Shown here: positions 1 through 64,000 of the stretch, one piece after another
Position numbering within the stretch: the first letter of the stretch is position 1
Layout: each line of letters starts with the position of its first letter
Source of the DNA: Pelobacter seleniigenes DSM 18267
GTDB taxonomy: Bacteria > Desulfobacterota > Desulfuromonadia > Desulfuromonadales > Geopsychrobacteraceae
NCBI RefSeq assembly: GCF_000711225.1
Contig: NZ_JOMG01000001.1
Coordinates: 418,855-482,854, forward strand
DNA: 64,000 bases
Direction: 5' to 3'
The notes under the pieces: model-generated
What the model was told of the DNA's origin: nothing
Databases searched by the model: none
What the model saw: only the letters and a program-made list of their open reading frames with translations
Program-made: the position numbers and the translations under genes

Positions 1-79
1 CGGTTTTACAGTTAGTTAGAAGTTACAACGAAGGGTTATAGGAGCCCGGCAGGTTATAAGGGCCTGCCCGCATGCGAAG

Positions 80-1489
80 TCATTCCTGCCCAGCGAGTTT
101 TTTCAGGCGCTTGCTCAGCGCCGGCTGAGAAATCCCGAGCAGTCGACAAGCGATGGACTGGTTGCCGGCGGCCCGTTTCATGGCCTCCGCCACCAGCAGA
201 TCGGCAACTTCGTGGAGCTGCGGTAACTGAGTGACCGCGGCGAAGGGGCTCTCCTGCTGACACAGGGACTCATCATCCAGCCCGATATCCATGGCCCGTT
301 TGAATACCCGCATGGAGAGCATCATCTCTTTGTGGACGCTCATGGCATCGTAAACCATGGCTTTCAGCTCGCGAATGTTGCCGGGGAAGGCATAGTTGGC
401 GAGGAGCACCGGCAGTTCATTGGGAACGGTCGGGATTTTTTTCTCGAACTCGGCAGCGGCCTCTTCCAGAAAATGGCGAAACAGCAGCGGAATATCCTCC
501 TTGCGCTCGCGGAGCGGCGGGATATGGATGTGATGGGTACGCAACCGATAGAAGAGGTCTTTACGGAACTCGCCGGCGGCATGCTTGGCGGCAAGGTCCT
601 GATGGGTGGCAATCACAATTCGCGCCCGCAGCCGTTTCGGCCGGTCGCTGCCCAGGGGAAAATATTCACCTTCCTGCAGCAACCGCAGCAGTTTGATCTG
701 CGAGGCGATACTCAGGTCACCGATTTCATCCAGGAACAGGGTCCCTTCGGCAGCCTGTTCGATCATCCCTTTGCGAACTTCGGCGGCACCGGTAAAGGCG
801 CCCCGGGCGTGACCGAACAGGGTATCGGCAAAGACATTGTCGTCCAGCCCAGCCACATTGACGGACACCAGCGGCCCTTGCCGGCGACTGAGCTGATGGG
901 CGGCCCGTGCGAACAGCTCCTTGCCAACCCCGCTTTCGCCGGTGATCAGGATGGGCAGATTGCTGCGCGACACCGCTTCGAGATATTGAAAGACCGAGCG
1001 CATCCCCTTGTTACGGGTCACAATGGCGCTGAACGCCTCCGGGTTTTCCAGCCGGTCCTGCAGAAACTGCTCGCGAATCTGCTGGTTCTCTCGTTGCAGT
1101 TCAAGCATGCGGATGGCTCTTTCCACGCCGCTGACCAGGCGGTCCGTTTCCACGGTTTTGACAAAATAATCGAAAGCGCCCTGTTTCAGGCAGGCCACCG
1201 CGGTTTCGACCTGATTGAGTCCGCTGACGATAATCACCACCACCTCCGGATGCTCTTCGACAATCAGCGGCAGCAGCTTCTCTCCGGACAGGTAAGGCAT
1301 CGTCAAATCGAGCAGCACCAACCCGACATCCCGGGTCGCGAGGATCTCCATGACCTGCCGACTGTCCTCGCAGCGCAGCAGGTTGTTGATCCGCCCGGTC
1401 CGCTCCAGGGTCAGGCTCATGCTGCGCAAAAACGAAGGTTCATCATCGACCAGCAGTACGCTGAAGGACGGGGCGAGGGTCTTTTCCAT
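80..1489 (-). CDS. Sigma-54-dependent response regulator (NtrC/DctD type)
   Basis: 469 aa. A receiver domain (about 10-125) carries the acidic pair D15-D16 and phospho-acceptor D61 in the context LLDLTMP. It is followed by a sigma-54-interacting AAA+ domain (about 155-385) with Walker A GESGVGKE, the GAFTGA loop that contacts sigma-54, and a Walker B-like LFLDEIGDL. A Fis-type helix-turn-helix ends the protein (about 425-465). This is the full architecture of an NtrC-family enhancer-binding activator. Its ATG shares one base with the stop of the upstream sensor kinase gene, so the two are translationally coupled and almost certainly cognate. The target promoters are unknown. RpoN, its required sigma factor, is encoded at 52781-54244. 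Identification as a family member is secure; the stimulus is not. Confidence 0.95.
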   Translation of the reverse strand: MEKTLAPSFSVLLVDDEPSFLRSMSLTLERTGRINNLLRCEDSRQVMEILATRDVGLVLLDLTMPYLSGEKLLPLIVEEHPEVVVIIVSGLNQVETAVACLKQGAFDYFVKTVETDRLVSGVERAIRMLELQRENQQIREQFLQDRLENPEAFSAIVTRNKGMRSVFQYLEAVSRSNLPILITGESGVGKELFARAAHQLSRRQGPLVSVNVAGLDDNVFADTLFGHARGAFTGAAEVRKGMIEQAAEGTLFLDEIGDLSIASQIKLLRLLQEGEYFPLGSDRPKRLRARIVIATHQDLAAKHAAGEFRKDLFYRLRTHHIHIPPLRERKEDIPLLFRHFLEEAAAEFEKKIPTVPNELPVLLANYAFPGNIRELKAMVYDAMSVHKEMMLSMRVFKRAMDIGLDDESLCQQESPFAAVTQLPQLHEVADLLVAEAMKRAAGNQSIACRLLGISQPALSKRLKKLAGQE

Positions 1490-3219
1490 CAGATCTCTCC
1501 TTGGTGGGCAACAGCCAGGCCGAGCAACACGCAGGTTCCCTCCCCCGGCACCGATGCAAAATCGAGGGAGCCGCCATGCTGTTCAACAATCGTCGCAGAG
1601 ACCGACAGCCCCAGGCCGGTGCCGCCGGTCTCCCGTTTGGTGGTAAAGAACGGGTCAGTCACATGAGCCAGCTGATCCGGCTCGATACCGCAGCCTTCAT
1701 CTCGCACCTCGATCAGGACCATGCCGGCGTCCCGGTCATGCCGGGTGGAGATGGAGATGGCCTGATCCGGGTCCTGCAGCGCCTGACAGGCGTTCAGCAG
1801 CAGGTTCACCACCACCTGCTCGATCCGCTGGGAGTTCCCGTTGACCAGGGGCAGTTCGGTGGCATAACTTTGACTGAAGTTCTGAGTCGCTTTATGGATT
1901 GAATTCTCCACCAGTCTGACCGCGGTCTTGACCAGGGCATTGATATCCAAGGTCTGGATGCAGATCGGCCCTTCCGGGCGGACAAAATCCTTCAGATCGT
2001 CGACGATCCGTTTGATCCTTTTCGCGCCGTCAAACATCTCCGTCAGCATCTGCGGCAATTCATCCCGCATGCGCGAATAATTGATGCCGGCCATGTTGAA
2101 ATCATCGTTGTGTCGATAATACTCGTCCAGGATATCGCGGCTGTCTTCATGGGCCGCGATCACGATCGGCATATTCAGCAGGGCCAGGCTGTTGGGATTG
2201 TTGATTTCATGGGCCACCCCGGAAACCAGGATCCCCAACGAAGCCATCTTGTCGGCCTGGATCAATTGCTGCTGATGCTGCTGCAGTTCCCTGGCGCGAC
2301 GGGCAACCTCCCGTTTGAGCATCCGGTTCCAAACCATGATGCTGAACAGGATCACCCCCAATATGCCCAGGGCTCCGCCCAAAATCGGCGCTATTTTTTT
2401 CCAGGGAATGCCGCGCGGCTCCAACGGACCGAGCCATTTATCGTAAAGCTGCTGGTGCTTACCGGTATTCTTGAGAATGGCCAGCCCTTCGCTGAAAATC
2501 GCCAACAGGTCTTCATTCCCTTTGACGACCGCATAGCCGTAGCGTTCGCCGGCGGTCACTTTTCCCACCGGTTCGATATTGGAAAGGCCCAGCTCCTTGC
2601 CCAGATACAGCCCCGGCAGATTGCCGACCAAGGCATAGTCATGCTCCCCGGAGGCCAGCAGGCGCAGTGCGGCGGCATGGGTATCGACAAAAAAGAATTT
2701 TGCGTCCAGTTTATGTTCGAGCAGATAATCGTACATAAAGCCGCTCTTCTGTACGATCAATTCTTTTCCGCTGAGTTGGTCCAGGGAACTGATGGAATAC
2801 ACGCCACGCTCAGTCTTACCGCGCCGCGCGAAAACCGACTCATGCAGGATGTTATGGGGCGGAGAAAAAGCATATTTCTGACTCCGCGACCTGGTGAAGA
2901 CAATCCCCTGCAGCACATCGATCTGACCGGCATCAAAATCCCGCCGGATCTCCCCCCAGGGTCCCAATCGAAACTCGACTTCGACTCCCATCACCTCGGC
3001 GATGGCACGGGTCAGTTCGACATTGAATCCGGTCGGACGGCCGCCTTCGTCAAGATATTCATAGGGTGGATAATAACGATCCCCGCCAACAATAATTTTT
3101 GAGCCCGGCTGATGCCGATGCAGTCCTTCAGCGGCCTGGCCGAAAGAAGAGCAAACCATCAGGAGCACAAACCCCAGGCAGAGCTGAGCGAAAAAACGAT
3201 AAGGAAACGAACAACTCAA
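1489..3219 (-). CDS. Sensor histidine kinase with periplasmic solute-binding (SBP_bac_3) sensor domain
   Basis: The open frame continues upstream to 3321, but the likely start is the TTG at 3219: AAAGGAG lies 8 bases before it and a signal-peptide-like segment follows directly (about 576 aa). After the signal come a family-3 periplasmic binding domain (about 35-270, ligand-type sequence GGDRYYPPYEYL), one membrane helix (about 278-300), a short coiled coil, a dimerisation/phosphotransfer domain with the phosphorylated His in VAHEINNPN, and a GHKL ATPase domain (N box NLLLNACQAL, G boxes DEGCGI and GTGLGL). The binding domain probably reads a small amino-acid-like or organic-acid solute directly in the periplasm and passes phosphate to the downstream sigma-54 activator. 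The ligand cannot be read from sequence. Confidence 0.92.
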   Translation of the reverse strand: MSCSFPYRFFAQLCLGFVLLMVCSSFGQAAEGLHRHQPGSKIIVGGDRYYPPYEYLDEGGRPTGFNVELTRAIAEVMGVEVEFRLGPWGEIRRDFDAGQIDVLQGIVFTRSRSQKYAFSPPHNILHESVFARRGKTERGVYSISSLDQLSGKELIVQKSGFMYDYLLEHKLDAKFFFVDTHAAALRLLASGEHDYALVGNLPGLYLGKELGLSNIEPVGKVTAGERYGYAVVKGNEDLLAIFSEGLAILKNTGKHQQLYDKWLGPLEPRGIPWKKIAPILGGALGILGVILFSIMVWNRMLKREVARRARELQQHQQQLIQADKMASLGILVSGVAHEINNPNSLALLNMPIVIAAHEDSRDILDEYYRHNDDFNMAGINYSRMRDELPQMLTEMFDGAKRIKRIVDDLKDFVRPEGPICIQTLDINALVKTAVRLVENSIHKATQNFSQSYATELPLVNGNSQRIEQVVVNLLLNACQALQDPDQAISISTRHDRDAGMVLIEVRDEGCGIEPDQLAHVTDPFFTTKRETGGTGLGLSVSATIVEQHGGSLDFASVPGEGTCVLLGLAVAHQGEI

Positions 3220-3535
3220 TGTTTGCACTCCTTTGGGCAAAATCGAGGATTCCCGGCAGCTGCGGATCACGACTGAGGCAATCGGCAGGGCTCGGCCAGA
3301 TTGCCGCCGGGGCTCCGCCAAAACAGCTGAAGTCTATGCTAATCATTCAGCGACGGCAAGAGGCCGTCGCAAGCTATTCATGGATAACATTCATGAGCAG
3401 AGCCGAACCTCGCTGAATCTTTACCCGATCTTTAAGGTCGCTTGATCCCTGCGTTACAATAAAAAGGTATCCTTCGAACATGGGGTCGAACCCGACGGCG
3501 GACAAACCGAATGTTAACAAAGGATGGAGGTTTTT
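3220..3535. other. Divergent intergenic region between sensor kinase and msrB
   Basis: About 316 bases without a convincing gene. It must hold the promoters of the minus-strand two-component operon and of msrB. The only clear structure is a perfect 8-bp inverted repeat GCGACGGC/GCCGTCGC at 3350-3357 and 3363-3370 with a 5-base loop. No T-run follows it, so it is more likely a leader hairpin or operator than a terminator. No riboswitch consensus was recognised. Confidence 0.4.
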
Positions 3536-4180
3536 ATGTATAGACTTAAACTAACCATTTTGATCTTGAGCTTGCTCATGGCAGGTTGTGCTCAGGAGCA
3601 GAACAAAGGGATGGCCGACAATATGGGGCAATCTATGGCGAATGATCATATGGAAATGTCAAACAATGACAGCATGAACATGCCGGCAGAGCAAATGCAA
3701 GAGCAGCCGGGCATGACCGACACAATGCCAATGGACAGAACCTATCAGATCCCCAGCAAGGAGCAATTGCGCCGGCAGCTCACTCCGCTGCAATACCGGG
3801 TCACCCAGGAAGAAGGCACCGAACCAGCATTTAATAATCAATATTGGGATAATAAACAAGCGGGGATTTATGTCGATATCGTTTCCGGAGAACCGCTGTT
3901 CAGTTCCCTCGACAAATATAAATCCGGAACCGGTTGGCCGAGCTTCACCAGACCGCTTGAACCGGACAATATCGTTACCAAAGAAGACCGCGGCTTCTTC
4001 ACAACCCGGACCGAAGTGCGCAGCAAGCACGCCGATTCGCACCTTGGCCATGTTTTCGAGGACGGGCCGCCCCCGACCGGGTTACGCTACTGCATGAATT
4101 CTGCAGCACTGCGGTTTATTCCGCTGGCCGATCTGAAGAAGGAAGGCTACGGAGAATACCTGAAGCTGTTTCAAAAATAA
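3536..4180 (+). CDS. msrB: Lipoprotein peptide-methionine (R)-S-oxide reductase with Met-rich linker
   Basis: The start is the ATG at 3536, 5 bases after GGATGGAGG (214 aa). An in-frame ATG at 3524 lies within the ribosome-binding site itself. A signal peptide ends in the lipobox MAGC with Cys18, predicting a lipid-anchored envelope protein. Residues 19-67 are strikingly Met-rich (11 Met). The MsrB domain (about 68-205) shows GTGWPSF, the [10 protein letters not shown] block and the catalytic Cys186 in RYCMNSAAL. The zinc-binding CXXC pairs of many MsrB proteins are absent, and Cys18 and Cys186 are the only cysteines, so no resolving cysteine exists in the chain. It would reduce R-methionine sulfoxide in envelope proteins using an external reductant. 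The Met-rich linker could be a copper-binding or oxidant-scavenging segment (inference). Confidence 0.93.
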
Positions 4181-4225
4181 CCGCGCGGAAGAGCAAACGA
4201 ACGTTTCGTGACGACAGCTTCAGCA

Positions 4226-4261
4226 AACAACGCCGGGGATGGCTGTGTCCCCGGCGTTGTT
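4226..4261. terminator. Strong GC-rich hairpin between convergent msrB and uxaC
   Basis: A perfect 14-bp inverted repeat (arms 4226-4239 and 4248-4261, core AACGCCGGGGA) with an 8-base loop sits 45 bases after the msrB stop, in the convergent gap before uxaC. Neither side has a good U-tract, so it may terminate weakly or mainly protect 3' ends. Confidence 0.55.
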
Positions 4262-4441
4262 GGTTGTCTAAAGATTGCTGATGATCATGATCAACCACCA
4301 GGCATTCGGTCATCCCGCCACCCTACCCCCCCAGGGTCTGGTTGTTTTTGCGGGCGTTGGGACGGCCGGACACAGCAACTGCGGCATTGTGCAGGGTAGA
4401 ACCGGGGTGTCCACTCCAGCTCTGACCGGAACGGGAATTGT

Positions 4442-5866
4442 CTATAAACGGTAGGCCGCTTTTGCCAGTTTGTAAGCCAGTTCATGGGCCAGAGTCAGCG
4501 CTTCAGTTTCATCCAGTTGATGTTCGCAGACCAACTCGGCCAGATAGCCGCAGTCGATGCGCCGGGCCATATCGTGACGGGCCGGAATGGTTAAAAAGGC
4601 GCGGGTGTCGTCGTTGAAGCCGACGGTGTTGTAGAAGCCGGCTGTTTCGGTGACCGAGCGGCGATAGAAGCGCATCCCTTCCGGGCTGTCGAAGAACCAC
4701 CAGGCTGGCCCCAGCTTCAGCAGCGGATAGTGCCCGGCCAGGGGCGCCAGCTCGCGCGCCAGGGTGGTGCTGTCAAGAGTGAACAGGATCACGCTTAAAT
4801 TGGTTTCATTGCCGAAGCGGTCGAGCAGCGGCTTGAGCGCTTTAACGTACTCGGTCGGCAAAGGGATGTCGGCCCCCTTGTCGAGTCCGAACTTTGCCAA
4901 AACCTGTCGGTTGTGATTGCGCGAAGCGCCCGGGTGAATCTGCACCACCAGGCCATCGTCCAAGCTCATGCGCACCATCTCGGTCAGCATCTGGCCGCGA
5001 AAATCTTCCGCTTCAGCCGGACTGAAATTGCCCTTCAGGATCTTGTTGAACAGCTTCTCGCAGCTGCTGCGATCAAAATCGCGGGTGGCTGCTGTGGGGT
5101 GGCCGTGGTCTGTTGCGGTGGCTCCCAGTCCGACAAAGAAGGCGCGGCGCTGGGCCAGGGCGTTCAGGTAGCCACTCCAGGTCTGACTGTCTTCGCTGGT
5201 TATTTCGCCCAGGCGTTCGACATTTTTGACAAAGCTTGGGTGCTCGGGATCGACCACCGGATCAGGACGAAAACAGGGGACGATTTTACCGTGCCAGCCG
5301 CTCTGCCGTAAAGACTGATGGGCGGCCAGATCATCCAGCGGCGAATCGGTTGTTGAAATGGCCTCAATGTTGAAGCGGTCGTAGAGAGCGCGCACCTTGA
5401 ACTCAGGTGTTTTCAGCAGGGCATCAAGTTGGTCGTAAAGGCGGTCGGCATTGTCCGGACACAGCCGCTCATTGATGCCGAACAGATTACTCTGGACGGT
5501 TTCAAACCACATCCGCGACGGCGTACCGCGAAACAGGTGATAGTTCTCGGCAAAGATGCGCCAGATCTTGCGTGGGTCGTTTTCAGTCTGGCCGCCGTCG
5601 ACTCTGGGTATGCCAAAGCTCTCCAGCTTAACGCCCTGGCTGTGGAGCATGCGAAAAACGTAGTGGTCCGGAATCAGAAACAGCTGGGCCGGGTCGGGAA
5701 AGTTGATGTCGTCGGCATACCAGCGCGGATCGGTGTGGCCGTGGGGGCTGATGATCGGCAGATCTTTCACTTCGTTATAAAGACTGCGCGCGACGGAGCG
5801 CACGCCAGGGTCAGCAGGTAGCAGACGATCAGGGTGCAGGTTGATTTCAGAGTGAGGCTGCGTCAT
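4442..5866 (-). CDS. uxaC: Glucuronate (uronate) isomerase
   Basis: 474 aa, the usual UxaC length. It starts at an ATG with CGGAG 10 bases upstream. UxaC belongs to the amidohydrolase-fold family and converts D-glucuronate to D-fructuronate or D-galacturonate to D-tagaturonate, the first cytoplasmic step of hexuronate catabolism. The N-terminal HGHTDP motif (H42, H44) provides the first metal-binding histidines, and family blocks such as PRWYADDI and the Arg/His-rich core are present. It is the last gene of a probable operon with TRAP transporter genes and a YcxB-like gene (85-base gap). The transporter and the divergent ROK repressor therefore probably handle a uronate or related sugar acid. 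The later pathway enzymes (reductases, dehydratase, KDG kinase/aldolase) are not in this window. Confidence 0.93.
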   Translation of the reverse strand: MTQPHSEINLHPDRLLPADPGVRSVARSLYNEVKDLPIISPHGHTDPRWYADDINFPDPAQLFLIPDHYVFRMLHSQGVKLESFGIPRVDGGQTENDPRKIWRIFAENYHLFRGTPSRMWFETVQSNLFGINERLCPDNADRLYDQLDALLKTPEFKVRALYDRFNIEAISTTDSPLDDLAAHQSLRQSGWHGKIVPCFRPDPVVDPEHPSFVKNVERLGEITSEDSQTWSGYLNALAQRRAFFVGLGATATDHGHPTAATRDFDRSSCEKLFNKILKGNFSPAEAEDFRGQMLTEMVRMSLDDGLVVQIHPGASRNHNRQVLAKFGLDKGADIPLPTEYVKALKPLLDRFGNETNLSVILFTLDSTTLARELAPLAGHYPLLKLGPAWWFFDSPEGMRFYRRSVTETAGFYNTVGFNDDTRAFLTIPARHDMARRIDCGYLAELVCEHQLDETEALTLAHELAYKLAKAAYRL

Positions 5867-5951
5867 GGGTTTGTGCTCCGTTTCTATGAGATGGGTCTTT
5901 GTTCAATCATTTGCTTCAGTGAACTCAGCCAGGATGGCTGAATCAATTTTC

Positions 5952-6428
5952 TCAGGTTCTGCTGGTGATTTTTTCCGACAAAAAGGCGGACAGGCTTTTG
6001 CCCCGGCCTGCCAAGAGCTGCTTGTCCAGAATGAAACTCTGCTTCGACTGCGTATAGATAATCAGCATTTTGAACAGGCTGATTACGGCTTTGATTTCCG
6101 TGTAATCGACCCGCGAACTTTTGCTGGCGTTGGCAATTTCAAAGCCGGTCTGCTGAAAAGTCATCTGCAGATCGTCCGGCATCTGGCCGACAATCTTGCG
6201 GCTGCGCAGGTAAATCACCAGCGGTTGCAGCACAGGGAACAGGCAGAGTCCGGCCAGCATCAGGATTCTGTAGACAACGCCGGCATCTGGCCAAAAGCGG
6301 TAAATCAAACCGGCCATGGAGATGGTGAAAATGATATTGATCACAGCCATCATGGATCTGTAGATATTGACCAGCGTCAGGATCCAGAGACTGACCGGCT
6401 TAACTCTGTAGCGAAACTTGAATTCCAT
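5952..6428 (-). CDS. YcxB-like membrane protein of unknown function
   Basis: 158 aa. Two N-terminal membrane helices (about 25-45 and 50-75) are followed by a cytoplasmic beta-rich domain of about 80 residues. The layout and the late hydrophobic blocks (for example ALISLFKMLIIYTQS-like strands followed by an ILDKQLL segment) fit the YcxB-like family, whose role is unknown. The gene starts 13 bases after dctM and is followed 85 bases later by uxaC, so it is probably cotranscribed with the uronate uptake genes. It has no family relation to TRAP transporters. It may be a chance passenger or a regulator or accessory of the transporter (inference). Confidence 0.65.
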   Translation of the reverse strand: MEFKFRYRVKPVSLWILTLVNIYRSMMAVINIIFTISMAGLIYRFWPDAGVVYRILMLAGLCLFPVLQPLVIYLRSRKIVGQMPDDLQMTFQQTGFEIANASKSSRVDYTEIKAVISLFKMLIIYTQSKQSFILDKQLLAGRGKSLSAFLSEKITSRT

Positions 6429-6441
6429 GGCCCTGGGATGA

Positions 6442-7734
6442 TCACATGAACACTGACGGCAGATACAGGCTGATCGCAGGGATAAACGTCAGTAACAGCA
6501 GAGTGATGATCATCAGCAGGTAAAAGGGTAAGATTGCTTTCACCAGTCTTTCGATCGAGACCTCTCCGACGGCCGATCCGATAAAGAGAACCGACCCGAC
6601 AGGGGGCGTCAAGAGCCCTATGCCGCAGTTCAAAATCATCATGATGCCGAACTGAATGGGTGAAATCCCGATGCTTGTGGCAATGGGCAGCAGGATGGGG
6701 GTCGCAATCAGGATGATCGGCGCCATGTCCATGATGACGCCCAGAACCAGCAGAATCAGGTTCAGCAATAGAGCTAAAATAATCGTGTTGTCTGTCAGAC
6801 CGAGAATGGCCTTTGCCGCCAGGCTCGGAACGTTCAGGCGGGTCAGCAGAAAACCGAAAATGCTGGACGTGGAAATCAGAATCAGGACGATCGACAAGGT
6901 GTTCACGCATTGATCCAGAACCTTCCAGACCCCCTTCCAGGTCATCCCCCGATAAATAAACACACTGACGATCAAACTGTAGAAGACGGCAATCGCGGCG
7001 GATTCCGTCGCTGTGAAGACACCGCCGACAACACCGACAACAACAATAAGCACGGCGGCAAGAGCCCAGAAGGAATGAGCGATCTGCTTAAACAAGTTCA
7101 AAAGATTGAACTTGTCTCCTTTGGGATAGTTGCGCTTGATCGAAATGATGTAGGAACCGACCATCAGGGTTCCCGCAAGAATAGCGGCGGGCAGATAGCC
7201 AGCCAGAAAGAGACTGCCGATGGAAACCCCGCCAGCGGTCGTCGCGTAGATAACCATGTTGTGGCTGGGGGGAACGAGCAGACCCTCGCAGGAACTGGTC
7301 ACGGTTACGGCGGTCGCGAAGTCATCGTCATAGCCCTGCTCGACCATCATCGGAATCATGATGCTGCCCAGGGATGCCGTGTCAGCGGCTGCAGAGCCTG
7401 AAATGCCGCCGAAGAAATAGGAAGACACGATGTTCACCATGGCCATGCCGCCGCGCATCCAGCCGACACAGGCATTGGCCAACGCGATCAGCTTTTCGGA
7501 AATACCGCCTGACCCCATCAGGTAGCCCATGGTGATGAAAAAAGGCACGGCCATCAGGCTGAAGGAGCTGATTCCTTTCACCATCTGCTGCGCGACTGTC
7601 GTCAGAGGCAGGCCCTGATACAGCAGGCAAAGAATGGACGACAGTGCGACCGCGTAGGCAATAGGGAAGCGGATCAGGATAAAAACAAAAAAACTTCCCA
7701 GCAGGACAAAAATCGCCATACTACTTTCAATCAT
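6442..7734 (-). CDS. dctM: TRAP transporter large permease (DctM)
   Basis: 430 aa, very hydrophobic, about 12-13 membrane helices, the standard length of the TRAP large subunit. Typical blocks are the N-terminal FFVFILIRFPIAYA helix, a GISGSAAADTASLGSI segment and a conserved late GIGLLTPPVGSVLF motif. It couples Na+ entry to movement of the substrate delivered by the periplasmic DctP protein. It lies 3 bases after dctQ. With uxaC downstream, the substrate is probably a hexuronate rather than a C4-dicarboxylate (inference from context). Confidence 0.95.
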   Translation of the reverse strand: MIESSMAIFVLLGSFFVFILIRFPIAYAVALSSILCLLYQGLPLTTVAQQMVKGISSFSLMAVPFFITMGYLMGSGGISEKLIALANACVGWMRGGMAMVNIVSSYFFGGISGSAAADTASLGSIMIPMMVEQGYDDDFATAVTVTSSCEGLLVPPSHNMVIYATTAGGVSIGSLFLAGYLPAAILAGTLMVGSYIISIKRNYPKGDKFNLLNLFKQIAHSFWALAAVLIVVVGVVGGVFTATESAAIAVFYSLIVSVFIYRGMTWKGVWKVLDQCVNTLSIVLILISTSSIFGFLLTRLNVPSLAAKAILGLTDNTIILALLLNLILLVLGVIMDMAPIILIATPILLPIATSIGISPIQFGIMMILNCGIGLLTPPVGSVLFIGSAVGEVSIERLVKAILPFYLLMIITLLLLTFIPAISLYLPSVFM

Positions 7735-7737
7735 GCC

Positions 7738-8259
7738 TTAAGCTTCCTCCCCGAGAACCAGTTTTTTGATCCGGTTATAGATCATTTCCAATTCAAAAAT
7801 GACCATGGCAACCCCGGCCAGCGGCACCGGGAAGTACATCCAGAACCTGGAGAGACTGGGCATGCTGACATAAAACCCTCTGGAACCCAGTCTTTGAGCG
7901 TAGCTCCAGCCAACAACGATCATGACGAATCCCAGCGCCAATATGGCGATATCGGCAAGCAGATCAAGGGCAACAAGGACCTTGGGGGGAAGATAGCGGT
8001 CAAAAGCAGTCATGCGGATATGGGAATTACGCCTGATTGCCAGTGCGGCAGAGAGGACCGCCATGTAGGCCATGCAGGAGAGGACCACCTCTTCGCTCCA
8101 GGCAGGGTCCGGAACAAAGGAAACGTATCGTCCGGTAACGGCCATGGCTGTAATGACAATATCTGTGATCAGAAGGATTTTGCAGATAAAAAGGACCAGT
8201 TTGTCGACATAGTCAAAAAACGGTTTAATTTTATCGACAGTATTAAACACCGCCTTCAT
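7738..8259 (-). CDS. dctQ: TRAP transporter small permease (DctQ)
   Basis: 173 aa from the ATG at 8259, which has GACGGAG 6 bases upstream. The open frame reaches 8325 but lacks a better site. Four membrane helices with the DctQ pattern: the first helix at about 25-45, then SEEVVLSCMAYMAVLSAALAI-type and RRNSHIRMT blocks before helices 3 and 4. It forms the membrane complex with DctM and binds the substrate-loaded DctP. It sits directly before dctM and 133 bases after dctP, with a stem-loop in that gap. Confidence 0.92.
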   Translation of the reverse strand: MKAVFNTVDKIKPFFDYVDKLVLFICKILLITDIVITAMAVTGRYVSFVPDPAWSEEVVLSCMAYMAVLSAALAIRRNSHIRMTAFDRYLPPKVLVALDLLADIAILALGFVMIVVGWSYAQRLGSRGFYVSMPSLSRFWMYFPVPLAGVAMVIFELEMIYNRIKKLVLGEEA

Positions 8260-8332
8260 TGAAACTCCGTCGTTCATAACAATGAGGCACTCGAAAGCTG
8301 GAACTTCGGTGCCGGATAATGTCAAGGACAGG

Positions 8333-8379
8333 ATCCCCCTGGCCAGCGGATTGATGAGAATTCAGCCGGACAGGGGGAT
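8333..8379 (-). promoter_or_regulatory. Stem-loop between dctP and dctQ
   Basis: A perfect 9-bp inverted repeat ATCCCCCTG/CAGGGGGAT (8333-8341 and 8371-8379) encloses about 29 bases with further pairing potential. It lies in the 133-base gap after the binding-protein gene and has no U-tract. Such elements often stabilise the upstream message so the binding protein is made in excess of the permease. That role is inferred here. Confidence 0.45.
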
Positions 8380-8392
8380 GGAACAGGGAGTC

Positions 8393-9391
8393 CTACTGCA
8401 TATCAAGAATCTTCTGGTACAGGGCAGCGTTTTGGGCACTGGCTTCTTTGATGACTCCGGCGCAGGCTTTCTGCCAGGGGCCTTTGTCGGCAACAGGAAC
8501 AACGGTTGCCCCTGCGGCGGCCAGTTCTTTCAGTACCTTCTGCTCGGCACCTTCAGACAGCTCTCTGTTGAAGGCGGAAGCAAGCTTGCCGGCTTCAACC
8601 AGAGCGTTCTGCTGGTTTGCAGACAGCTTGTTCCATGCTTCGTCGGTGATGATAACCTGAATTGCGCCCAGGGTATGGCCGTCGAGGATCATGTAGGGAG
8701 CAACTTCGTTGAAGGCTTTTGACTTGTAGTTGGCAATCGGCTGCTCGGCAGCGTCAACCACACCGGTCTGGAGCGCGGAGTAAAGTTCGTTGTAGTTAAC
8801 AACGGTCGGAGAAGCGTCGAGTGCTTTGACCAGGCCACGCATAACGGGGTCGTTGGAGACGCGGATTTTCATGCCGGCCAGATCGGCCATTTTGTTGAGG
8901 GGCTTGGTCCCGAAGAAATGTCTGAAGCCTTCTTCTCCGTAGAACAGACCGCGAATGCCGGTACCGTTTTCATGGGGCTCGAGAAGGAACTCGGGAGCCA
9001 GATCGCTGGCGGCAAACTTCCAGAAATGATCTCTGCTGGTAAAGGTGTAGGGGATGGACAGCAGTTTGGATTTCTGCCCGCCGTAACTGGTCAGGGCAAA
9101 GGCCGAAATTCTGGACATGTCGATAGTTCCGCCGCCGCCGAGCATGGCGTCAAGGACATCCTGCTCAGCGCCGAGCACGCCGTTGGCCTTGATATCAAGA
9201 AGGACGGTGCCGCCGGACAGGCGCTCAACTTCCTCTTTGAACTTCTGGCCGGTCTGGCCGACGATGGAATCCATGGGGTTAACCTCGGCATAGACAAGCG
9301 TAACTGTCTTGTCAGCGGCCTGTGCCTGACCAGCAAATGTGCCTGATACGGCCAGCGCCATAACCATCAGCAGTAAGAGAGTTTTCTTCAT
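8393..9391 (-). CDS. dctP: TRAP transporter substrate-binding protein (DctP)
   Basis: 332 aa from the ATG at 9391 (GGAGG 8 bases upstream). A further 29 in-frame codons upstream lack signal-peptide character. The signal peptide ends at GQAQA-ADKT. The mature protein follows the DctP family: an early TLVYAEVNP strand, KFKEEVERLSGG, and a conserved late segment from VRVSND-type (here IRVSNDPVMRG) through the DAAEQPIANY region. The DAAEQP block is typical of TRAP binding proteins and lies near the carboxylate-binding arginine (R in KIRVSND). First gene of the uptake operon. Substrate probably a uronate or other sugar acid, from its link to uxaC. Confidence 0.94.
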   Translation of the reverse strand: MKKTLLLLMVMALAVSGTFAGQAQAADKTVTLVYAEVNPMDSIVGQTGQKFKEEVERLSGGTVLLDIKANGVLGAEQDVLDAMLGGGGTIDMSRISAFALTSYGGQKSKLLSIPYTFTSRDHFWKFAASDLAPEFLLEPHENGTGIRGLFYGEEGFRHFFGTKPLNKMADLAGMKIRVSNDPVMRGLVKALDASPTVVNYNELYSALQTGVVDAAEQPIANYKSKAFNEVAPYMILDGHTLGAIQVIITDEAWNKLSANQQNALVEAGKLASAFNRELSEGAEQKVLKELAAAGATVVPVADKGPWQKACAGVIKEASAQNAALYQKILDMQ

Positions 9392-9617
9392 GCAGTGTTC
9401 CTCCATTAGTTGATATGTGGTTATTTTCAAAGGTCGCCGGAAAGTCGGCTCCCCACGCCAAAACATCCTGGTTAACACAGAAAAACGATACCCCAGGTAT
9501 TGGGGTTCAGCAAGTTCTCCCAGTATTTTAGCGCCATTTCTGACTGGACACCATCTTTATTCAGTGATTGAATTAAGCGGATAATAACGGCAGTTTATTT
9601 CAATGTCAATCTGATAA

Positions 9618-9635
9618 ATTGTAATTTTTTACATT
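9618..9635. promoter_or_regulatory. Candidate operator, 18-bp near-palindrome
   Basis: ATTGTAA-TTTT-TTACATT is symmetric except for one base pair. It lies in the AT-rich zone 227 bases upstream of dctP. ROK repressors bind AT-rich inverted repeats, so it is a candidate site for the neighbouring regulator. No footprint-like consensus is known for this protein. Confidence 0.35.
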
Positions 9636-10020
9636 AATCCAATATGTTATGCATTCAGAATTTCATATGTCGATTATTTTTAACAACAAAATAAAGACTA
9701 TTTCAGGAAGCCTTTAATACCGTGTAGCCAGCTTTTTAAGCTACGAAAGAGTTTCGTCATAAACACGCTGGACGAATCGACCGTCCGTGCCCTGAATCGT
9801 TACAAGGTGTGGTGCGCAGTCCGCAGCCATAGGCTTATCAATTTCTTTTGCCTGCAGGAGAAGCAGCCACCCCCCAGAATTCCTCGAAGAAGGCCGCCGA
9901 AAACTGAATCCATTCCAATAATCACATCTCAACCATCATCAAAAATGGGACTGCTATCCGAAAATACACTGAGTGAAGATATACAACTAATTACAAAACA
10001 ATATCTTTTAATATTTTCAT

Positions 10021-10062
10021 AGAATTAATTCTTTGACTAAAGTATTGTTTTTTGTCAGTAAT
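10021..10062 (+). promoter_or_regulatory. Likely promoter of the ROK gene with adjoining palindrome
   Basis: TTGACT at 10033-10038 (5/6 match to the -35 consensus) is followed after 18 bases by AGTAAT (10057-10062, 4/6 match to the -10). A perfect 12-bp palindrome AGAATTAATTCT (10021-10032) abuts the -35 element, a good position for autoregulation by the ROK protein. Confidence 0.4.
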
Positions 10063-10118
10063 CACCACTAGAGTTATCATCATTCAATTTACTTGCCAAC
10101 ACCAACGGAGTCGCTGCT

Positions 10119-11372
10119 GTGAGCATCATCAATAAAATCCCCTCTCTTGATAAAGCGAAGATGCGTTCAATCAACCGCATCAAGGTTCTCTGCACCATTC
10201 GCGATATGCAGCCGATTTCCCGCACCGCGATTGCCAAGGAGACGGGCCTGAGCCCTGCGGCCATCTCGGGGATCACCGGCGAACTGATCGAGGAAAACCT
10301 CCTGCTGGAAAAAGAGAACGGGGAATCGATCGGCGGCAGAAAACCTGTCCTCCTCACACTCAACCCGGAGGGGGCCTATACAATCGGCGTTTTTGTCTCA
10401 GTTCAGCGGATCACGGTTGTCATCGTCAACCTCCAGGCCCACATCGTCGCCGAGCATATGATGAATCATGAGGAGAAGGACACCACCCCGGAAGGGGTGG
10501 CGGAACAGATTGTCCAGGCCGTCCATCACTGCATGTGGAAAACGGAACTGACCAAAAGCCAGATATCAGGCATCGGCCTGGCCATTCCCGGACTGGTCAC
10601 ATATCCGGACAGGATGATCAAGTTCGCACTCAATTACAGCTGGCGTAACGTCAATTTCAAAGAGATTCTCGTGCGCAAGCTCGCCCTCCCCACCTATATC
10701 GAAAACAGCGTCCGCTGCATTTCACTGGCGGAGCAACGCTTCGGCGCCGGCAAAAATGTCGATAATTTCATTGTCGTCAGTCTGGCGCAGGGTGTGGCGA
10801 TCGGCATTATTATCAATGGCCAGCCTTATATCGGCCATTCCGGCTGCGCCGGTGAGTTCGGCCACACCACGATCGACCCATCCGGCCCGCTTTGCCGCTG
10901 CGGCAAACGGGGCTGTTTTGAAACTTACTGTGGCAACCACGCTATTCTGGAAAAAGCGAAGCAACTCGCCCGGGAAAAGCGCTGGACTCCGGCTGTCGCG
11001 CTGGAAGAATTGACCATTGAAGATGTGATGGAAAAAGCCAGGGACGGAGAGCCTGCCTTGGTAGAACTTTATAGAGAGGCTGGAAAGGGGCTAGGAATCG
11101 GCATCGCTAATCTCATTGAGATCTTTAACCCGGAGAAAATTATTCTCTCCGGCAAGGGCGCACTCGCCGGAGATCTGCTCATCAAACCGATGCGAGAAAC
11201 GATTCCTCAGTATCTGACCGCTAACAGCGACAGTTTAGTCGATGTCGTTGTGCGTCATTGGCAACACAGCGATGCAGCCAGAGGTGCCGGTGTGATGGTA
11301 CTACAGGAAACATATCAGTTGACTCCGCAAGTCAATGCGTCGACAGCATCCGCGAACTCCCCGGCAGGTTGA
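10119..11372 (+). CDS. ROK-family transcriptional regulator (NagC/XylR type)
   Basis: 417 aa from a GTG start 8 bases after ACGGAG. An N-terminal winged helix-turn-helix (about 20-75, with TAIAKETGLSPAAIS) is joined to a ROK sugar-kinase-fold domain. That domain has the zinc-binding signature around CRCGKRGCFE and the preceding GEFGHTTID block. ROK regulators bind a sugar or sugar-phosphate in the kinase-like pocket and release DNA. It is divergent from the dctPQM-YcxB-uxaC operon and so probably represses it, with a uronate or a pathway intermediate as inducer (inference). Identification as a regulator rather than a sugar kinase rests on the HTH domain. Confidence 0.92.
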   Translation: MSIINKIPSLDKAKMRSINRIKVLCTIRDMQPISRTAIAKETGLSPAAISGITGELIEENLLLEKENGESIGGRKPVLLTLNPEGAYTIGVFVSVQRITVVIVNLQAHIVAEHMMNHEEKDTTPEGVAEQIVQAVHHCMWKTELTKSQISGIGLAIPGLVTYPDRMIKFALNYSWRNVNFKEILVRKLALPTYIENSVRCISLAEQRFGAGKNVDNFIVVSLAQGVAIGIIINGQPYIGHSGCAGEFGHTTIDPSGPLCRCGKRGCFETYCGNHAILEKAKQLAREKRWTPAVALEELTIEDVMEKARDGEPALVELYREAGKGLGIGIANLIEIFNPEKIILSGKGALAGDLLIKPMRETIPQYLTANSDSLVDVVVRHWQHSDAARGAGVMVLQETYQLTPQVNASTASANSPAG

Positions 11373-11399
11373 CATATCAAAAGGTGTAAATTCCCGTAC

Positions 11400-11440
11400 T
11401 TGAAAAAATCCACGGAGGGACTTTTTCAACGACTTTTTTG
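11400..11440 (+). terminator. Probable intrinsic terminator of the ROK gene
   Basis: Arms TTGAAAAAATCC (11400-11411) and GGGACTTTTTCAA (11417-11429) pair with one mismatch around a 5-base loop. A T-run (CTTTTTTG) follows at about 11433-11440. It lies 27 bases after the stop. The stem is AT-rich, so termination may be partial. Confidence 0.5.
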
Positions 11441-11507
11441 CATCCCCTTTCAAAAGCCTGGTTTCGCTTCACTCACAACATTGAGCATGGCCCATCCTGC
11501 GCACGGA

Positions 11508-12857
11508 CTAGGCTGACTCCTCGTCCGCAGACTCCTTGCGGATAATCACGCAGATATCTCTTTCGAAGGGATCGATCTTAAAACAGCGCCGGGTGGCATC
11601 GATGGAATTTTCATCAAACACCGAGCCTTTCTTGAGCAACAACACCCCGGTCCCGCTGTACAGATCGGTTTTCAACTGCATGCCGGGCTTCAGCTCCTTC
11701 GGTGAGACCATTTTTTCAGAGACTTCCGAAACCAGATTCAGGCTGGCGTAGATTTCCCGGGCTCCCTCTTCCAGCGCGGTCCGCAAGGCCGGATCAAGAA
11801 CCGGCCCCCATTCGCCTTTGAGGTCAGCCAGGGCTTCGTCAAGGGCTTCGGACTGGGGATACTTGAGGAGCTTGTGCTCAAACAGGTTGGCCGCGCAGAT
11901 CATCCTGGAACCGAGGGGGATGGCCTCCCCTTTGAGACCGTCGGGAAAGCCCTTGCCGTCAAACCGTTCATGGTGATGACGGACCATCTCGCCGATATCC
12001 CGTAACTCCGGCACCCGGTCAATGGCCGCCTGCCCCCGAATGACATGGGTTTTATATTCCTTGTATTCCTGGGGTGTCATATCGGCGACCGACTTGCCTA
12101 GAATCCGGTCGTTGATGCCGATCTTACCAATATCATGCAGCAATCCGGCGGAAATAATTTTTTTCTGTTGCAGGTCATCAAGCTTAAGGCGGCGCGCCAT
12201 GACCTTCAGCAACTCGGAAATGTTTCGGCTGTGTCCCGGCGCCCGCTTGTGATGCAATTCGATCAGCCCGGCCAGGGCCTCAATGATTGCGGAAAAACTT
12301 TCCTTCAGCCGGGAATTGCTCTCGGCCAATTCGTCGCTTTTAGCCCGGATTTGTGAAGTCTGGTCCAGAACCCGCTGTTTGAGTCGCTTATTCCACTCCT
12401 CCAGTTCCTCTTTCTGCTTTCGAACCAGGGCATTAAGGCGCTTGTTTTCCTGGATCAGGGTAAAGTTTGCAGCAGCTTCGGCAACGGCCTGCAGCAGCGC
12501 GTCATCATCCCAGGGCTTGGTCAGGTAGCGAAAAATTCCGCCGCGATTGATGGCCGCGATGGACGCCTCGATATCCGCGTAGCCGGTCAACAGCATCCTC
12601 ACCGCTTCAGGGGAGAGGTCCCGAGCCTGACGCAAAAACTCGACCCCGCTCATTCCCGGCATGCGTTGATCCGAAATAATCACGCCGCAATCCTGGTTTT
12701 CGCGCAGCAACAGCAAGGCGTCCTGCCCCGAATTCGCCGTCAACACCTGATAATGTTCGACGTCATTGAACAGACGCAGCAACGCTCTGGTGATATTGAC
12801 TTCATCGTCAACCAACAGAATTTTAATATCCGCCTGCGGCGTCTGGTTTTCACTCAT
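11508..12857 (-). CDS. Response regulator with HD-GYP cyclic-di-GMP phosphodiesterase domain
   Basis: 449 aa. REC domain (about 10-125, acceptor D63 in IISDQRMPG), a coiled coil (about 130-190), then an HD-GYP domain (about 195-370). The latter has the metal-binding HD in LLHDIGKIG and the HHERFDGKGFPDG block, where the usual GYP is GFP, a common variant. It should hydrolyse c-di-GMP when phosphorylated. It is last in a three-gene minus-strand cluster, 22 bases after a REC-PAS protein that follows a histidine kinase. The cluster therefore looks like one phosphorelay feeding into c-di-GMP turnover. The AT-poor C-terminal 80 residues form an extra domain not recognised. Confidence 0.93.
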   Translation of the reverse strand: MSENQTPQADIKILLVDDEVNITRALLRLFNDVEHYQVLTANSGQDALLLLRENQDCGVIISDQRMPGMSGVEFLRQARDLSPEAVRMLLTGYADIEASIAAINRGGIFRYLTKPWDDDALLQAVAEAAANFTLIQENKRLNALVRKQKEELEEWNKRLKQRVLDQTSQIRAKSDELAESNSRLKESFSAIIEALAGLIELHHKRAPGHSRNISELLKVMARRLKLDDLQQKKIISAGLLHDIGKIGINDRILGKSVADMTPQEYKEYKTHVIRGQAAIDRVPELRDIGEMVRHHHERFDGKGFPDGLKGEAIPLGSRMICAANLFEHKLLKYPQSEALDEALADLKGEWGPVLDPALRTALEEGAREIYASLNLVSEVSEKMVSPKELKPGMQLKTDLYSGTGVLLLKKGSVFDENSIDATRRCFKIDPFERDICVIIRKESADEESA

Positions 12858-12879
12858 AGGTCACACCATGACTAAAGGA

Positions 12880-13719
12880 TCAATGTTCTGCACTGAGTAC
12901 AACGACGCACCCTTGCGACAATGTTTCATGCAGCCTTCTGACCTGGCAACGAAAAGGTCTCTCCCGGATCGTCACAATGGAGTTCGGGCAGAATCCGTCA
13001 CTGAGCTGGTCAATCAGCTGATTGACCTCAGCGGAGAGGACGCTGCTGCGATCATGACCGAGGGGGCCCATCTCCGCGCTGGGAAACAAATCACAAGCCG
13101 CCTGGTTGCAATGGACAATCATGTCATCCGGGTCGATCCCGAGTACCGCAACCGGCAACACATCCAGAATAGCTTGGGAAATTTGCAGCACACGGTGACG
13201 AATTTCCAATTCTTCGGTTCTCAGTTCAACCAGGTCTTCCAAACGTTCGTTCACCGATTGCAGTTCGGCATTGACCTGTTTCAATTCTGCGTTCCTGATC
13301 TTCAGTTCCTGACTGAGTTTATTGTTTTCCCAGCGGAGCGACTGATGATCAAGGGCCGAGCCGATAGTCGAGAGCAGGTCCTCATCATTCCAGGGTTTGG
13401 GCAGGAATTTATAAATCTGCCCCAGGTTGATGGCTTCGACGACCGCAGCCGTATCGGCAAATCCCGAAAGAACAATCCGGATCGTTTCCGGCCAGCGCTC
13501 ATTGACCTGGCGCAAAAACTCGACCCCGTTCATTTCCGGCATCCGATAATCGGAAATAATCAGCCTGATATCCTCCTCCTCTTCCAGTACGGCAAGCCCT
13601 TCCTGACCTGATTCAGCCAGCAGGATCTCATAGCTATCTTCTTCCATGAACAAGCGCCGCAACGCCTTGAGAACATTCTTTTCATCATCGACGCAAAGAA
13701 TTTTTATCTCACCCGCCAT
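12880..13719 (-). CDS. Response regulator with coiled coil and PAS domain
   Basis: 279 aa from the ATG at 13719, where MAGEIKILCVDDE begins the receiver domain. An alternative TTG at 13788 overlaps the stop of the upstream kinase by 4 bases and would add 23 residues. REC (about 1-120, acceptor D57 in IISDYRMP) is followed by a coiled coil (about 125-175) and a C-terminal PAS domain (ILDVLPVAVLGIDP onwards). There is no DNA-binding or enzymatic output domain, so it probably acts through protein contacts, for example relaying between the kinase and the HD-GYP protein (inference). Confidence 0.85.
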   Translation of the reverse strand: MAGEIKILCVDDEKNVLKALRRLFMEEDSYEILLAESGQEGLAVLEEEEDIRLIISDYRMPEMNGVEFLRQVNERWPETIRIVLSGFADTAAVVEAINLGQIYKFLPKPWNDEDLLSTIGSALDHQSLRWENNKLSQELKIRNAELKQVNAELQSVNERLEDLVELRTEELEIRHRVLQISQAILDVLPVAVLGIDPDDMIVHCNQAACDLFPSAEMGPLGHDRSSVLSAEVNQLIDQLSDGFCPNSIVTIRERPFRCQVRRLHETLSQGCVVVLSAEH

Positions 13720-13784
13720 ACCCTGTACCTGTCCTCCATCTGCTGTAAAAAACCCCTCCGCCCCGGACGGAGAAAGTCCTGCGT

Positions 13785-15074
13785 TCAAGCATCGCTTCCG
13801 CTGATCGGCAAACGGATATGGAAAACCGTCCCTTGGCCTGGTTCCGTCTCAAAGCTGATGTCTCCGCCATGTTTCTTGATAATTTCATAGCTGATGCTCA
13901 TCCCCAACCCGGTCCCCTGCCCCACGGGCTTGGTGGTAAAAAACGGCTCAAAGATCCTCGGCCGGTCTTCTTCCCTGATTCCGCAACCATTGTCGGAGAT
14001 GCTGACCATAATGGCATCGTCTTCATGCCAGCTGCGGATCTTGATCAGCCCGTCTTTCTCAATGGCCTGGGCAGCATTGACCAGGATATTGGTAAAAACC
14101 TGGGTCAGTTCCTGGGAATTGCACTCCAGCTGAGGCAAGTCACCAAGGTCTTTGTCCAGCTGCGATTTATATTTGATTTCGTTCCACACGATGGACACTG
14201 TGCTTTCCAGGCATTCATTCAGATCGACCAACTGGGTGCCGGTCTGGTCAACCCGGGAAAAGGTCTTCAGATTCTGCACAATTTTCCGGACCCGCTCGGC
14301 ACCGTCAAGGGATTCAGCGACAAGGTCCTTGCTGTCTTCGATCAGATAATCGATTTTCGCCCGTTTTCTGAGCGGTTCGAGTTCCTGCCAGGCTGGGCTG
14401 GAATGCTGCTGCAGCGCGGTTTCGAGCGTTTGCAGATAATCCGTGAATTTTTCAAGATATTTTTCCAGGCTGCGCAGGTTACTGGAGACAAAGCCGATGG
14501 GGTTGTTGATTTCATGGGCGACTCCGGCGGCCAACTGGCCAATGGAGGCCATTTTTTCCCGCTTCAACATTTGTGACTGCGTATTCTTCAACTCTGCATT
14601 CAAATATTCGAGATGCACGGCCATTTGGGTCGACTCCGCCACAGACCGTTCAAGTTCCTCCGCAATTTCTTTCTGCTGGGTGATATCTTCCTTGATGATA
14701 AGATAGTGGGTCGTGGTTTTATTGAGATGATCCTGAATGGGCGAAATAGCGACCCTCTCCCAGAAAAGCTCCCCGCTTTTTCGCCTGGAGTGAATATCTC
14801 CCCGCCATTCACGCCCAGCCCGCAGGGTCGCCCACATCGCGTCGAAATCAATAAGCTCGTTGCCCGCAGTGAAGACCTGGGGCACATGCCCCAACGCCTC
14901 TTTCCGGGAGTATCCCATACTCTCCGTATACTTTTGGTTCACATAGATAATTTCCCGGTCCGGGCTGGTAATCAGGATCGACGAAGGGCTCTGCTCAACA
15001 GCCAGCATCAGCAGCGCGGGATCGATGCTCTCAATAGCGCGCAACAGGGGATTGTTTTGCGTTGATTCAATCAT
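13785..15074 (-). CDS. Cytoplasmic PAS-domain sensor histidine kinase
   Basis: 429 aa. The start is the ATG at 15074, 7 bases after GGAGG; an in-frame GTG at 15080 is too close to that site. No membrane helix is present. A PAS domain with a PAC-like tail (about 20-145) is followed by a coiled coil, a HisKA-type domain with the phospho-His in VAHEINNPIG, and a GHKL ATPase domain (NILVNAAQAI, DNGCGI, GTGLGM). It probably senses a redox or ligand signal in the cytoplasm and phosphorylates the two receiver proteins encoded immediately downstream. Confidence 0.93.
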   Translation of the reverse strand: MIESTQNNPLLRAIESIDPALLMLAVEQSPSSILITSPDREIIYVNQKYTESMGYSRKEALGHVPQVFTAGNELIDFDAMWATLRAGREWRGDIHSRRKSGELFWERVAISPIQDHLNKTTTHYLIIKEDITQQKEIAEELERSVAESTQMAVHLEYLNAELKNTQSQMLKREKMASIGQLAAGVAHEINNPIGFVSSNLRSLEKYLEKFTDYLQTLETALQQHSSPAWQELEPLRKRAKIDYLIEDSKDLVAESLDGAERVRKIVQNLKTFSRVDQTGTQLVDLNECLESTVSIVWNEIKYKSQLDKDLGDLPQLECNSQELTQVFTNILVNAAQAIEKDGLIKIRSWHEDDAIMVSISDNGCGIREEDRPRIFEPFFTTKPVGQGTGLGMSISYEIIKKHGGDISFETEPGQGTVFHIRLPISGSDA

Positions 15075-15286
15075 CGCCACGCCTCCGGCAAGACATTATC
15101 ACGGCAATCAGTTGGGAGGGGAAGCGTTTCAATCAGCAGAAGAGATCTCCCCCGGTCGGCGGTGAAGTCGCCCGGAGAATTGTGCGACAACGCAGCATAC
15201 GGTCCGTTCAGGCCAGATGCATCATGTAACGCCGGGGGGACGCCGTTGGGTGGAGCAAAGATATTCCAGATAACAGTGGTCATCAT
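15071..15286 (-). CDS. Possible small leader protein of the phosphorelay operon
   Basis: 71 codons, no family recognised. Two consecutive ATGs follow CAGGAG, a good ribosome-binding site, and the TGA stop overlaps the kinase ATG as ATGA, the classic coupling arrangement. There is no signal peptide or membrane helix. It may be a real small protein or just a translated leader that couples kinase synthesis. Amino-acid composition (many Pro, Leu, Asn) does not decide it. Confidence 0.35.
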   Translation of the reverse strand: MMTTVIWNIFAPPNGVPPALHDASGLNGPYAALSHNSPGDFTADRGRSLLLIETLPLPTDCRDNVLPEAWR

Positions 15287-15378
15287 GACTCCTGTTTATC
15301 AAAAAGAATGCCAGCCTTTCTTATTTTTTTTACATTAAGCCACTCTACTACAACTGTAACGGGAACACAAAATTTTAT

Positions 15379-15709
15379 TCACAAGGTTTCGCCCATACAG
15401 AAGAGCCTCCTGTATAGCCCTCTTTGCAAAACGTCCAGATAGGCACCACGGTCAATGAACAGCCGCACCATATCCCCAGCTGCCAGCCCGCGCGACGCCG
15501 CATCCCGCGGATTCATTCTGCAGCCCTCAGTCCCGGGCCGTTTTTCCCGAACACCGTCGTCGGCGAAATCCCGGTAGGTGTTGACGGAGCGCACGTAACC
15601 ATCCATGACACTATTCAGAAACCGGAGAATCTGGCTGGCTCTGGGCATACTGAAAGCGGTCGGCACGGAGCCAGCCATACGAGCCGCCGAACACGGCAGT
15701 TGGAGCATA
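15379..15709 (-). pseudogene. Remnant of a DMSO-reductase-family molybdopterin oxidoreductase
   Basis: On the minus strand, one frame encodes AVFGGSYGW...RFQYAQSQ (about 15697-15635). The adjacent frame then continues with ILRFLNSVMDGYVRSVNTY (from about 15630), then jumps to MNPRDAASRGLAAGDMVRLF-DRGA (about 15516-15440). In intact TorA/BisC/DMSO reductases the first two pieces are contiguous N-terminal active-site sequence, while the last belongs to the C-terminal molybdopterin-dinucleotide-binding domain about 500 residues later. The fragment therefore shows a frameshift plus a large internal deletion. No start, cofactor-binding core or partner gene remains. Recognition is from memory of the family motifs. 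Confidence 0.72.
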
Positions 15710-15841
15710 CAGCTGAATGACGATTGCCTCTATCACCCACCACTTAAAGAAGACAACCGCCCGCAAAAACCGGTTTCTTCTGGACAGAGCAAGAGATTCG
15801 TTTATGATTCCAGGGTGCTTGCAACTTTGAGAGGGCTGCTT

Positions 15842-16165
15842 ATGTTTACCAAAACATCCGACCGGGATTATCTGCAACCGGCCGACAAAATCCGGATGAA
15901 AACCCTGGTCTATGGCGAGAAGACCCTGATGAGCGAGTTTCGTTTGGAACAAGGGGCACAACTGACTCGCCACAGCCACCCCCATGAACAGACCGGCTAC
16001 CTGGTCAGCGGCGCATTGCGCCTGACCATCGGCACGGATCATTATGAGGTCAGTCCGGGAGACAGCTGGTGTATCCCGGCGGATGTTGAGCATCAGGCCG
16101 AAGCCGTGGAACAAGCTGTGGTCATTGAAGTATTCGCACCGCTAAGAAAGGACTATCTGCCCTGA
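15842..16165 (+). CDS. Single-domain cupin protein
   Basis: 107 aa from the ATG at 15842 with GAGAGG 7 bases upstream. The open frame begins earlier at 15605 but that part overlaps the pseudogene remnant. Cupin motif 1 (HSHPHEQTGYLVSG) supplies two His and one Glu, and motif 2 (PGDSWCIPADVEH) supplies the third His, so a metal-binding beta barrel is likely. Small cupins of this kind are of varied or unknown function (metal-dependent isomerases, oxygenases, binding proteins). It is 20 bases upstream of a transporter gene on the same strand; they may be cotranscribed. Confidence 0.85.
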   Translation: MFTKTSDRDYLQPADKIRMKTLVYGEKTLMSEFRLEQGAQLTRHSHPHEQTGYLVSGALRLTIGTDHYEVSPGDSWCIPADVEHQAEAVEQAVVIEVFAPLRKDYLP

Positions 16166-16185
16166 GTCAGCACCGTCACGCCGGG

Positions 16186-17127
16186 ATGCCCCGTCTGGTC
16201 GTTCTCGGCAGTCTATCCGCTCTGTTCTTCAGCAGTACCTTTATTTTCAACCGCGCCATCAGCCTGGCCGGCGGCCATTGGTTCTGGACGGCCAGCCTGC
16301 GTTATGTCTGGATGCTGGCGCTGCTCATGCTCTGGTATCTGTGCTCCGGCAAAATGAATTTGCTCGGGCAAATCTTCGGCCTGTTCAAGCGCAACTGGAT
16401 TTTCTGGTGTCTGACCGGCAGCATCGGTTTCGGAATCTTTTATTCCCTGATCGCCTTCAGTTCCGGGTTTGCCCCGGGCTGGGTGGTTGCCACCACCTGG
16501 CAGATGACCATTCTGGCTTCACCGCTGGTCCTGCTGCTGTTTGGCAAAAAGGTCCCACTCAGGGCCCTGCTCTATACTTTGCTGATCTTTTGCGGCATCC
16601 TCCTGGTCAACCTGGGCCAATCAGAGACCGTTGCCTGGCAGGACCTGCTCTGGGGCGGGCTGCCGGTGCTGGTTGCGGCCTTCGCCTACCCTCTCGGTAA
16701 CCAGATGCTCTGGGAAGCGCAACGTCAGGGCACCCGACGGATTCCGCATATCAAAGATCAGGTTCTGGAAGACCCCTTTGCCAGAATCATGTTATTGACC
16801 CTGGGGACAATCCCGTTTTGGGTCCTGCTTTACCTGCTGATGAGTCCGCCGCCGCCAGCGGCCGGACAATGGACCAGCACCTTTCTGGTGGCGCTGTTGT
16901 CCGGAGTGGTTGCGACGAGCTTGTTTCTCTATGCCCGCAATCTGGCGGGTGATTCCTATGAGATCGCCGCTATTGATTCCCTGCAATCGGGAGAAGTGTT
17001 ATTTTCACTGGCGGGAGAGATTCTCTTCCTGAACGGAAGTTTCCCGGCAACCGGTGGTACGGTCGGGGTGATCCTGACCGTTGTCGGCCTGGGCCTGTAC
17101 ATGAGGGCACAGGTCGACCAAAACTGA
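16186..17127 (+). CDS. Multidrug-resistance-type DMT-superfamily transporter (EmrE family)
   Basis: 313 aa with about 10 membrane helices. The N-terminal LFFSSTFIFNRAISLAGG block and the AFSSGFAPGWVVATTWQ segment resemble the large (10-helix) EmrE-family members of the drug/metabolite transporter superfamily. Such proteins export small molecules, but the substrate is not predictable. The start ATG at 16186 has only a weak ribosome site, and it lies 20 bases after the cupin stop, suggesting coupling. A 21-base gap leads to the thioesterase gene, so cupin, transporter and thioesterase may form one transcript. Confidence 0.85.
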   Translation: MPRLVVLGSLSALFFSSTFIFNRAISLAGGHWFWTASLRYVWMLALLMLWYLCSGKMNLLGQIFGLFKRNWIFWCLTGSIGFGIFYSLIAFSSGFAPGWVVATTWQMTILASPLVLLLFGKKVPLRALLYTLLIFCGILLVNLGQSETVAWQDLLWGGLPVLVAAFAYPLGNQMLWEAQRQGTRRIPHIKDQVLEDPFARIMLLTLGTIPFWVLLYLLMSPPPPAAGQWTSTFLVALLSGVVATSLFLYARNLAGDSYEIAAIDSLQSGEVLFSLAGEILFLNGSFPATGGTVGVILTVVGLGLYMRAQVDQN

Positions 17128-17148
17128 ACAGTTTAAAAGGAGTCGAGC

Positions 17149-17577
17149 ATGCCGAAAATCTACCGTCACCGCATCACAGTCCCCGCCGATTCCATCGACG
17201 CCAACGGCCATGTCAATAATGTGGTTTACATTCAATGGATGCAGGATGTTGCGACCAGTCATTCCGATGCCCAGGGGTGTACCAGGTCGCTGTATGAACA
17301 ACTCGGGAGCAGCTGGGTCGTTCGCGCCCACCGCATTGAGTACCTGAAACCGGCCTTTGCCGGACAGGAGATCGAGATCCTGACCTGGGTCAGCAATCTG
17401 CAACGGACCCGGTCGTTACGCCGTTACCGGTTCCAGAATGACGAAGGAACGGTCCTCGCCCGGGCGGAAACCGACTGGGTCTATATCAACGCAGCCAGCG
17501 GTCGCCCCTGCAGCGTTGCCCCGGAGGTCAGCCAGGCCTTTGAGCTGGTCCCGGAGGAGGAAGAACCCAGGGAATAA
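17149..17577 (+). CDS. Acyl-CoA thioesterase, 4-hydroxybenzoyl-CoA thioesterase (YbgC/FadM) family
   Basis: 142 aa, starting at an ATG 7 bases after AAAGGAG. The hot-dog fold signature is clear: SIDANGHVNNVVYIQWMQD holds the catalytic Asp and the helix that follows. Such enzymes hydrolyse acyl-CoA thioesters; the chain or aromatic specificity cannot be read. It lies 21 bases after the transporter gene. Confidence 0.9.
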   Translation: MPKIYRHRITVPADSIDANGHVNNVVYIQWMQDVATSHSDAQGCTRSLYEQLGSSWVVRAHRIEYLKPAFAGQEIEILTWVSNLQRTRSLRRYRFQNDEGTVLARAETDWVYINAASGRPCSVAPEVSQAFELVPEEEEPRE

Positions 17578-17758
17578 AAGCACTGTCGTCAAGGTTCACG
17601 CGCAGGTTAAAAAGACCAGGAGCGACCGTTCTGGGCGGAAAGGTCCGCAGCAAAAGCTAAAACACTCAGAAAAATGATATCCTTAGCACTGAAATCGTTT
17701 CGTCGACAGCCTGGCCGAGGCGGATCTGGTAACCGTTTCTATCTTGCAGAGGGTGGTT

Positions 17759-18820
17759 ATGAGCAAACTGTTTAGCCCGTTGAAGATACGGGGACTGACT
17801 ATTCCCAACCGGGTTTTTCTGTCCCCCATGTGTCAATACTCAACTCCGGACGGCAAGGCCGGCAGCTGGCATCAGGTGCACCTGGGAACGCGTGCCGTGG
17901 GCGGCTGCGGGCTGGTCATGACGGAAGCGACCGCCGTCAGTCCTGAGGGGAGAATCAGTCCTGACGATCTGGGCATCTGGAATGATGAACAGATGGCAGC
18001 GCTCATTCCAGTGGTGGATTTCATTCGCCGGCACGGTGCCGTCGCCGGTATCCAGCTGGCTCATGCCGGCAGAAAAGCCTCCACCGACGCCCCCTGGCGG
18101 GGCGGCAAACCGCTCTCAGAAGCTCAGCGCGGCTGGCAACCGCTGGCCCCAAGCCCGCTCCCTTTTGCGCCCGGCTCTGCGCTACCAAGAGAGCTGTCAG
18201 ACGCCGATCTCGACAGCATTGAAGAAGCGTTTGTCTGCGCCGCCCGGCGCGCGCTGCAGGCCGGGTTTCAGGTTATCGAGCTGCACAGCGCCCACGGCTA
18301 TCTGCTGCACCAGTTTCTGTCCCCGCTGAGCAATCACAGAACGGACGAGTTCGGCGGAACCTTGCAAAACCGAATGCGTTTTCCGTTGCGGGTCGCGGCC
18401 GCAGTCCGGGCGGAGTTGCCGGCTGAGATCCCCCTGTTTGTCCGCCTTTCGGCCAGCGATTGGGTGGCCGGCGGCTGGGATTTGAACCAGTCCCTGGAAT
18501 TCTGCGCCGCCCTCAAACAGCAGGGGATAGACCTGATCGACTGTTCTTCGGGAGGCCTGGTCGCCACCGCCAAGATTCCGGCCGGACCGGGCTTTCAGGT
18601 TCCGTTTGCCGCAGCTATCAAAGCCAGGGCTGGCATGGCCACCGGAGCGGTCGGCCTGATCACCGAGCCGGCCCAGGCCGAGCAGATTGTTGCCACCGCC
18701 CAGGCCGATGCGGTCTTTCTCGGGCGGGAGCTGCTGCGCGACCCCTATTGGCCGCTACGGGCGGCTCGGGAGCTTGCCGTCGATGCGGTCTGGCCCGAGC
18801 AGTACTTGAGAGCCAAATGA
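17759..18820 (+). CDS. NADH:flavin oxidoreductase of the old yellow enzyme family (YqjM/NamA class)
   Basis: 353 aa from the ATG at 17759 with GAGG 6 bases upstream; an in-frame TTG at 17744 is less likely. FMN-binding TIM barrel. N-terminal SPLKIRGLTIPNRVFLSPMCQYS carries the thermophilic-like class Cys in MCQYS, and HSAHGYLLHQFLSP with the following NHRTDEFGG is the FMN/substrate block. It reduces activated C=C bonds with NAD(P)H, probably in detoxification or redox balance. No partner gene is evident. Confidence 0.92.
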   Translation: MSKLFSPLKIRGLTIPNRVFLSPMCQYSTPDGKAGSWHQVHLGTRAVGGCGLVMTEATAVSPEGRISPDDLGIWNDEQMAALIPVVDFIRRHGAVAGIQLAHAGRKASTDAPWRGGKPLSEAQRGWQPLAPSPLPFAPGSALPRELSDADLDSIEEAFVCAARRALQAGFQVIELHSAHGYLLHQFLSPLSNHRTDEFGGTLQNRMRFPLRVAAAVRAELPAEIPLFVRLSASDWVAGGWDLNQSLEFCAALKQQGIDLIDCSSGGLVATAKIPAGPGFQVPFAAAIKARAGMATGAVGLITEPAQAEQIVATAQADAVFLGRELLRDPYWPLRAARELAVDAVWPEQYLRAK

Positions 18821-18914
18821 TCATGCCCCTAACACAGCGCCGGCCGCCCCGAAGATGCCCCGGCGTGCCGTTCAATCAACTGCGCAGAATCGCTGCTGCG
18901 GAAAAGCTATCACC

Positions 18915-19247
18915 ATGAAAAAATGCCCCTTTTGCGCCGAAGAGATCCAGGACGCCGCCATTAAATGCAAACATTGCGGCGAGTTCCTGGCGCAACGCTC
19001 TCCTCTCGCCACCCCAGCCGGAGAGGAAAAGCTGCCCTGGTATTTCAAGACCACCTTTATCGTTATCGCCCTGGCCAGTGTCGGCCCCCTGGCTTTGCCG
19101 CTGATCTGGCTGCGCCCGCGGCTGTCCCGGAGCTGGAAAATCGGCTTGACCATCGCCATTCTGCTGCTCAGCTGGTTGTTGTTTGAAATAACCCTGAAAT
19201 CGATTCAGAGCCTGGAAGAGTATTATCGCCTGTTGGACAGTCTGTAG
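18915..19247 (+). CDS. Zinc-ribbon membrane protein
   Basis: 110 aa from the ATG at 18915. The N-terminus MKKCPFCAEEIQDAAIKCKHCGE is a classic four-cysteine zinc ribbon. Two membrane helices follow (about 48-68 and 78-100). Such small ribbon-TM proteins are common and mostly uncharacterised. A 60-base upstream extension of the frame is without ribosome site. Ends 54 bases before a strong bidirectional terminator. Confidence 0.82.
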   Translation: MKKCPFCAEEIQDAAIKCKHCGEFLAQRSPLATPAGEEKLPWYFKTTFIVIALASVGPLALPLIWLRPRLSRSWKIGLTIAILLLSWLLFEITLKSIQSLEEYYRLLDSL

Positions 19248-19301
19248 TTCATGACCACGCCCCAGCGCGAAAAACCCCTTTGGGCAACATGAATTCTTGC
19301 A

Positions 19302-19338
19302 AAAAAAAAGCGCCTGGGGAAAATCCAGGCGCTTTTTT
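19302..19338. terminator. Bidirectional intrinsic terminator
   Basis: AAAAAAAAAGCGCCTGG / CCAGGCGCTTTTTT: an 8-9-bp GC-rich stem with a 7-base loop, an A-run on the left (19301-19309) and a T-run on the right (19333-19338). It serves the zinc ribbon gene (+) and the acetate transporter gene (-), which converge here. Confidence 0.92.
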
Positions 19339-19358
19339 CAATCTGACTGCCAAAAAAC

Positions 19359-19967
19359 TCAGACCGGCATGACCGTACGTCCGTAGACCTCGTTAATGAC
19401 CTGGGCCAGAGCCGCATAAATCGCTGCCCCCCCACAAATAATCCCTTCATAGCCGGCAATATGCTTGATGGTCTCACTTTCCAGCAGATCGCCCAGCGCC
19501 AGCAGGAAAAAGAGGATGGTCAAAGACGCAAAAACAAACTGCAGCGCGCGACCGAGCTTGAGGGTGCCGACAAACAGGACCGCAGTAAAGATGCCCCACA
19601 TGGCCAGATAAAAGACCATGGCCAAAGGATCAGGCTGTTCGACCAGGCCAAATTTCGGCAGGACAATCAGCACCACCAGAGACAGCCAGAAAAACCCGTA
19701 CGAGGTAAATGCGGTCGTGCCGAAGGTGTTCCCCTTTTTCCACTCCATCATACCGGCCAGCACCTGGGCCAAGCCGCCGTAGCAGATGCCCATGGCCAGA
19801 ATCATTGAGTTGAGGGAGAAGATTCCGGCATTATGGAGATTCAGCAGAACGGTGGTCATGCCGAACCCCATCAGCCCCAGCGGCGCCGGATTGGCCGTGA
19901 TATCCGCCAGATTGATCCGAGACGTCTGCAGATCGCTATCTGCATGATTCAACACATTGCTCATCAT
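19359..19967 (-). CDS. satP: Acetate uptake transporter, GPR1/FUN34/YaaH (SatP) family
   Basis: 202 aa with six predicted helices. The family signature [14 protein letters not shown] lies just before helix 1, which is diagnostic. These proteins carry acetate and succinate across the membrane, and acetate use fits a Desulfuromonadales-like host. The first ATG (19967) lies 4 bases after GAAGG and a second ATG (19964) 7 bases after; either may start. It is monocistronic, with its own terminator. Confidence 0.93.
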
Positions 19968-20330
19968 TTTACCTTCTTTTCAAAACAGAGATTAAAGAAA
20001 CGGCTCCGTCAGCTACAAATTCATGCAATTGCAGTTCGATCCTGATAAAAGCCGAGAGAAAATAACAAGTGGGGTGTATCCGCAAGGGGAAATAGCAGTC
20101 TGCGGTTAAAATGAGAGCGAAGGATATAGATAAGCTGATTTTTTTGCAACCAAAGAAGCGCTTTTTTTCACAAAAATCTCATTTATTCGAGACGGCCGGC
20201 AAGCGACGAGCCACTGCCACTGCCAGCTGGTCTTTTAGGCACAGGGAGGCTTGCTGTTCGACTCAACGGAAAGCGCCAGGCGCCCTCTCCGGGAAGAGGG
20301 CGTTCTCAGCTGCGGACCTGCTGTCACAAC
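19968..20330. other. Intergenic region upstream of satP
   Basis: About 363 bases between satP and the downstream end of the lipoprotein gene. No coding sequence recognised. It holds a perfect 8-bp hairpin CGCCCTCT/AGAGGGCG (20281-20288, 20295-20302) about 30 bases beyond the lipoprotein stop, which might act as that gene's terminator although no clean T-run follows. The satP promoter should be within about 100 bases of 19967 but was not pinned down. Confidence 0.4.
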
Positions 20331-20834
20331 TCAGCGGGGTGAGTGTTGCAGAAAGACGGTCAGGTCGCGATGCAACTTTAGCAACAGCGGTCTGATCGCG
20401 TCCATATCCCGGCGCGACCAGACCGGCGCGACCATGCCGTGGCTGAAGTCTGCCCCCCCGGAGGCAGGCGGCGAGGCCAGTTGCAGATCGCGGAACGACG
20501 TATTGATCAGGCCGGGTTGCGCTGTCACCTTCATAGAGAAGAGGACTTTCCAGTTTGACTTGGTGAGGCAGCTTAACCAGGAGCAGGGATAATCGAGCTG
20601 CCCGTTGCCGATCACCGTCCCTTCCTGAATATCTTCAAAGGCGATCGGGCCTTTTTCCGAAGTAAAGTTCTCTTCCATCCAATCCTTGGTCGCACCGAAC
20701 AATTGAAGCTGGTTCTTCCCCTTGATGTCGGAGCTGGCTTGAATGGTTTTCTCAGAATCCGGGATGCGGGTCAACTCACCTGCGCAACCGCTCAGCAGGA
20801 GAATCATTAACACGAAAGGGAGGTATTTCAACAT
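20331..20834 (-). CDS. Lipoprotein with DUF4468-like domain
   Basis: 167 aa from the ATG at 20834 (AAGGAG 7 bases upstream; a TTG two codons earlier is an alternative). Signal peptide with lipobox LLSGCAG gives a lipid-anchored protein. The mature part, with KDWMEENFTSEKGPIAFEDIQEG and a following strand-rich segment ending in VLFSMKVTAQ, resembles the DUF4468 family of TBP-like-fold domains of unknown function. Single gene. Confidence 0.75.
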   Translation of the reverse strand: MLKYLPFVLMILLLSGCAGELTRIPDSEKTIQASSDIKGKNQLQLFGATKDWMEENFTSEKGPIAFEDIQEGTVIGNGQLDYPCSWLSCLTKSNWKVLFSMKVTAQPGLINTSFRDLQLASPPASGGADFSHGMVAPVWSRRDMDAIRPLLLKLHRDLTVFLQHSPR

Positions 20835-20981
20835 GCGCAACTCCTTGGGAGAAATTCGGTAAAATTCAAAAAAGCGGAATTATTTTAAGTATAACCTGCT
20901 CCCGCTGCGCTGTCGTCAAAGAAAATGTTACAAAAAAATCAACCCGGAAAAAATGGGGTTGCAGAGTTTCAACGGGGCGTA

Positions 20982-21041
20982 GCAGTCCGTCCTAAGGCAG
21001 TCCGTCCTAAGGCAGTCCGTCCTAAGGCGGTCCGTCCGCCG
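20982..21041. repeat. 15-bp tandem repeat, 3 copies plus a degenerate fourth
   Basis: The unit GCAGTCCGTCCTAAG occurs at 20982-20996, 20997-21011 and 21012-21026, followed by a diverged GCGGTCCGTCCG (21027-21038). The minus-strand CobW-type gene ends inside it: its TAG stop (21024-21022) is the TAG of one unit. Copy number variation by slippage would not alter the protein, because the extra units lie beyond the stop. Confidence 0.9.
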
Positions 21042-22869
21042 AGCTACATGCGTTCAGACCAGCGGCCACCCGGTCAATGTTTTTGCCGATCAGCACCACA
21101 AACCGTTCGCCGTTATCGGCGCCGACCAAAGGGGAAAGCGTCTGCTCGCCAGGGACATACTGGTACACTTGCGGCTCAGCGTCTTCAGCAAACTGGACAA
21201 TCCCTTTGGCGCGCAACAGCTCCGCTGGAAAAGAAGCCGTTGCGGCCAAAAATCGCTGTTTCGAGGGGCATTGTTCAAACAGCACCAGAGCGCTCCCGAT
21301 CTCATCATCCTGATGGGTTCTTCCGCAACCGGAGCGATGCTCCAAATCCTGCGGAAAATTCATCTGTCCGGCAAAATTGACGCCATACAGCAGCGCCGGA
21401 GAGAAGTCGCCATGGTCAGCCCGATGAAGGGCGGCAAAGGGGTTCAACTGCTGCAGGTAGCGCTCCAACTCGACAAGTTGCGGTGCGGCAAGCCGGGACG
21501 CTTTGTTGACCAGCAGGACATCGGCCAAGGCCACCTGGTCCCTTGCCACTTGGTAATCCCTGAACGGGGCAAGGTGTCGGGCAGCATCGACAACGGTTGT
21601 CACTGAACAGAACTCCAGCCGGTCGCTCAGTTCACAGACTTCGCTCAGAAAATTAGCCGGGTTGGCCAGTCCGGTTGTCTCGATCACCACAAAGTCCGGC
21701 TGATACCCGGCGAGGATCTCCCCCAACGCCAGTTTCAGATTGCCGGCCAGGGTGCAGCAGACACAGCCTTCATCCATATCCGTGACCGCATAATGCTGCC
21801 CCACCATTCTGCTGTCGAGCCCTCTGGCGCCGATTTCATTCTGAATAATGGCGACAAAAGCGTTGCGGCTGGCCTGGTATTCAATGAAATGGTTCAGGAA
21901 ACTGGTCTTCCCGGCGCCGAGGAAACCGGTCAGGACCAGCAGTTTCGGCTTTTCACTGATCCCCATGGTGATCTTATCGATACTGAATCCGGCCCCTGGA
22001 ACCTGGGCATTCCACCAGGGCTCGGCCGCATAAGCGGCGGGAAGCGGCGCCCCCTGGCACCACTGGAGCTCGGGCTGGTCATGGAACCCGGCTGCGGCCG
22101 CGGAAATTTTGTCCCCACCCCAGCCAAGCGTCAAAAACCATTCATGGCTCCCGGGCAGCAAGGATTCCGCATACGCGCCAGACTGACTGTAGACCGCTTT
22201 TTTGCCGGCCCGCTGCCAGCGCAGCAACTGCTCCGGTCCGCTCCGTAGACAGAAACTGAAGGATGCCGCCAGCACCCGAAAAAACTCCAGCGCGATCGTC
22301 CAGGTCGGCAGATCCTGATCCGCAGCGCCGGCAGCGACCACCTCCCGAGCCCCGCTTTGCCCGCACATCCGGATCCCGTCCGCGCTGATCAGCAGTTGCC
22401 GTTCGGCCGCCGCCAGCCCCAGGTTGATCTGCCCGGAACGCGGCTCAATCTCAAGCAGCACCCGGCCGATTCCAAACAGTTCCAGCAGCTGCGGATGGGC
22501 AGTAAATTCCCGGACCTGATCGAGAAAATCATCCTGCAGCGCGACCTGACAGGCAGCAATGGAAAAGGCTTCAAGCAATTCCTCCGCCGGATCCGGAAAA
22601 TAGTAGAGGCCGAACGCCGCGTATCCCCGGGACTCATTACCAGACGCATGCTCCCGCGCCAACCCGAACACCCCGCTTCGGCCCGCAACCTTGGCGGTGA
22701 GGCCGCCGCTCGTCAAGGAGCACTGGCGGAGCCCGCGCCAGCCGAGCCGTTGCCTGACCCCGGGGATAAAATTGACCCGCATCAGCACCGCCCAAGGCAA
22801 CTCTGCGGCAGTGCGTTCGGCATTTTCAAGCACGGCGGGCGGTAGCAACTGCTCTAGTTCAGCGTTCAT
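21022..22869 (-). CDS. CobW/G3E-family GTPase with a 300-residue N-terminal extension
   Basis: 615 aa from the ATG at 22869, 5 bases after GGGAGA. Residues 1-301 match no domain I recognise; they have no membrane helix and are rich in Ala, Leu and Trp. From Met302 a canonical COG0523/CobW GTPase begins: Walker A GFLGAGKTSFLNHF, an EIGARGLDS switch region, the metal-binding CXCC motif EGCVCCTL, a Walker B-like VVIETTGLANP and base-recognition NKAS, then a CobW C-terminal domain. CobW GTPases are metallochaperones (zinc, cobalt, iron) for metalloenzymes or cofactors. It is last in a four-gene operon with a Tat-exported metallohydrolase-fold protein and a membrane protein, so it probably supplies a metal to that machinery. 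The two halves may once have been separate genes. Alternative starts further upstream in the same frame are less likely. Confidence 0.85.
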   Translation of the reverse strand: MNAELEQLLPPAVLENAERTAAELPWAVLMRVNFIPGVRQRLGWRGLRQCSLTSGGLTAKVAGRSGVFGLAREHASGNESRGYAAFGLYYFPDPAEELLEAFSIAACQVALQDDFLDQVREFTAHPQLLELFGIGRVLLEIEPRSGQINLGLAAAERQLLISADGIRMCGQSGAREVVAAGAADQDLPTWTIALEFFRVLAASFSFCLRSGPEQLLRWQRAGKKAVYSQSGAYAESLLPGSHEWFLTLGWGGDKISAAAAGFHDQPELQWCQGAPLPAAYAAEPWWNAQVPGAGFSIDKITMGISEKPKLLVLTGFLGAGKTSFLNHFIEYQASRNAFVAIIQNEIGARGLDSRMVGQHYAVTDMDEGCVCCTLAGNLKLALGEILAGYQPDFVVIETTGLANPANFLSEVCELSDRLEFCSVTTVVDAARHLAPFRDYQVARDQVALADVLLVNKASRLAAPQLVELERYLQQLNPFAALHRADHGDFSPALLYGVNFAGQMNFPQDLEHRSGCGRTHQDDEIGSALVLFEQCPSKQRFLAATASFPAELLRAKGIVQFAEDAEPQVYQYVPGEQTLSPLVGADNGERFVVLIGKNIDRVAAGLNACSSADGPP

Positions 22870-22989
22870 CAGGGTCTCCCTGTCACGGGCTCCCCTTTGG
22901 GGAAGCCCGTAATTTATTGCGACCGCTTCAACCAGCATCCGACCCAATTCTGCCCCTGGCCGCCGGTTGCCGATCGACGCAAATATCCG

Positions 22990-24147
22990 CTAACCAAAAG
23001 TAATCACGTCACCATTGCCAAGATAGGCCTTATCTTTGGAACGATGCCGGGCGCTCCCTTCAACCACCGGATATCCGGCGGAAATGAACTTTTTAGCACA
23101 GAGCACCCCAGTGCAGTGATTGCAGCCGATGTGATCGAAGTTGTAATTACGCAGGGAGATCACCAGGTCGTCATATTTGGGGTCCCAGTCATCAAAGGGG
23201 GAAATATGCAGTCCGCCGTAAATGCCGTGGAAGCTGTCGTTTTCATATTTCACTTCTTTGTAAGCGGTTTCCGCAAACTGGATGATCCCCTGATGGCAGC
23301 AGCCCGTCACACTGACCAGCCCCTTGCCGGCCACGTTGAAATAGAGCGACTGCTCGCCATAGACCCGGCAGATGATCGGAATCGGGAACACATAGCTGGC
23401 CATTCCCGGGATATAGGGTGTCAATCCGTTCTTCACGGTCACAACCCGCCCTTGATGCCCTGAATCCTTGAGGTACTGCAGCCCTTCCGGATAAAAACCT
23501 TCCGGAATATAGATGGTGATTCCCGGGTTGTACTTCAGGGTAACCGGCAAGCCCCAGAAATGATCGAAATGCTCATGGGAGATAATCAAGGCTTCGATTG
23601 CCCCAGCAGCCAGCATTTTATCGATCCCTTCCCGTTTGAAACTCTGCTGGATCCAGTCATAGCTCCAACCGCTGTCGAGCAGGAACTTCCGCTGCCGGCC
23701 GGACATTTCCTCCACTTCGATCAGGGCGGCAAAGCCACCGGCATTTTCCGGGTGGACGCTGTTCTTCAGGCAGATCTCCCAGGCCTCTTCCACCCGGTGC
23801 GGCAGCAAGTGTTTGATCTGTTCGATCCCTGCGGCATAGCTGCCTTTGCCAAGTCCCTGGCCGTTACCGAACGGAGGCCAGTTGTAATCGTACTGGTTGA
23901 CCAGCAAGCCGCCGGCCCCTTTGATATCCCCCATCAGCACAGCATTTTCAAACCAGCTGGTTTCACTGATATTGGTCACCTTGACCTTACGGCAGACCCC
24001 GATATCGGTCATTTTCCGGGCCACTTCCGGAAAATGCCGCTTCCGCGCTGGAGAATAGGAATAAAAGCCCATGGCGGCAAGCACCCCCAGGCCGACCCCG
24101 GTCGTTGCCCCTTTAATAAAATCGCGGCGTTTCATATTGTCGGACAT
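22990..24147 (-). CDS. Tat-exported metallo-beta-lactamase-fold protein
   Basis: 385 aa with a strong site (GGGGAGGAG) before the ATG. Twin-arginine signal MKRRDFIKG and a hydrophobic stretch predict export of a folded, probably cofactor-bearing protein. The mature domain is a metallo-beta-lactamase fold of the DHPS/methanopterin-synthase-like group (TM0207 type): HEHFDH metal motif (EALIISHEHFDHFWG), TGCCHQGI and a late CNHCTG. Exact reaction unknown; the group includes phosphatase-like and ribosyl-transfer enzymes. The gene lies 19 bases after the polytopic membrane protein gene and 120 bases before the CobW-type gene. Confidence 0.85.
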   Translation of the reverse strand: MSDNMKRRDFIKGATTGVGLGVLAAMGFYSYSPARKRHFPEVARKMTDIGVCRKVKVTNISETSWFENAVLMGDIKGAGGLLVNQYDYNWPPFGNGQGLGKGSYAAGIEQIKHLLPHRVEEAWEICLKNSVHPENAGGFAALIEVEEMSGRQRKFLLDSGWSYDWIQQSFKREGIDKMLAAGAIEALIISHEHFDHFWGLPVTLKYNPGITIYIPEGFYPEGLQYLKDSGHQGRVVTVKNGLTPYIPGMASYVFPIPIICRVYGEQSLYFNVAGKGLVSVTGCCHQGIIQFAETAYKEVKYENDSFHGIYGGLHISPFDDWDPKYDDLVISLRNYNFDHIGCNHCTGVLCAKKFISAGYPVVEGSARHRSKDKAYLGNGDVITFG

Positions 24148-24166
24148 ACGCTCCTCCCCTGCGTCA

Positions 24167-25579
24167 TTATTTGATCAGATCGATACTGGCGTAGAAAAAT
24201 GGCAGTGCCCAGACCGTGACAAAGTAAAACACCACACCCATCACGGCCCCGGCCCCAAGCCCGATACCGAAACGGCGGTTGGGCCGGATCTCCTCAATCC
24301 GGGCCTGCCGGTCCGCCTGATCCGCGGCGATCTCGTCAGCCGTTTTGGGCACCATTCTCCAGCCGGGCCAGTTATCCATGAACCAGTGGTGGACCAGCAT
24401 CAGATTGACCAGCCAGATGGTCGGAATCATGGGGAACTGCTGCGGATGGGAGAGCCCTTTCTGGGTCCCTAGGAACAGGTGCGACGTCCGATAATAGAAG
24501 ATGTAGAGCAGGATGCTGGCGAGCAGCACCAGCGCGGTGCGAATCGCAATATTGACCGGCATGCTGAATTTGCGCGGCCAGTTGCCACAATAAAAATTGA
24601 GGAACAGGGCCGGAACCAGAACAAAAATTGCCATCTCTCCAACGTGCAGCCAGCGCCAGTCCGGGGCGAAGTCGCGGCGCGTCCCGCGAATCGCTTCACC
24701 GAAGGTCAGCTCCTGGACAAAATAGAAGAAAAAGTGCATGGCCAAAGCGATCAGAATGATCCCGAAGAACGTTGCCAAGCGCCGCCCCCAGTCATGGCGG
24801 ATCAGATTGAAGGGATAGCGTTCCCAGATGGTTTCCACCAGCCAGACCACGACGGTACAGCACATGATCCAGCCGATATGGAAATTGCCCGAAACCGTAT
24901 CAGCAAAACGCTCCCAATACGGCGGGGCAATCGAAGTGAAATACTGCCAGGGATCGGATAGAATGCCCATGTGGGGATGCATGGTTACAAAATAAATCAG
25001 GGTCGACAGAAAAAAGGTGACCATCAGGATGGAAAAGCCTTTGGCCGGTTGAGACAGTTTCTGCCAGGGGGCTTCCTCAAATGCGACCACCCAGGCCGGA
25101 GACAGCCAGGACGCGATGGCGGCAAACATGAGAATGGCCAGCGAAGCATACTCGACGGCAAAAAAGTCGGTAATCCCGGGGATCTTCTGCAGCTGTCCAG
25201 GGTTAAAATAGGCCAGTCCGAAATTCCCCAGGAAACCCTGGAAGAAAACCTTGACCAGCACCAGCAGGATAGCGACGGAAACAAGGGTCAGTACAGCCCC
25301 TTTGTAGAGCGGGTGTGCCCTCTCCAACCAGTCTCTTTTAAAAGGCCAGTAGTTGAAAATATAAACCATCCAGATCATCATGATCAGCCACCAGCGACAA
25401 TACATATACCCGACATACGGGGTATACATGCGCAGGTAACCGCGTGGATCCTGGAAAATCCACCAACTGACATAAAAAACCGTCAGCAGCAGGACCAGGC
25501 TGACCAAAGCCGGGGCAGGTCCTCCCCAACGCTTGGTCAGCTTCCGCTCCTCCAGGAACCCTGCTCCATATCTTTCCAT
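24167..25579 (-). CDS. Polytopic membrane protein of unknown function
   Basis: 470 aa from the ATG at 25579 (AAAGGAGG 6 bases upstream). About 11 predicted helices, unusually rich in Trp, Tyr, Phe and His (segments such as YCRWWLIMM, TMHPHMGI, MHFFFYFVQ, LVHHWFMDNW). I do not recognise a family. Conserved-looking intramembrane His, Trp and Arg residues raise the possibility of a haem, quinone or metal-binding electron carrier, but no His pair of a known cytochrome pattern was identified. It is encoded between a small soluble protein (61-base gap) and the Tat-MBL protein, so it likely forms the membrane part of their system. Confidence 0.8.
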   Translation of the reverse strand: MERYGAGFLEERKLTKRWGGPAPALVSLVLLLTVFYVSWWIFQDPRGYLRMYTPYVGYMYCRWWLIMMIWMVYIFNYWPFKRDWLERAHPLYKGAVLTLVSVAILLVLVKVFFQGFLGNFGLAYFNPGQLQKIPGITDFFAVEYASLAILMFAAIASWLSPAWVVAFEEAPWQKLSQPAKGFSILMVTFFLSTLIYFVTMHPHMGILSDPWQYFTSIAPPYWERFADTVSGNFHIGWIMCCTVVVWLVETIWERYPFNLIRHDWGRRLATFFGIILIALAMHFFFYFVQELTFGEAIRGTRRDFAPDWRWLHVGEMAIFVLVPALFLNFYCGNWPRKFSMPVNIAIRTALVLLASILLYIFYYRTSHLFLGTQKGLSHPQQFPMIPTIWLVNLMLVHHWFMDNWPGWRMVPKTADEIAADQADRQARIEEIRPNRRFGIGLGAGAVMGVVFYFVTVWALPFFYASIDLIK

Positions 25580-25640
25580 AGCTGCCTCCTTTTCGGGAAA
25601 TCTCCCCTCCACCAAACAGATGTTGCAGGCCGGATAACGT

Positions 25641-25892
25641 TTATCGGGGTTGTCGTTTCAGGTCTCGACTGAGCAAGGCCAAGACCTCCTCTCTGTTATG
25701 TGGATCAAGCCCGCGCCGGCGGGCTTCAAAAATCAGCAGATCCTGAGGCAGATCAGCGAGCAGGACGGAAACGGGTTCTTGGGGTGGAGTGTCTCCGGAG
25801 GAGGAGCAGGATTCGAGGAATACGCGGATCGGACGCACTGAGCGGCGAATGAAGAGATGAAGAAAATCCTGGCGGGTCAACTTGTCAGCCAT
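25641..25892 (-). CDS. Small protein, first gene of the CobW/MBL operon
   Basis: 83 aa, starting after GGGGGATAAC. N-terminus TRQDFLHLFIRRSVRPIRVFLES is amphipathic and basic; no transmembrane helix or zinc ligands. The Gln/Leu-rich C-terminal half (LLADLPQDLLIFEARRRGL) looks helical. No family recognised. Its position as the first gene of the four-gene operon implies a role with the membrane protein, for example as a cytoplasmic adaptor (inference). Confidence 0.6.
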   Translation of the reverse strand: MADKLTRQDFLHLFIRRSVRPIRVFLESCSSSGDTPPQEPVSVLLADLPQDLLIFEARRRGLDPHNREEVLALLSRDLKRQPR

Positions 25893-26203
25893 GTTATCCC
25901 CCGTCGTTCACTTTTACGTTATGAAGCCGGCCAGCAAAGTGAAAGCAGCAGTAACCAACAAACTAACAGTTTGGAGCCCTGAATATACCGATAACCACAT
26001 CTATTGATTATTTAGTAGAAATATACCCGGTGTTTTATCGTTGTCAATTCTAAGCTATTCAACGATATTTTATTGGTGAATTATCAACAGCCGGTTTCCA
26101 CGCAAGACCTGTCCGCAGCAGGAATGAACGCTTGAATTCACGGGCAGACCCTTGTAAGATTCGGGCTGATTATTCAAATGTTAAGAGAATCAGGGAGTTC
26201 AAC
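25893..26203. other. Divergent control region between the CobW/MBL operon and the SH3 gene
   Basis: About 311 bases, AT-rich (especially 25980-26100), no gene. It must carry the promoter of the four-gene operon (-) and of the SH3-domain gene (+). The 8-bp inverted repeat at 26036-26067 is the only clear regulatory candidate. Confidence 0.5.
26036..26067. promoter_or_regulatory. Inverted repeat, candidate operator
   Basis: TATCGTTG (26036-26043) and its exact reverse complement CAACGATA (26060-26067) are separated by 16 bases in the middle of an AT-rich divergent promoter region. Half-site spacing of about two helical turns (centre to centre 24 bases) suits a dimeric or tetrameric repressor or activator. 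Confidence 0.45.
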
Positions 26204-26884
26204 ATGACTTTATCGCTTCGCAGCGCCTTTATCAGCTTGTCTTTGTTGCTTATCGCAACTGCCGGCTTTGCCGAAACCCGCTATATTTCAGATGTTCTGG
26301 TGGTGACAGTCAGAAGCAACACGGGAAATAATTATCAGACCGTCGACAACCTGAAAACCGCCACCCCGGTCGAAGTTCTGAGCGAGGACCAGACCTATGT
26401 CAAGGTTCGTACCCCGGAAGGCAAAGAAGGCTATATCCTCAGACAGTATGTCACCAAGGAACTACCGAAAGCGGTCCAGATCGATCGGCTCGAAAAAGAG
26501 ACCGCTGCCCTCAAGGAACAGCTGCAGCAACAACAACAGAGTAGTGCCGATAAACTGGCCAATGCCGACGCCAACCTGGCCAAGATTGCAGAGTTGCAAA
26601 AACAGCTGCAGGTTGCCAACGACAACCTTGACAAGGTCAAAAATGAGTACGACAGCCTGCTGCAGAATTCGCAGAACGTCGTCAGCCTGAGTACCGAGAA
26701 CGAAGATCTGATTGAACAGAATAAACAACTCAACAATGAACTGGTGGTGCTCCGTGAGGAAAATCGGAATTTCCATCGTTCCAATATGATCCAGTGGTTC
26801 CTGGCCGGTGGCGGAGTCTTTTTCGGCGGCTGGATTATCGGCAAGATCTCACGCAAAAAGCAACGCGGGTTTTCCCGATTGTAA
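26204..26884 (+). CDS. SH3-domain membrane protein (TIGR04211/YgiM type)
   Basis: 226 aa from the ATG at 26204, CAGGGAG 6 bases upstream. A signal peptide (cleavage after GFA) leads to a bacterial SH3 domain (about 25-95, with VRSNTGNNYQ and YILRQYV), then a long Gln/Asn/Leu coiled coil (about 100-190) and a C-terminal membrane helix (about 197-217) with a basic tail. The layout (SH3, coiled coil, TM) is that of the YgiM/TIGR04211 family, likely interacting with peptidoglycan. Single gene. Confidence 0.9.
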   Translation: MTLSLRSAFISLSLLLIATAGFAETRYISDVLVVTVRSNTGNNYQTVDNLKTATPVEVLSEDQTYVKVRTPEGKEGYILRQYVTKELPKAVQIDRLEKETAALKEQLQQQQQSSADKLANADANLAKIAELQKQLQVANDNLDKVKNEYDSLLQNSQNVVSLSTENEDLIEQNKQLNNELVVLREENRNFHRSNMIQWFLAGGGVFFGGWIIGKISRKKQRGFSRL

Positions 26885-27256
26885 AAGCAGCCAACGACCA
26901 ACCAAGGCCATCTTGACCGTGGCTTAGCACCGTTTTGCGGCAGTACGGTTGGTCCTTCGCCTGGATTTTTTAGTCATACCTGCTTCAGGACGGGAAGGGG
27001 CCTTCCCCTCCCCGTCCTGAAGCAGGCAAATCGACCAGCCATGCCATTCCGAGTCAGCCCCCAACTCGCCAATACCATTCAAAAATCAATTCATCGTTCT
27101 TCTTTTTTTTAAAAAAAACCTTGATATCAGATATTTATCAGGTATTAATTTATGCATTGATTTATTCAGTCCGGTTCGCAGTCACGAGATAAGCGGAGCC
27201 CGAGCACCCTTAACGGCGAGCGCATCTCTTCTGCCAAGACAGCAAAGGAGGCCTCC
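26885..27256. other. Intergenic region with long hairpin and AT-rich segment
   Basis: About 372 bases with no gene. It contains the 16-bp inverted repeat at 26979-27026 and, from 27090 to 27160, an AT-rich stretch with T9/A8 runs and TGATA...TATCA half-sites (27122-27126, 27136-27140) that could hold the promoter or an autoregulatory site of the downstream HipA-like gene. Confidence 0.5.
26979..27026. repeat. Long perfect inverted repeat (hairpin)
   Basis: Arms CCTGCTTCAGGACGGG (26979-26994) and its reverse complement (27011-27026) flank a 16-base loop that itself pairs (AAGGGG with CCCCTT), giving an almost continuous stem. It lies about 95 bases after the SH3 gene. A T-run (GGATTTTTTAG) precedes rather than follows it, so it is not a standard terminator for the plus strand. 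Confidence 0.8.
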
Positions 27257-28621
27257 ATGCGTGGCCAACACCGGGAGCAATTGCGCTCACTGCTGGGAAC
27301 CCGGGTACATAACTCGCGTGAGCTGACCCAGTTGCTGAGTATCAGTCAACCGACCTTGTCACGCCTGATCAACGACATGGGACAGGAGCTGGTCAGTATG
27401 GGCAAAGGCCGGGCGACCTGCTACGGCCTGCCGCGTAAAATTCATGACCAGGACAGCCGTTTTCCGGTCTACCGCATCGATCCGCGCGGTGACGCTCACC
27501 ACTTCGGCACCCTGCTGGCCCTGCAGGGCGGGCAATACTGGTGGGAAGATGCCAACGAAGCGGGGGAGCTGTTCCCTCACCTGCCCTGGTTTCTTCTCGA
27601 TCTGCAGATGTCCGGTTTCGGGGCCAGGATCTTTGCCTATCGCCATAGCGACAGTCTCAACCTGCCGCGAAAAATCAGCGACTGGAACAGCTCCGACCGG
27701 CTGTTTGCCATCAGCCGTTGCGGAGAGGACCGTAGCGGCAACCTGATTATCGGCGAACAATCCCTGGCTCGGTACTTTGAACAAGCCCGCCACGAACCGC
27801 AACTCATCGATATCGGCACCAAGTCCTGGGTCTATCCGCAGCTGGCCCAACAGGCGCTGTCCGGGGAACTCAATGCCGCCCAGGTCGGCGGTGAACAGCC
27901 GAAGTTCACCATCTGCATCAATGATCAGGGGACTCCTTGCCAGACCCTGGTTAAATTTTCACCTGCCGTCGACAGCAACGAGGCCCGCCGTTATGCCGAC
28001 CTGCTGGTTTGTGAACACCTGGCCCTGGAGACCATTCGCCTGGCCGGCCGCTCGGCCGCGCGCTCACGCCTGATCACCGCAGGTCACCAGGTCTTTCTTT
28101 GCTTGAAACGCTTCGACCGGCGCGGCGCCATCGGCCGGTTGCCGCTGGTCTCCCTGCGTGCCCTGCATGAAAAGCTGCAGACCCCCTGCGATACCTGGGT
28201 CGATGCCGCCACCCGCCTGCACCACCACAAATTGATCAGTGCCGGCGATGCGGAAAAGATCCTCTGGCTGGCCCTGTTCAGCGACCTGATCGGTAACAGC
28301 AACCAGCATTTTGCCAATATCTCCCTGATTCCACACCAACAGGATTCTTTTTTGCTGGCCCCGGCCTACGGCATCCGCCCCACTCTTTACGAACCCGTGG
28401 CCGGCGAATTACCGGCCAGCCTGTTCACTCCGCCCGCAGTCCGCAACGAAGCCTCTGCACAATTGTCCAGCGCCCTGGATGCGGCCATCCTATTCTGGAA
28501 AAGTGCTGCGGTTGATGAACGCATCTCAGGCAATTTCCGCCAGATCTGCTATGAAAATTGCGAGCTGCTCAAACTGCAAAAACGGGGGCCCCAGCTGATT
28601 ATCCCCAACCAGAAAAATTAA
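27257..28621 (+). CDS. YjjJ-type HipA-like protein with HTH, predicted catalytically dead
   Basis: 454 aa, ATG 6 bases after AAAGGAGG. An N-terminal helix-turn-helix (about 10-55, SISQPTLSRLI) replaces a separate HipB antitoxin, as in E. coli YjjJ/HipH. The HipA kinase fold follows: the ATP-binding AQVGGEQPKF block (about 215-225), KRFDR, and the region of the catalytic loop. Where active HipA proteins have GNxDxH, this one reads GNSNQH with N349 at the catalytic Asp. The metal-binding Asp of the YDxLP motif is G372 (PAYGIRP). Both key aspartates are thus missing, so kinase activity is unlikely and a DNA-binding regulatory role may remain (inference). No hipB-like gene is adjacent. Confidence 0.85.
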   Translation: MRGQHREQLRSLLGTRVHNSRELTQLLSISQPTLSRLINDMGQELVSMGKGRATCYGLPRKIHDQDSRFPVYRIDPRGDAHHFGTLLALQGGQYWWEDANEAGELFPHLPWFLLDLQMSGFGARIFAYRHSDSLNLPRKISDWNSSDRLFAISRCGEDRSGNLIIGEQSLARYFEQARHEPQLIDIGTKSWVYPQLAQQALSGELNAAQVGGEQPKFTICINDQGTPCQTLVKFSPAVDSNEARRYADLLVCEHLALETIRLAGRSAARSRLITAGHQVFLCLKRFDRRGAIGRLPLVSLRALHEKLQTPCDTWVDAATRLHHHKLISAGDAEKILWLALFSDLIGNSNQHFANISLIPHQQDSFLLAPAYGIRPTLYEPVAGELPASLFTPPAVRNEASAQLSSALDAAILFWKSAAVDERISGNFRQICYENCELLKLQKRGPQLIIPNQKN

Positions 28622-28870
28622 GTATCTGTTAACTTTTCTTCCAATCTGTGCCATACTCAGTCTGTTTCAGCCGGTTGCCAGGCACCGCCGGAGCCTCCTT
28701 GGGCAGACGATAGCCATCACTTCGTGTCGTCTGCGCGGTTGTTTTCAACCAAGCCGGAAGCAACAGGTTTCGGGGGTGATTCCGATCCCCGGATAAAAGC
28801 ACCAACCAGTTTGACTCAGCAGGGCGGTCCGGCAGCGCAGCAGGGTCCGCACTGAACAGGACGTTATGGC

Positions 28871-30109
28871 ATGAACAGAGATTTTCCCAGTATTCTTTTT
28901 GTTGATCCCCACCCTTCAACCCGCGCCGCTCTCAACCAACTACTCCATGATGAACCCTGGCACTGCCGCTTCGTGTCCACCACAAAAGAGGCCCTTGCAA
29001 CACTCGAGACTGCGGTCATCGATCTGGTCGTTGCCGAAGTCGGCCTGGACGATAATGACGGAATCCAGCTATTTCAAAGAATTCAGCATAATTATCCCCA
29101 CATCATCCGGATTTTCCTGACCGCCGGCAACGATCAAGAGGAGGTCATCAGTGCCCTGACCCATGGCCAGGCGCAACAACTGATCCCGAAGCCCTGGATC
29201 GACCAGGAGTGCAAAGAAATTCTTCGCAGCGCCTTGCGCCAGGCCAAACAGCAGAAAAAGCACAGCTTGGAATTTCAGCGCCTGATCAATTCGATCCCAT
29301 TGCTCCCGGCCCTACCCACCAGTTACGCCAATATCCGCTCCTGTATACAACAGGACGATGTCGACATCGACCAAATGGCTGAATATATCAGCCAGGACGT
29401 TGCCCTTGCGGCGACGGTCCTGCGTTGGGCCAATTCGGCACTGTTCGGTCAGCGGTTCCAGGTCGACAGCATAAAAAAAGCCATCATCGTCCTCGGCACG
29501 GATATTGTCGAAAGCCTGGTCCTGACGGAAGCGGTCAACCGAACCGTGGCCGGTAAGATTCCGCTTATCAAAGGCTTTGATTTCAAAAAATTCCAGAAAC
29601 ATTCCATGGCCTCCGCCAGTATCAGCAGGCTGCTGATCAGAACCCTTTTCCCCGTCGACAGTGTTCGCCAGGACCGTGCCTTTATTGCCGGGCTGCTGCA
29701 CGATCTGGGAAAACTCGTCGCCGCGAGCTTTTACTCCCAACAGTTTGCCCGGGCCATCCAGCTGGCGCGAAAAAAAGCGCTCTCGCTGAGCGAAGCGGAA
29801 CGTGAGATTTATCAGTCCGACCATACCGAGCTGGGCAGTTTTTTAGCGGAATGGTGGGCACTGCCCCCCTTCATTGTCAATGCGATCAAGTTCCATCATA
29901 ATCCTCAGAGCACGCCCCTTGATCCGGATATCATCATTGCGGCCTATTCGGCCAACCTGCTCAGCTACCAGTTCGGGTACGGCTCCAACGGAGACACCCT
30001 GCCACGGGAGCTTCCTGAAAATTACCGGGGAAAATTTTTCCTGACCGATGAGTCTATCGAAATTCTGCGGGCGGGTACGGACAAGGTGATTCGTTCTCTG
30101 CTGAACTAA
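28871..30109 (+). CDS. REC-HDOD regulator with degenerate receiver
   Basis: 412 aa. The N-terminal receiver domain (about 8-120) has VDPHP instead of the acidic pair and E56 (VVAEVGLDD) at the phospho-acceptor position, so it cannot be phosphorylated normally and may be locked. The HDOD domain (about 150-345) has ISQDVALAATVLRWANSALFG and retains an HD in LLHDLGKL. HDOD proteins act in signalling and c-di-GMP-linked or motility regulation without known catalysis. Upstream 28622-28870 (249 bases) shows no riboswitch or gene that I can support. Confidence 0.9.
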   Translation: MNRDFPSILFVDPHPSTRAALNQLLHDEPWHCRFVSTTKEALATLETAVIDLVVAEVGLDDNDGIQLFQRIQHNYPHIIRIFLTAGNDQEEVISALTHGQAQQLIPKPWIDQECKEILRSALRQAKQQKKHSLEFQRLINSIPLLPALPTSYANIRSCIQQDDVDIDQMAEYISQDVALAATVLRWANSALFGQRFQVDSIKKAIIVLGTDIVESLVLTEAVNRTVAGKIPLIKGFDFKKFQKHSMASASISRLLIRTLFPVDSVRQDRAFIAGLLHDLGKLVAASFYSQQFARAIQLARKKALSLSEAEREIYQSDHTELGSFLAEWWALPPFIVNAIKFHHNPQSTPLDPDIIIAAYSANLLSYQFGYGSNGDTLPRELPENYRGKFFLTDESIEILRAGTDKVIRSLLN

Positions 30110-30145
30110 TGCCGGGCGGGTTGAACACGGCAGGACAGAATACGC

Positions 30146-31351
30146 TTAAAAATACCAGCGCAGCAACATTGCGCCGCTGTTTCCCACTGCCCCGAATTCA
30201 CTGCGCACCAGAGCTTGCCCGGTATCGCCAGAAATCCTGGTCCGGTCACCGATGCCCCAGCCCCAGAACAGGTCGAGCTGCAGGTTGTCGGCCAGGGACA
30301 GGGTCAGCTGGGGACGCAACAGCAGGGAATCATCATCGAGATTCCAAATCACCAGTCCGTTTAAGGTGACCAGAGGATGTAGATCGTAAGAGGGGCCAAA
30401 CAACAGATAGTTCCGTCCGCTCAGGAAACTGAGCCCTTCCCGGTACGGCGCGGAGGCCTGAATCAACGGATATTCCTGCGGGCGGTCTCCGCCGCTGCCA
30501 TTGCGCAGATATTCGGCCAGCAGCACCAGGCCGTTGTCAAACCGATACCAGCTTTCCAAAGCGGCAATGGTGAAGCTACCATACAGGTCTCCCCAGGGCT
30601 GCCCGACCGCGGTCCCGCGATAGCGGGCCAATTCCCCTTTCAGGCCGACGTTGCCGAGTTCACCGGCCAGCCCGATCCCGGCCATGGGCCGACCGCGTAA
30701 CCTTCCCGCCAGCAGCAGCACATCCACCCCGGCAATATTCTCCCCGAAGGTCAGCAGATAGCTATTGTGACGACGCTCATCGCCCAGCACCAGGGTTCCG
30801 CCGAGTTGACCGGCCAGACCGAAATAGCGCACCCCCCGGAACGCATCAACCCCGGGCCGGACCTCGGCATCCAGTACATCAGGGGCAAAGGGGGCAATCA
30901 CATCAAGGGGGGAAAACAGGCTGATCCGCCCAAAACCAATCGCCTGCCGGCCGAGGGTCCACTGTACTCCCAGCGCTTCGGTATGCAAATTGAGCCGATC
31001 CAGCTGCAACAGACCGCCGGAACGTTCCCCTTCCCCCCAGGATTTATCCAGATCGAAGCGCCGATTGGCGGGAGAACCCCCGCTGATCGAGAGCCCGCGG
31101 CGGTTCGACCACAGCTGTTGCTGATCGACCGCCAGTTCCAGCAGCACAGCGGCCGGCAAGGTTGCCTGCAGATCGAGCCGGGCATGTTCGACCAGCAAGC
31201 CGCCGTCCGTATCGGGTCCGGCATAATTTTCACTGTAGAGATTCAGATTTTTGATGGATCCGTTGAGACGGACAGTCTCCCTCCAGTCGCCGGCACTGGC
31301 CACCCCCCAGCTGCTCAGCAACAGCGAAAAACACAGCAGGCCGAGCTTCAC
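30146..31351 (-). CDS. Outer-membrane beta-barrel protein of the ABC export operon
   Basis: 401 aa. Signal peptide (cleavage after GVASA), then repeated alternating amphipathic strands and a C-terminal Trp-Tyr-Phe, the typical last-strand aromatic residue recognised by the BAM machine. No catalytic motif. It is the last gene in an operon of a LolA-like protein, two FtsX-type permeases and an ATPase; its ATG overlaps the ATPase stop by 4 bases. It likely forms the outer-membrane end of the export path, or a receptor for the delivered lipid or lipoprotein (inference). Confidence 0.82.
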   Translation of the reverse strand: MKLGLLCFSLLLSSWGVASAGDWRETVRLNGSIKNLNLYSENYAGPDTDGGLLVEHARLDLQATLPAAVLLELAVDQQQLWSNRRGLSISGGSPANRRFDLDKSWGEGERSGGLLQLDRLNLHTEALGVQWTLGRQAIGFGRISLFSPLDVIAPFAPDVLDAEVRPGVDAFRGVRYFGLAGQLGGTLVLGDERRHNSYLLTFGENIAGVDVLLLAGRLRGRPMAGIGLAGELGNVGLKGELARYRGTAVGQPWGDLYGSFTIAALESWYRFDNGLVLLAEYLRNGSGGDRPQEYPLIQASAPYREGLSFLSGRNYLLFGPSYDLHPLVTLNGLVIWNLDDDSLLLRPQLTLSLADNLQLDLFWGWGIGDRTRISGDTGQALVRSEFGAVGNSGAMLLRWYF

Positions 31352-32025
31352 TGCGCCGTCTCCAAATGACCGTCAACCAGCTTGATCAGCCGGCTGGCAT
31401 GGGCCATCACCAGAGGGTCATGAGAACTGACGATAAAGGTCACCCCGGACTCCCGATTCAGACGTTCCATCAGGGCGAGCAACTCCTCACTGGTCTGGGA
31501 ATCGATACTGGCCGTCGGCTCATCCGCCAGGATAACGGCTGGATCAGACGCCAGCGCCCGGGCAATGGCGACCCGTTGCTGCTGGCCGCCGGACAGATCA
31601 GAGGGCTTCCGGTCTTCCAGCCCGGCCAGTCCCAGCTCGGCAAACAGTTCCTCGACCCTACGCCGCCGGGAGACCTTGTCGAGCCCTTGCAGCATCAGGG
31701 TGAATTCGGCGTTTTCCGCAGCGGTCAAGACCGGGATCAGGTTATAGGCCTGGAACACGAAACCGATCTTATGCAGGCGCAGGGCGGCCAGCTCCTTGCG
31801 CGCGGCGTGCCCCACTTCCTGCCCCTGCAGCCGGATTTCACCGCTGGTCGGCTGATCCAGACAGCCAATCAGGTTGAGCAGGGTGGTTTTCCCGCTGCCG
31901 GACGGCCCGGCCAGAACACAGAACTCGCCGGCCTCGATCTGCAGGGTAAAATTGTTAACCGCAACCACCTGTTGGCTGCCGAGGGGGTAGATCTTGGTGA
32001 CGTCCGTCAATTCGATCAACGCCAT
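31348..32025 (-). CDS. ABC transporter ATPase, LolD/MacB-like
   Basis: 225 aa from the ATG at 32025 (AAAGGAG 8 bases upstream). All ATPase motifs are present: Walker [11 protein letters not shown]-loop VFQAYNLIP, signature [15 protein letters not shown], Walker [10 protein letters not shown], and H-loop SSHD. The sequence is of the LolD/MacB/FtsE subgroup that powers mechanotransmission rather than uptake. Operon position 4 of 5; it would drive the two permeases encoded immediately upstream. Confidence 0.95.
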
Positions 32026-32038
32026 AGCCCCGCTCCTT

Positions 32039-33271
32039 TCAATGATGCCGCATAGCATCGACAGGATTGATCCGGCCTGCTTTGATGGCGGGATACAGGG
32101 CCGCACCGAGCGTCAGGAACAACAGATAAACAGCGACCTGGAACATCCATGTCAGATCCCACTGCGCGCGCAGCACCGGATCGAACACCACCCCGCCGAA
32201 CTCCAGACTCTGGTCGATAAAACTGCGCATATCGATCCCGACATCCTGCAGATACCAGGTGGCCAGGGAACCGAGGATGCTGCCGAACAGCATCGAAATC
32301 ACCCCCAACAGCAGTGCCTCGAACAAAACCAGTGTTCGCAGCCGCATGGCGCTGGCACCGACAGCTAGAATAATACCGAACTCGTGAAAACGCTCCATCA
32401 CCGACATCAACAGGGTGTTGACCACCCCGATAGTGACAATCAGCAGCATGATCACAAAGATGAATTTCTGGCTGGCATAATCGAGGCGAATCGCATTGAA
32501 CAGGTTGGGCATGGCCCGCTCCCAACTGACCGCTTCGAGGCCGGGGAATTGGCTGATCAGCGCCTGCAGACGGGGATAAACCGTTGCTTCGGCATCCGGA
32601 TTGTTAAGGATGATGGCCAGTTCGTGAATTTCATGACCGATTCCGGCCAGGGCCGCAGCGCGCTCACGACCAACCAGCAGCAGGGTGCTGTCAACATTCT
32701 TGATGCCGGTCTCGACCACGCCATGGACCCGGAACATCTCGCTGACCAGATCACCGGAGCGATGCTGCAGGGTAACGACAAACTTGTTGCCGGGTTTCAG
32801 CTGCAGTTCTTTGAGGAGCCTGCTGCCCAGAATCGCTTCGCGGCCGTTCAGCGAGGTCAGCATTTGCGCGTCTGGCAGCTTTTTCAAAAAGGGATTGATG
32901 CGGCGCTCAACCCGGGGATCGATGCCGGTCAGCAGCACCCCGCGGCTTTCCCGGCTGGACTGGGCCAAAGCCGGCAGATACAGCCGCGGGAGCACCGCGG
33001 CCACCCCGTCAAAACCGGTGATGGTGTCCGCCAGGCTGTCAGGATCAAAGGAGAGTTTTTCATCCCGGGCGGCCAGATAGCCCTGCCGGTAAATGGTCAG
33101 ATGGCCGCTGCCGGCCCGGACGCCGCTGTCGATCATAGTTCGATAGACACCGAAAGACAGGTTGTGGGCAGCCTCAATCAACATCAGGCTCAGGCTGAGC
33201 GCAGCCAGGGTGATCAGCGTCCGCCGCCGGTTGCGCCAGAGGTTTTTCCAGGCCAGAGCGAGCAATTCCAT
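32039..33271 (-). CDS. FtsX-type ABC permease (LolC/E-like), second copy
   Basis: 410 aa from the ATG at 33271 (GAGGAG 4 bases upstream; frame opens to 33295). One N-terminal helix (about 15-40) after the conserved AWKNLWRNRRRTL, a large periplasmic domain (about 45-280), then three helices in the FtsX pattern, with MERFHEFGIILAVGAS typical of the coupling-helix region. It pairs with the preceding permease and with the ATPase. The two permeases share the LWRNRRRTL-like N-terminus and probably form a heterodimer. Confidence 0.93.
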   Translation of the reverse strand: MELLALAWKNLWRNRRRTLITLAALSLSLMLIEAAHNLSFGVYRTMIDSGVRAGSGHLTIYRQGYLAARDEKLSFDPDSLADTITGFDGVAAVLPRLYLPALAQSSRESRGVLLTGIDPRVERRINPFLKKLPDAQMLTSLNGREAILGSRLLKELQLKPGNKFVVTLQHRSGDLVSEMFRVHGVVETGIKNVDSTLLLVGRERAAALAGIGHEIHELAIILNNPDAEATVYPRLQALISQFPGLEAVSWERAMPNLFNAIRLDYASQKFIFVIMLLIVTIGVVNTLLMSVMERFHEFGIILAVGASAMRLRTLVLFEALLLGVISMLFGSILGSLATWYLQDVGIDMRSFIDQSLEFGGVVFDPVLRAQWDLTWMFQVAVYLLFLTLGAALYPAIKAGRINPVDAMRHH

Positions 33272-33272
33272 G

Positions 33273-34493
33273 TCACTCCTCACGGATGGCATCAACCGGC
33301 TGCATGCGGGCGGCGCGGTTGGCCGGCAAAAAACCGGCCAGCAGGGACACGGCCAGCAGGCAGGAAGCCGGGATCAGCACATTCGACCATTCCAGCACCG
33401 CCCCCAGGCGCGGCAAAATCGTTCCGCCGGCATAGGTGATCGGAGTCAGAGTTCCGGACAGATCAATCCCGACCCGGGCCATGTACAGACTCAGGCCCAC
33501 GCCGCCAAGAATGCCGAAGGCCAGCCCGAACAAGCCCATGAAAAAGGTTTCCAGGAAAATCAGCAGACGGATCTGCCCGGGACGCATCCCAATGGCGAGT
33601 AACACCCCAAACTCCCTGGTCCGCTCCATGACCGACATGAAAAAGGTATTGAGAATCCCCAGCCCGGTGGCCAGATACAGGATCGTCACCACAATCAGCC
33701 GCGAGACATTGTAACTGGCCACCACCTCACGCATTTCCGGCAGCAGGTCCCCCCAGGTCAGAATTTCCAGGCCGGCGGGCAACAACGGTCGCAGCTGCGC
33801 CGCGCCGGCCGCAGCCGCCAGCGGATCATCGATGTGCAATGCGGTCTCATGAATCTGCCCGGGCAACACCATGACCCGCTGCAACCAGCCCAGGGGGACC
33901 AGGACCAGGGAATTGTCGTGCCCGTAGTCACCGGTGGCAAACACCCCGCTTACGGTCAGCAGGTCGTTACCGATGGAGCCGTCGGCGGCCTGGGTGACAA
34001 AAACCAGTTCATCCCCTGGCCTGACCCCGAGCCGACGGGCCAAGCCGACCCCGAGGACCGCCCCGGCCGAGCTGTCTGTAGCCAGGTAGCTTCCGGTAAC
34101 CAAGTGGTTCTGCAGACTGGTCACCTGTTCTTCCAGGGCCGGGATCACCCCGAGCAGTTCGGCAGGCGCGCTGTTGCGGGCAAAGGAGAGCAGCCCGAAA
34201 CCGCGCAGGCGCAAGGAATACCCGGTGATCGTCTCTTTGCGCTGCAGAACCTTCTCAACGGCTTCAGGCGTATAACTGCGGTACATGTCGCGGTCATCCT
34301 GATACCCTTTGGCGCTGATCACCAGGTGGCCGTAATACTGTTCGGTTGCCGAAGCCAGCATATCCCGCAGCATGCCGGAGAAAACTCCGAGGGCAAGGAT
34401 CAACAGCGCAGAAGAAACGACCATGGCCGACAAGGTCAACAGGGTGCGACGACGATTCCGCCAGATGTTCCGCAACGCCAGCCGGGTCAGCAT
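33273..34493 (-). CDS. FtsX-type ABC permease (LolC/E-like), first copy
   Basis: 406 aa. N-terminal LALRNIWRNRRRTLLTL, helix about 15-40, a periplasmic domain of about 240 residues, then three helices with MERTREFGVLLAIGMRPGQI. The start shares one base with the stop of the LolA-like gene, and the stop is one base before the start of the second permease, so the genes are translationally coupled. MacB/LolCE-like exporters of this type move lipoproteins, lipids or small hydrophobic molecules from the inner membrane towards the periplasm. Confidence 0.93.
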   Translation of the reverse strand: MLTRLALRNIWRNRRRTLLTLSAMVVSSALLILALGVFSGMLRDMLASATEQYYGHLVISAKGYQDDRDMYRSYTPEAVEKVLQRKETITGYSLRLRGFGLLSFARNSAPAELLGVIPALEEQVTSLQNHLVTGSYLATDSSAGAVLGVGLARRLGVRPGDELVFVTQAADGSIGNDLLTVSGVFATGDYGHDNSLVLVPLGWLQRVMVLPGQIHETALHIDDPLAAAAGAAQLRPLLPAGLEILTWGDLLPEMREVVASYNVSRLIVVTILYLATGLGILNTFFMSVMERTREFGVLLAIGMRPGQIRLLIFLETFFMGLFGLAFGILGGVGLSLYMARVGIDLSGTLTPITYAGGTILPRLGAVLEWSNVLIPASCLLAVSLLAGFLPANRAARMQPVDAIREE

Positions 34494-35245
34494 CAGCGCC
34501 GCTCCTTCAGGCGGCCCAGGGAAAAGAAGCTTTTTTCCAGACCAACATTGAACTGCAGGCGGCGATATTGCAGTACGGTTTTTTCCGCCGGTTTTTCCAC
34601 CGGCAGGACGGTCATGCGCAACGGAACCCAGCGACCGTTCACCAGCTGGACATCGGCAAAAACAATCTGCCTGACCAGGAGGTCTTCTTCGTCGAAATAG
34701 TCGATCCGCTCGGGGACCAGGGTTTCGGGATTCAGTTGATAAATAATTTTCCCCCAGATGACCGCCGCGGTCGGCTTGGGCAGAGCTTCGATAACCCAGC
34801 TGGCGGCATTCTGTTCGAGCAGTCGAAAATCATAATCCTCATCGATTTTATTCGCTTTGACCAGATCGTCATTGGTGATATGACTGCCCATCCAGGCGCC
34901 GCCCATCATCGATGGCGGGACCCGGATCACCCGATCGACCTTGGGCAGATAGTTCCAGACTTCATTGTCGACCTTAAGGGTCGCGACCCCTTTTTCCTTG
35001 GCCGGGGCAACAATCCTGACCAGAAAACGCTCCCGGCCAAGGGACCACAGTTCCATGGTCAGATGTCGCTCCCAGTGACCGGTTTCCACCGTCATTTCGA
35101 CCGTCGCAATGGAAGATTCTCCGGTATATTGCCTTTCAACCTGCTGGATCAGTTGGCGCAAATCGGGTTGTTCGGCCAGGGCGGGAACCGCCACGGCAGA
35201 GAAAAAGAACAGCACCACCAGCAGCAGACGTGATAAAGTAACCAT
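34493..35245 (-). CDS. LolA-like periplasmic outer-membrane lipoprotein-sorting protein
   Basis: 250 aa. Signal peptide (AVAVPALA-EQP) and a mature beta-rich domain of the LolA-like family (PF17131 type): LVRIVAPAKEKGVATLKVDNEVWNY segment, RVPPSMMGGAWMGSHITNDDLVK, and a late block after DEEDLLVRQI. Proteins of this family occur with MMPL or FtsX-type exporters and are thought to carry lipids or lipoproteins across the periplasm. First gene of the operon. No promoter was pinned down in 35246-35435. Confidence 0.9.
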   Translation of the reverse strand: MVTLSRLLLVVLFFFSAVAVPALAEQPDLRQLIQQVERQYTGESSIATVEMTVETGHWERHLTMELWSLGRERFLVRIVAPAKEKGVATLKVDNEVWNYLPKVDRVIRVPPSMMGGAWMGSHITNDDLVKANKIDEDYDFRLLEQNAASWVIEALPKPTAAVIWGKIIYQLNPETLVPERIDYFDEEDLLVRQIVFADVQLVNGRWVPLRMTVLPVEKPAEKTVLQYRRLQFNVGLEKSFFSLGRLKERR

Positions 35246-35435
35246 GCCAGCGCCCCTTCACTGAAAAGCCAAGACTCACGACCTTTATATTATTGTCGAT
35301 TCAACGGAAGAACGCAAAAAAACAAGGCATTTTTTACGTCATCCTGAGCCGGGGGAACAGATTTCTTGCACCGAAATTCCGCACGTGCTATCAATATCTG
35401 ACCGCAAAGGTATTAAATTACAGATCAGGGCTGTC

Positions 35436-36497
35436 ATGAATATCGAACAGATGAAAATCGTACTGCAGGAGATCCTCACCAAAACCAACCTTACCCCCTG
35501 TGTCGTCGGCCACCGCGGGGTTGGGAAGACCGCCGGGATCATTCAGGTCTGCCGGGACATTGAATTCGCTTATGTGCCATTACGCCTCGGCCAGATGGAA
35601 GTCGGCGACCTGGTCGGCATCCCCTATCGTGAAGAGACCACCATGCACTGGTCATGTCCAAGCTGGTGGCCCGCAGCGGATGGCGCCCCAACGGTCGTGC
35701 ATTGCGACGAACTCAACCGCGCCCAGCAGGAAGATACCCTGCAGGCCATCTTCCAATTCGTCGAGCCCCCGACCGAAGGCCAACCGCGCGCGCTGCATAC
35801 CCACCAACTGGCTCCTCAGCATCGCGTCGTCGTTGCCATCAATCCGCCTGACGGCAGCTACCAGGTGGCTCCCCTCGATCGCGCCCTGCTCGACCGCATG
35901 GTGGTCATTCAGGTTGAAACCGATGCCGAGTGCTGGTTACGACATGCCGCTAAGGAAGGTTTTGACAGCCAAGTCCGCCAATTCATTGCCGCCAACCAAC
36001 AGTTGCTGGCCCTGGGCAGTACCTCTTTTGACATGCAGATCGAGCCATCCGAACGGGCCTGGGAAATGATCAGCGTCCTGCGCCAGCACTGCCGTTTCCC
36101 CCGCCACCTGGAGATGGAAGTTTACAGTGGGATCATCGGCCGGGAAGCCGCTGTCAGCTTTCTCCAGTGGTGCACTGAACAGCGGACCCGGCCACTAAGT
36201 GCGGAAGATATCCTGACCCGCTGGCCGGAGGTTGCCGGTCAGGCGGCAGCCCAACAGGACGACATTCAAGCCGCCACCATGAGCGCGCTGATCACCTGCC
36301 TGCAGAACGACGGCCGGCTGGCCACAGCGGCCCAGGACAACCTGGTCGCCTATATCGATATTCTGCCGCGCGACATGCGCTTCGGCCTGGTCAAAGCACT
36401 GTTACGGATCCCGCCCGTTGCCGAGATCTTGTGTCTGGATAAGTATGACAATTCAATTCTCGACACCATCCGCCAGATTAGCCAGGATGTCGCCTGA
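35436..36497 (+). CDS. MoxR-like AAA+ ATPase
   Basis: 353 aa from the ATG at 35436; the frame opens at 35385. Walker A GHRGVGKTAG, Walker B-like VVHCDELNRA, sensor 1 VVAINPPDG and an arginine-rich second region PLDRALLDRMVV identify a MoxR/CbbQ-type AAA+ ATPase, which usually acts with a VWA-domain protein as a chaperone for metallo- or multi-subunit enzymes. The downstream VWA-like gene overlaps it by 11 bases, so they form such a pair. Target complex unknown. Confidence 0.9.
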   Translation: MNIEQMKIVLQEILTKTNLTPCVVGHRGVGKTAGIIQVCRDIEFAYVPLRLGQMEVGDLVGIPYREETTMHWSCPSWWPAADGAPTVVHCDELNRAQQEDTLQAIFQFVEPPTEGQPRALHTHQLAPQHRVVVAINPPDGSYQVAPLDRALLDRMVVIQVETDAECWLRHAAKEGFDSQVRQFIAANQQLLALGSTSFDMQIEPSERAWEMISVLRQHCRFPRHLEMEVYSGIIGREAAVSFLQWCTEQRTRPLSAEDILTRWPEVAGQAAAQQDDIQAATMSALITCLQNDGRLATAAQDNLVAYIDILPRDMRFGLVKALLRIPPVAEILCLDKYDNSILDTIRQISQDVA

Positions 36498-37671
36498 TCC
36501 ACTGCGGCCGCTGCAGGACGCCATCGTCCGGTTGCTGAAAAGCCGCCCCTTTTATGGCCAGTTTCTGCTCCAGTTCAAACGCCTGCCCTATGCTGGAAAC
36601 AAAGCGGTCGCCGTCACCATCGCCGATGCCATTCCAACCCTGCTGGTCAATCCGCAGCGCTTTATGCTCTTTGCCCAGGCTGAGCAGGAAGCGCTCCTCG
36701 AACACCTGATCAAGCATACCCTGCACCTTCACCCCTGTCGCCGCAAAGAGCGCCGGGCCAGGATCTGGGATCTGGCCTGTGATCTGGCCATCAACCCGGG
36801 GATTGCCAACCTGCCCCGGGAAGCCGTGCAGCCGGCCCGGCTGCGCCTTCCGGAAGGACTGGCCGCTGAAGAATACTATGCCCGCCTGCTGCAGCTGCCG
36901 GAACTTGGCAGTTTGAGCGGCAGCGGAGACGACCAACGCCCGCCCCAGGATAGCGGTGAACAGAACCCGGCCGCTGAGCAACGGTTGGAGATTATCGACG
37001 ATCACATCCCCTGGCAGGATGCCGACCGTACCCCGGTGGCGCTGTCGGAGCAGGTGGTTCGGCAGATGGTCAGCAAGGCCCGACAGGGCGATCGGGAGGA
37101 GAGCACGGGGGAACTGGCCACCCTGCTGGAACCGTTCCTTACTCCGCCCAGCATCCCCTGGCAGCAGGTTTTGCGTCAATTCGTCGGTACCGCCGGGCGG
37201 GTCGGGAAAAGCTCAACCTGGTCACGCAGCCATCGCCGTTTCGACCGCCACACCCCCGGCCTGCGTAAAAAACAATATCTGAACCTGGTCGTCGCCATCG
37301 ATGTCAGCGATTCGACAGATACTCAGCTGCTGCGCGAAGCCTTTGCCAACGAGCTGCTTCGCATTGCCCGGGGGCGACAAAGCCGGATCACCGTGCTTTA
37401 CGCCGGTAGCCGCATTCAAAAGGTCGCAGCTTTCAGCGGGCAACCTCTGGTGGTCGACACCTATCGGGGGGGCGGCTTCACCGACTTTCGTCCGGCTTTC
37501 GAATATGCGCAGCAGCTGCAACCACGACCAGCGGCAATGATTTACCTGACCGACGGCTTCGGCCCGGCCCCGGCCAGCTCCGATATCCCGACCCTGTGGG
37601 TGCTTTCGCCGGAAGGCCGCAAGCCGGTCCCCTGGGGATTGGAACTGAGACTGCAGAACCACTGCCGCTAA
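36487..37671 (+). CDS. VWA-like protein (DUF2201 type), partner of the MoxR ATPase
   Basis: 394 aa, ATG at 36487 inside the end of the ATPase gene. The N-terminal part resembles a putative metallopeptidase domain, but the metal site reads LEHLIKHTLH (HxxxH rather than HExxH), so it is probably catalytically inactive. The C-terminal third (from about 265) is a VWA-like domain with a MIDAS-type DVSDST and a TDGFGP loop. MoxR plus VWA pairs remodel or activate protein complexes, often inserting metals. Confidence 0.85.
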   Translation: MSPDPLRPLQDAIVRLLKSRPFYGQFLLQFKRLPYAGNKAVAVTIADAIPTLLVNPQRFMLFAQAEQEALLEHLIKHTLHLHPCRRKERRARIWDLACDLAINPGIANLPREAVQPARLRLPEGLAAEEYYARLLQLPELGSLSGSGDDQRPPQDSGEQNPAAEQRLEIIDDHIPWQDADRTPVALSEQVVRQMVSKARQGDREESTGELATLLEPFLTPPSIPWQQVLRQFVGTAGRVGKSSTWSRSHRRFDRHTPGLRKKQYLNLVVAIDVSDSTDTQLLREAFANELLRIARGRQSRITVLYAGSRIQKVAAFSGQPLVVDTYRGGGFTDFRPAFEYAQQLQPRPAAMIYLTDGFGPAPASSDIPTLWVLSPEGRKPVPWGLELRLQNHCR

Positions 37672-37743
37672 CCACCTTGCGCAGCGGCAAAGCCGCAGCC
37701 AAGCACAGCTTGCCCCGAGAGAACCCGGAGAAAGGAGACAACA

Positions 37744-38151
37744 GTGACTGAACAGCATCCCCCCATGTCGGAAGAGAGTATCCGCGAATACTTGGCCCAA
37801 CAAGGAGCCCGGGTCATGAGCCGTTCCGGGCGTAACGAGCATTACGGGTCGCCGCGGGATTTTTCTTTCGAGGTCAAAGCGGTCTTTGCCAACGGCCTGG
37901 GCCTGCACATTATTGCCCGGCAATATAATTATCGTGACCCTTGGGAAGCGGACGGCCGCATTAACGATCTGGTCGACCTGCTCCTGCTCCATAACGGCCG
38001 GGGTAGCGAATTGCCCAAAGGCTATGCCTATTTCCAGGGCAGCGACTGCGAAGAAGGGGTTGACTTTCAGCTGTTTACCGATATTGTCAAAACAGTTGAA
38101 TCGATCAATCCCAAACTGTTTATTCTACAATCCATGACCGGTGATTTTTAA
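37744..38151 (+). CDS. Small conserved-looking protein of unknown function
   Basis: 135 aa from a GTG start 5 bases after AAAGGAG. No signal or membrane helix; a mostly alpha/beta character with an acidic middle (YYRDPWEADGRIND). No family recognised. It follows the VWA gene by 72 bases on the same strand and could be the third member of the MoxR-VWA operon, for example the target or an adaptor (inference). Confidence 0.65.
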   Translation: MTEQHPPMSEESIREYLAQQGARVMSRSGRNEHYGSPRDFSFEVKAVFANGLGLHIIARQYNYRDPWEADGRINDLVDLLLLHNGRGSELPKGYAYFQGSDCEEGVDFQLFTDIVKTVESINPKLFILQSMTGDF

Positions 38152-38301
38152 AGCGGGGGAAGAAATTGCCAGATCTCAAAATTAAATTTGACTAACTCCA
38201 TTTCTGCCGGCATAATACATGAGGGAAATCCCATAAATATATAGTAATGATAAATATTTCGGTCAGATCAGTTCCTCCATGCTTTTTGAGGTTTTCTTTT
38301 A

Positions 38302-40497
38302 ATGGAACTACGCAGAAATCCGGTTATCCTGACGATAGACGATGAAGAGAACATAAGAGCCAGCTTTCGCCTGTTTCTGGAGGATTTTGACTTTCAAGTT
38401 CTTGAAGCCGCCAACGGCCGGGAAGGGCTGGAGATATTTGCCCGCGAACAACCGGACTTGGTCCTGTGTGATCTGCGTATGCCGGAAATCGACGGGCTGG
38501 AAGTTCTCGAAGAGATCAAGAGAACTTCTCCCGACACCCCGGTGATTGTGGTTTCGGGAACCGGGGTCATCGGCGATGCCATTGAAGCCATTCATAAAGG
38601 GGCCTGGAATTACCTCCTGAAACCGATCCAGGATATGTCGGCGCTGCTCCATGCCATCAATCAGGCCATCGAACGGTCACGGCTGATCATCGAAAACCGG
38701 GCCTACCAGGAGCATCTGGAGGAAGAAGTCACCAAGCGTACCGAAGCCCTCCAGAAAGCGGTCCGCGACCTCAATAATTCACACTTGCGGCTGAAAAACA
38801 GCGAAGAAAAATACCGCCTGATTTTCGAAAACCTGCAGGATGTTTATCTGGAAATGGGCTTTGACGGGACCATCATCGAGATCAGCCCCTCCATCTCCAA
38901 TATCTCCTCTTATAAACGCAGCGAAGTCCTCAACCAAAATGTGCTGATGATTTTTCCGGCCGAGCAGGATCGCGGCCTGTTGTTTGCCCAGTTGCAGGAA
39001 AAGGACCGCATCGTTGATTTTGAAATCAACCTGCAGGACAAAGACGGCCGGCTGATCCCCTGTTCTTTAAACGCCAGCTTCCAAAAGGGCCTGGACCAGA
39101 ACAAAGACAAAATCTGCGCAACCCTGCGCGACGTAACTGAGCGCAAGCAGGCGGAGGAACGGATCGAGTATCTGGCCTATTATGACGCCCTGACCGATCT
39201 ACCGAATCGCCGCCTGCTTCTCAACCGCCTGGAACAGAACATTTCCCTGGTCCGTCGCTTCGGTCATTATGGAGCCATGCTCTATCTGGACCTGGATCGT
39301 TTCAAGAATATCAACGACTCGCTGGGTCATCCGGTCGGCGATGCCCTGCTCAAAGAGGTCGCCTCCCGCTTGACGATGGATCTGCGCGCCGAGGACACAG
39401 TTTCCAGACTGGGCGGCGATGAATTCGTCATGCTGCTCTCCGACCTGGGCAGTGACGCCACCAACGCTGCTGCCGCGGCCCAGTATAAGGCCGAAGCCAT
39501 CAAGTCCCGTCTGGCCCGAAAATATCAGATCGCCGGACATGAATTACATATCACTCCGAGTATCGGGGTGGCCATGTTTCCGTCCGCGGACAAAAACCAA
39601 CTCGACCAGGAATCCGGTATCGATATCCTGCGCTATGCAGACACCGCAATGTACCGGGCCAAGGAAGAGGGCCGGGACATGATCCGCTTTTTCCTGCCCA
39701 GCATGCAGGCCGCGGCGGACAGTCGGCTGGCCATCGAAAAGGAACTTCGCTATGCCCTGGAAAGAAATCAGCTGAGCCTGTATTTTCAACCTCAGGTCAA
39801 CAGCGCCGGGCAGATTGTCGGCGCCGAAACCCTGATCCGCTGGGAGCATCCGGACAAGGGCTTTATTTCGCCAGCCATTTTTATTCCGGTAGCAGAAGTG
39901 ACCGGGCTGATTCTACCCATCGGGGAGTGGGTTCTCCGCAATGCCTGCCTGCAAATGCGCCGCTGGCAGGAGTGCGGATTTCCGATTCCCCATCTGGCTG
40001 TCAATGTCAGCCCGCGCCAGTTCCGGCAGCCCCATTTTATCAACCAGGTCAAAAATATTCTTGATGAGACTGGAGCCGATCCGACGATGCTCGGCCTGGA
40101 ACTGACCGAGGGGATGGTGATCGATAATATCGTTGATACCATCGACAAAATGCAGGGGCTGAAAAAGCTTGGTATCGAGTTGTCCATAGACGATTTTGGA
40201 ACCGGTTATTCCTCCCTGGCCTATCTCAAAAAAATGCCTTTGGATATCCTCAAGATCGATCAATCTTTTGTCCGGGATATCGAAAACGACATCAACGACG
40301 CCGCCATTGTCGACACCATTATCTCCATGGCTAAACACCTGGATCTGAAAGTTGTCGCCGAAGGGGTGGAAACCGAATACGAACTCAATTTCCTCCAGGA
40401 AAAAGGCTGCTCCATTTTCCAGGGCTATCTGTTCAGCAAGCCCTTGCCCAATGACCGCTTTACCAAACTTCTCGAAGCCGGCACCATTTTCCCCTGA
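38302..40497 (+). CDS. Bifunctional-type c-di-GMP regulator: REC-PAS-GGDEF-EAL
   Basis: 731 aa. REC domain (about 8-125, acceptor D57 in LCDLRMP), coiled coil, PAS (about 165-280), GGDEF (about 295-465) and EAL (about 475-730). The active site RLGGDEFV is intact and an inhibitory I-site RAED lies five residues before GGDEF. The EAL domain has ETLIRW (metal Glu kept, EAL to ETL), DDFGTGYSSL, LKIDQSF and VAEGVET, so phosphodiesterase activity is plausible. Which activity dominates cannot be read. The gene is alone; a c-di-GMP-related neighbourhood with the HD-GYP and HDOD genes is noted. Confidence 0.95.
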   Translation: MELRRNPVILTIDDEENIRASFRLFLEDFDFQVLEAANGREGLEIFAREQPDLVLCDLRMPEIDGLEVLEEIKRTSPDTPVIVVSGTGVIGDAIEAIHKGAWNYLLKPIQDMSALLHAINQAIERSRLIIENRAYQEHLEEEVTKRTEALQKAVRDLNNSHLRLKNSEEKYRLIFENLQDVYLEMGFDGTIIEISPSISNISSYKRSEVLNQNVLMIFPAEQDRGLLFAQLQEKDRIVDFEINLQDKDGRLIPCSLNASFQKGLDQNKDKICATLRDVTERKQAEERIEYLAYYDALTDLPNRRLLLNRLEQNISLVRRFGHYGAMLYLDLDRFKNINDSLGHPVGDALLKEVASRLTMDLRAEDTVSRLGGDEFVMLLSDLGSDATNAAAAAQYKAEAIKSRLARKYQIAGHELHITPSIGVAMFPSADKNQLDQESGIDILRYADTAMYRAKEEGRDMIRFFLPSMQAAADSRLAIEKELRYALERNQLSLYFQPQVNSAGQIVGAETLIRWEHPDKGFISPAIFIPVAEVTGLILPIGEWVLRNACLQMRRWQECGFPIPHLAVNVSPRQFRQPHFINQVKNILDETGADPTMLGLELTEGMVIDNIVDTIDKMQGLKKLGIELSIDDFGTGYSSLAYLKKMPLDILKIDQSFVRDIENDINDAAIVDTIISMAKHLDLKVVAEGVETEYELNFLQEKGCSIFQGYLFSKPLPNDRFTKLLEAGTIFP

Positions 40498-40618
40498 AAT
40501 CGTACTTGAAATTCATTTCTTGATCACGGCATTATGTAGCTCCTGAAAAGTTCGCCGCAGTTCGTTTCGAACCACGGTGTCAACCTGAGAATTTACATTT
40601 TCGAAAAGGAGTATGCCA

Positions 40619-41128
40619 ATGAGCACTCAACCCGTGGTGAAAGTCCAGACCAACAAGGGAGAGATCGTCATTGAACTGAATGCCGAAAAAGCCCCGATCA
40701 GCACTGAAAACTTTCTAAAATATGCGCGTGACGGTTTTTATGAGCAGACAATCTTTCACCGCGTCATTCCCGGTTTCATGATCCAGGGGGGCGGGTTTAC
40801 CGCAGAGATGGCGCAGAAAAAAACCGCCGGACAGATTAAAAACGAAGCCCACAACGGCCTGAAGAATACCCGTGGCTCCATTGCCATGGCCCGCACTCAG
40901 GTCGTTGACAGCGCCACCTGCCAGTTTTTCATCAACCTGGTCAATAACAGTTTCCTCGACCATCAGGGCACCGCTCCCAATCAATACGGTTACGCCGTTT
41001 TCGGCCAGGTCACGGCAGGAATGGAGGTGGTCGATGCCATTGCCCAGGTTCCCACCGGCACCCAGGGTTACCACCAGGATGTGCCAAAAGAGCCAGTCCT
41101 GATCGAAAGCGTTTCCATTGAGCAGTAA
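40619..41128 (+). CDS. ppiB: Peptidyl-prolyl cis-trans isomerase, cyclophilin type
   Basis: 169 aa from the ATG at 40619, 7 bases after AAAAGGAG (an ATG 6 bases earlier is too close). Active-site blocks FHRVIPGFMIQGG, SIAMART and SATCQFFINL, including the catalytic Arg in FHRV. No signal peptide, so cytoplasmic. It accelerates proline isomerisation in protein folding. ppiB rather than ppiA is chosen from length and lack of a signal. Confidence 0.92.
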   Translation: MSTQPVVKVQTNKGEIVIELNAEKAPISTENFLKYARDGFYEQTIFHRVIPGFMIQGGGFTAEMAQKKTAGQIKNEAHNGLKNTRGSIAMARTQVVDSATCQFFINLVNNSFLDHQGTAPNQYGYAVFGQVTAGMEVVDAIAQVPTGTQGYHQDVPKEPVLIESVSIEQ

Positions 41129-41147
41129 CATCTCTGCCGGGTTGTTC

Positions 41148-41175
41148 AGGGCTGCAGCACGCAGCCCTTTGCTTA
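41148..41175 (+). terminator. Intrinsic terminator of ppiB
   Basis: AGGGCTGC (41148-41155), 5-base loop, GCAGCCCT (41161-41168), then TTGCTTATT. 8-bp GC-rich stem with a short T-rich tail, 20 bases after the stop. Confidence 0.7.
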
Positions 41176-41278
41176 TTGCCGCCGCGGAGCGCATTACCAA
41201 CGTCAGACAGCGCCGGTTTATTTTCTCACCGGGACCACTATACCTGGCCCATCTTACTCGATAAAATAAGTAGAAACT

Positions 41279-41842
41279 ATGGACATTCTAACCCTGATCG
41301 GAATCGCCGTGGCCTTGGCCATGGACGCTTTTGCCGTGGCCTTGGCCGCCGGCCTGAGCCTGCCCAAACTGACCGGCCGGCACCTGTTTCGATTCGCTTT
41401 TCATTTCGGCCTGTTTCAGGCTCTGATGCCGATTCTGGGCTGGGCTGCGGGAATCAGCCTGCGCCGGCAGATTGAAACCTTTGATCACTGGCTGGCCTTT
41501 ATTCTGCTGTTCCTGATCGGCGCAAAAATGCTCCGCGATTCCTGGCAAAAAGAAGAGGAGACAGAACCGGGAGATCCGACCCGGGGCCTGTCCCTGGTCA
41601 TGCTATCCATTGCCACCAGTATCGACGCGCTGGCCGTCGGCCTCAGCCTGGCCGTGCTCGGAGTCGAGATCTGGACACCGTCCCTGGTCATCGGTTTCAC
41701 CGCCTGCCTGCTGACCCTCTGCGGCATGCTGTTGGGAAGACGTTTGGGCAGCAGTTGGGGACCACGAGTGGAACGCCTGGGTGGCGCGCTGCTGATCGTC
41801 ATCGGGCTGAAGATTTTAATCGAACATACATTGTTAAAATGA
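41279..41842 (+). CDS. mntP: Manganese efflux pump MntP
   Basis: 187 aa, six helices. Conserved acidic and small residues of the family are in ALAMDAFAVALAAG (helix 1) and TSIDALAVGLSLAV (helix 4), the repeat pair that builds the transport path. MntP exports Mn2+. No Mn-responsive (yybP-ykoY) riboswitch was found in 41169-41278. The stop overlaps the upstream ATG (41839) of the longer aguA frame, but the likelier aguA start is 18 bases after the stop. Confidence 0.93.
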   Translation: MDILTLIGIAVALAMDAFAVALAAGLSLPKLTGRHLFRFAFHFGLFQALMPILGWAAGISLRRQIETFDHWLAFILLFLIGAKMLRDSWQKEEETEPGDPTRGLSLVMLSIATSIDALAVGLSLAVLGVEIWTPSLVIGFTACLLTLCGMLLGRRLGSSWGPRVERLGGALLIVIGLKILIEHTLLK

Positions 41843-41859
41843 CAAAAGGCAGCTCATTC

Positions 41860-42900
41860 ATGGAAAAGACCCCTTATCAAATCCGTCGGCTTCCGGCCGA
41901 ATGGGAAGAGCAAGATGCCGTGCTGCTGGCCTGGCCGCACCGAAATTCAGACTGGTGCGACCTGCTGGCCGAGGTGCAGCAGACCTACCTGGAATTGACT
42001 CGGCAGCTGACCAGGGTCAGCAAGGTCATCATCGCCACTCCGGAACCGAAGGCTGTTGAAAAAGTGCTGCGAGAACATGGCGTCGCCATGAACGCGGTCA
42101 TGATTTTTGCAGTTGCTACCGATGACACCTGGGCCAGGGATTTCGGCCCGATCACGGTTTACGCCGGGGAGCAGCCACTATTACTCGATTTCGGCTTCAA
42201 CGGTTGGGGATTGAAATTTGCCGCCGCGGCCGACAACCAGATCACCCGTAACCTGCATCAGGCCGGCTGTTTCGGGCAGACCGCACTGGAAACCATCGGT
42301 CTGATTCTGGAAGGGGGCAGTATCGAAAGCGATGGCAACGGCACCCTGCTGACCACCAGTGACTGCCTGCTCAACCCTAACCGCAACCCTCACCTGGGGC
42401 GGGAGCAACTCGCCGAACAGCTCACCGAACTATTCGGCACAGATCATCTCCTTTGGCTCGACCACGGCTGGCTGGCAGGTGACGACACCGATTCCCATAT
42501 CGATACCCTGGCCCGGCTCTGCCCGGATGACAGCATTGTCTATGTTCGCTGTGACGATCCGGCGGATGAACATTTCCCGGCCCTGCAAAGGATGCAAGAA
42601 CAGTTGCACAGCTTCACCACCAGAGCGGGGAAACCTTACCGACTCCTGCCCCTGCCCTGGCCGTCTGCCTGTTTCGATGACGGCGAGAGGCTGCCGGCAA
42701 CCTATGCCAATTTCCTGGTGATCAATCAGCTGGTGCTGGTGCCGACCTATGCCGATAAGGCGGACAGCGAAGCCCTCGCGGTTATCGCCCAGGCTTTCCC
42801 CGGCTACGAAATCGTCGGCATTGATTGCCGCCCTCTGATCAGGCAACATGGCTCCCTGCACTGCATTACCATGCAGATCCCGAAAGGAGTTCTGAAATGA
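41860..42900 (+). CDS. aguA: Agmatine deiminase (peptidylarginine-deiminase family)
   Basis: 346 aa from the ATG at 41860 with AAAGGCAG about 10 bases upstream; an ATG at 41839 overlaps the mntP stop but has no ribosome site. Family features: WPHRNSDW, DDTWARDFGP (Asp-containing block), EGGSIESDG and GDDTDSHIDTLARL (His), and the C-terminal catalytic Cys in HCITMQ. It converts agmatine to N-carbamoylputrescine and ammonia. The next gene encodes the enzyme that completes putrescine synthesis. The link to arginine decarboxylase is not in this window. Confidence 0.93.
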   Translation: MEKTPYQIRRLPAEWEEQDAVLLAWPHRNSDWCDLLAEVQQTYLELTRQLTRVSKVIIATPEPKAVEKVLREHGVAMNAVMIFAVATDDTWARDFGPITVYAGEQPLLLDFGFNGWGLKFAAAADNQITRNLHQAGCFGQTALETIGLILEGGSIESDGNGTLLTTSDCLLNPNRNPHLGREQLAEQLTELFGTDHLLWLDHGWLAGDDTDSHIDTLARLCPDDSIVYVRCDDPADEHFPALQRMQEQLHSFTTRAGKPYRLLPLPWPSACFDDGERLPATYANFLVINQLVLVPTYADKADSEALAVIAQAFPGYEIVGIDCRPLIRQHGSLHCITMQIPKGVLK

Positions 42901-43778
42901 GAACCTTGCCCATCGGCCTCGTTCAGCACAGCTGCCAGGAAGACCGTCAGGCCAACATCGACAAAAGCCTCCAGGGAATTCGTCAGGCAGCAGCACAGGG
43001 CGCCCGGCTGGTTATTTTGCAGGAACTGCATTGCGGTCCCTATTTCTGTCAGACCGAAGATCCCGCGCTGTGCAATCTGGCAGAACCCATTCCCGGTCCG
43101 GCCACCGAGCAGTTCGGAGCGCTGGCCAAAGAGCTGAACCTGGTTCTGGTGCTCTCCCTGTTCGAAAAAAGAGCGGCCGGGGTCTATCACAACACCGCGG
43201 TGGTGTTAGAAAACGACGGCAGCATTGCCGGGAAATATCGCAAGATGCACATCCCGGACGATCCGGGCTACTACGAAAAATTCTATTTTACTCCCGGCGA
43301 CCTCGGTTTCAACCCGATCCAGACCTCCCTCGGCAGGCTCGGGGTATTGGTCTGCTGGGATCAGTGGTATCCTGAAGCAGCCCGCCTGATGGCCCTGGCC
43401 GGAGCGGAAATCCTCATCTATCCGACGGCCATCGGTTTCGATCCGGCCGATTCCCAAGCAGAGCAACAGCGCCAGCGGGACGCCTGGATCACGATTCAGC
43501 GCAGCCACGCGGTTGCCAATGGGATCCCCGTGGTTGCGGTCAACCGGGTCGGTTTTGAAGCCGACCCCAGCGGCCAGACTGCCGGGGCCCGTTTTTGGGG
43601 TCACAGTTTCGTGGCCGGTGGACAAGGGGAAATCCTACTGCAGGCCGGTGATCAGGAAGACGTCCTGACCCTGGAACTCGATCTGGACCGAAGCGAACAG
43701 ATCCGCCGGATCTGGCCGTTTTTGCGCGATCGCCGAATCGATGCCTATCAGGACATTTTGAAAAGAGTGCGGGATTAA
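42897..43778 (+). CDS. aguB: N-carbamoylputrescine amidase (nitrilase superfamily)
   Basis: 293 aa; the ATG overlaps the aguA stop as ATGA with GAAAGGAG upstream, so the genes are coupled. The nitrilase Glu-Lys-Cys triad is visible: Glu in ILQELHC, Lys in KYRKMHIP, and Cys in LVCWDQWYPE. It hydrolyses N-carbamoylputrescine to putrescine, CO2 and ammonia. Confidence 0.94.
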   Translation: MRTLPIGLVQHSCQEDRQANIDKSLQGIRQAAAQGARLVILQELHCGPYFCQTEDPALCNLAEPIPGPATEQFGALAKELNLVLVLSLFEKRAAGVYHNTAVVLENDGSIAGKYRKMHIPDDPGYYEKFYFTPGDLGFNPIQTSLGRLGVLVCWDQWYPEAARLMALAGAEILIYPTAIGFDPADSQAEQQRQRDAWITIQRSHAVANGIPVVAVNRVGFEADPSGQTAGARFWGHSFVAGGQGEILLQAGDQEDVLTLELDLDRSEQIRRIWPFLRDRRIDAYQDILKRVRD

Positions 43779-43792
43779 AAGATTGAACAAGA

Positions 43793-43823
43793 CAACCCCA
43801 AGGAGATCGTCTCCTTGGGGTTG
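43793..43823. terminator. Hairpin between convergent aguB and metK
   Basis: CAACCCCAAGGAGA (43793-43806), 3-base loop, exact reverse complement (43810-43823). The stem is 14 bp. On the minus strand TCTTGTTC follows, a weak U-tract, so it probably serves metK more than aguB. Confidence 0.6.
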
Positions 43824-43896
43824 CAAGTGTAGCAAAACCACGCTTTTGCGAAGTGTGTTTAGCAAAGACCAGGGCGGCCTTTGCCAATATCAATCA

Positions 43897-45066
43897 TCAC
43901 AACCCGGCGCGGGCCTTGATCGATTCGGCGCGATCAGTAACTTCCCAGGTAAAGCCTGGCAATTCCCGACCGAAATGGCCATAAGCGGCGGTCTGTCGAT
44001 AAATCGGTTTGAGCAGGTCGAGCTGCTCGATGATGGCGGCCGGGCGCATATCGAACTCTTCCCGCACAATCCCGGCGATCGTATTGGACGGAATTTTGCC
44101 GGTCCCGAAGGTGTTGATCATCACCGACACCGGCTCAGCGACGCCGATGGCATAGGCCAACTGCACTTCACACTTCCGTGCCAGTCCGGCGGCAACGATA
44201 TTTTTGGCAATATAACGGGCCATATACGAGGCGCTCCGGTCAACCTTGGAAGGGTCTTTGCCGCTGAACGCTCCGCCGCCATGTGAGCCGTGTCCGCCGT
44301 AGGTGTCGACAATGATTTTTCGCCCGGTCAGGCCGCAATCCCCCATCGGTCCGCCGACAACGAAGCGACCGGTCGGATTGATCAGGAAGCGGGTCTTGTC
44401 ATCCAGCAGTTTAGCCGGCAGGGTCGGCTTGATCACCTCTTCGATAATCGCTTCCTGCAGCTGTTCATAGGTCACGTCCGGGTTATGCTGTGACGAGACA
44501 ACGATGGTGTCGATACGGCTCGGTTTGTCATCGACGTATTGGACCGACACCTGGGATTTGCTGTCCGGCCGCAAAAAGGAAAGCTGACCGCTTTTGCGAA
44601 CATCGGCGAGCCGTTTGGTCAATTTATGGGCGAAAGTAATCGGCATGGGCATCAGTTCCGGAGTCTCGTTGCAAGCGAACCCAAACATCAAGCCCTGGTC
44701 TCCGGCGCCCTGCTCTTTATAGAGACCCTCACCGGCGGTGACCCCTTGAGAGATATCCGGAGACTGCTGATCAATCGAGGTCATGACCGCGCAGGTCTCA
44801 TAATCGAACCCCATGGCGGAATCGCAGTAGCCGATCTCCTTGATGGTCTGCCGCACAATAGCTGGCAGATCTGCATAGGCCGTCGTGGTAATTTCCCCGG
44901 CGATAAAAGCCATCCCGGTGGTCACCAAGGTTTCACAAGCCACGCGGGCATTCGGGTCCTGAGCCAGAATAGCATCAAGTACAGCATCGGAAATCTGATC
45001 GGCAACCTTGTCAGGATGTCCTTCGCTGACGGACTCCGAAGTAAAAAGAAAATCGGTCATGGCCAT
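43897..45066 (-). CDS. metK: S-adenosylmethionine synthase
   Basis: 389 aa, ATG 9 bases after GGAGG. Three-domain family with [20 protein letters not shown] (ATP/metal site), [12 protein letters not shown], and [19 protein letters not shown]-type (here SASY) ending. Makes SAM from methionine and ATP. A good sigma-70 promoter lies upstream (45113-45142); no SAM riboswitch was recognised in the leader. Confidence 0.97.
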
Positions 45067-45112
45067 AGTGAATGTCCTCCTACTGACGTCTTAAAGTGTT
45101 AAAAACCTGCGG

Positions 45113-45142
45113 ATACTAATGAGGTTAAGCCTCTTGAGTCAA
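45113..45142 (-). promoter_or_regulatory. Probable sigma-70 promoter of metK
   Basis: On the minus strand TTGACT (45142-45137, 5/6) and TAGTAT (45118-45113, 4/6) are separated by 18 bases. The spacer holds a small dyad GAGG-CTTAA-CCTC, a possible operator. It lies about 45 bases upstream of the ATG. Confidence 0.55.
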
Positions 45143-45248
45143 CCTTTTTTATATTCCTGGACCTGAAAATGATATCCGCTCATTTCAGATCGGTCAAAAC
45201 CGGTCTGCTTCTGGCCGCTTGGCGATTTGATTTGATAGCAGCAACGGC

Positions 45249-47030
45249 TTAGATGATGGGGCGGTCAAAAATGTCCGGCAGCAGCTTGCGCATGTCTTCA
45301 TCAATCTGGCAGGACACCTCTTTGCTGGTTGCCAGCTGCAGCAGTTTTTCCACCAGCAATTCACCATCGCGACGGGAAACTTGCCTTAACACCCGCTTAA
45401 CCCGCGGTACGCAGGACGGATTCATAGACAGTTCATGAAAGCCGAGTCCGACCAGGACCATAGCGTAGAGCGGCTCACCAGCCATTTCTCCGCAAATACA
45501 CACATGAATTCCGGCATTGTTGGCAGCATCGCAAGTCGCCTTCAGGGCCCGCAGGATGGCTGGATGCAGGGGGTCGTAAAGATAGGCAACATACTCATTC
45601 CCCCGATCCACGGCAAGGCAATACTGAATCAGATCATTGGTTCCGACGGAGAAGAAATCAACCTCCCGGGCCAGCAGCGGTGCAATCAATACAGCCGATG
45701 GCGTTTCAACCATGATACCAACTTCGAGATCGGGATCATATTTCAATCCTTCCTGCTCCAGTTCCACCGCCGCATCCCGCAGCATGCGTTTACAGGCCCT
45801 GATTTCCGCAACCCCGCTGATCATGGGAAACATGATACGGACCTTGCCGTAATGGGAGGCCCGCAGAATGGCCCGCAATTGAATCCTGAACAGGGTAACT
45901 TCCCGCAGAGAGAAACGAATCGCCCGCAGTCCCATGGCCGGATTACATTCATCAGCCAGATTCAATTCGGGAACGAATTTATCTCCGCCGATATCAAGGG
46001 TCCGGATCGTCACCGGATGCTCCGGCATAATCTGCAGCACCTGACAGTAAGTCTGGAATTGTTCCTCCTCGGAAGGGGGCGTACTGCGTCCCAGGTAGAG
46101 AAATTCAGTCCTAAACAGGCCGACCCCTTCCGCCGCATGCTTACATGCCAGGGCAAACTCTCCCGGTAGTTCCAGATTACCGCGCAGTGCTATGGTGCAG
46201 TTGTCCGTGGTCCTGCCAGGTAACTCACGAAGCCTCTCCAGTTCGCGCTCAAGGTCCTCGAAGGATTGCTTGCGATTGCGATATTCCTGCACAGTCGCCG
46301 GCGAAGGATTGAGGACCACGACCCCGCTGGAACCGTCAATGATGATCGGCATCCGCTCGGTCACCAGCGCGGTAATATTCTCCAGCCCGACAATGGCCGG
46401 GATATCAAGGGAACGCGCCAGAATAGCGGTGTGTGAAGTGCGCCCCCCTTTATCGGTCAGAAAGCCGAGAATATTGGAGCGGTCCATCTGCATGGTCTCT
46501 GCCGGGGACAGGTCATGGGCGACAACCAATGATCTACGCCCGATCTGCCCGAGACTACGCTCGCTGGCTCCGGCCAGGATCCGCAGCAACCGATCACCGA
46601 CGGCATCGACATCGGAGCGCCGCTCACGCAGATACTCATCCTCAATATTGTCGAACAAAGCACGCAGCTTATCAAGGGTACGTGACAAGGCGGCTTCGGC
46701 ATTAAGAAGCTTACGGATCGCCTGTTCCGTTCCCTTGACCAGCATGTCGTCATCAAGGATCAGCAAGTGCGTTTCCAGAATATACAAATGCTCCCGCAGA
46801 TGCTCCTGCTTGGAAACGGCTCGCTTTATATTGTTCAGCTGTTCCCGGGCTTGGTTGAGTGCAGAGCGAAAACGTTGCAGTTCGGTATCAACCAGGTCGG
46901 GAGAGATCTCAGCGGCATCAATGGCCGGCCGACTGGCGAGCAGACAGACTTCTCCGATACTGATTCCCGGAGAAACCCCGATGCCGACCAGATAGGTATC
47001 CTGAGTGATCTCAATCTTCGCCAAAGCCAT
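45249..47030 (-). CDS. ptsI: Phosphoenolpyruvate-protein phosphotransferase (Enzyme I)
   Basis: 593 aa from the ATG at 47030; a TTG 6 bases earlier opens the frame. Domains: N-terminal HPr-binding/phospho-His domain with the active His in GGRTSHTAILARSL, and a PEP-binding TIM barrel with FRTEFLYLGR and the catalytic Cys-containing GICGEMAG-type block (here ICICGEMAGE). Transfers phosphate from PEP to HPr. Overlaps the ptsH stop by 20 bases, so EI and HPr are coupled. Metallic Mg2+ site residues are present in EIGIMVETPSA-type segment (here EVGIMVETPSA). Confidence 0.96.
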   Translation of the reverse strand: MALAKIEITQDTYLVGIGVSPGISIGEVCLLASRPAIDAAEISPDLVDTELQRFRSALNQAREQLNNIKRAVSKQEHLREHLYILETHLLILDDDMLVKGTEQAIRKLLNAEAALSRTLDKLRALFDNIEDEYLRERRSDVDAVGDRLLRILAGASERSLGQIGRRSLVVAHDLSPAETMQMDRSNILGFLTDKGGRTSHTAILARSLDIPAIVGLENITALVTERMPIIIDGSSGVVVLNPSPATVQEYRNRKQSFEDLERELERLRELPGRTTDNCTIALRGNLELPGEFALACKHAAEGVGLFRTEFLYLGRSTPPSEEEQFQTYCQVLQIMPEHPVTIRTLDIGGDKFVPELNLADECNPAMGLRAIRFSLREVTLFRIQLRAILRASHYGKVRIMFPMISGVAEIRACKRMLRDAAVELEQEGLKYDPDLEVGIMVETPSAVLIAPLLAREVDFFSVGTNDLIQYCLAVDRGNEYVAYLYDPLHPAILRALKATCDAANNAGIHVCICGEMAGEPLYAMVLVGLGFHELSMNPSCVPRVKRVLRQVSRRDGELLVEKLLQLATSKEVSCQIDEDMRKLLPDIFDRPII

Positions 47031-47277
47031 CCTCAATCAATGCGGCGATACGGACCATCGCCTGGTCTTCGTCACTCCCCGCTACGGTCACCTCGATATC
47101 CGTTCCCTGGGGCGCGGCAAGTAGAAGAATCCCCATAATACTCTTGCCGTTGACCTCGACCTCATCCTTGATCAGGGTCACTTCAGAGCTAAATTTATTG
47201 GCTGTCTGCACCAGTTGGGCAGCAGCCCTGGCATGCAATCCAAGACGGTTCTTAATCGTAAAATTTCGGCTTAACAT
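47011..47277 (-). CDS. ptsH: Phosphocarrier protein HPr
   Basis: 88 aa. Active-site His15 in GLHARAAAQLV and the regulatory Ser46 in KSIMGILLL, the site for HPr kinase, which is encoded 4 genes upstream. HPr passes phosphate to the EIIA proteins and, as HPr-Ser-P, acts in regulation. The stop lies inside the ptsI coding region. Confidence 0.96.
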   Translation of the reverse strand: MLSRNFTIKNRLGLHARAAAQLVQTANKFSSEVTLIKDEVEVNGKSIMGILLLAAPQGTDIEVTVAGSDEDQAMVRIAALIEDGFGED

Positions 47278-47286
47278 TTATCGTCC

Positions 47287-48057
47287 TTACATTTCAAGCC
47301 ACTGAATTACATCGGCCCAGAATAACCCGGCCATGAATATGATCAGTGCAATAATATAAATCATCCAAAGGGTGGACACCCCTTTTCTGGCAAGATACGC
47401 CAACAATACCATCGGTAGCAGGGTCAGCAGTCCTAACCAGGTCGCGAGAGACTGCCGTCCCAAATGAGAAAAAACCATGAAGGCACTCAACCCGCCCAGG
47501 ACAACCACCGCAGCCTCCTTGGTATGGATGGCCCAGTCCGGCAGGCTGTTTTGTTGAATGAACTCTACCGAGTTCATTCCTTGCCGATAGCCCCGGGCAA
47601 AGAAAACAGTCCGGAACCAGAAGGGGACCAGGTTGAACAGCAGTAGAAAAACCAGGGAGGACCAGAGAAATCCTTTGACCGCGAAAAACAGGCTCACCCC
47701 TGCGGCCAGAGGTCGCAAACCGCCCCAAAACAAGGCATCGCCGATGGCCGCGTAAGGCGCCGCGACAATTTCCTTGAAATCATCGATATCCACTGCAGGG
47801 GTGTCGCCGGCCGCCTGTTTTTCCTCGAGCTTCAACACCGCCCCGGCCACCAGCGGGGTCAGGTAGGGGTGGGTATTGAAATAGCCGACATAGCGTCGCG
47901 CCACGGCCAGCAGCTGGCTTCCGGAATACAGTTTCCGCAACCCTGGAAGCAGAGCATAAAAGAACCCCAGTCCCTGGTGCCGTTCAAAGTTCCAGCTCGC
48001 CTGCAAAATCAGAAAGCGTAACCAGATATGAAGCCTTGTTTTCCAGGAAAAAGCCAT
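47287..48057 (-). CDS. PTS mannose/sorbose-family EIID component
   Basis: 256 aa from the ATG at 48057, two bases after the EIIC stop. The EIID pattern is clear: WNFERHQGLGFFYALLPGLRKLY, GYFNTHPYL, DALFWGGLRPLA and FRTVFFARGYRQGM, then a C-terminal membrane helix. It forms the sugar-translocating membrane complex with EIIC. Alternative GTG starts at 48072 or 48063 overlap the EIIC gene. Confidence 0.9.
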   Translation of the reverse strand: MAFSWKTRLHIWLRFLILQASWNFERHQGLGFFYALLPGLRKLYSGSQLLAVARRYVGYFNTHPYLTPLVAGAVLKLEEKQAAGDTPAVDIDDFKEIVAAPYAAIGDALFWGGLRPLAAGVSLFFAVKGFLWSSLVFLLLFNLVPFWFRTVFFARGYRQGMNSVEFIQQNSLPDWAIHTKEAAVVVLGGLSAFMVFSHLGRQSLATWLGLLTLLPMVLLAYLARKGVSTLWMIYIIALIIFMAGLFWADVIQWLEM

Positions 48058-48059
48058 CT

Positions 48060-48752
48060 TCACACCAGCCACATCAGCAAAAAAGCCATACCAAAAGAGG
48101 CACAGAACAGAGTAATGGACCGGCTGACATTAATTGTCCCCAAAATGACCGCAACACCGATCAGCGGCAACGCCAACTGGATCCAGCTGGACGAGTAAAC
48201 CAACCCTTCCTCAATCAGCGGCCATAAAAACGGGATGATCAGCAGACCGCCCCCAAGAATGACGATATAGGTACTTAATGCAGCGACTGAGAAGCTCAAC
48301 AACCCTTTTAAATGTTGCCGCTCCGCTCCCCGCAACGAGCCCCGTTCGATGGCCAGTTCCGCCAGTTCCGGCAGATGGTCGTTAAAACGCCGGGCCCGAT
48401 GATCGAAATATTGTCCCAACTTTCCCAACGGCAGAGTCACCAGCAAACAAAACAGCGCCGGTTCCGGGCCGCTGATCGTGAACATGCGCGCCACCGTCAC
48501 CGCCAGAACCGTTGCCGCAATGGAAACCTGCGTATCGTCAGGCGGAATCGCCGCGCCGACCGGAAGTCGCGCCAGCCACAACAGCTCCATCATGATCCCG
48601 ACCTGCAGACCGATCAGTGGCTGGCCCAGCAACATCCCGGTCAACGGTGCGGCAACCAACGGTCGCGAGATCATGATCTGCAGAACCGCAACACGGTCCA
48701 ATCCGCAGAGCAGCGCAACCAAAGCTCCGAGCAAGAGATCCTGAATAATCAA
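48060..48752 (-). CDS. PTS mannose/sorbose-family EIIC component
   Basis: 230 aa, about 7 helices. EIIC motif GMLLGQPLIGLQVGIMMELLWLARLPVGAAIPPDD is diagnostic. It forms the transport channel with EIID. Sugar specificity is unknown; in Geobacter-like bacteria the EIIABCD set may work in regulation as well as transport (established for related clusters only by inference). Confidence 0.92.
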   Translation of the reverse strand: MIIQDLLLGALVALLCGLDRVAVLQIMISRPLVAAPLTGMLLGQPLIGLQVGIMMELLWLARLPVGAAIPPDDTQVSIAATVLAVTVARMFTISGPEPALFCLLVTLPLGKLGQYFDHRARRFNDHLPELAELAIERGSLRGAERQHLKGLLSFSVAALSTYIVILGGGLLIIPFLWPLIEEGLVYSSSWIQLALPLIGVAVILGTINVSRSITLFCASFGMAFLLMWLV

Positions 48753-49243
48753 TCCTTTTCCTTTATCAGGGGCGTCAATTTTTTCCAGGACCGTTCACTG
48801 TCTGCAGGGATACAGCGAGCGGAGATATCGACTCCCGCCTGATCAAGGAGTGCCAGGTCATCGACATCGGCTTCATCCAGAAAGACGGTGCAACACAGGC
48901 GGGCTTTGCCCTTGTCCGCATGCAGGTTACCCAGGTTCAAACGGTCGAATTCAAGACCGCTCCGATAAGCCCGCAGGGCATCGGCGGTGGTTCCGAACAA
49001 TAGCAGAACCTTTTTGCGCTGGAGGGCTTCGGAGTTCAAAAGCGGGATAATTTCATCAATGGTGCCGATTTCCACCTGCAGCCGACTGGGAACTGAGGCC
49101 TGCATCATTATTTTTTTCAGTGGATTATGGGCCAGTTCATCATTGGCCACGACAATGCAATCGGCCTTGACAAACGGTACCCATGCTTCCAGGACCTGCC
49201 CATGGATCAAACGATTATCTATCCGTGTTAAAACCAGCGACAT
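48749..49243 (-). CDS. PTS mannose/sorbose-family EIIB component
   Basis: 164 aa. LTRIDNRLIHGQVLEAW holds the phosphorylated His (in RLIHGQ), and VVANDELAHNPLKK follows. It receives phosphate from the EIIA encoded just upstream and phosphorylates the sugar carried by EIIC/EIID. Overlaps the EIIC start by 4 bases. Confidence 0.93.
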   Translation of the reverse strand: MSLVLTRIDNRLIHGQVLEAWVPFVKADCIVVANDELAHNPLKKIMMQASVPSRLQVEIGTIDEIIPLLNSEALQRKKVLLLFGTTADALRAYRSGLEFDRLNLGNLHADKGKARLCCTVFLDEADVDDLALLDQAGVDISARCIPADSERSWKKLTPLIKEKD

Positions 49244-49254
49244 GTTTTCCCCTG

Positions 49255-49668
49255 TCAGGTTCTATCGATGTTACGCAACAATTCCATAGGTCTTATGATC
49301 GCATCCCGGGCATATTCTTTCAAGCGTCCAGCCAAATCTTCCAGAACCAATTCGTTTCTGGCTCCGGCACATTTGATCAGCATCGGCAGATTAACCCCGG
49401 TCAAAATTTCAATCGCCCCGGGCGCCAGAAACTCGGCGCTGATATTGGTCGGGGTCCCCCCGAACAGATCGGACAGGATCATCACCCCCTGGCCATCAAT
49501 ACCCACCTGGTCGATAGCCTGTTGCAATTCAGCCTTCGCATTGTCCACCGACATACTGCGATTGATGCTGATGGCCTTAACCTTGTCAAGCGGTCCCAAA
49601 ATCAGTTCAGCGGCCTGCACCAGCTCAGCGGCCAGCCCGGCATGAGAAATCACCACAATACCTATCAT
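49255..49668 (-). CDS. PTS mannose-family EIIA component
   Basis: 137 aa. ISHAGLAAELVQAAELI has the active His9, and SDLFGGTPTN is the family block. Accepts phosphate from HPr-His15-P. Lies 3 bases after rapZ. EIIA and EIIB are separate proteins here, not the fused ManX type. Confidence 0.93.
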   Translation of the reverse strand: MIGIVVISHAGLAAELVQAAELILGPLDKVKAISINRSMSVDNAKAELQQAIDQVGIDGQGVMILSDLFGGTPTNISAEFLAPGAIEILTGVNLPMLIKCAGARNELVLEDLAGRLKEYARDAIIRPMELLRNIDRT

Positions 49669-49671
49669 GAT

Positions 49672-50532
49672 TTACCCTTTATCGATATCACGATGATTCA
49701 CTCTCAGCAGCACCTGTGTATCGGGAAACGCACCGTACAGGTCTTCGACAATCGATACGCTGCGATGCCTGCCCCCGGTACAACCGATGGCCAGAGTCAG
49801 ATAACTCTTCCCCTCGGCCCGATAATGGGGAATCAGAAAAGCCAGTAGCGGATCCAGGTGCTTGCGAAACTCGCGACAGGTGGGCTGAGAGAGGACATAA
49901 TCACGTAATACCGGATCAAGTCCGGTCAATGGTCTTAGCTCTTCAACATAATGCGGGTTGGGCAGAAAACGCACATCAAAAACCAGATCTGCGGCCGGCG
50001 GCAGGCCGTAGCGATAGCCGAAGGACTCCAGATTGACGATCAATAGCGGTTCCCGCTCTTCGCCCAGAAAAGACAGCACCAGATCCCGTAACTGCCGGGA
50101 GGTCAGGTTGCTGCTGTCAATCACCCTGGTGGCCGCATTTCGCAAGCGCAGCAGATATTGTCGCTCCCTCTGAACCCCGGCCTGGACCGACTCCGAATGG
50201 GCCAACGGATGAGAACGGCGGGTTTCCGAGTAGCGGCGCTGCAGGACCTCATCGGCGGCTTCGAAAAACAGGATATCCAGCTGATAGCCGGCCTCTTCCA
50301 ACCCCTGAAAAATCCTGGCGTGGTCAACCAGAAAACCGCGATTACGGACATCAATGACCACCGCAAGGTCAGATTCGGCATTCAGCCCTTCTTCAGCGCG
50401 CCGCAAAAAATCCGGCAGCATCACCAGGGGCAGATTGTCGACTACGAAAAAGCCCTGATCTTCAAGTACACGCGCCGCCGTCGATTTTCCGGAGCCGGAA
50501 AGCCCGGTGATAATGACCAGCCGCTGGCTCAT
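49672..50532 (-). CDS. rapZ: RNase adapter protein RapZ
   Basis: 286 aa. N-terminal Walker A GLSGSGKSTA and the VDNLPLVML block of YvcJ/RapZ P-loop proteins; C-terminal CTGGRHRSV. RapZ binds small RNAs and in enterobacteria targets GlmZ to RNase E; it also binds sugar-phosphate metabolites. Overlaps the hprK stop by 4 bases. Its place between hprK and EIIA is the conserved order. Confidence 0.95.
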   Translation of the reverse strand: MSQRLVIITGLSGSGKSTAARVLEDQGFFVVDNLPLVMLPDFLRRAEEGLNAESDLAVVIDVRNRGFLVDHARIFQGLEEAGYQLDILFFEAADEVLQRRYSETRRSHPLAHSESVQAGVQRERQYLLRLRNAATRVIDSSNLTSRQLRDLVLSFLGEEREPLLIVNLESFGYRYGLPPAADLVFDVRFLPNPHYVEELRPLTGLDPVLRDYVLSQPTCREFRKHLDPLLAFLIPHYRAEGKSYLTLAIGCTGGRHRSVSIVEDLYGAFPDTQVLLRVNHRDIDKG

Positions 50533-51503
50533 TCCAAATCATCTCCGATAATCGAATGGGAGTGCAGGTGGGCCGCTTCAGCCATACGTTTTTCCAACAA
50601 TTCCTGAAATTCGCGGGCGCTGTGATAACCCATTTCTTTGAGCAGTTGGTTCCGCGCTGCAACTTCGACAATGGTGCTGATATTTCGCCCCGGTGCCACG
50701 GGGATACGGACAAACGGAAGCTCAACCCCATGCAGGTTGAAGGTTTGATCCTCCATCCCCAGGCGGTCGTACTCCTTATCATCCTCCCACTCGACCAGTT
50801 CCACAACCAGATCGATTTTTTTCCGCCCGCGAATTGCCGCGACCCCGAACAGATGTTTGATATTGAGGATACCGAGCCCCCGAACCTCCATATGGTGAGG
50901 CAGCAGATCCATCCCTTCGCCGAAAACAACGGAAGGCAGCTTGAATCTGACCTTGACAACATCATCCGCCACCAGGCGAAAACCACGTAAAATCAGTTCC
51001 AGCGCGCACTCGCTTTTGCCGATCCCGCTTTTCCCCTGAATCAGGACCCCCATGCCGAGGACATCGAGCAGAACCCCGTGCAGGGTTGAGGTCGGCAGTA
51101 ACCGTTCCTCGAGAAAACGCGTGATCAGGGAAATAAAATGGGAGCTGAGATGGTCGGTCCGCAACAACGGAGTGCGCCCGGCATTGGCGCTTTCGAGGAG
51201 ATAGTCGGGAACCTCCTGGCCTTTGGTAATCACCAGGCAGGAAAGCTGGTATTGACACAGCTTTCGAACCTGCTCGCGGGCTTTCTCTTCCGGCATATGC
51301 GCCAGAAAGCTCAGTTCGGTTGTCCCCAAAACCTGGACCCGGTCCGGATGCAGACTGCTCATGTAACCGGCCAGCGCAAGGCCGGGTTTTTGAATCCTTG
51401 GCACGGAGACACAGTTGTCCAAGCCAGCCCCCCCGGCCAACAGCTCCAGGTTCAGACCGGCTTCCTTTTCATCGAGAATGTCCTGTATCGAAAGCTTCGG
51501 CAT
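50529..51503 (-). CDS. hprK: HPr kinase/phosphorylase
   Basis: 324 aa from the ATG at 51503; a TTG at 51518 opens the frame, and neither has a clear ribosome site. Walker A QGKSGIGKSECALEL, the HprK signature EVRGLGILNIKHLFG and RPDRVQVLG-type N-terminal blocks are present. It phosphorylates HPr on Ser46 or removes that phosphate, depending on metabolite level. A full HPr-Ser regulation circuit is thus encoded together. Confidence 0.94.
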   Translation of the reverse strand: MPKLSIQDILDEKEAGLNLELLAGGAGLDNCVSVPRIQKPGLALAGYMSSLHPDRVQVLGTTELSFLAHMPEEKAREQVRKLCQYQLSCLVITKGQEVPDYLLESANAGRTPLLRTDHLSSHFISLITRFLEERLLPTSTLHGVLLDVLGMGVLIQGKSGIGKSECALELILRGFRLVADDVVKVRFKLPSVVFGEGMDLLPHHMEVRGLGILNIKHLFGVAAIRGRKKIDLVVELVEWEDDKEYDRLGMEDQTFNLHGVELPFVRIPVAPGRNISTIVEVAARNQLLKEMGYHSAREFQELLEKRMAEAAHLHSHSIIGDDLE

Positions 51504-51577
51504 AAGGTTCGGATTCAATCAACCACGGGCATGGCCCTAAAAAAGTTAGCGGATTCGGGAGGCAAGCATCAGGAAGG

Positions 51578-52033
51578 TTAGCCCTCTTCTTCAAGAATAA
51601 TCTGGTAAATCGCATCCTGATCGGCAGCGTCCAGTAATTTTTTTCTCACCTTGGAGTCTTTCAGCAGCTTGGAAATCCTGGCCAGGGTTTTCAGATGAAC
51701 GCCTACGGACTCCTCTGGAGCGATCAGCAGAAAAAACAGGTAGGCCGGCTGGCCATCCATCGACTCAAAATCGACCCCGCCCTTGCTCCGGCCGAACACC
51801 AGCTTCAGCTCCGGGATTCCCGCCAGTTTGCCGTGCGGAATGGCGACCCCATCACCGATCCCGGTGCTGCCAAGTTTTTCACGCTCCTCCAGAACAGCAA
51901 TAACCTCATCGCGGTTCAGAGAGGGCTCACAGTCAATCAGCGCGTCCGTGAGTTCGGCAAGAGTTCCGGTCTTGTCCTTGGCCTTAAGATCAGCGACGAT
52001 AGCCTGGGGATTCAGTAGTTCAGAAATGTTCAT
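51578..52033 (-). CDS. ptsN: PTS nitrogen-regulatory EIIA (PtsN)
   Basis: 151 aa from the ATG at 52033; a GTG two codons earlier is possible. The active-site His lies in IPHGKL. EIIA-Ntr, a non-transporting PTS branch that regulates K+ and nitrogen responses. It sits between hprK and hpf, separated from hpf by an intrinsic terminator. Confidence 0.93.
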   Translation of the reverse strand: MNISELLNPQAIVADLKAKDKTGTLAELTDALIDCEPSLNRDEVIAVLEEREKLGSTGIGDGVAIPHGKLAGIPELKLVFGRSKGGVDFESMDGQPAYLFFLLIAPEESVGVHLKTLARISKLLKDSKVRKKLLDAADQDAIYQIILEEEG

Positions 52034-52059
52034 AATCACAATCTTATTCGGTCAGCAAT

Positions 52060-52101
52060 AAAAAAGCACGGGTCTTTTCCCATTTCTGGGAAAAGACCCG
52101 C
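52060..52101 (-). terminator. Intrinsic terminator after hpf
   Basis: On the minus strand GCGGGTCTTTTCCC / GGGAAAAGACCCGTGC (52088-52101 and 52066-52081) form a long stem, followed by a T-run (TTTTTTA, 52065-52060). It lies between hpf and ptsN, genes that are usually cotranscribed, so it may act as an attenuator that reduces ptsN and downstream PTS expression from the rpoN operon. Confidence 0.88.
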
Positions 52102-52115
52102 ATCCACAAATATGG

Positions 52116-52664
52116 TTAACTTCCTTGAGGAACGATCAAACCGTAGTTGCCATCTTTGCGACGGTAAACCACATTCATCTCCTCGGAATGGTCATCGGTA
52201 AAAACCAGGAACTCTTTGTCCAGCAGGTCCATCTGCATCACCGCTTCTTCAACCGACATCGGTTTGACAAAAAACGAATGGCTGCGGATAATTTCCGGAT
52301 TGCCGCCTCCGTCATCAACACTCGGTCCCGAGATAATCGATTTTTCAACCAGCCGCTGATTGGCCGTGGTTCCTTTATGTTCTTTTAATTTTTCCTTGTA
52401 CTTTTTGAGCTGCCGTTCAATTTTATCGACCATCAGATCAATGGCAGCATACATATCATCTTTTTCTTCCATGCTTTTCATGGTCAGGCCCTTGGCCACC
52501 ATGGTCACTTCAGCACGGTGATAGATTTTTTTCTGAACGGATAAAACAACTTGAGCGTCAATCGGCTCGTCAATATACTTTTTGACCCGGGCCAGTTTCT
52601 CTTCCACATAGCTACGAACGGCATCACTGCTTTCCATATGACGGAAGGTAACGGCAATTTGCAT
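52116..52664 (-). CDS. hpf: Long-form ribosome hibernation-promoting factor
   Basis: 182 aa. The N-terminal S30AE domain (about 1-100) has VRSYVEEKLARVKKY and AINDLMVDK-type (AAIDLMVDK) segments; the C-terminal dimerisation domain (about 125-182) begins after the linker, with IRSHSFFVKPMSVEEAV. The long form makes 100S ribosome dimers alone. It follows rpoN, the standard order. Confidence 0.95.
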   Translation of the reverse strand: MQIAVTFRHMESSDAVRSYVEEKLARVKKYIDEPIDAQVVLSVQKKIYHRAEVTMVAKGLTMKSMEEKDDMYAAIDLMVDKIERQLKKYKEKLKEHKGTTANQRLVEKSIISGPSVDDGGGNPEIIRSHSFFVKPMSVEEAVMQMDLLDKEFLVFTDDHSEEMNVVYRRKDGNYGLIVPQGS

Positions 52665-52780
52665 AAGACAACCTCCTTGCGGTAACAGGCTCCGGCCTAG
52701 TGCCAGGCTCTTCTTTGGATTATAGCGTAGAATGGCGCCTGAGACATCCTTCTATCCGCAACAGAATTCCTAATCCGTAT

Positions 52781-54244
52781 TCAAAACAGCCGTTTTCGTT
52801 CCGTCGAGGAACCGAGCCCGAGCATTTCCCGGTATTTGGTGACTGTCCGTCGAGCGATATTGATATCCTGGTCTTTCAACAAGGCAACAATTTTCTGATC
52901 GGAATAGGGCTTCTTCGGATCTTCTGCGGCAATGATCTCTTTGATTTTGCTCTTCACGCTTTCGGAAGCAACGGCATCACCATCGGCGGTATTGATGCCG
53001 CTATTGAAAAAGAATTTCAGTTCAAAAAGCCCCTGTGGAGTCTGCACATATTTATTGGTCGTGACCCTGCTGACCGTGGATTCGTGCATCTCGATGTCCT
53101 CTGCGACATCCCTTAACACCAGAGGCTTGAGGTATTCGATGCCATGGTCGAAAAACTCTCTTTGAAATTTGACGATGCTTTTTGTGACTTTGTAGATGGT
53201 GCGCTGGCGCTGATGAATACTCTTGATCAACCAGACCGCGCTACGCATTTTATCCTGAATATATTCACCGGCCTTTTTGTCGACCGCATTCGAATCGGTC
53301 AGGGCGTTGCGATAAAAGGAGTTGATGCGCAGATTTGGCAGGCCCTCGTCATTCTGGGTGACCACATATTCGTCACCAACCTTATGTACGAAGATATCCG
53401 GAACGATGTAATGGACCTCTTCTTCATTGTAGGCCCGCCCCGGTCGGGGATCGAGATCGGAGATCAACTTGGCGGCACCGAGCACATCATCGAGCACATC
53501 ATCGAGCGAAACCTTGAGCGCCTTGGCTATCGCCGGATATTTCCGGCCTTCCAGTTCGCTCAGGCAATCACGCAGGATGAGCGCAGCAAGGGAATCACCG
53601 AGGTCCATCCGTTCCAACTGCAGCAACAGACATTCCTGCAGATTACGGCAGGCCACCCCGGCGGGGTCAAACTGCTGAACCTTCTTCAGGACAGCCTCAA
53701 CCTCTTCCGGGGCAGTTTGGGTGGAAGCGGACAATTCTTCCAGGCTGGCATGAAGATATCCCGACTCATCGAGGTTGCCGATGATCTCAGCGGCCAGCAG
53801 CCTCTCCTTCTCGGCAAAGGCCGACAACCCGAGTTGCCAGAGCAGATGATCATTGAGGCTTTCCTGTTTGGTTAACAGGCTTTCGTAAGAGGGGCGTTCC
53901 TCCTGATCCTCATAATTATCGCGGCTGTCGCTGCTGTTCAGACTGTAGCCTTCCAGATAGGTCTGCCAGTCAATGTCGTTCATCCCTTCCTCTTCACCCT
54001 TTAATTCCTGCTCCGGGGAAGCCTCGGTTACGGCACCGCTGTCCTCTTCCGTGGCAACGGTCTCATCGCGCTCCTCTTTCGGATCAAGCCCCTCCTCCAG
54101 CAACGGGTTTTCAGCCAACTCCTGTGTGACGACATCCACCAGCTCCATGCGCGAAAGCTGAAGCAGCTTGATGGCCTGCTGCAACTGAGGGGTCATCACC
54201 AGCTGTTGGCTGAGTTTAACTTGTAAACGAAGATCAAGAGCCAT
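52781..54244 (-). CDS. rpoN: RNA polymerase sigma-54 factor
   Basis: 487 aa. The N-terminal activator-interaction region (LSQQLVMTPQLQQAIKLLQLSRMEL), an acidic linker (about 50-110), the core-binding region, HTH, and the RpoN box near the C-terminus (RRTVTKYREML). It works with the sigma-54 activator encoded at 80-1489. Follows lptB. Confidence 0.97.
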   Translation of the reverse strand: MALDLRLQVKLSQQLVMTPQLQQAIKLLQLSRMELVDVVTQELAENPLLEEGLDPKEERDETVATEEDSGAVTEASPEQELKGEEEGMNDIDWQTYLEGYSLNSSDSRDNYEDQEERPSYESLLTKQESLNDHLLWQLGLSAFAEKERLLAAEIIGNLDESGYLHASLEELSASTQTAPEEVEAVLKKVQQFDPAGVACRNLQECLLLQLERMDLGDSLAALILRDCLSELEGRKYPAIAKALKVSLDDVLDDVLGAAKLISDLDPRPGRAYNEEEVHYIVPDIFVHKVGDEYVVTQNDEGLPNLRINSFYRNALTDSNAVDKKAGEYIQDKMRSAVWLIKSIHQRQRTIYKVTKSIVKFQREFFDHGIEYLKPLVLRDVAEDIEMHESTVSRVTTNKYVQTPQGLFELKFFFNSGINTADGDAVASESVKSKIKEIIAAEDPKKPYSDQKIVALLKDQDINIARRTVTKYREMLGLGSSTERKRLF

Positions 54245-54321
54245 AATTTGTTTCAGTCCATGTCATGATCGATTAACAAACAGTCATTGGGTCACTGAAG
54301 ACAATCTCATCCGCCTCAAGG

Positions 54322-55047
54322 TCAGAGCCGAAATTTGTCTCCAAGGTAAATTTCCCGGGCCACGGGGCTTGCCGCAATCGCCTCGGGAGTACCGAATTCA
54401 AGAACATGCCCTCGGTTCAGGATATAAGCCTGATCGCAAACCCCCAAAGTTTCGCGGACATTGTGGTCAGAAATCAGAATGCCGATACCCCGGTCCTTGA
54501 GCTGGGAAATAATATTCTGGATATCGATCACGGCAATCGGATCGATACCGGCAAAGGGTTCATCCAAAAGAAGAAACGCAGGATCGAGAACCAGTGAGCG
54601 GGCGATCTCAACCCGCCGCCGTTCCCCCCCGGACAACGCATACCCTTTTGAATTGCGGATATGACCGATATTCAGGTCTTCCAGCAACGCTTCCAGGCGC
54701 TGTTGCTGTTCGCCAGCGGTCAAGCGCAGGGTTTCAATAATCGCCAACAGATTCTCCGCAACCGTCAATTTGCGAAACACCGAGGCCTCCTGAGGCAGAT
54801 AGGAGATCCCGGCGCGAGCCCGCCGATACATGGGCAGGTCGGTGATATTGCGGTCATCAAGGAAGACCGCCCCCTGATCTGGCCGCGCCAGCCCAACCAC
54901 CATATAGAAACTGGTCGTCTTGCCTGCACCGTTCGGCCCCAGCAGGCCGATCACCTGGCCGGAAGCCACGCTCAGATCGACCCCGCAAACAACCTCCCGG
55001 CCGGCATAGGTCTTCCGCAGGCCGGTCGCCTTCAGCTGCCTTTTCAC
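54322..55047 (-). CDS. lptB: LPS export ABC ATPase LptB
   Basis: 241 aa. Walker [11 protein letters not shown], signature [15 protein letters not shown], Walker [13 protein letters not shown]-loop SDHNV, typical LptB. Drives LPS extraction from the inner membrane. Overlaps the lptA stop by 4 bases. Confidence 0.97.
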
Positions 55048-55547
55048 CGGGCGCCGTCCTGCTTCTTGGCGGGAATGATCAGCGCCTTGACCCGGCCGCT
55101 GCCGGAACTTTTGACGACACTCCGGTTTTCCTTAAGATAGACGGTGATCTCATCCCCGACAATCCGGTTTTCGCCCTGTTGCAGTTGTGCGTTCCCCTGC
55201 AGTTCCAGGACCTGCTCCGGTTGCTTGAAGATGGCTTTATCCGCAGTCGCGATCCGGCCCTGCTGGGTGATCTTGACCTGTCCGACCGCTTCCATACGCT
55301 CCACCTGGCTCTGGTCGGCATTGAAAAACACAGTCAGTTGCTTCGCGTTTAGCACAAAATCACCCTGCGTTGCAACCACATCCCCGCTGAAAACGGTCTT
55401 CCGCTCGGCTTGAAAAACTTCCAGCCGGGTGGAGGTCACTTCAACCGGTTGATCGGCCTGCAGCCCTGAAAAGGTCTGCGCCGCACCGGCAAAGGCAACC
55501 ATAAGAAAAGGGATAAAAACCAGCAAAGCCAGCAGTCGTTTCAACAT
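55044..55547 (-). CDS. lptA: LPS transport periplasmic protein LptA
   Basis: 167 aa. Signal peptide (cleavage after GAAQ region) and one OstA/LptA beta-jellyroll domain: [30 protein letters not shown]. Bridges LptC and the outer membrane. Ends with a 4-base overlap with lptB. Confidence 0.92.
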
Positions 55548-56114
55548 TTATCGTGATCCATTTGCAGCGGGCTGAAAAACCGCCCGAACGTTTTTTTTCA
55601 CCAGCAGGTAGCCGCGGTCGATCTCCACATCCAACCCGACTCCAGTCACTTTCAAGCCGGGTCCCTGATAAACCAGCGGCTCATCCGTACTCAACCGGCG
55701 GGCCTGCTCATTGTAGTTCAGGCGTTCGGTGATCAGGTTGTCGCCGCGACTGGAGGTTACCTCAACATGCTCCCAGAGCTCAATCCGGTTGGTGTTCTGA
55801 TCCAGCGTTCCCTGCCCGGCGGTGACATTCAATTCGGCAAACGGGCCGGCATCAAAAAAATCCAGATGCAACGCAGCCAGGCTGACCAACTGACTCTGCC
55901 GCTGATACTCGGCACTCTTGGCGTCGAGGACCCAGCGTTTTTGGCCGTCTTCATTATGCGTGTAGTGAAGATCGGTTAACGCCAGATCAACATCTCCCGG
56001 CATGGTCTCCAGGATCGCGGCCGGCTCCTGCTCCCGCAAATGACTCCAGATCACCGCTGCCAAAGTGCCGACGGCCACAATGATCACCAGCGCTAAAATG
56101 TGTTTTGCTTTCAA
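55548..56114 (-). CDS. lptC: LPS export protein LptC
   Basis: 188 aa from a TTG start at 56114, 9 bases after GGGAG; a TTG at 56135 and a GTG at 56120 are alternatives in the same frame. One N-terminal helix (about 5-25) and a periplasmic beta-jellyroll: VDLALTDLHYTHNEDGQKRWVLDAKSAEY. Bitopic LptC anchors the LptA bridge. It lies directly before lptA with no gap. Confidence 0.88.
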   Translation of the reverse strand: MKAKHILALVIIVAVGTLAAVIWSHLREQEPAAILETMPGDVDLALTDLHYTHNEDGQKRWVLDAKSAEYQRQSQLVSLAALHLDFFDAGPFAELNVTAGQGTLDQNTNRIELWEHVEVTSSRGDNLITERLNYNEQARRLSTDEPLVYQGPGLKVTGVGLDVEIDRGYLLVKKNVRAVFQPAANGSR

Positions 56115-56193
56115 GAACACCGCTCCCGGACACAATCGCCGCCGGCGGTCTTTTTGCTGAAATCACTCGGCTCGAAAACGCCCATTATCCCGC

Positions 56194-56712
56194 TCAGGCT
56201 TTAAAATAGCGCTCGGTCAACTCCTGCCAAGCGCCGTTGGCGCGCAAGATCAGGTCACAGATTTCGCGCACCGCACCACGTCCGCCGGGGCGTGTGGTCA
56301 CATAATCGACCAACGGCGGGACATCCGGAACGGCATCGGCCACCGTGGCGCTGAAACCGACCCGGCGCAGAATCGGCAGATCAACGACATCGTCGCCGAC
56401 ATAGGCTACCTGTTCGTCGCTCAGCCCCTGTTCGGCGAGAATCTCCTGATAGGGGCCAAGTTTGCTCAAGGCTCCCTGATAAAGGATCTCGATACCGAGT
56501 TCCTGGGCACGCTTGGCAACAACGGCGGAAGAGCGGCCGGTAATAATCCCGACTTTGACTCCGGACCGCTGCAGCAGTTTCAGCCCATGGCCGTCTTTGA
56601 CGTCAAAGGCTTTCAGTTCGTTACCCTGATTATCGTAAATAATCCGTCCGTCCGTCAAAACCCCATCGACATCCAGCAGGAGCAGTTTGATTGCAGCCAG
56701 CTTTTTCTCCAT
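56194..56712 (-). CDS. kdsC: 3-deoxy-D-manno-octulosonate 8-phosphate phosphatase
   Basis: 172 aa. HAD-family phosphatase with nucleophile Asp in LLLLDVDGVLTDGR and the GIITGRSS and VGDDVVDLP motifs. Removes phosphate from Kdo-8-P. Shares one base with kdsD. Confidence 0.95.
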   Translation of the reverse strand: MEKKLAAIKLLLLDVDGVLTDGRIIYDNQGNELKAFDVKDGHGLKLLQRSGVKVGIITGRSSAVVAKRAQELGIEILYQGALSKLGPYQEILAEQGLSDEQVAYVGDDVVDLPILRRVGFSATVADAVPDVPPLVDYVTTRPGGRGAVREICDLILRANGAWQELTERYFKA

Positions 56713-57689
56713 CAGACCACTCCCGCCCGCAGCAGATCGTGCAGGTGAATGATGCCGACCGGAACTGTTTCCCCGTCATCGGCAAAGACAAACAGGGAGG
56801 TAATGGAATGGCTTTCCATAACCTGCAGCGCTTTGGCCGCCAGGTTGTGGCGCAGGATCCGTTTCGGGGACAGTGACATGAATTCGCGGATGGGCTGTTG
56901 CAGACTCTCCAACCCCTTCTCCATGATCCGCCGCAGATCGCCGTCGGTAAAGACGCCCACCAGAGCGCCCTGCTCGTCCACAATCCCGGTCACCCCGAGC
57001 TGTTTACTGGTAATTTCGAACAAGGCTTCGCGGACCAGGGTGGCGGGGCCGACCAACGGAACCTGATCGCCGGTGTGCATGATATCCTCGACCCTCAGCA
57101 GCAGTTTTTTTCCGAGCGCCCCCCCGGGGTGAAACATGGCGAAATCCTCGGCCTTGAAGCCACGCTCATTGAGCAGCGCCACGGCCAGGGCATCACCCAT
57201 AGCCAGAGTCGCCGTGGTACTGGCCGTCGGCGCCAAGCCCAGCGGGCAGGCTTCTTCGGCCACACCGATATTCAGGTGGACGTCACCGGCGATCCCCAGG
57301 GTGCTTTTGGGATTGCCGGACATGGTGATCAGCGGCAGCCCCATGCGCTTGATCACCGGCAGAATCCGGCAGACCTCTTCGGTCTCCCCGGAGTAGGATA
57401 CGGCGATGACCACATCCCCCTTGGAAAGCATGCCCAGGTCGCCATGGATACCTTCCGCCGGATGCAGGAAAAAAGTCGGGGTGCCGGTCGATGCCATGGT
57501 TGCGGCGATCTTCTGGCAGATCAGCCCGGACTTGCCCATACCGGTCACCACCACCTTGCCGTGACACTCGAGAATCATCTTGACCGCAGTCGAAAAATCG
57601 CCGTTGATCCGGTCTTTCAGAGCCAGAACCGCGTCAGCCTCAACCTGCAGAACATGCTTTGCCGTTTCCAGCATGGTTTCATCACTCAT
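56712..57689 (-). CDS. kdsD: Arabinose-5-phosphate isomerase
   Basis: 325 aa from the ATG at 57689, CAGGG 8 bases upstream; the frame extends back into kdsA but the family begins here. SIS domain (about 30-170, VVVTGMGKSG, GDVVIAVSYSGETEE), then two CBS domains (about 200-325). Converts ribulose 5-phosphate to arabinose 5-phosphate for Kdo synthesis. Overlaps the kdsA stop by 8 bases. Confidence 0.95.
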   Translation of the reverse strand: MSDETMLETAKHVLQVEADAVLALKDRINGDFSTAVKMILECHGKVVVTGMGKSGLICQKIAATMASTGTPTFFLHPAEGIHGDLGMLSKGDVVIAVSYSGETEEVCRILPVIKRMGLPLITMSGNPKSTLGIAGDVHLNIGVAEEACPLGLAPTASTTATLAMGDALAVALLNERGFKAEDFAMFHPGGALGKKLLLRVEDIMHTGDQVPLVGPATLVREALFEITSKQLGVTGIVDEQGALVGVFTDGDLRRIMEKGLESLQQPIREFMSLSPKRILRHNLAAKALQVMESHSITSLFVFADDGETVPVGIIHLHDLLRAGVV

Positions 57690-58515
57690 CGTTCGAGCCC
57701 TGTTTGAAAATCGCATCAATGGCCAGAACCTGTTCGAGCATGGTTTTGACCTTGGCCAGGGGCAGTGAATTGGGGCCGTCACAGAGAGCATGGTCCGGAT
57801 CTTCATGGACTTCCCAGAACAAACCGTCGATGCCGGTTGCTGCCGCGGCACGGGACAGGGCGCCGACATACTGACGCTGGCCACCGGAGGCACCGCCAGC
57901 CCCGCCCGGCAACTGCACCGAGTGGGTGGCATCAAAGATCACCGGATAGCCCATCTCACGCATGATCACCAAAGAACGCATATCGGTGACCAGATTGTTG
58001 TAGCCAAAAGAAGCGCCGCGCTCGGTCAGCAGAATATTGTGGTTGCCGGTGGTTTCGATCTTTTTGACCCCATGTTCGATATCCCAGGGAGCCAGAAACT
58101 GCCCTTTTTTAATATTGATGGTTTTGCCGCTTTCGCCGGCGGCGACCAGCAGATCGGTCTGGCGCGACAAAAAGGCCGGAATCTGCATAATATCGAGAAC
58201 CTCGGCAGCCGGTGCGACCTGGGACACATCATGAATGTCAGAGATGACCGGCAGTTCGAACTCCTTTTTGACCCGCTCGAGAATCCGCAACCCCTCTTCC
58301 ATGCCCGGTCCTCTGAAGGACGTCACCGAAGTCCGGTTGGCCTTATCATAAGAAGCCTTAAAGACCAGCTCGCAACCCAGTTCCTGGGTCAGCTTTTTAA
58401 GGCCTTCGGCGATGCGCAAGGTCAACGCTTCATTCTCAATGGCACAGGGTCCGGCAATCAGCACCAACTGCTTAGCACCGCCAAAAACGACGGAACCGAC
58501 ATTCACTTTGTTCAT
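57682..58515 (-). CDS. kdsA: 3-deoxy-8-phosphooctulonate (Kdo-8-P) synthase
   Basis: 277 aa. PEP/A5P condensing enzyme with IAGPCAIENE, FKASYDKANRTS, FRGPGMEEGL and DATHSVQLPGG. Directly follows pyrG (no gap) and overlaps kdsD. Confidence 0.96.
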   Translation of the reverse strand: MNKVNVGSVVFGGAKQLVLIAGPCAIENEALTLRIAEGLKKLTQELGCELVFKASYDKANRTSVTSFRGPGMEEGLRILERVKKEFELPVISDIHDVSQVAPAAEVLDIMQIPAFLSRQTDLLVAAGESGKTINIKKGQFLAPWDIEHGVKKIETTGNHNILLTERGASFGYNNLVTDMRSLVIMREMGYPVIFDATHSVQLPGGAGGASGGQRQYVGALSRAAAATGIDGLFWEVHEDPDHALCDGPNSLPLAKVKTMLEQVLAIDAIFKQGSNDE

Positions 58516-60123
<1,608 letters not shown>

Positions 60124-60221
60124 CTATCCATCCATTCCTGCCTGAGAAAAATAATACTCAATGAGCCAGCCCACGACTGGCGATTCTACACACATTCAAG
60201 GCCGAAAGAAACCCTCAATGC

Positions 60222-60254
60222 AAAAAACTGTCCATATCCGGAAGATATGGACAA
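60222..60254 (-). terminator. Intrinsic terminator after kdsB
   Basis: On the minus strand TGTCCATATC, 5-base loop, GATATGGACA (60253-60244 and 60238-60229), then C? and TTTTTT at 60227-60222. It ends the ybeY-corC-lnt-kdsB transcript 10 bases after the kdsB stop. Confidence 0.85.
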
Positions 60255-60263
60255 CAGCCTGTT

Positions 60264-61028
60264 TTAATTATTTTTTTCTTTAGCCATCAAAAGTGCAACC
60301 CGCTCCAGGTCAGCAGGGGTATCAACCCCGTGGCAGGCATATTCCGTTTCTGCCACATAGAGTCGCACCCCGCGTTCCAGAGCCCGTAACTGCTCCAGGT
60401 TTTCCAGAGATTCCAGAGCTGTTTTCGGCCAGCGCGGGTAAGCCAGCAATAGATCCCGCCGGTAGACATAAAGACCGATGTGACGCAGCAGCCGCTCATG
60501 GGGCAGCGCCGCGGCCAGTTCATCCTGGCTCAGGTCTCTCGGCCAGGGAATCGGCGCCCGGGAAAAATAGAGGGCGAAGCCGGCTTCATCCTTCACCACC
60601 TTGACCACGTTGGGGCTGTAAAAATCAGCGAGTTCATCGATCCGCGCGGCCAGAGTTCCCATCTGGATACCCGAATCGTGCAACAGCGGCGTCACCGCCT
60701 GGTCGATCATCCGCGGATCAATCAACGGCTCATCACCCTGGACATTCACAATCAGCTCGGCATCGATCTGCGCCGCCACTTCCGCCAGGCGATCGGTCCC
60801 GGTCGGATGATCGGCACGGGTCAGCATAACCTCCCCGCCAAAACCCGCCACCACTTCGGCAATCCGCCGGTCGTCCGTTGCCACGATAACCCGCTCGACC
60901 GCTTGCGCCTTTGCCACGCGCTCATAAACATGCTGAATCATCGGCAGTCCGTTGATCAGCGCCAACGGTTTGCCGGGAAACCTGGTGGAGGCGTAGCGAG
61001 CCGGGACAATCGCTGTTGCTTTGTTCAT
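60264..61028 (-). CDS. kdsB: CMP-Kdo synthetase (3-deoxy-manno-octulosonate cytidylyltransferase)
   Basis: 254 aa from the ATG at 61028, with AAGG 9 bases upstream. Nucleotidyltransferase motif [26 protein letters not shown] and [13 protein letters not shown]. Activates Kdo as CMP-Kdo. Stands 166 bases downstream of lnt in the same direction. Confidence 0.96.
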
Positions 61029-61193
61029 GATAGACATCCTTTTCTCAATACGACAAAGCCGTGATACTTACGCGAATCTGGCTCGTTGTCAACGCTCAAT
61101 TACGCCTTGAAAAAGCACTCAAAAAGTCACCTTTCCGGGCATAGTATTCAAGTCTGGACACAGACAGAAATGGAACTGAATCATCGCCGCCAT

Positions 61194-62699
61194 TTAAGCG
61201 CGACGACGCCGGACGGCCAACAGGGCAATGAGAGCAGTCAGCGCCAGGCAGCCCCAGGCAAAGACATCTCCGCAGCGGGTGTAGAGAGTATGTCCAGCCC
61301 CCAGGCCAACGGTTCCGGTGAGAAAAAAATCCTTGAACAAGGGGCCAGAAGCGACAACCTTCCCGGCGGGTGAAATCAACGCGGAAATTCCGGTATTGGC
61401 GGCCCGGGCCAGCCAAATCCGGTTTTCGATGGCCCGGAAACGGGTCATGGCGAGAAGCTGGTAAGGGGCTGAGGAGCGTCCGAACCAAGCGTCATTGGTT
61501 ATGTTGACCAGCAAATCGGCGCCGCCCTGAACATAGGCGCGAGCCAGCTCCGGGAAAATGGCTTCATAACAGATCAGGACGCCGAGCTGATGGCCGTTCA
61601 GGCGCAACGGCCGGATCGTGCCCGGAGAAAAATCGCCGACCCCGACGACCATTTTATCGACAAAGGACAAAAGCTTGCCCAAGGGAACATATTCGCCGAA
61701 CGGGACCAGGTGAATTTTGTCGGACCGGCCGACCTCGCGGCCAGTGGCGGAGATCAGATAAGCGCTGTTGAAATACTCAAACTGTTCCGGGCCAACCTCC
61801 CGATAAGCCGGGCTCCCGATCAAAAAAGTGCTGCCCAGCTGTTGGGCCTCTCGTTTCACCCTCCTGGCCAAGGGAATCGGGTCTTGCAGATAAAACGGAG
61901 TCGCCGCTTCCGGCCAGACCACCAGGTCCGGGTGCTTCAGCGCGGCCTGCGCTGACAGATGAAGATATTTGTCGACATTCGTGCGCTGAAAAGCAGGGTC
62001 CCACTTTTGCGCCTGATCGATATTCCCCTGGACCAGGGCAACTTTGAGCGTCTCGGCCCGCTTGGCCAGGGGCTGCGACAGCCGCCAGAAGCCATAACCG
62101 AAATGACTGCAGCAGACCAGAACAACCAGCCCGAATCCGATCCGGGCTCGGCGGCTACGCGGTGCACTGATGATCCAGGCGAGTGCGCAATTCACCAGCA
62201 CCAGCAAAAAGCTGACCCCATGGACGCCGGTGACATCCGCACTCTGGATCGCAACGGCGAAGTTCTGCTGAGAATAACCGAGCAAGGCCCAGGGGAAACC
62301 GGTCAGCAGCAGGCCGCGCAAATATTCCGCGGTCACCCAAAAAACCGGCAAGGTCAGCAGTACCGGCAGGTTGAGCAAGTCTTCGCAGCGGCAGGACAGC
62401 CAGACCGGCACAGCAAAATAAAGGGCCAGGTAAACCAGCAGAAAAAAATAGGCCAGCAGAGAAAAGATCGGTGCCAGACCACCATAAGTGGTCATCACGA
62501 TATTCAGCCAGTAGAGAACCGCACCAAAAAAAAACAAGCCACAGGTGAAACCTGCAGCAAAGGGGCGCCGACGCATGGTCAGCAGCATTGGCAGCAACCC
62601 CACCCAGGCCAATGGATAGAAATCCGGCCTGGGAAAGGCAGCAGCCAACAGCAATCCGGACAGCCCGGCACTGAGCAAAACGCGGTCAATACGTGGCAT
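61194..62699 (-). CDS. lnt: Apolipoprotein N-acyltransferase
   Basis: 501 aa from the ATG at 62699; a TTG at 62708 is an alternative. Six to seven N-terminal helices, then a nitrilase domain with the catalytic Glu in VVWPEAATPF, Lys in KIHLVPFGEY and Cys in LICYEAIFPE. N-acylates lipoproteins, needed for Lol sorting. Overlaps or adjoins corC. Confidence 0.95.
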   Translation of the reverse strand: MPRIDRVLLSAGLSGLLLAAAFPRPDFYPLAWVGLLPMLLTMRRRPFAAGFTCGLFFFGAVLYWLNIVMTTYGGLAPIFSLLAYFFLLVYLALYFAVPVWLSCRCEDLLNLPVLLTLPVFWVTAEYLRGLLLTGFPWALLGYSQQNFAVAIQSADVTGVHGVSFLLVLVNCALAWIISAPRSRRARIGFGLVVLVCCSHFGYGFWRLSQPLAKRAETLKVALVQGNIDQAQKWDPAFQRTNVDKYLHLSAQAALKHPDLVVWPEAATPFYLQDPIPLARRVKREAQQLGSTFLIGSPAYREVGPEQFEYFNSAYLISATGREVGRSDKIHLVPFGEYVPLGKLLSFVDKMVVGVGDFSPGTIRPLRLNGHQLGVLICYEAIFPELARAYVQGGADLLVNITNDAWFGRSSAPYQLLAMTRFRAIENRIWLARAANTGISALISPAGKVVASGPLFKDFFLTGTVGLGAGHTLYTRCGDVFAWGCLALTALIALLAVRRRRA

Positions 62700-62704
62700 A
62701 GAAA

Positions 62705-63565
62705 TCAACTATCATCCTGGGCGGAAATAGATTCCTGGGGTGGGAAAATGCGAATTTTTCTGACCGCGCGCTGATCACCCTGTTCAATCAACATCTCCAG
62801 CCCATTGACGCGGACCCGCTCCCCGGTCGCAGGGACCCGCCCGAACTGTTCCACGATATACCCGCCGACTGTGTCGAACTTCTCCCTGGCGACTTCGATA
62901 TCGTAGTGTTCCTCAAATTCTTCAATGGACAGCCGCCCGTCGACAACAATGGAGCCGTCACTGTCCTCAACCAGCCAGTCCTCTTCCAGATCGTATTCAT
63001 CCTGGATATCACCGACAATCTCTTCGATCAGATCCTCAATGGTCACCAATCCCGAAGTGCCGCCGTACTCGTCGATAACAATCGCGATATGGACCCGCGT
63101 TTCCCGAAATTCCTTGAGCAGCACGCTGACCTGTTTTGACTCGGGGACCAGATACGGCGGGCGCAAGACTTCGGCCAGGGCGATATCATCGATGGGTCGC
63201 CCCCAGAACTGCAGCAGGTCCTTGGCGTAAACCAGGCCGATAATGTTGTCAATGTTCCCTTTATAAATCGGGATCCGGGAATGTCCGGAATCGAGAATCG
63301 CTTTGAGAGCCTCTCCCAACGGGGCATCGGCATCGGCACAGACCATGTCGGTGCGCGGGACCATGATCTCGCGCAGGATCGTTTCATCCAGCTCCAGTAT
63401 CGACTGCAGCATCTCCCCTTCGTCTTCGTCGATGATGCCCTGCTGCTCAGATGCATCGATCAACTCGTGCAGGTCCTCTTCACTACAGGCCTGCGGCCTT
63501 TGAGCCAGTTTACGCGATAAGCGTTTCAACCAACTGTCAGGCTCCTGAGAATGTTCGGTGTCCAC
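62705..63565 (-). CDS. CorC/HlyC-type CBS-domain protein
   Basis: 286 aa. Two CBS domains (about 65-185: MVPRTDMVCADADAPLGEAL, IVIDEYGGTSGLVTIEDLIEEIVGDI) and a C-terminal transporter-associated domain. No membrane domain, so the soluble CorC type. Often linked to cobalt or magnesium resistance and to ybeY. Lies 18 bases after ybeY. Confidence 0.92.
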   Translation of the reverse strand: MDTEHSQEPDSWLKRLSRKLAQRPQACSEEDLHELIDASEQQGIIDEDEGEMLQSILELDETILREIMVPRTDMVCADADAPLGEALKAILDSGHSRIPIYKGNIDNIIGLVYAKDLLQFWGRPIDDIALAEVLRPPYLVPESKQVSVLLKEFRETRVHIAIVIDEYGGTSGLVTIEDLIEEIVGDIQDEYDLEEDWLVEDSDGSIVVDGRLSIEEFEEHYDIEVAREKFDTVGGYIVEQFGRVPATGERVRVNGLEMLIEQGDQRAVRKIRIFPPQESISAQDDS

Positions 63566-63583
63566 CGGTTTGATGTTCTCCTT

Positions 63584-64000
63584 TTATCTGGTTGACAAAG
63601 TTTCGTCGAGCTGAAATTCCTGGAGCAAGGCACTGAACACCTCCCGCTCCTTAGCTTCCATAAGCTCTGCGTCGCTGACGCTGCCCCGCTCGTGATCATA
63701 GCCAAGCAGGTGCAGAACGCCATGAACCAGCAGAAACCAGAGCTCGTGTTCAAAAGGTATCCCGGCCGCGTCGGCATCGCTGGCAGCCCGCTCGGCGGAG
63801 ATCACCACGTCACCGAGAACCTGCGGTTGAACGCCACCGCCTTCGCCCTCCTGCATGGCAAAAGAGATCACATTGGTCGGCCGATCCCGCTGCAGGTAAT
63901 CCCGGTTGATCACCTGAATGCCGGCATTATCGACAATCAGAATCGACAGCTCGGCATCAGGAAATCCCGAGACGTTTAAGATCTTCTGGGCTATCTTGCG
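63584..64000 (-). CDS. ybeY: Endoribonuclease YbeY, N-terminus cut by window end
   Basis: At least 138 residues, open to the window end at 64000. The frame continues past the GTG at 63913 through a typical YbeY N-terminal segment (LSILIVDNAGIQVINRDYL). The zinc motif HGxLHLxGYDH is present (LVHGVLHLLGYDH), as is RPTNVISFAM. Processes the 16S rRNA 3' end. First gene seen of the ybeY-corC-lnt-kdsB series. Confidence 0.95.
   Translation of the reverse strand, partial: RKIAQKILNVSGFPDAELSILIVDNAGIQVINRDYLQRDRPTNVISFAMQEGEGGGVQPQVLGDVVISAERAASDADAAGIPFEHELWFLLVHGVLHLLGYDHERGSVSDAELMEAKEREVFSALLQEFQLDETLSTR

Follow-up and report, generated by a model that had tools for sequence, protein, structure and literature searches.

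The four genes studied here, in a window of 64,000 nucleotides (the whole stretch of DNA that was analysed) from Pelobacter seleniigenes, form an operon-like set that is under selection and recurs in bacteria of the home phylum, in alphaproteobacteria and in others. The reading we lean towards, tentatively, is of a metalloenzyme complex that works on the periplasmic side of the inner membrane and is encoded by an operon that is self-contained and has spread horizontally. The working parts of the complex would be the membrane protein and the MBL-fold protein; the latter would fold and receive its metal in the cytoplasm before Tat exports it, and would stay membrane-bound through a signal anchor that is not cleaved. 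For maturation, the N-terminal domain (N-domain) of the CobW fusion would recognise a working part and the fused GTPase would deliver the chosen metal before export, with the small protein perhaps serving as an adaptor or targeting factor.

Organisation, selection and spread of the operon

A sequence-only reading of this DNA had described a four-gene set on one strand with good ribosome sites. All four genes do lie on the minus strand, with intergenic gaps of 61, 19 and 120 bases (Table 1), and purine-rich sites, judged by eye, precede the starts. The membrane gene has an alternative start at a TTG at 25615 (+12 aa), and the CobW fusion a possible one at a TTG at 22947. The promoter candidate carries 11 of 12 consensus bases about 130 bp upstream of the small-protein gene on the same strand, in a 6-kb region where the consensus search returned 8 sites against 2.8 in shuffles.

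Table 1. Features of the operon, in positions of the window.
Feature	Position	Strand	Remarks
Small protein	25641-25892	-	83 aa, operon's first gene
Membrane protein	24167-25579	-	470 aa counted from ATG
Tat-MBL protein	22990-24147	-	385 aa
CobW fusion	21022-22869	-	615 aa counted from ATG
N-domain of CobW fusion	21976-22869	-	fusion residues 1-298
CobW/COG0523 GTPase part of fusion	21022-21975	-	P-loop, CVCC, CobW_C
MBL-CobW spacer hairpin	22883-22912	-	13-bp perfect stem, 4-base loop, without U tract
Sigma-70-like promoter candidate	26020-26047	-	TTGACA-16-TATATT, consensus match only

In the comparison with Malonomonas rubra (L009), the membrane protein has a dN/dS of 0.092/1.55 and the MBL-fold protein one of 0.114/2.24; each is encoded once in the genome. 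Chance or an ORF artefact was rejected on conservation, dN/dS and co-occurrence. The small protein, which matches nothing in Pfam or NCBIfam, evolves fast (dN 0.69 against L009 over 71 codons); in 41 of 58 relatives a member of its family is encoded no more than 400 bp ahead of the membrane gene. In relatives, the small protein has an N-terminal (R/K)xFF that resembles a Tat motif but lacks the hydrophobic stretch. Riboswitch control was rejected: the hits in 14 sources (the window and 13 loci) were one SAM riboswitch, two tRNAs and a group II intron, all of which lie away from the operon. A role in phage defence was likewise rejected, PADLOC giving no match for the four proteins, and the plasmid collection held no copy at 1e-5.

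Fifty-nine related (tier-1) loci from named genomes were compared, short contig ends being left out count by count. Among the cultivated carriers are Malonomonas rubra DSM 5091, Desulfogranum mediterraneum DSM 13871, Rhodoplanes serenus DSM 18633 and Pseudovibrio exalbescens DSM 16456. The membrane gene is immediately followed by the MBL gene in all 56 loci usable for that count (tblastn), and N-domain and CobW are present in 35 of the 37 usable for theirs, the two exceptions (L058 and L060) having a stand-alone N-domain. At least 26 genomes of a 297-genome sample of the home phylum hold a membrane-protein match (a lower bound, since the search missed those in G168 and G345, which showed in the DNA of these genomes), and all 15 with a strong one (E < 1e-40) also hold MBL and N-domain. 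Ten of the 26 carry tier-3 membrane proteins, with neither N-domain nor MBL at E < 1e-40; tier-3 membrane proteins stand alone, without an MBL gene. Rarity of co-occurrence outside close relatives had been named beforehand as the outcome that would sink the idea of an operon-encoded system; the same set recurs far beyond close relatives, so the idea stands on this point. Two incomplete sets count against the metalloenzyme-complex reading: in G298 the N-domain is part of a 655-aa frame and neither the membrane protein nor the MBL has a match, while in G168 both of these are present and the N-domain has no match.

The distant (tier-2) versions have no CobW in the stretches read, which suggests that CobW was added to a core that is older; its place outside the oldest version of the set was overlooked in the sequence-only reading. 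Across loci, the C-terminal helix of the membrane protein, an insert in the MBL-fold protein and CobW correlate, which is suggestive, on few independent events and with CobW occurring without the helix in G076 (L109). This correlation was not counted as evidence, because the ORFs of L006, L008, L039 and L051 are apparently wrong and those of L061 and L062 are split frames.

The putative working parts

The membrane protein could be placed in no known family: Pfam and NCBIfam gave none at E <= 1, PDB sequences no match even at E 10, and PADLOC no match, and its structural model found nothing at E <= 0.001 among known structures with Foldseek and nothing at Z >= 5 with VIA-align, whose rows, mostly GPCR, we read as a common helix arrangement. 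A match to an unrelated transporter, the other outcome that had been named as damaging, did not appear among the named transporter families of Pfam and NCBIfam; the tier-2 and tier-3 examples match no such family either, one tier-3 protein having a sub-threshold Abhydrolase_9_N match. The model, of middling confidence (pLDDT 81), agrees with the eleven helices first proposed: it has twelve of at least 17 residues, eleven of which are read as membrane-spanning, with a predicted ten in the core and one at the C-terminus. Helix limits were set by hand from the model and sidedness by the positive-inside rule, which loops 4, 7 and 10 obey poorly.

Related membrane proteins are 59-86% identical to that of the window, with more than 100 invariant residues in 48 sequences. 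Six histidines (201, 203, 234, 312, 367 and 378) are conserved in at least 95% of these, five of them invariantly, and all six are predicted to lie at periplasmic ends or loops; near this predicted side, conservation is strict for His, Trp, Arg and Tyr residues. His312 is the sole invariant histidine across 22 aligned rows from three tiers, two of the rows being the same gene. A seventh, His89, is 90-95% conserved on the predicted cytoplasmic side and counts against the metalloenzyme-complex reading. The earlier suggestion that the membrane protein is the working part is plausible, given its strong conservation and periplasmic-side histidines, but the MBL-fold protein is conserved about equally.

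The MBL assignment (PF00753, 26.7 bits against a cut-off of 22.7) comes with a Tat signal, as had been claimed: TIGR01409 scores 20.0 bits against a cut-off of 16.7, while Pfam TAT_signal stays below its own (14.1 against 22.7). The twin arginine is invariant in 25 sequences and the tier-1 signals, judged by eye, have no AxA site; the protein is thus predicted from its sequence to be exported and is probably signal-anchored on the membrane. The HEHFDH metal site noticed earlier is present at residues 191-196, and H191, H193, D195, H196, H285, H314 and H344 are invariant in the 25 sequences; these seven are presumed metal ligands, in view of an alignment to 7dck and 2p4z. In that alignment (E 1.2e-17 for 7dck, 2e-14 for 2p4z), the HxHxDH region and the GC-H, GG-H and HC(T/S)G motifs coincide, relating the protein to the 2p4z / 3h3e (Tm1679) / 7dck type, which we take to be COG1237. 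Unlike that type, it carries an ETSWF(D/E)N block besides its Tat signal, is linked to a membrane protein and, in tier 1, has an insert of about 40 residues. The NCBIfam model bla_class_B_core (class B beta-lactamases, drug resistance) scores 17.3 bits, below its cut-off of 100, and none of the sequence features tested separates Pterin-RFAP-type synthase activity from other MBL proteins.

The CobW fusion and its spacer

The GTPase with a CXCC motif was correctly recognised: CobW and CobW_C exceed their Pfam cut-offs within residues 311-608 (PF02492, CobW nucleotide-binding, 125.8 against 20.7 bits at residues 311-479; PF07683, 32.5 against 22 bits), with the P-loop GFLGAGKT and CXCC in the form CVCC (EGCVCC). 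P-loop, CXCC and CobW_C are shared with the COG0523/CobW G3E GTPases (E. coli YjiA, CobW, the nitrile hydratase activator), and, as in the COG0523 / CobW subfamily, the gene adjoins its presumed client. The fusion falls below every listed NCBIfam equivalog cut-off (CobW 88.5/332.1, ZigA 77.4/600, PRK11537 GTPase 92.2/361) and, unlike those relatives, sits behind a 300-aa domain outside the Pfam and NCBIfam families. These residues are a separate protein family, which the sequence-only reading missed and which has a gene of its own in L005-L008, L058, L060, L078, L081 and L101. The N-domain has a confidently predicted fold, for which Foldseek gave nothing below E 0.07. The top nine VIA rows, all weak (Z 3.2-4.4, rmsd 3.7-4.5 over 106-132 residues), presumably represent the Bet v1 / START / SRPBCC (helix-grip) fold, to go by their titles, and give a weak hint in that direction.

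The 120-base spacer between the MBL and CobW genes folds with z = -5.4 in the window, and a stem of at least 9 pairs is found in 30 of the 31 relatives with a usable spacer, longer or shorter ones being left out. A hairpin occurs in 14/16 MBL-CobW spacers and in 19/61 other same-strand gaps; the corresponding p of 9e-5 is too good, 16 pairs being those left after ORF picking, and is overstated because related loci are not independent. Placed 3' of the MBL gene, the hairpin may keep the maturation gene at a lower level of expression or let it be expressed separately.

Neighbouring genes and alternative readings

A CxxCH cytochrome gene adjoins the CobW-less set in 5/10 tier-2 genomes, and for this reason we favour redox chemistry over plain hydrolysis as what the complex would catalyse on a small external compound. 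These cytochromes score below Pfam cut-offs; their similarity to the SorB-type monohaem cytochrome c of sulfite dehydrogenase is weak, far under the NCBIfam SorB cut-off of 93 bits (22 bits in L101, 17.4 in L005). Tier-1 maps and the other five tier-2 genomes contain no such cytochrome gene, an absence that counts against the metalloenzyme-complex reading. Neighbour-cluster counts were made over 67 loci, with L001-L004 duplicating either the window's own genome or genomes that are also included as L009-L011. An MCP-like cluster in 8 loci (Pfam-checked in L017 only) belongs to MCP-rich genera and was informally judged not above chance, and a chemoreceptor link was rejected.

Unlikely, though a serious contender, is an uptake module in which the membrane protein is an organic-acid permease, the periplasmic MBL-fold protein frees the acid from an ester, lactone or conjugate, and the CobW-N-domain protein supplies its metal. 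The solitary tier-3 homologues, some beside acyl-CoA genes, fit a transporter better than a metalloenzyme complex: an acyl-CoA synthetase family lies beside 4/11 of them (confirmed in the searched example, L125), and acyl-CoA-dehydrogenase-like and methylmalonyl-CoA-mutase-like genes, named by eye, occur in two tier-3 loci each. In addition, the GntR regulator encoded before the operon of L009 contains an FCD domain, and such regulators often bind carboxylates. Against uptake, no catabolic gene family recurs in the tier-1 neighbour cluster lists, the sequence identity and number of invariant residues given above are high for a permease, and the match to a named transporter family is lacking.

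Metal acquisition or homeostasis, in which the membrane protein would transport or sense some scarce metal, with the CobW fusion as cytoplasmic receiver and the MBL-fold protein as a metal-binding or -releasing partner, strikes us as improbable. It would suit the CobW family membership and the ExbB-/TonB-like genes adjoining the operon in L017, L054, L055 and L108 (two of the four are near copies, and L108 alone was Pfam-checked). However, the core persists without CobW, no cobalamin or metal riboswitch reached the gathering score in the 14 sources, and the regulators examined nearby are of GntR, PAS, sigma-54 and HTH_17 types, none of them known as a metal regulator. Also on the side of this reading is the link of COG0523 proteins to zinc limitation (PMC2770081).

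Least probable of all, by a little, is a cofactor-assembly system that makes a mixed metal cluster or, as first suggested, a pterin-like cofactor for other enzymes: NifX-like genes before the operon in 7/59 tier-1 loci and in tier-2 L078 (Nitro_FeMo-Co confirmed in L034 and L078), radical-SAM-like genes in four loci (by eye) and relatives of the MBL-fold protein annotated 'pterin synthase' speak for it, yet such assembly is normally cytoplasmic, the MBL-fold protein is predicted to be exported, and most of the 59 loci have neither gene type in the stretch read. Of the original suggestion, a role in assembling a metal centre fits the CobW family; the pterin part had behind it only the broad fold-family membership of the MBL-fold protein.

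Returning to the metalloenzyme complex, hydrogenases and formate dehydrogenase are Tat-exported periplasmic respiratory enzymes with a membrane subunit and dedicated maturation proteins. As here, those systems combine in one operon an exported cofactor protein, a membrane partner and cytoplasmic maturation factors, but in Pfam and NCBIfam scans they share no subunit family with this operon. A literature search, whose scope left out most subscription papers and all preprints, returned no description of such a system, in line with the earlier statement, and PMC5193443, PMC13047784, PMC5320481 and PMC2770081 do not treat the operon. A bolder version, which we think rather unlikely, would make the membrane protein the founder of a new class of metalloenzymes embedded in the membrane, distributed in tiers over several phyla and working with a periplasmic MBL partner, its older form exchanging electrons with a c-type cytochrome and its newer form having recruited a private metal-loading GTPase and a helix-grip ligand-binding recognition domain.

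Of the five protein parts, the membrane protein, the N-domain and the small protein are outside Pfam and NCBIfam, and two of these three mark a module under strong selection that bacteria of the home phylum share with alphaproteobacteria and other groups. If our reading is true, the operon would encode an envelope enzyme that is new and brings its own metal-loading step. It would also offer a clean case for asking which clients COG0523 GTPases serve, with the presumed client of CobW one gene away and the CobW-less version as a natural control.

Gene content and conservation of the operon

The sequence-only reading had described four consecutive genes on one strand. They lie on the minus strand, and our coordinates and gaps (61, 19 and 120 bases) agree with it (table below). 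The membrane protein and the Tat-signal metallo-beta-lactamase-fold protein (MBL) are each encoded once in the 5.09-Mb genome. Among named relatives, Malonomonas rubra and Desulfuromusa come closest: their membrane proteins are 82–86% identical, and the tree groups them with the window (support 100/99). Against M. rubra, dN/dS is ~0.06 for the membrane protein and ~0.05 for the MBL, and the small protein is fast-evolving (dN 0.69).

Features of the operon and of its surroundings in the window
Feature	Position	Strand	Remark
Small protein	25641-25892	-	
Membrane protein	24167-25579	-	
MBL	22990-24147	-	
Hairpin	22883-22912	-	13-bp stem, 4-base loop; MBL-CobW spacer
CobW fusion	21022-22869	-	N-domain, residues 1-298
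15-base tandem repeat	20982-21037		3.7 copies, 97% matches; overlaps CobW gene end
DUF4468 lipoprotein-like gene	20331-20840	-	downstream of operon
HipA-like protein, N-terminal DNA-binding part (presumed, by eye from translation)	27257-28621	+	
Uronate-isomerase-like gene and TRAP transporter set (presumed, by eye from translations)	4442-9478	-	

At E ≤ 1, neither Pfam nor NCBIfam has a family for the small protein or the membrane protein. In the MBL the scans recover Lactamase_B and a Tat signal; in the CobW fusion they recover CobW and CobW_C, both confined to residues 311–608. The MBL family, which we take to be COG1237, has PDB relatives (7dck, 2p4z, 3h3e); the membrane protein has no PDB match.

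The operon is real and strongly conserved. Among 59 related loci from named genomes, each partner being counted only where the contig reached far enough, the MBL gene lies within 300 bp after the membrane-protein gene in 56/56, N-domain and CobW come next in 35/37, and the small-protein gene is upstream in 41/58. The two loci that break the N-domain and CobW pattern (L058 Accumulibacter, L060 Anaerolineaceae) lack a CobW match and each have a stand-alone N-domain. The membrane profile matches 26 of 297 home-phylum genomes, 15 of them at E < 1e-40, and all 15 have N-domain and MBL; the sample totals are 19 for the N-domain and 35 for the MBL at E < 1e-40. Counter-examples are genome G298 (locus L106), where the N-domain lies in a 655-aa frame of fusion length, which may be a remnant or have another use, with neither membrane protein nor MBL matched; G222, whose N-domain sits at a contig end; and G168, which has membrane protein and MBL and no N-domain match. 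The MBL family occurs without the membrane protein in 8 of 15 fetched regions (L098–L100, L103–L105, L110, L111).

Three grades of the membrane-protein family

Tier 1, the window type, keeps 59–86% identity to the window protein across wide distances. Tier-2 membrane proteins have about 400–420 aa and are 24–28% identical (four compared); next to the membrane-protein gene, the set has genes for the MBL, the small protein and a stand-alone N-domain, and the stretches read showed no CobW. All four parts are present in L005, L006, L007, L078, L081 and L101, and one or two were not seen in L008, L079, L097 and L082/L102. A CxxCH gene with Pfam scores under the cut-offs adjoins the set in five of these ten genomes (L005, L006, L008, L101, L082/L102); none showed up for L007, L078, L079, L081 and L097, most of which were covered by short stretches. 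Tier 3 is a lone membrane protein of about 415–480 aa as called (four score 60–74 bits), with neither MBL nor N-domain match seen in eleven fetched loci (L116–L126). An acyl-CoA-synthetase family lies near it in 4/11, and acyl-CoA-dehydrogenase-like and methylmalonyl-CoA-mutase-like genes were observed in two loci each. We read the membrane protein, Tat-MBL, N-domain and small protein as the older core, to which CobW was later added by fusion with the N-domain; possibly CobW was instead lost in tier 2 rather than gained in tier 1.

Anatomy of the proteins

The membrane-protein model (48 sequences, pLDDT 81, pTM 0.85) is read as eleven membrane-spanning helices, the last missing from most tier-2 and tier-3 rows, which end earlier in the alignment. 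With the N-terminus set inside, K + R is mostly higher in even loops, loops 4, 7 and 10 fitting poorly. Histidines 201, 203, 234, 312, 367 and 378 are at least 95% conserved, five being invariant, and all six are predicted on the periplasmic side; His89, one of five other histidines in the window protein, is 90–95% conserved and predicted on the cytoplasmic side. His312 is the sole invariant histidine over 22 aligned rows from three tiers (two rows being the same gene). The HPH motif is retained with changes in tier 2 (HPN in L005–L008, YPH in L079) and absent from tier 3.

Across 25 MBL sequences from tiers 1 and 2, the twin arginine and seven presumed metal-ligand positions are invariant, and the ETSWF(D/E)N block mostly so. 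By eye, an AxA-like site ends the tier-2 signals and not the tier-1 signals, so the tier-1 MBL is probably membrane-anchored.

The N-domain model is confident (pLDDT 94, pTM 0.92), and Foldseek returned nothing for it (best E 0.07). In a second structural comparison the nine best rows (STK_08120 twice, Cor a 1, 2pcs, MtN13, Hyp-1, CqsB2, PYR1 and START) are all, by title, what we take to be the helix-grip fold, but with Z of only 3.2–4.4, which may reflect merely a common arrangement. As a lead, a helix-grip N-domain, if true, would give CobW a partner whose pocket accommodates a small or hydrophobic ligand.

Genomic setting and proposed function

Over 67 loci, the recurrent neighbour clusters are a PAS-like protein in 25 (L024 has Pfam PAS; L009, the M. 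rubra locus, matches no Pfam family), a GntR regulator in 21, two being repeats (GntR + FCD in L009), sigma-54/PAS regulators in 15 (L041 checked) and a NifX-like gene in 7 (L034 checked, as was tier-2 L078). None of these adjoins the window operon, and the best match to the M. rubra GntR in the window's genome is 25% identical. Nothing constant was seen 3' of CobW across loci, and 14 sources searched gave no riboswitch at the operon. A small exported-looking protein family was observed beside or within the operon in nine loci (L010, L032, L034, L045, L047, L049, L061, L062, L063); the L032 member has no Pfam/NCBIfam match.

The 120-base MBL-CobW spacer folds with z −5.4 (0/200 shuffles as good); of four relatives compared, L009 folds less well (z −1.6 for the segment used). 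Among relatives with a usable spacer, 30/31 have a stem of ≥ 9 unbroken pairs (z < −2 in 28/31); length-matched random stretches reach 9 pairs in 46/310, and such a stem is found in 14/16 MBL-CobW spacers versus 19/61 other same-strand gaps. The five stems read vary in sequence, and none shows a clear U tract. The hairpin would be a stabilising or processing element separating structural from maturation gene dosage.

Six alphaproteobacterial rows form the sister of the window's group inside a mixed set (support 90/96, under the starred level), and among 385 genomes of Pseudovibrio's class and 301 of the Anaerolineaceae locus's phylum only the respective seed genome matches. Transfer is the simplest reading of this patchy distribution, and some bins may be misassigned.

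Tat passes folded proteins. COG0523 subgroups may differ in metal specificity and target (PMC2770081). Beyond these two points we infer that the MBL would be metal-loaded in the cytoplasm by CobW with the N-domain, exported folded via Tat and anchored next to the membrane protein, the pair then working from the periplasmic side on some small molecule. The sequence-only reading, which had an undescribed operon that may assemble a metal centre or pterin-like cofactor for use at the membrane, is partly right: the operon stands, and the literature searched gave no description of it. In kind it would belong with exported metalloenzymes served by a dedicated maturation GTPase, a type of system already known, from which it differs in the unnamed protein families at its core.
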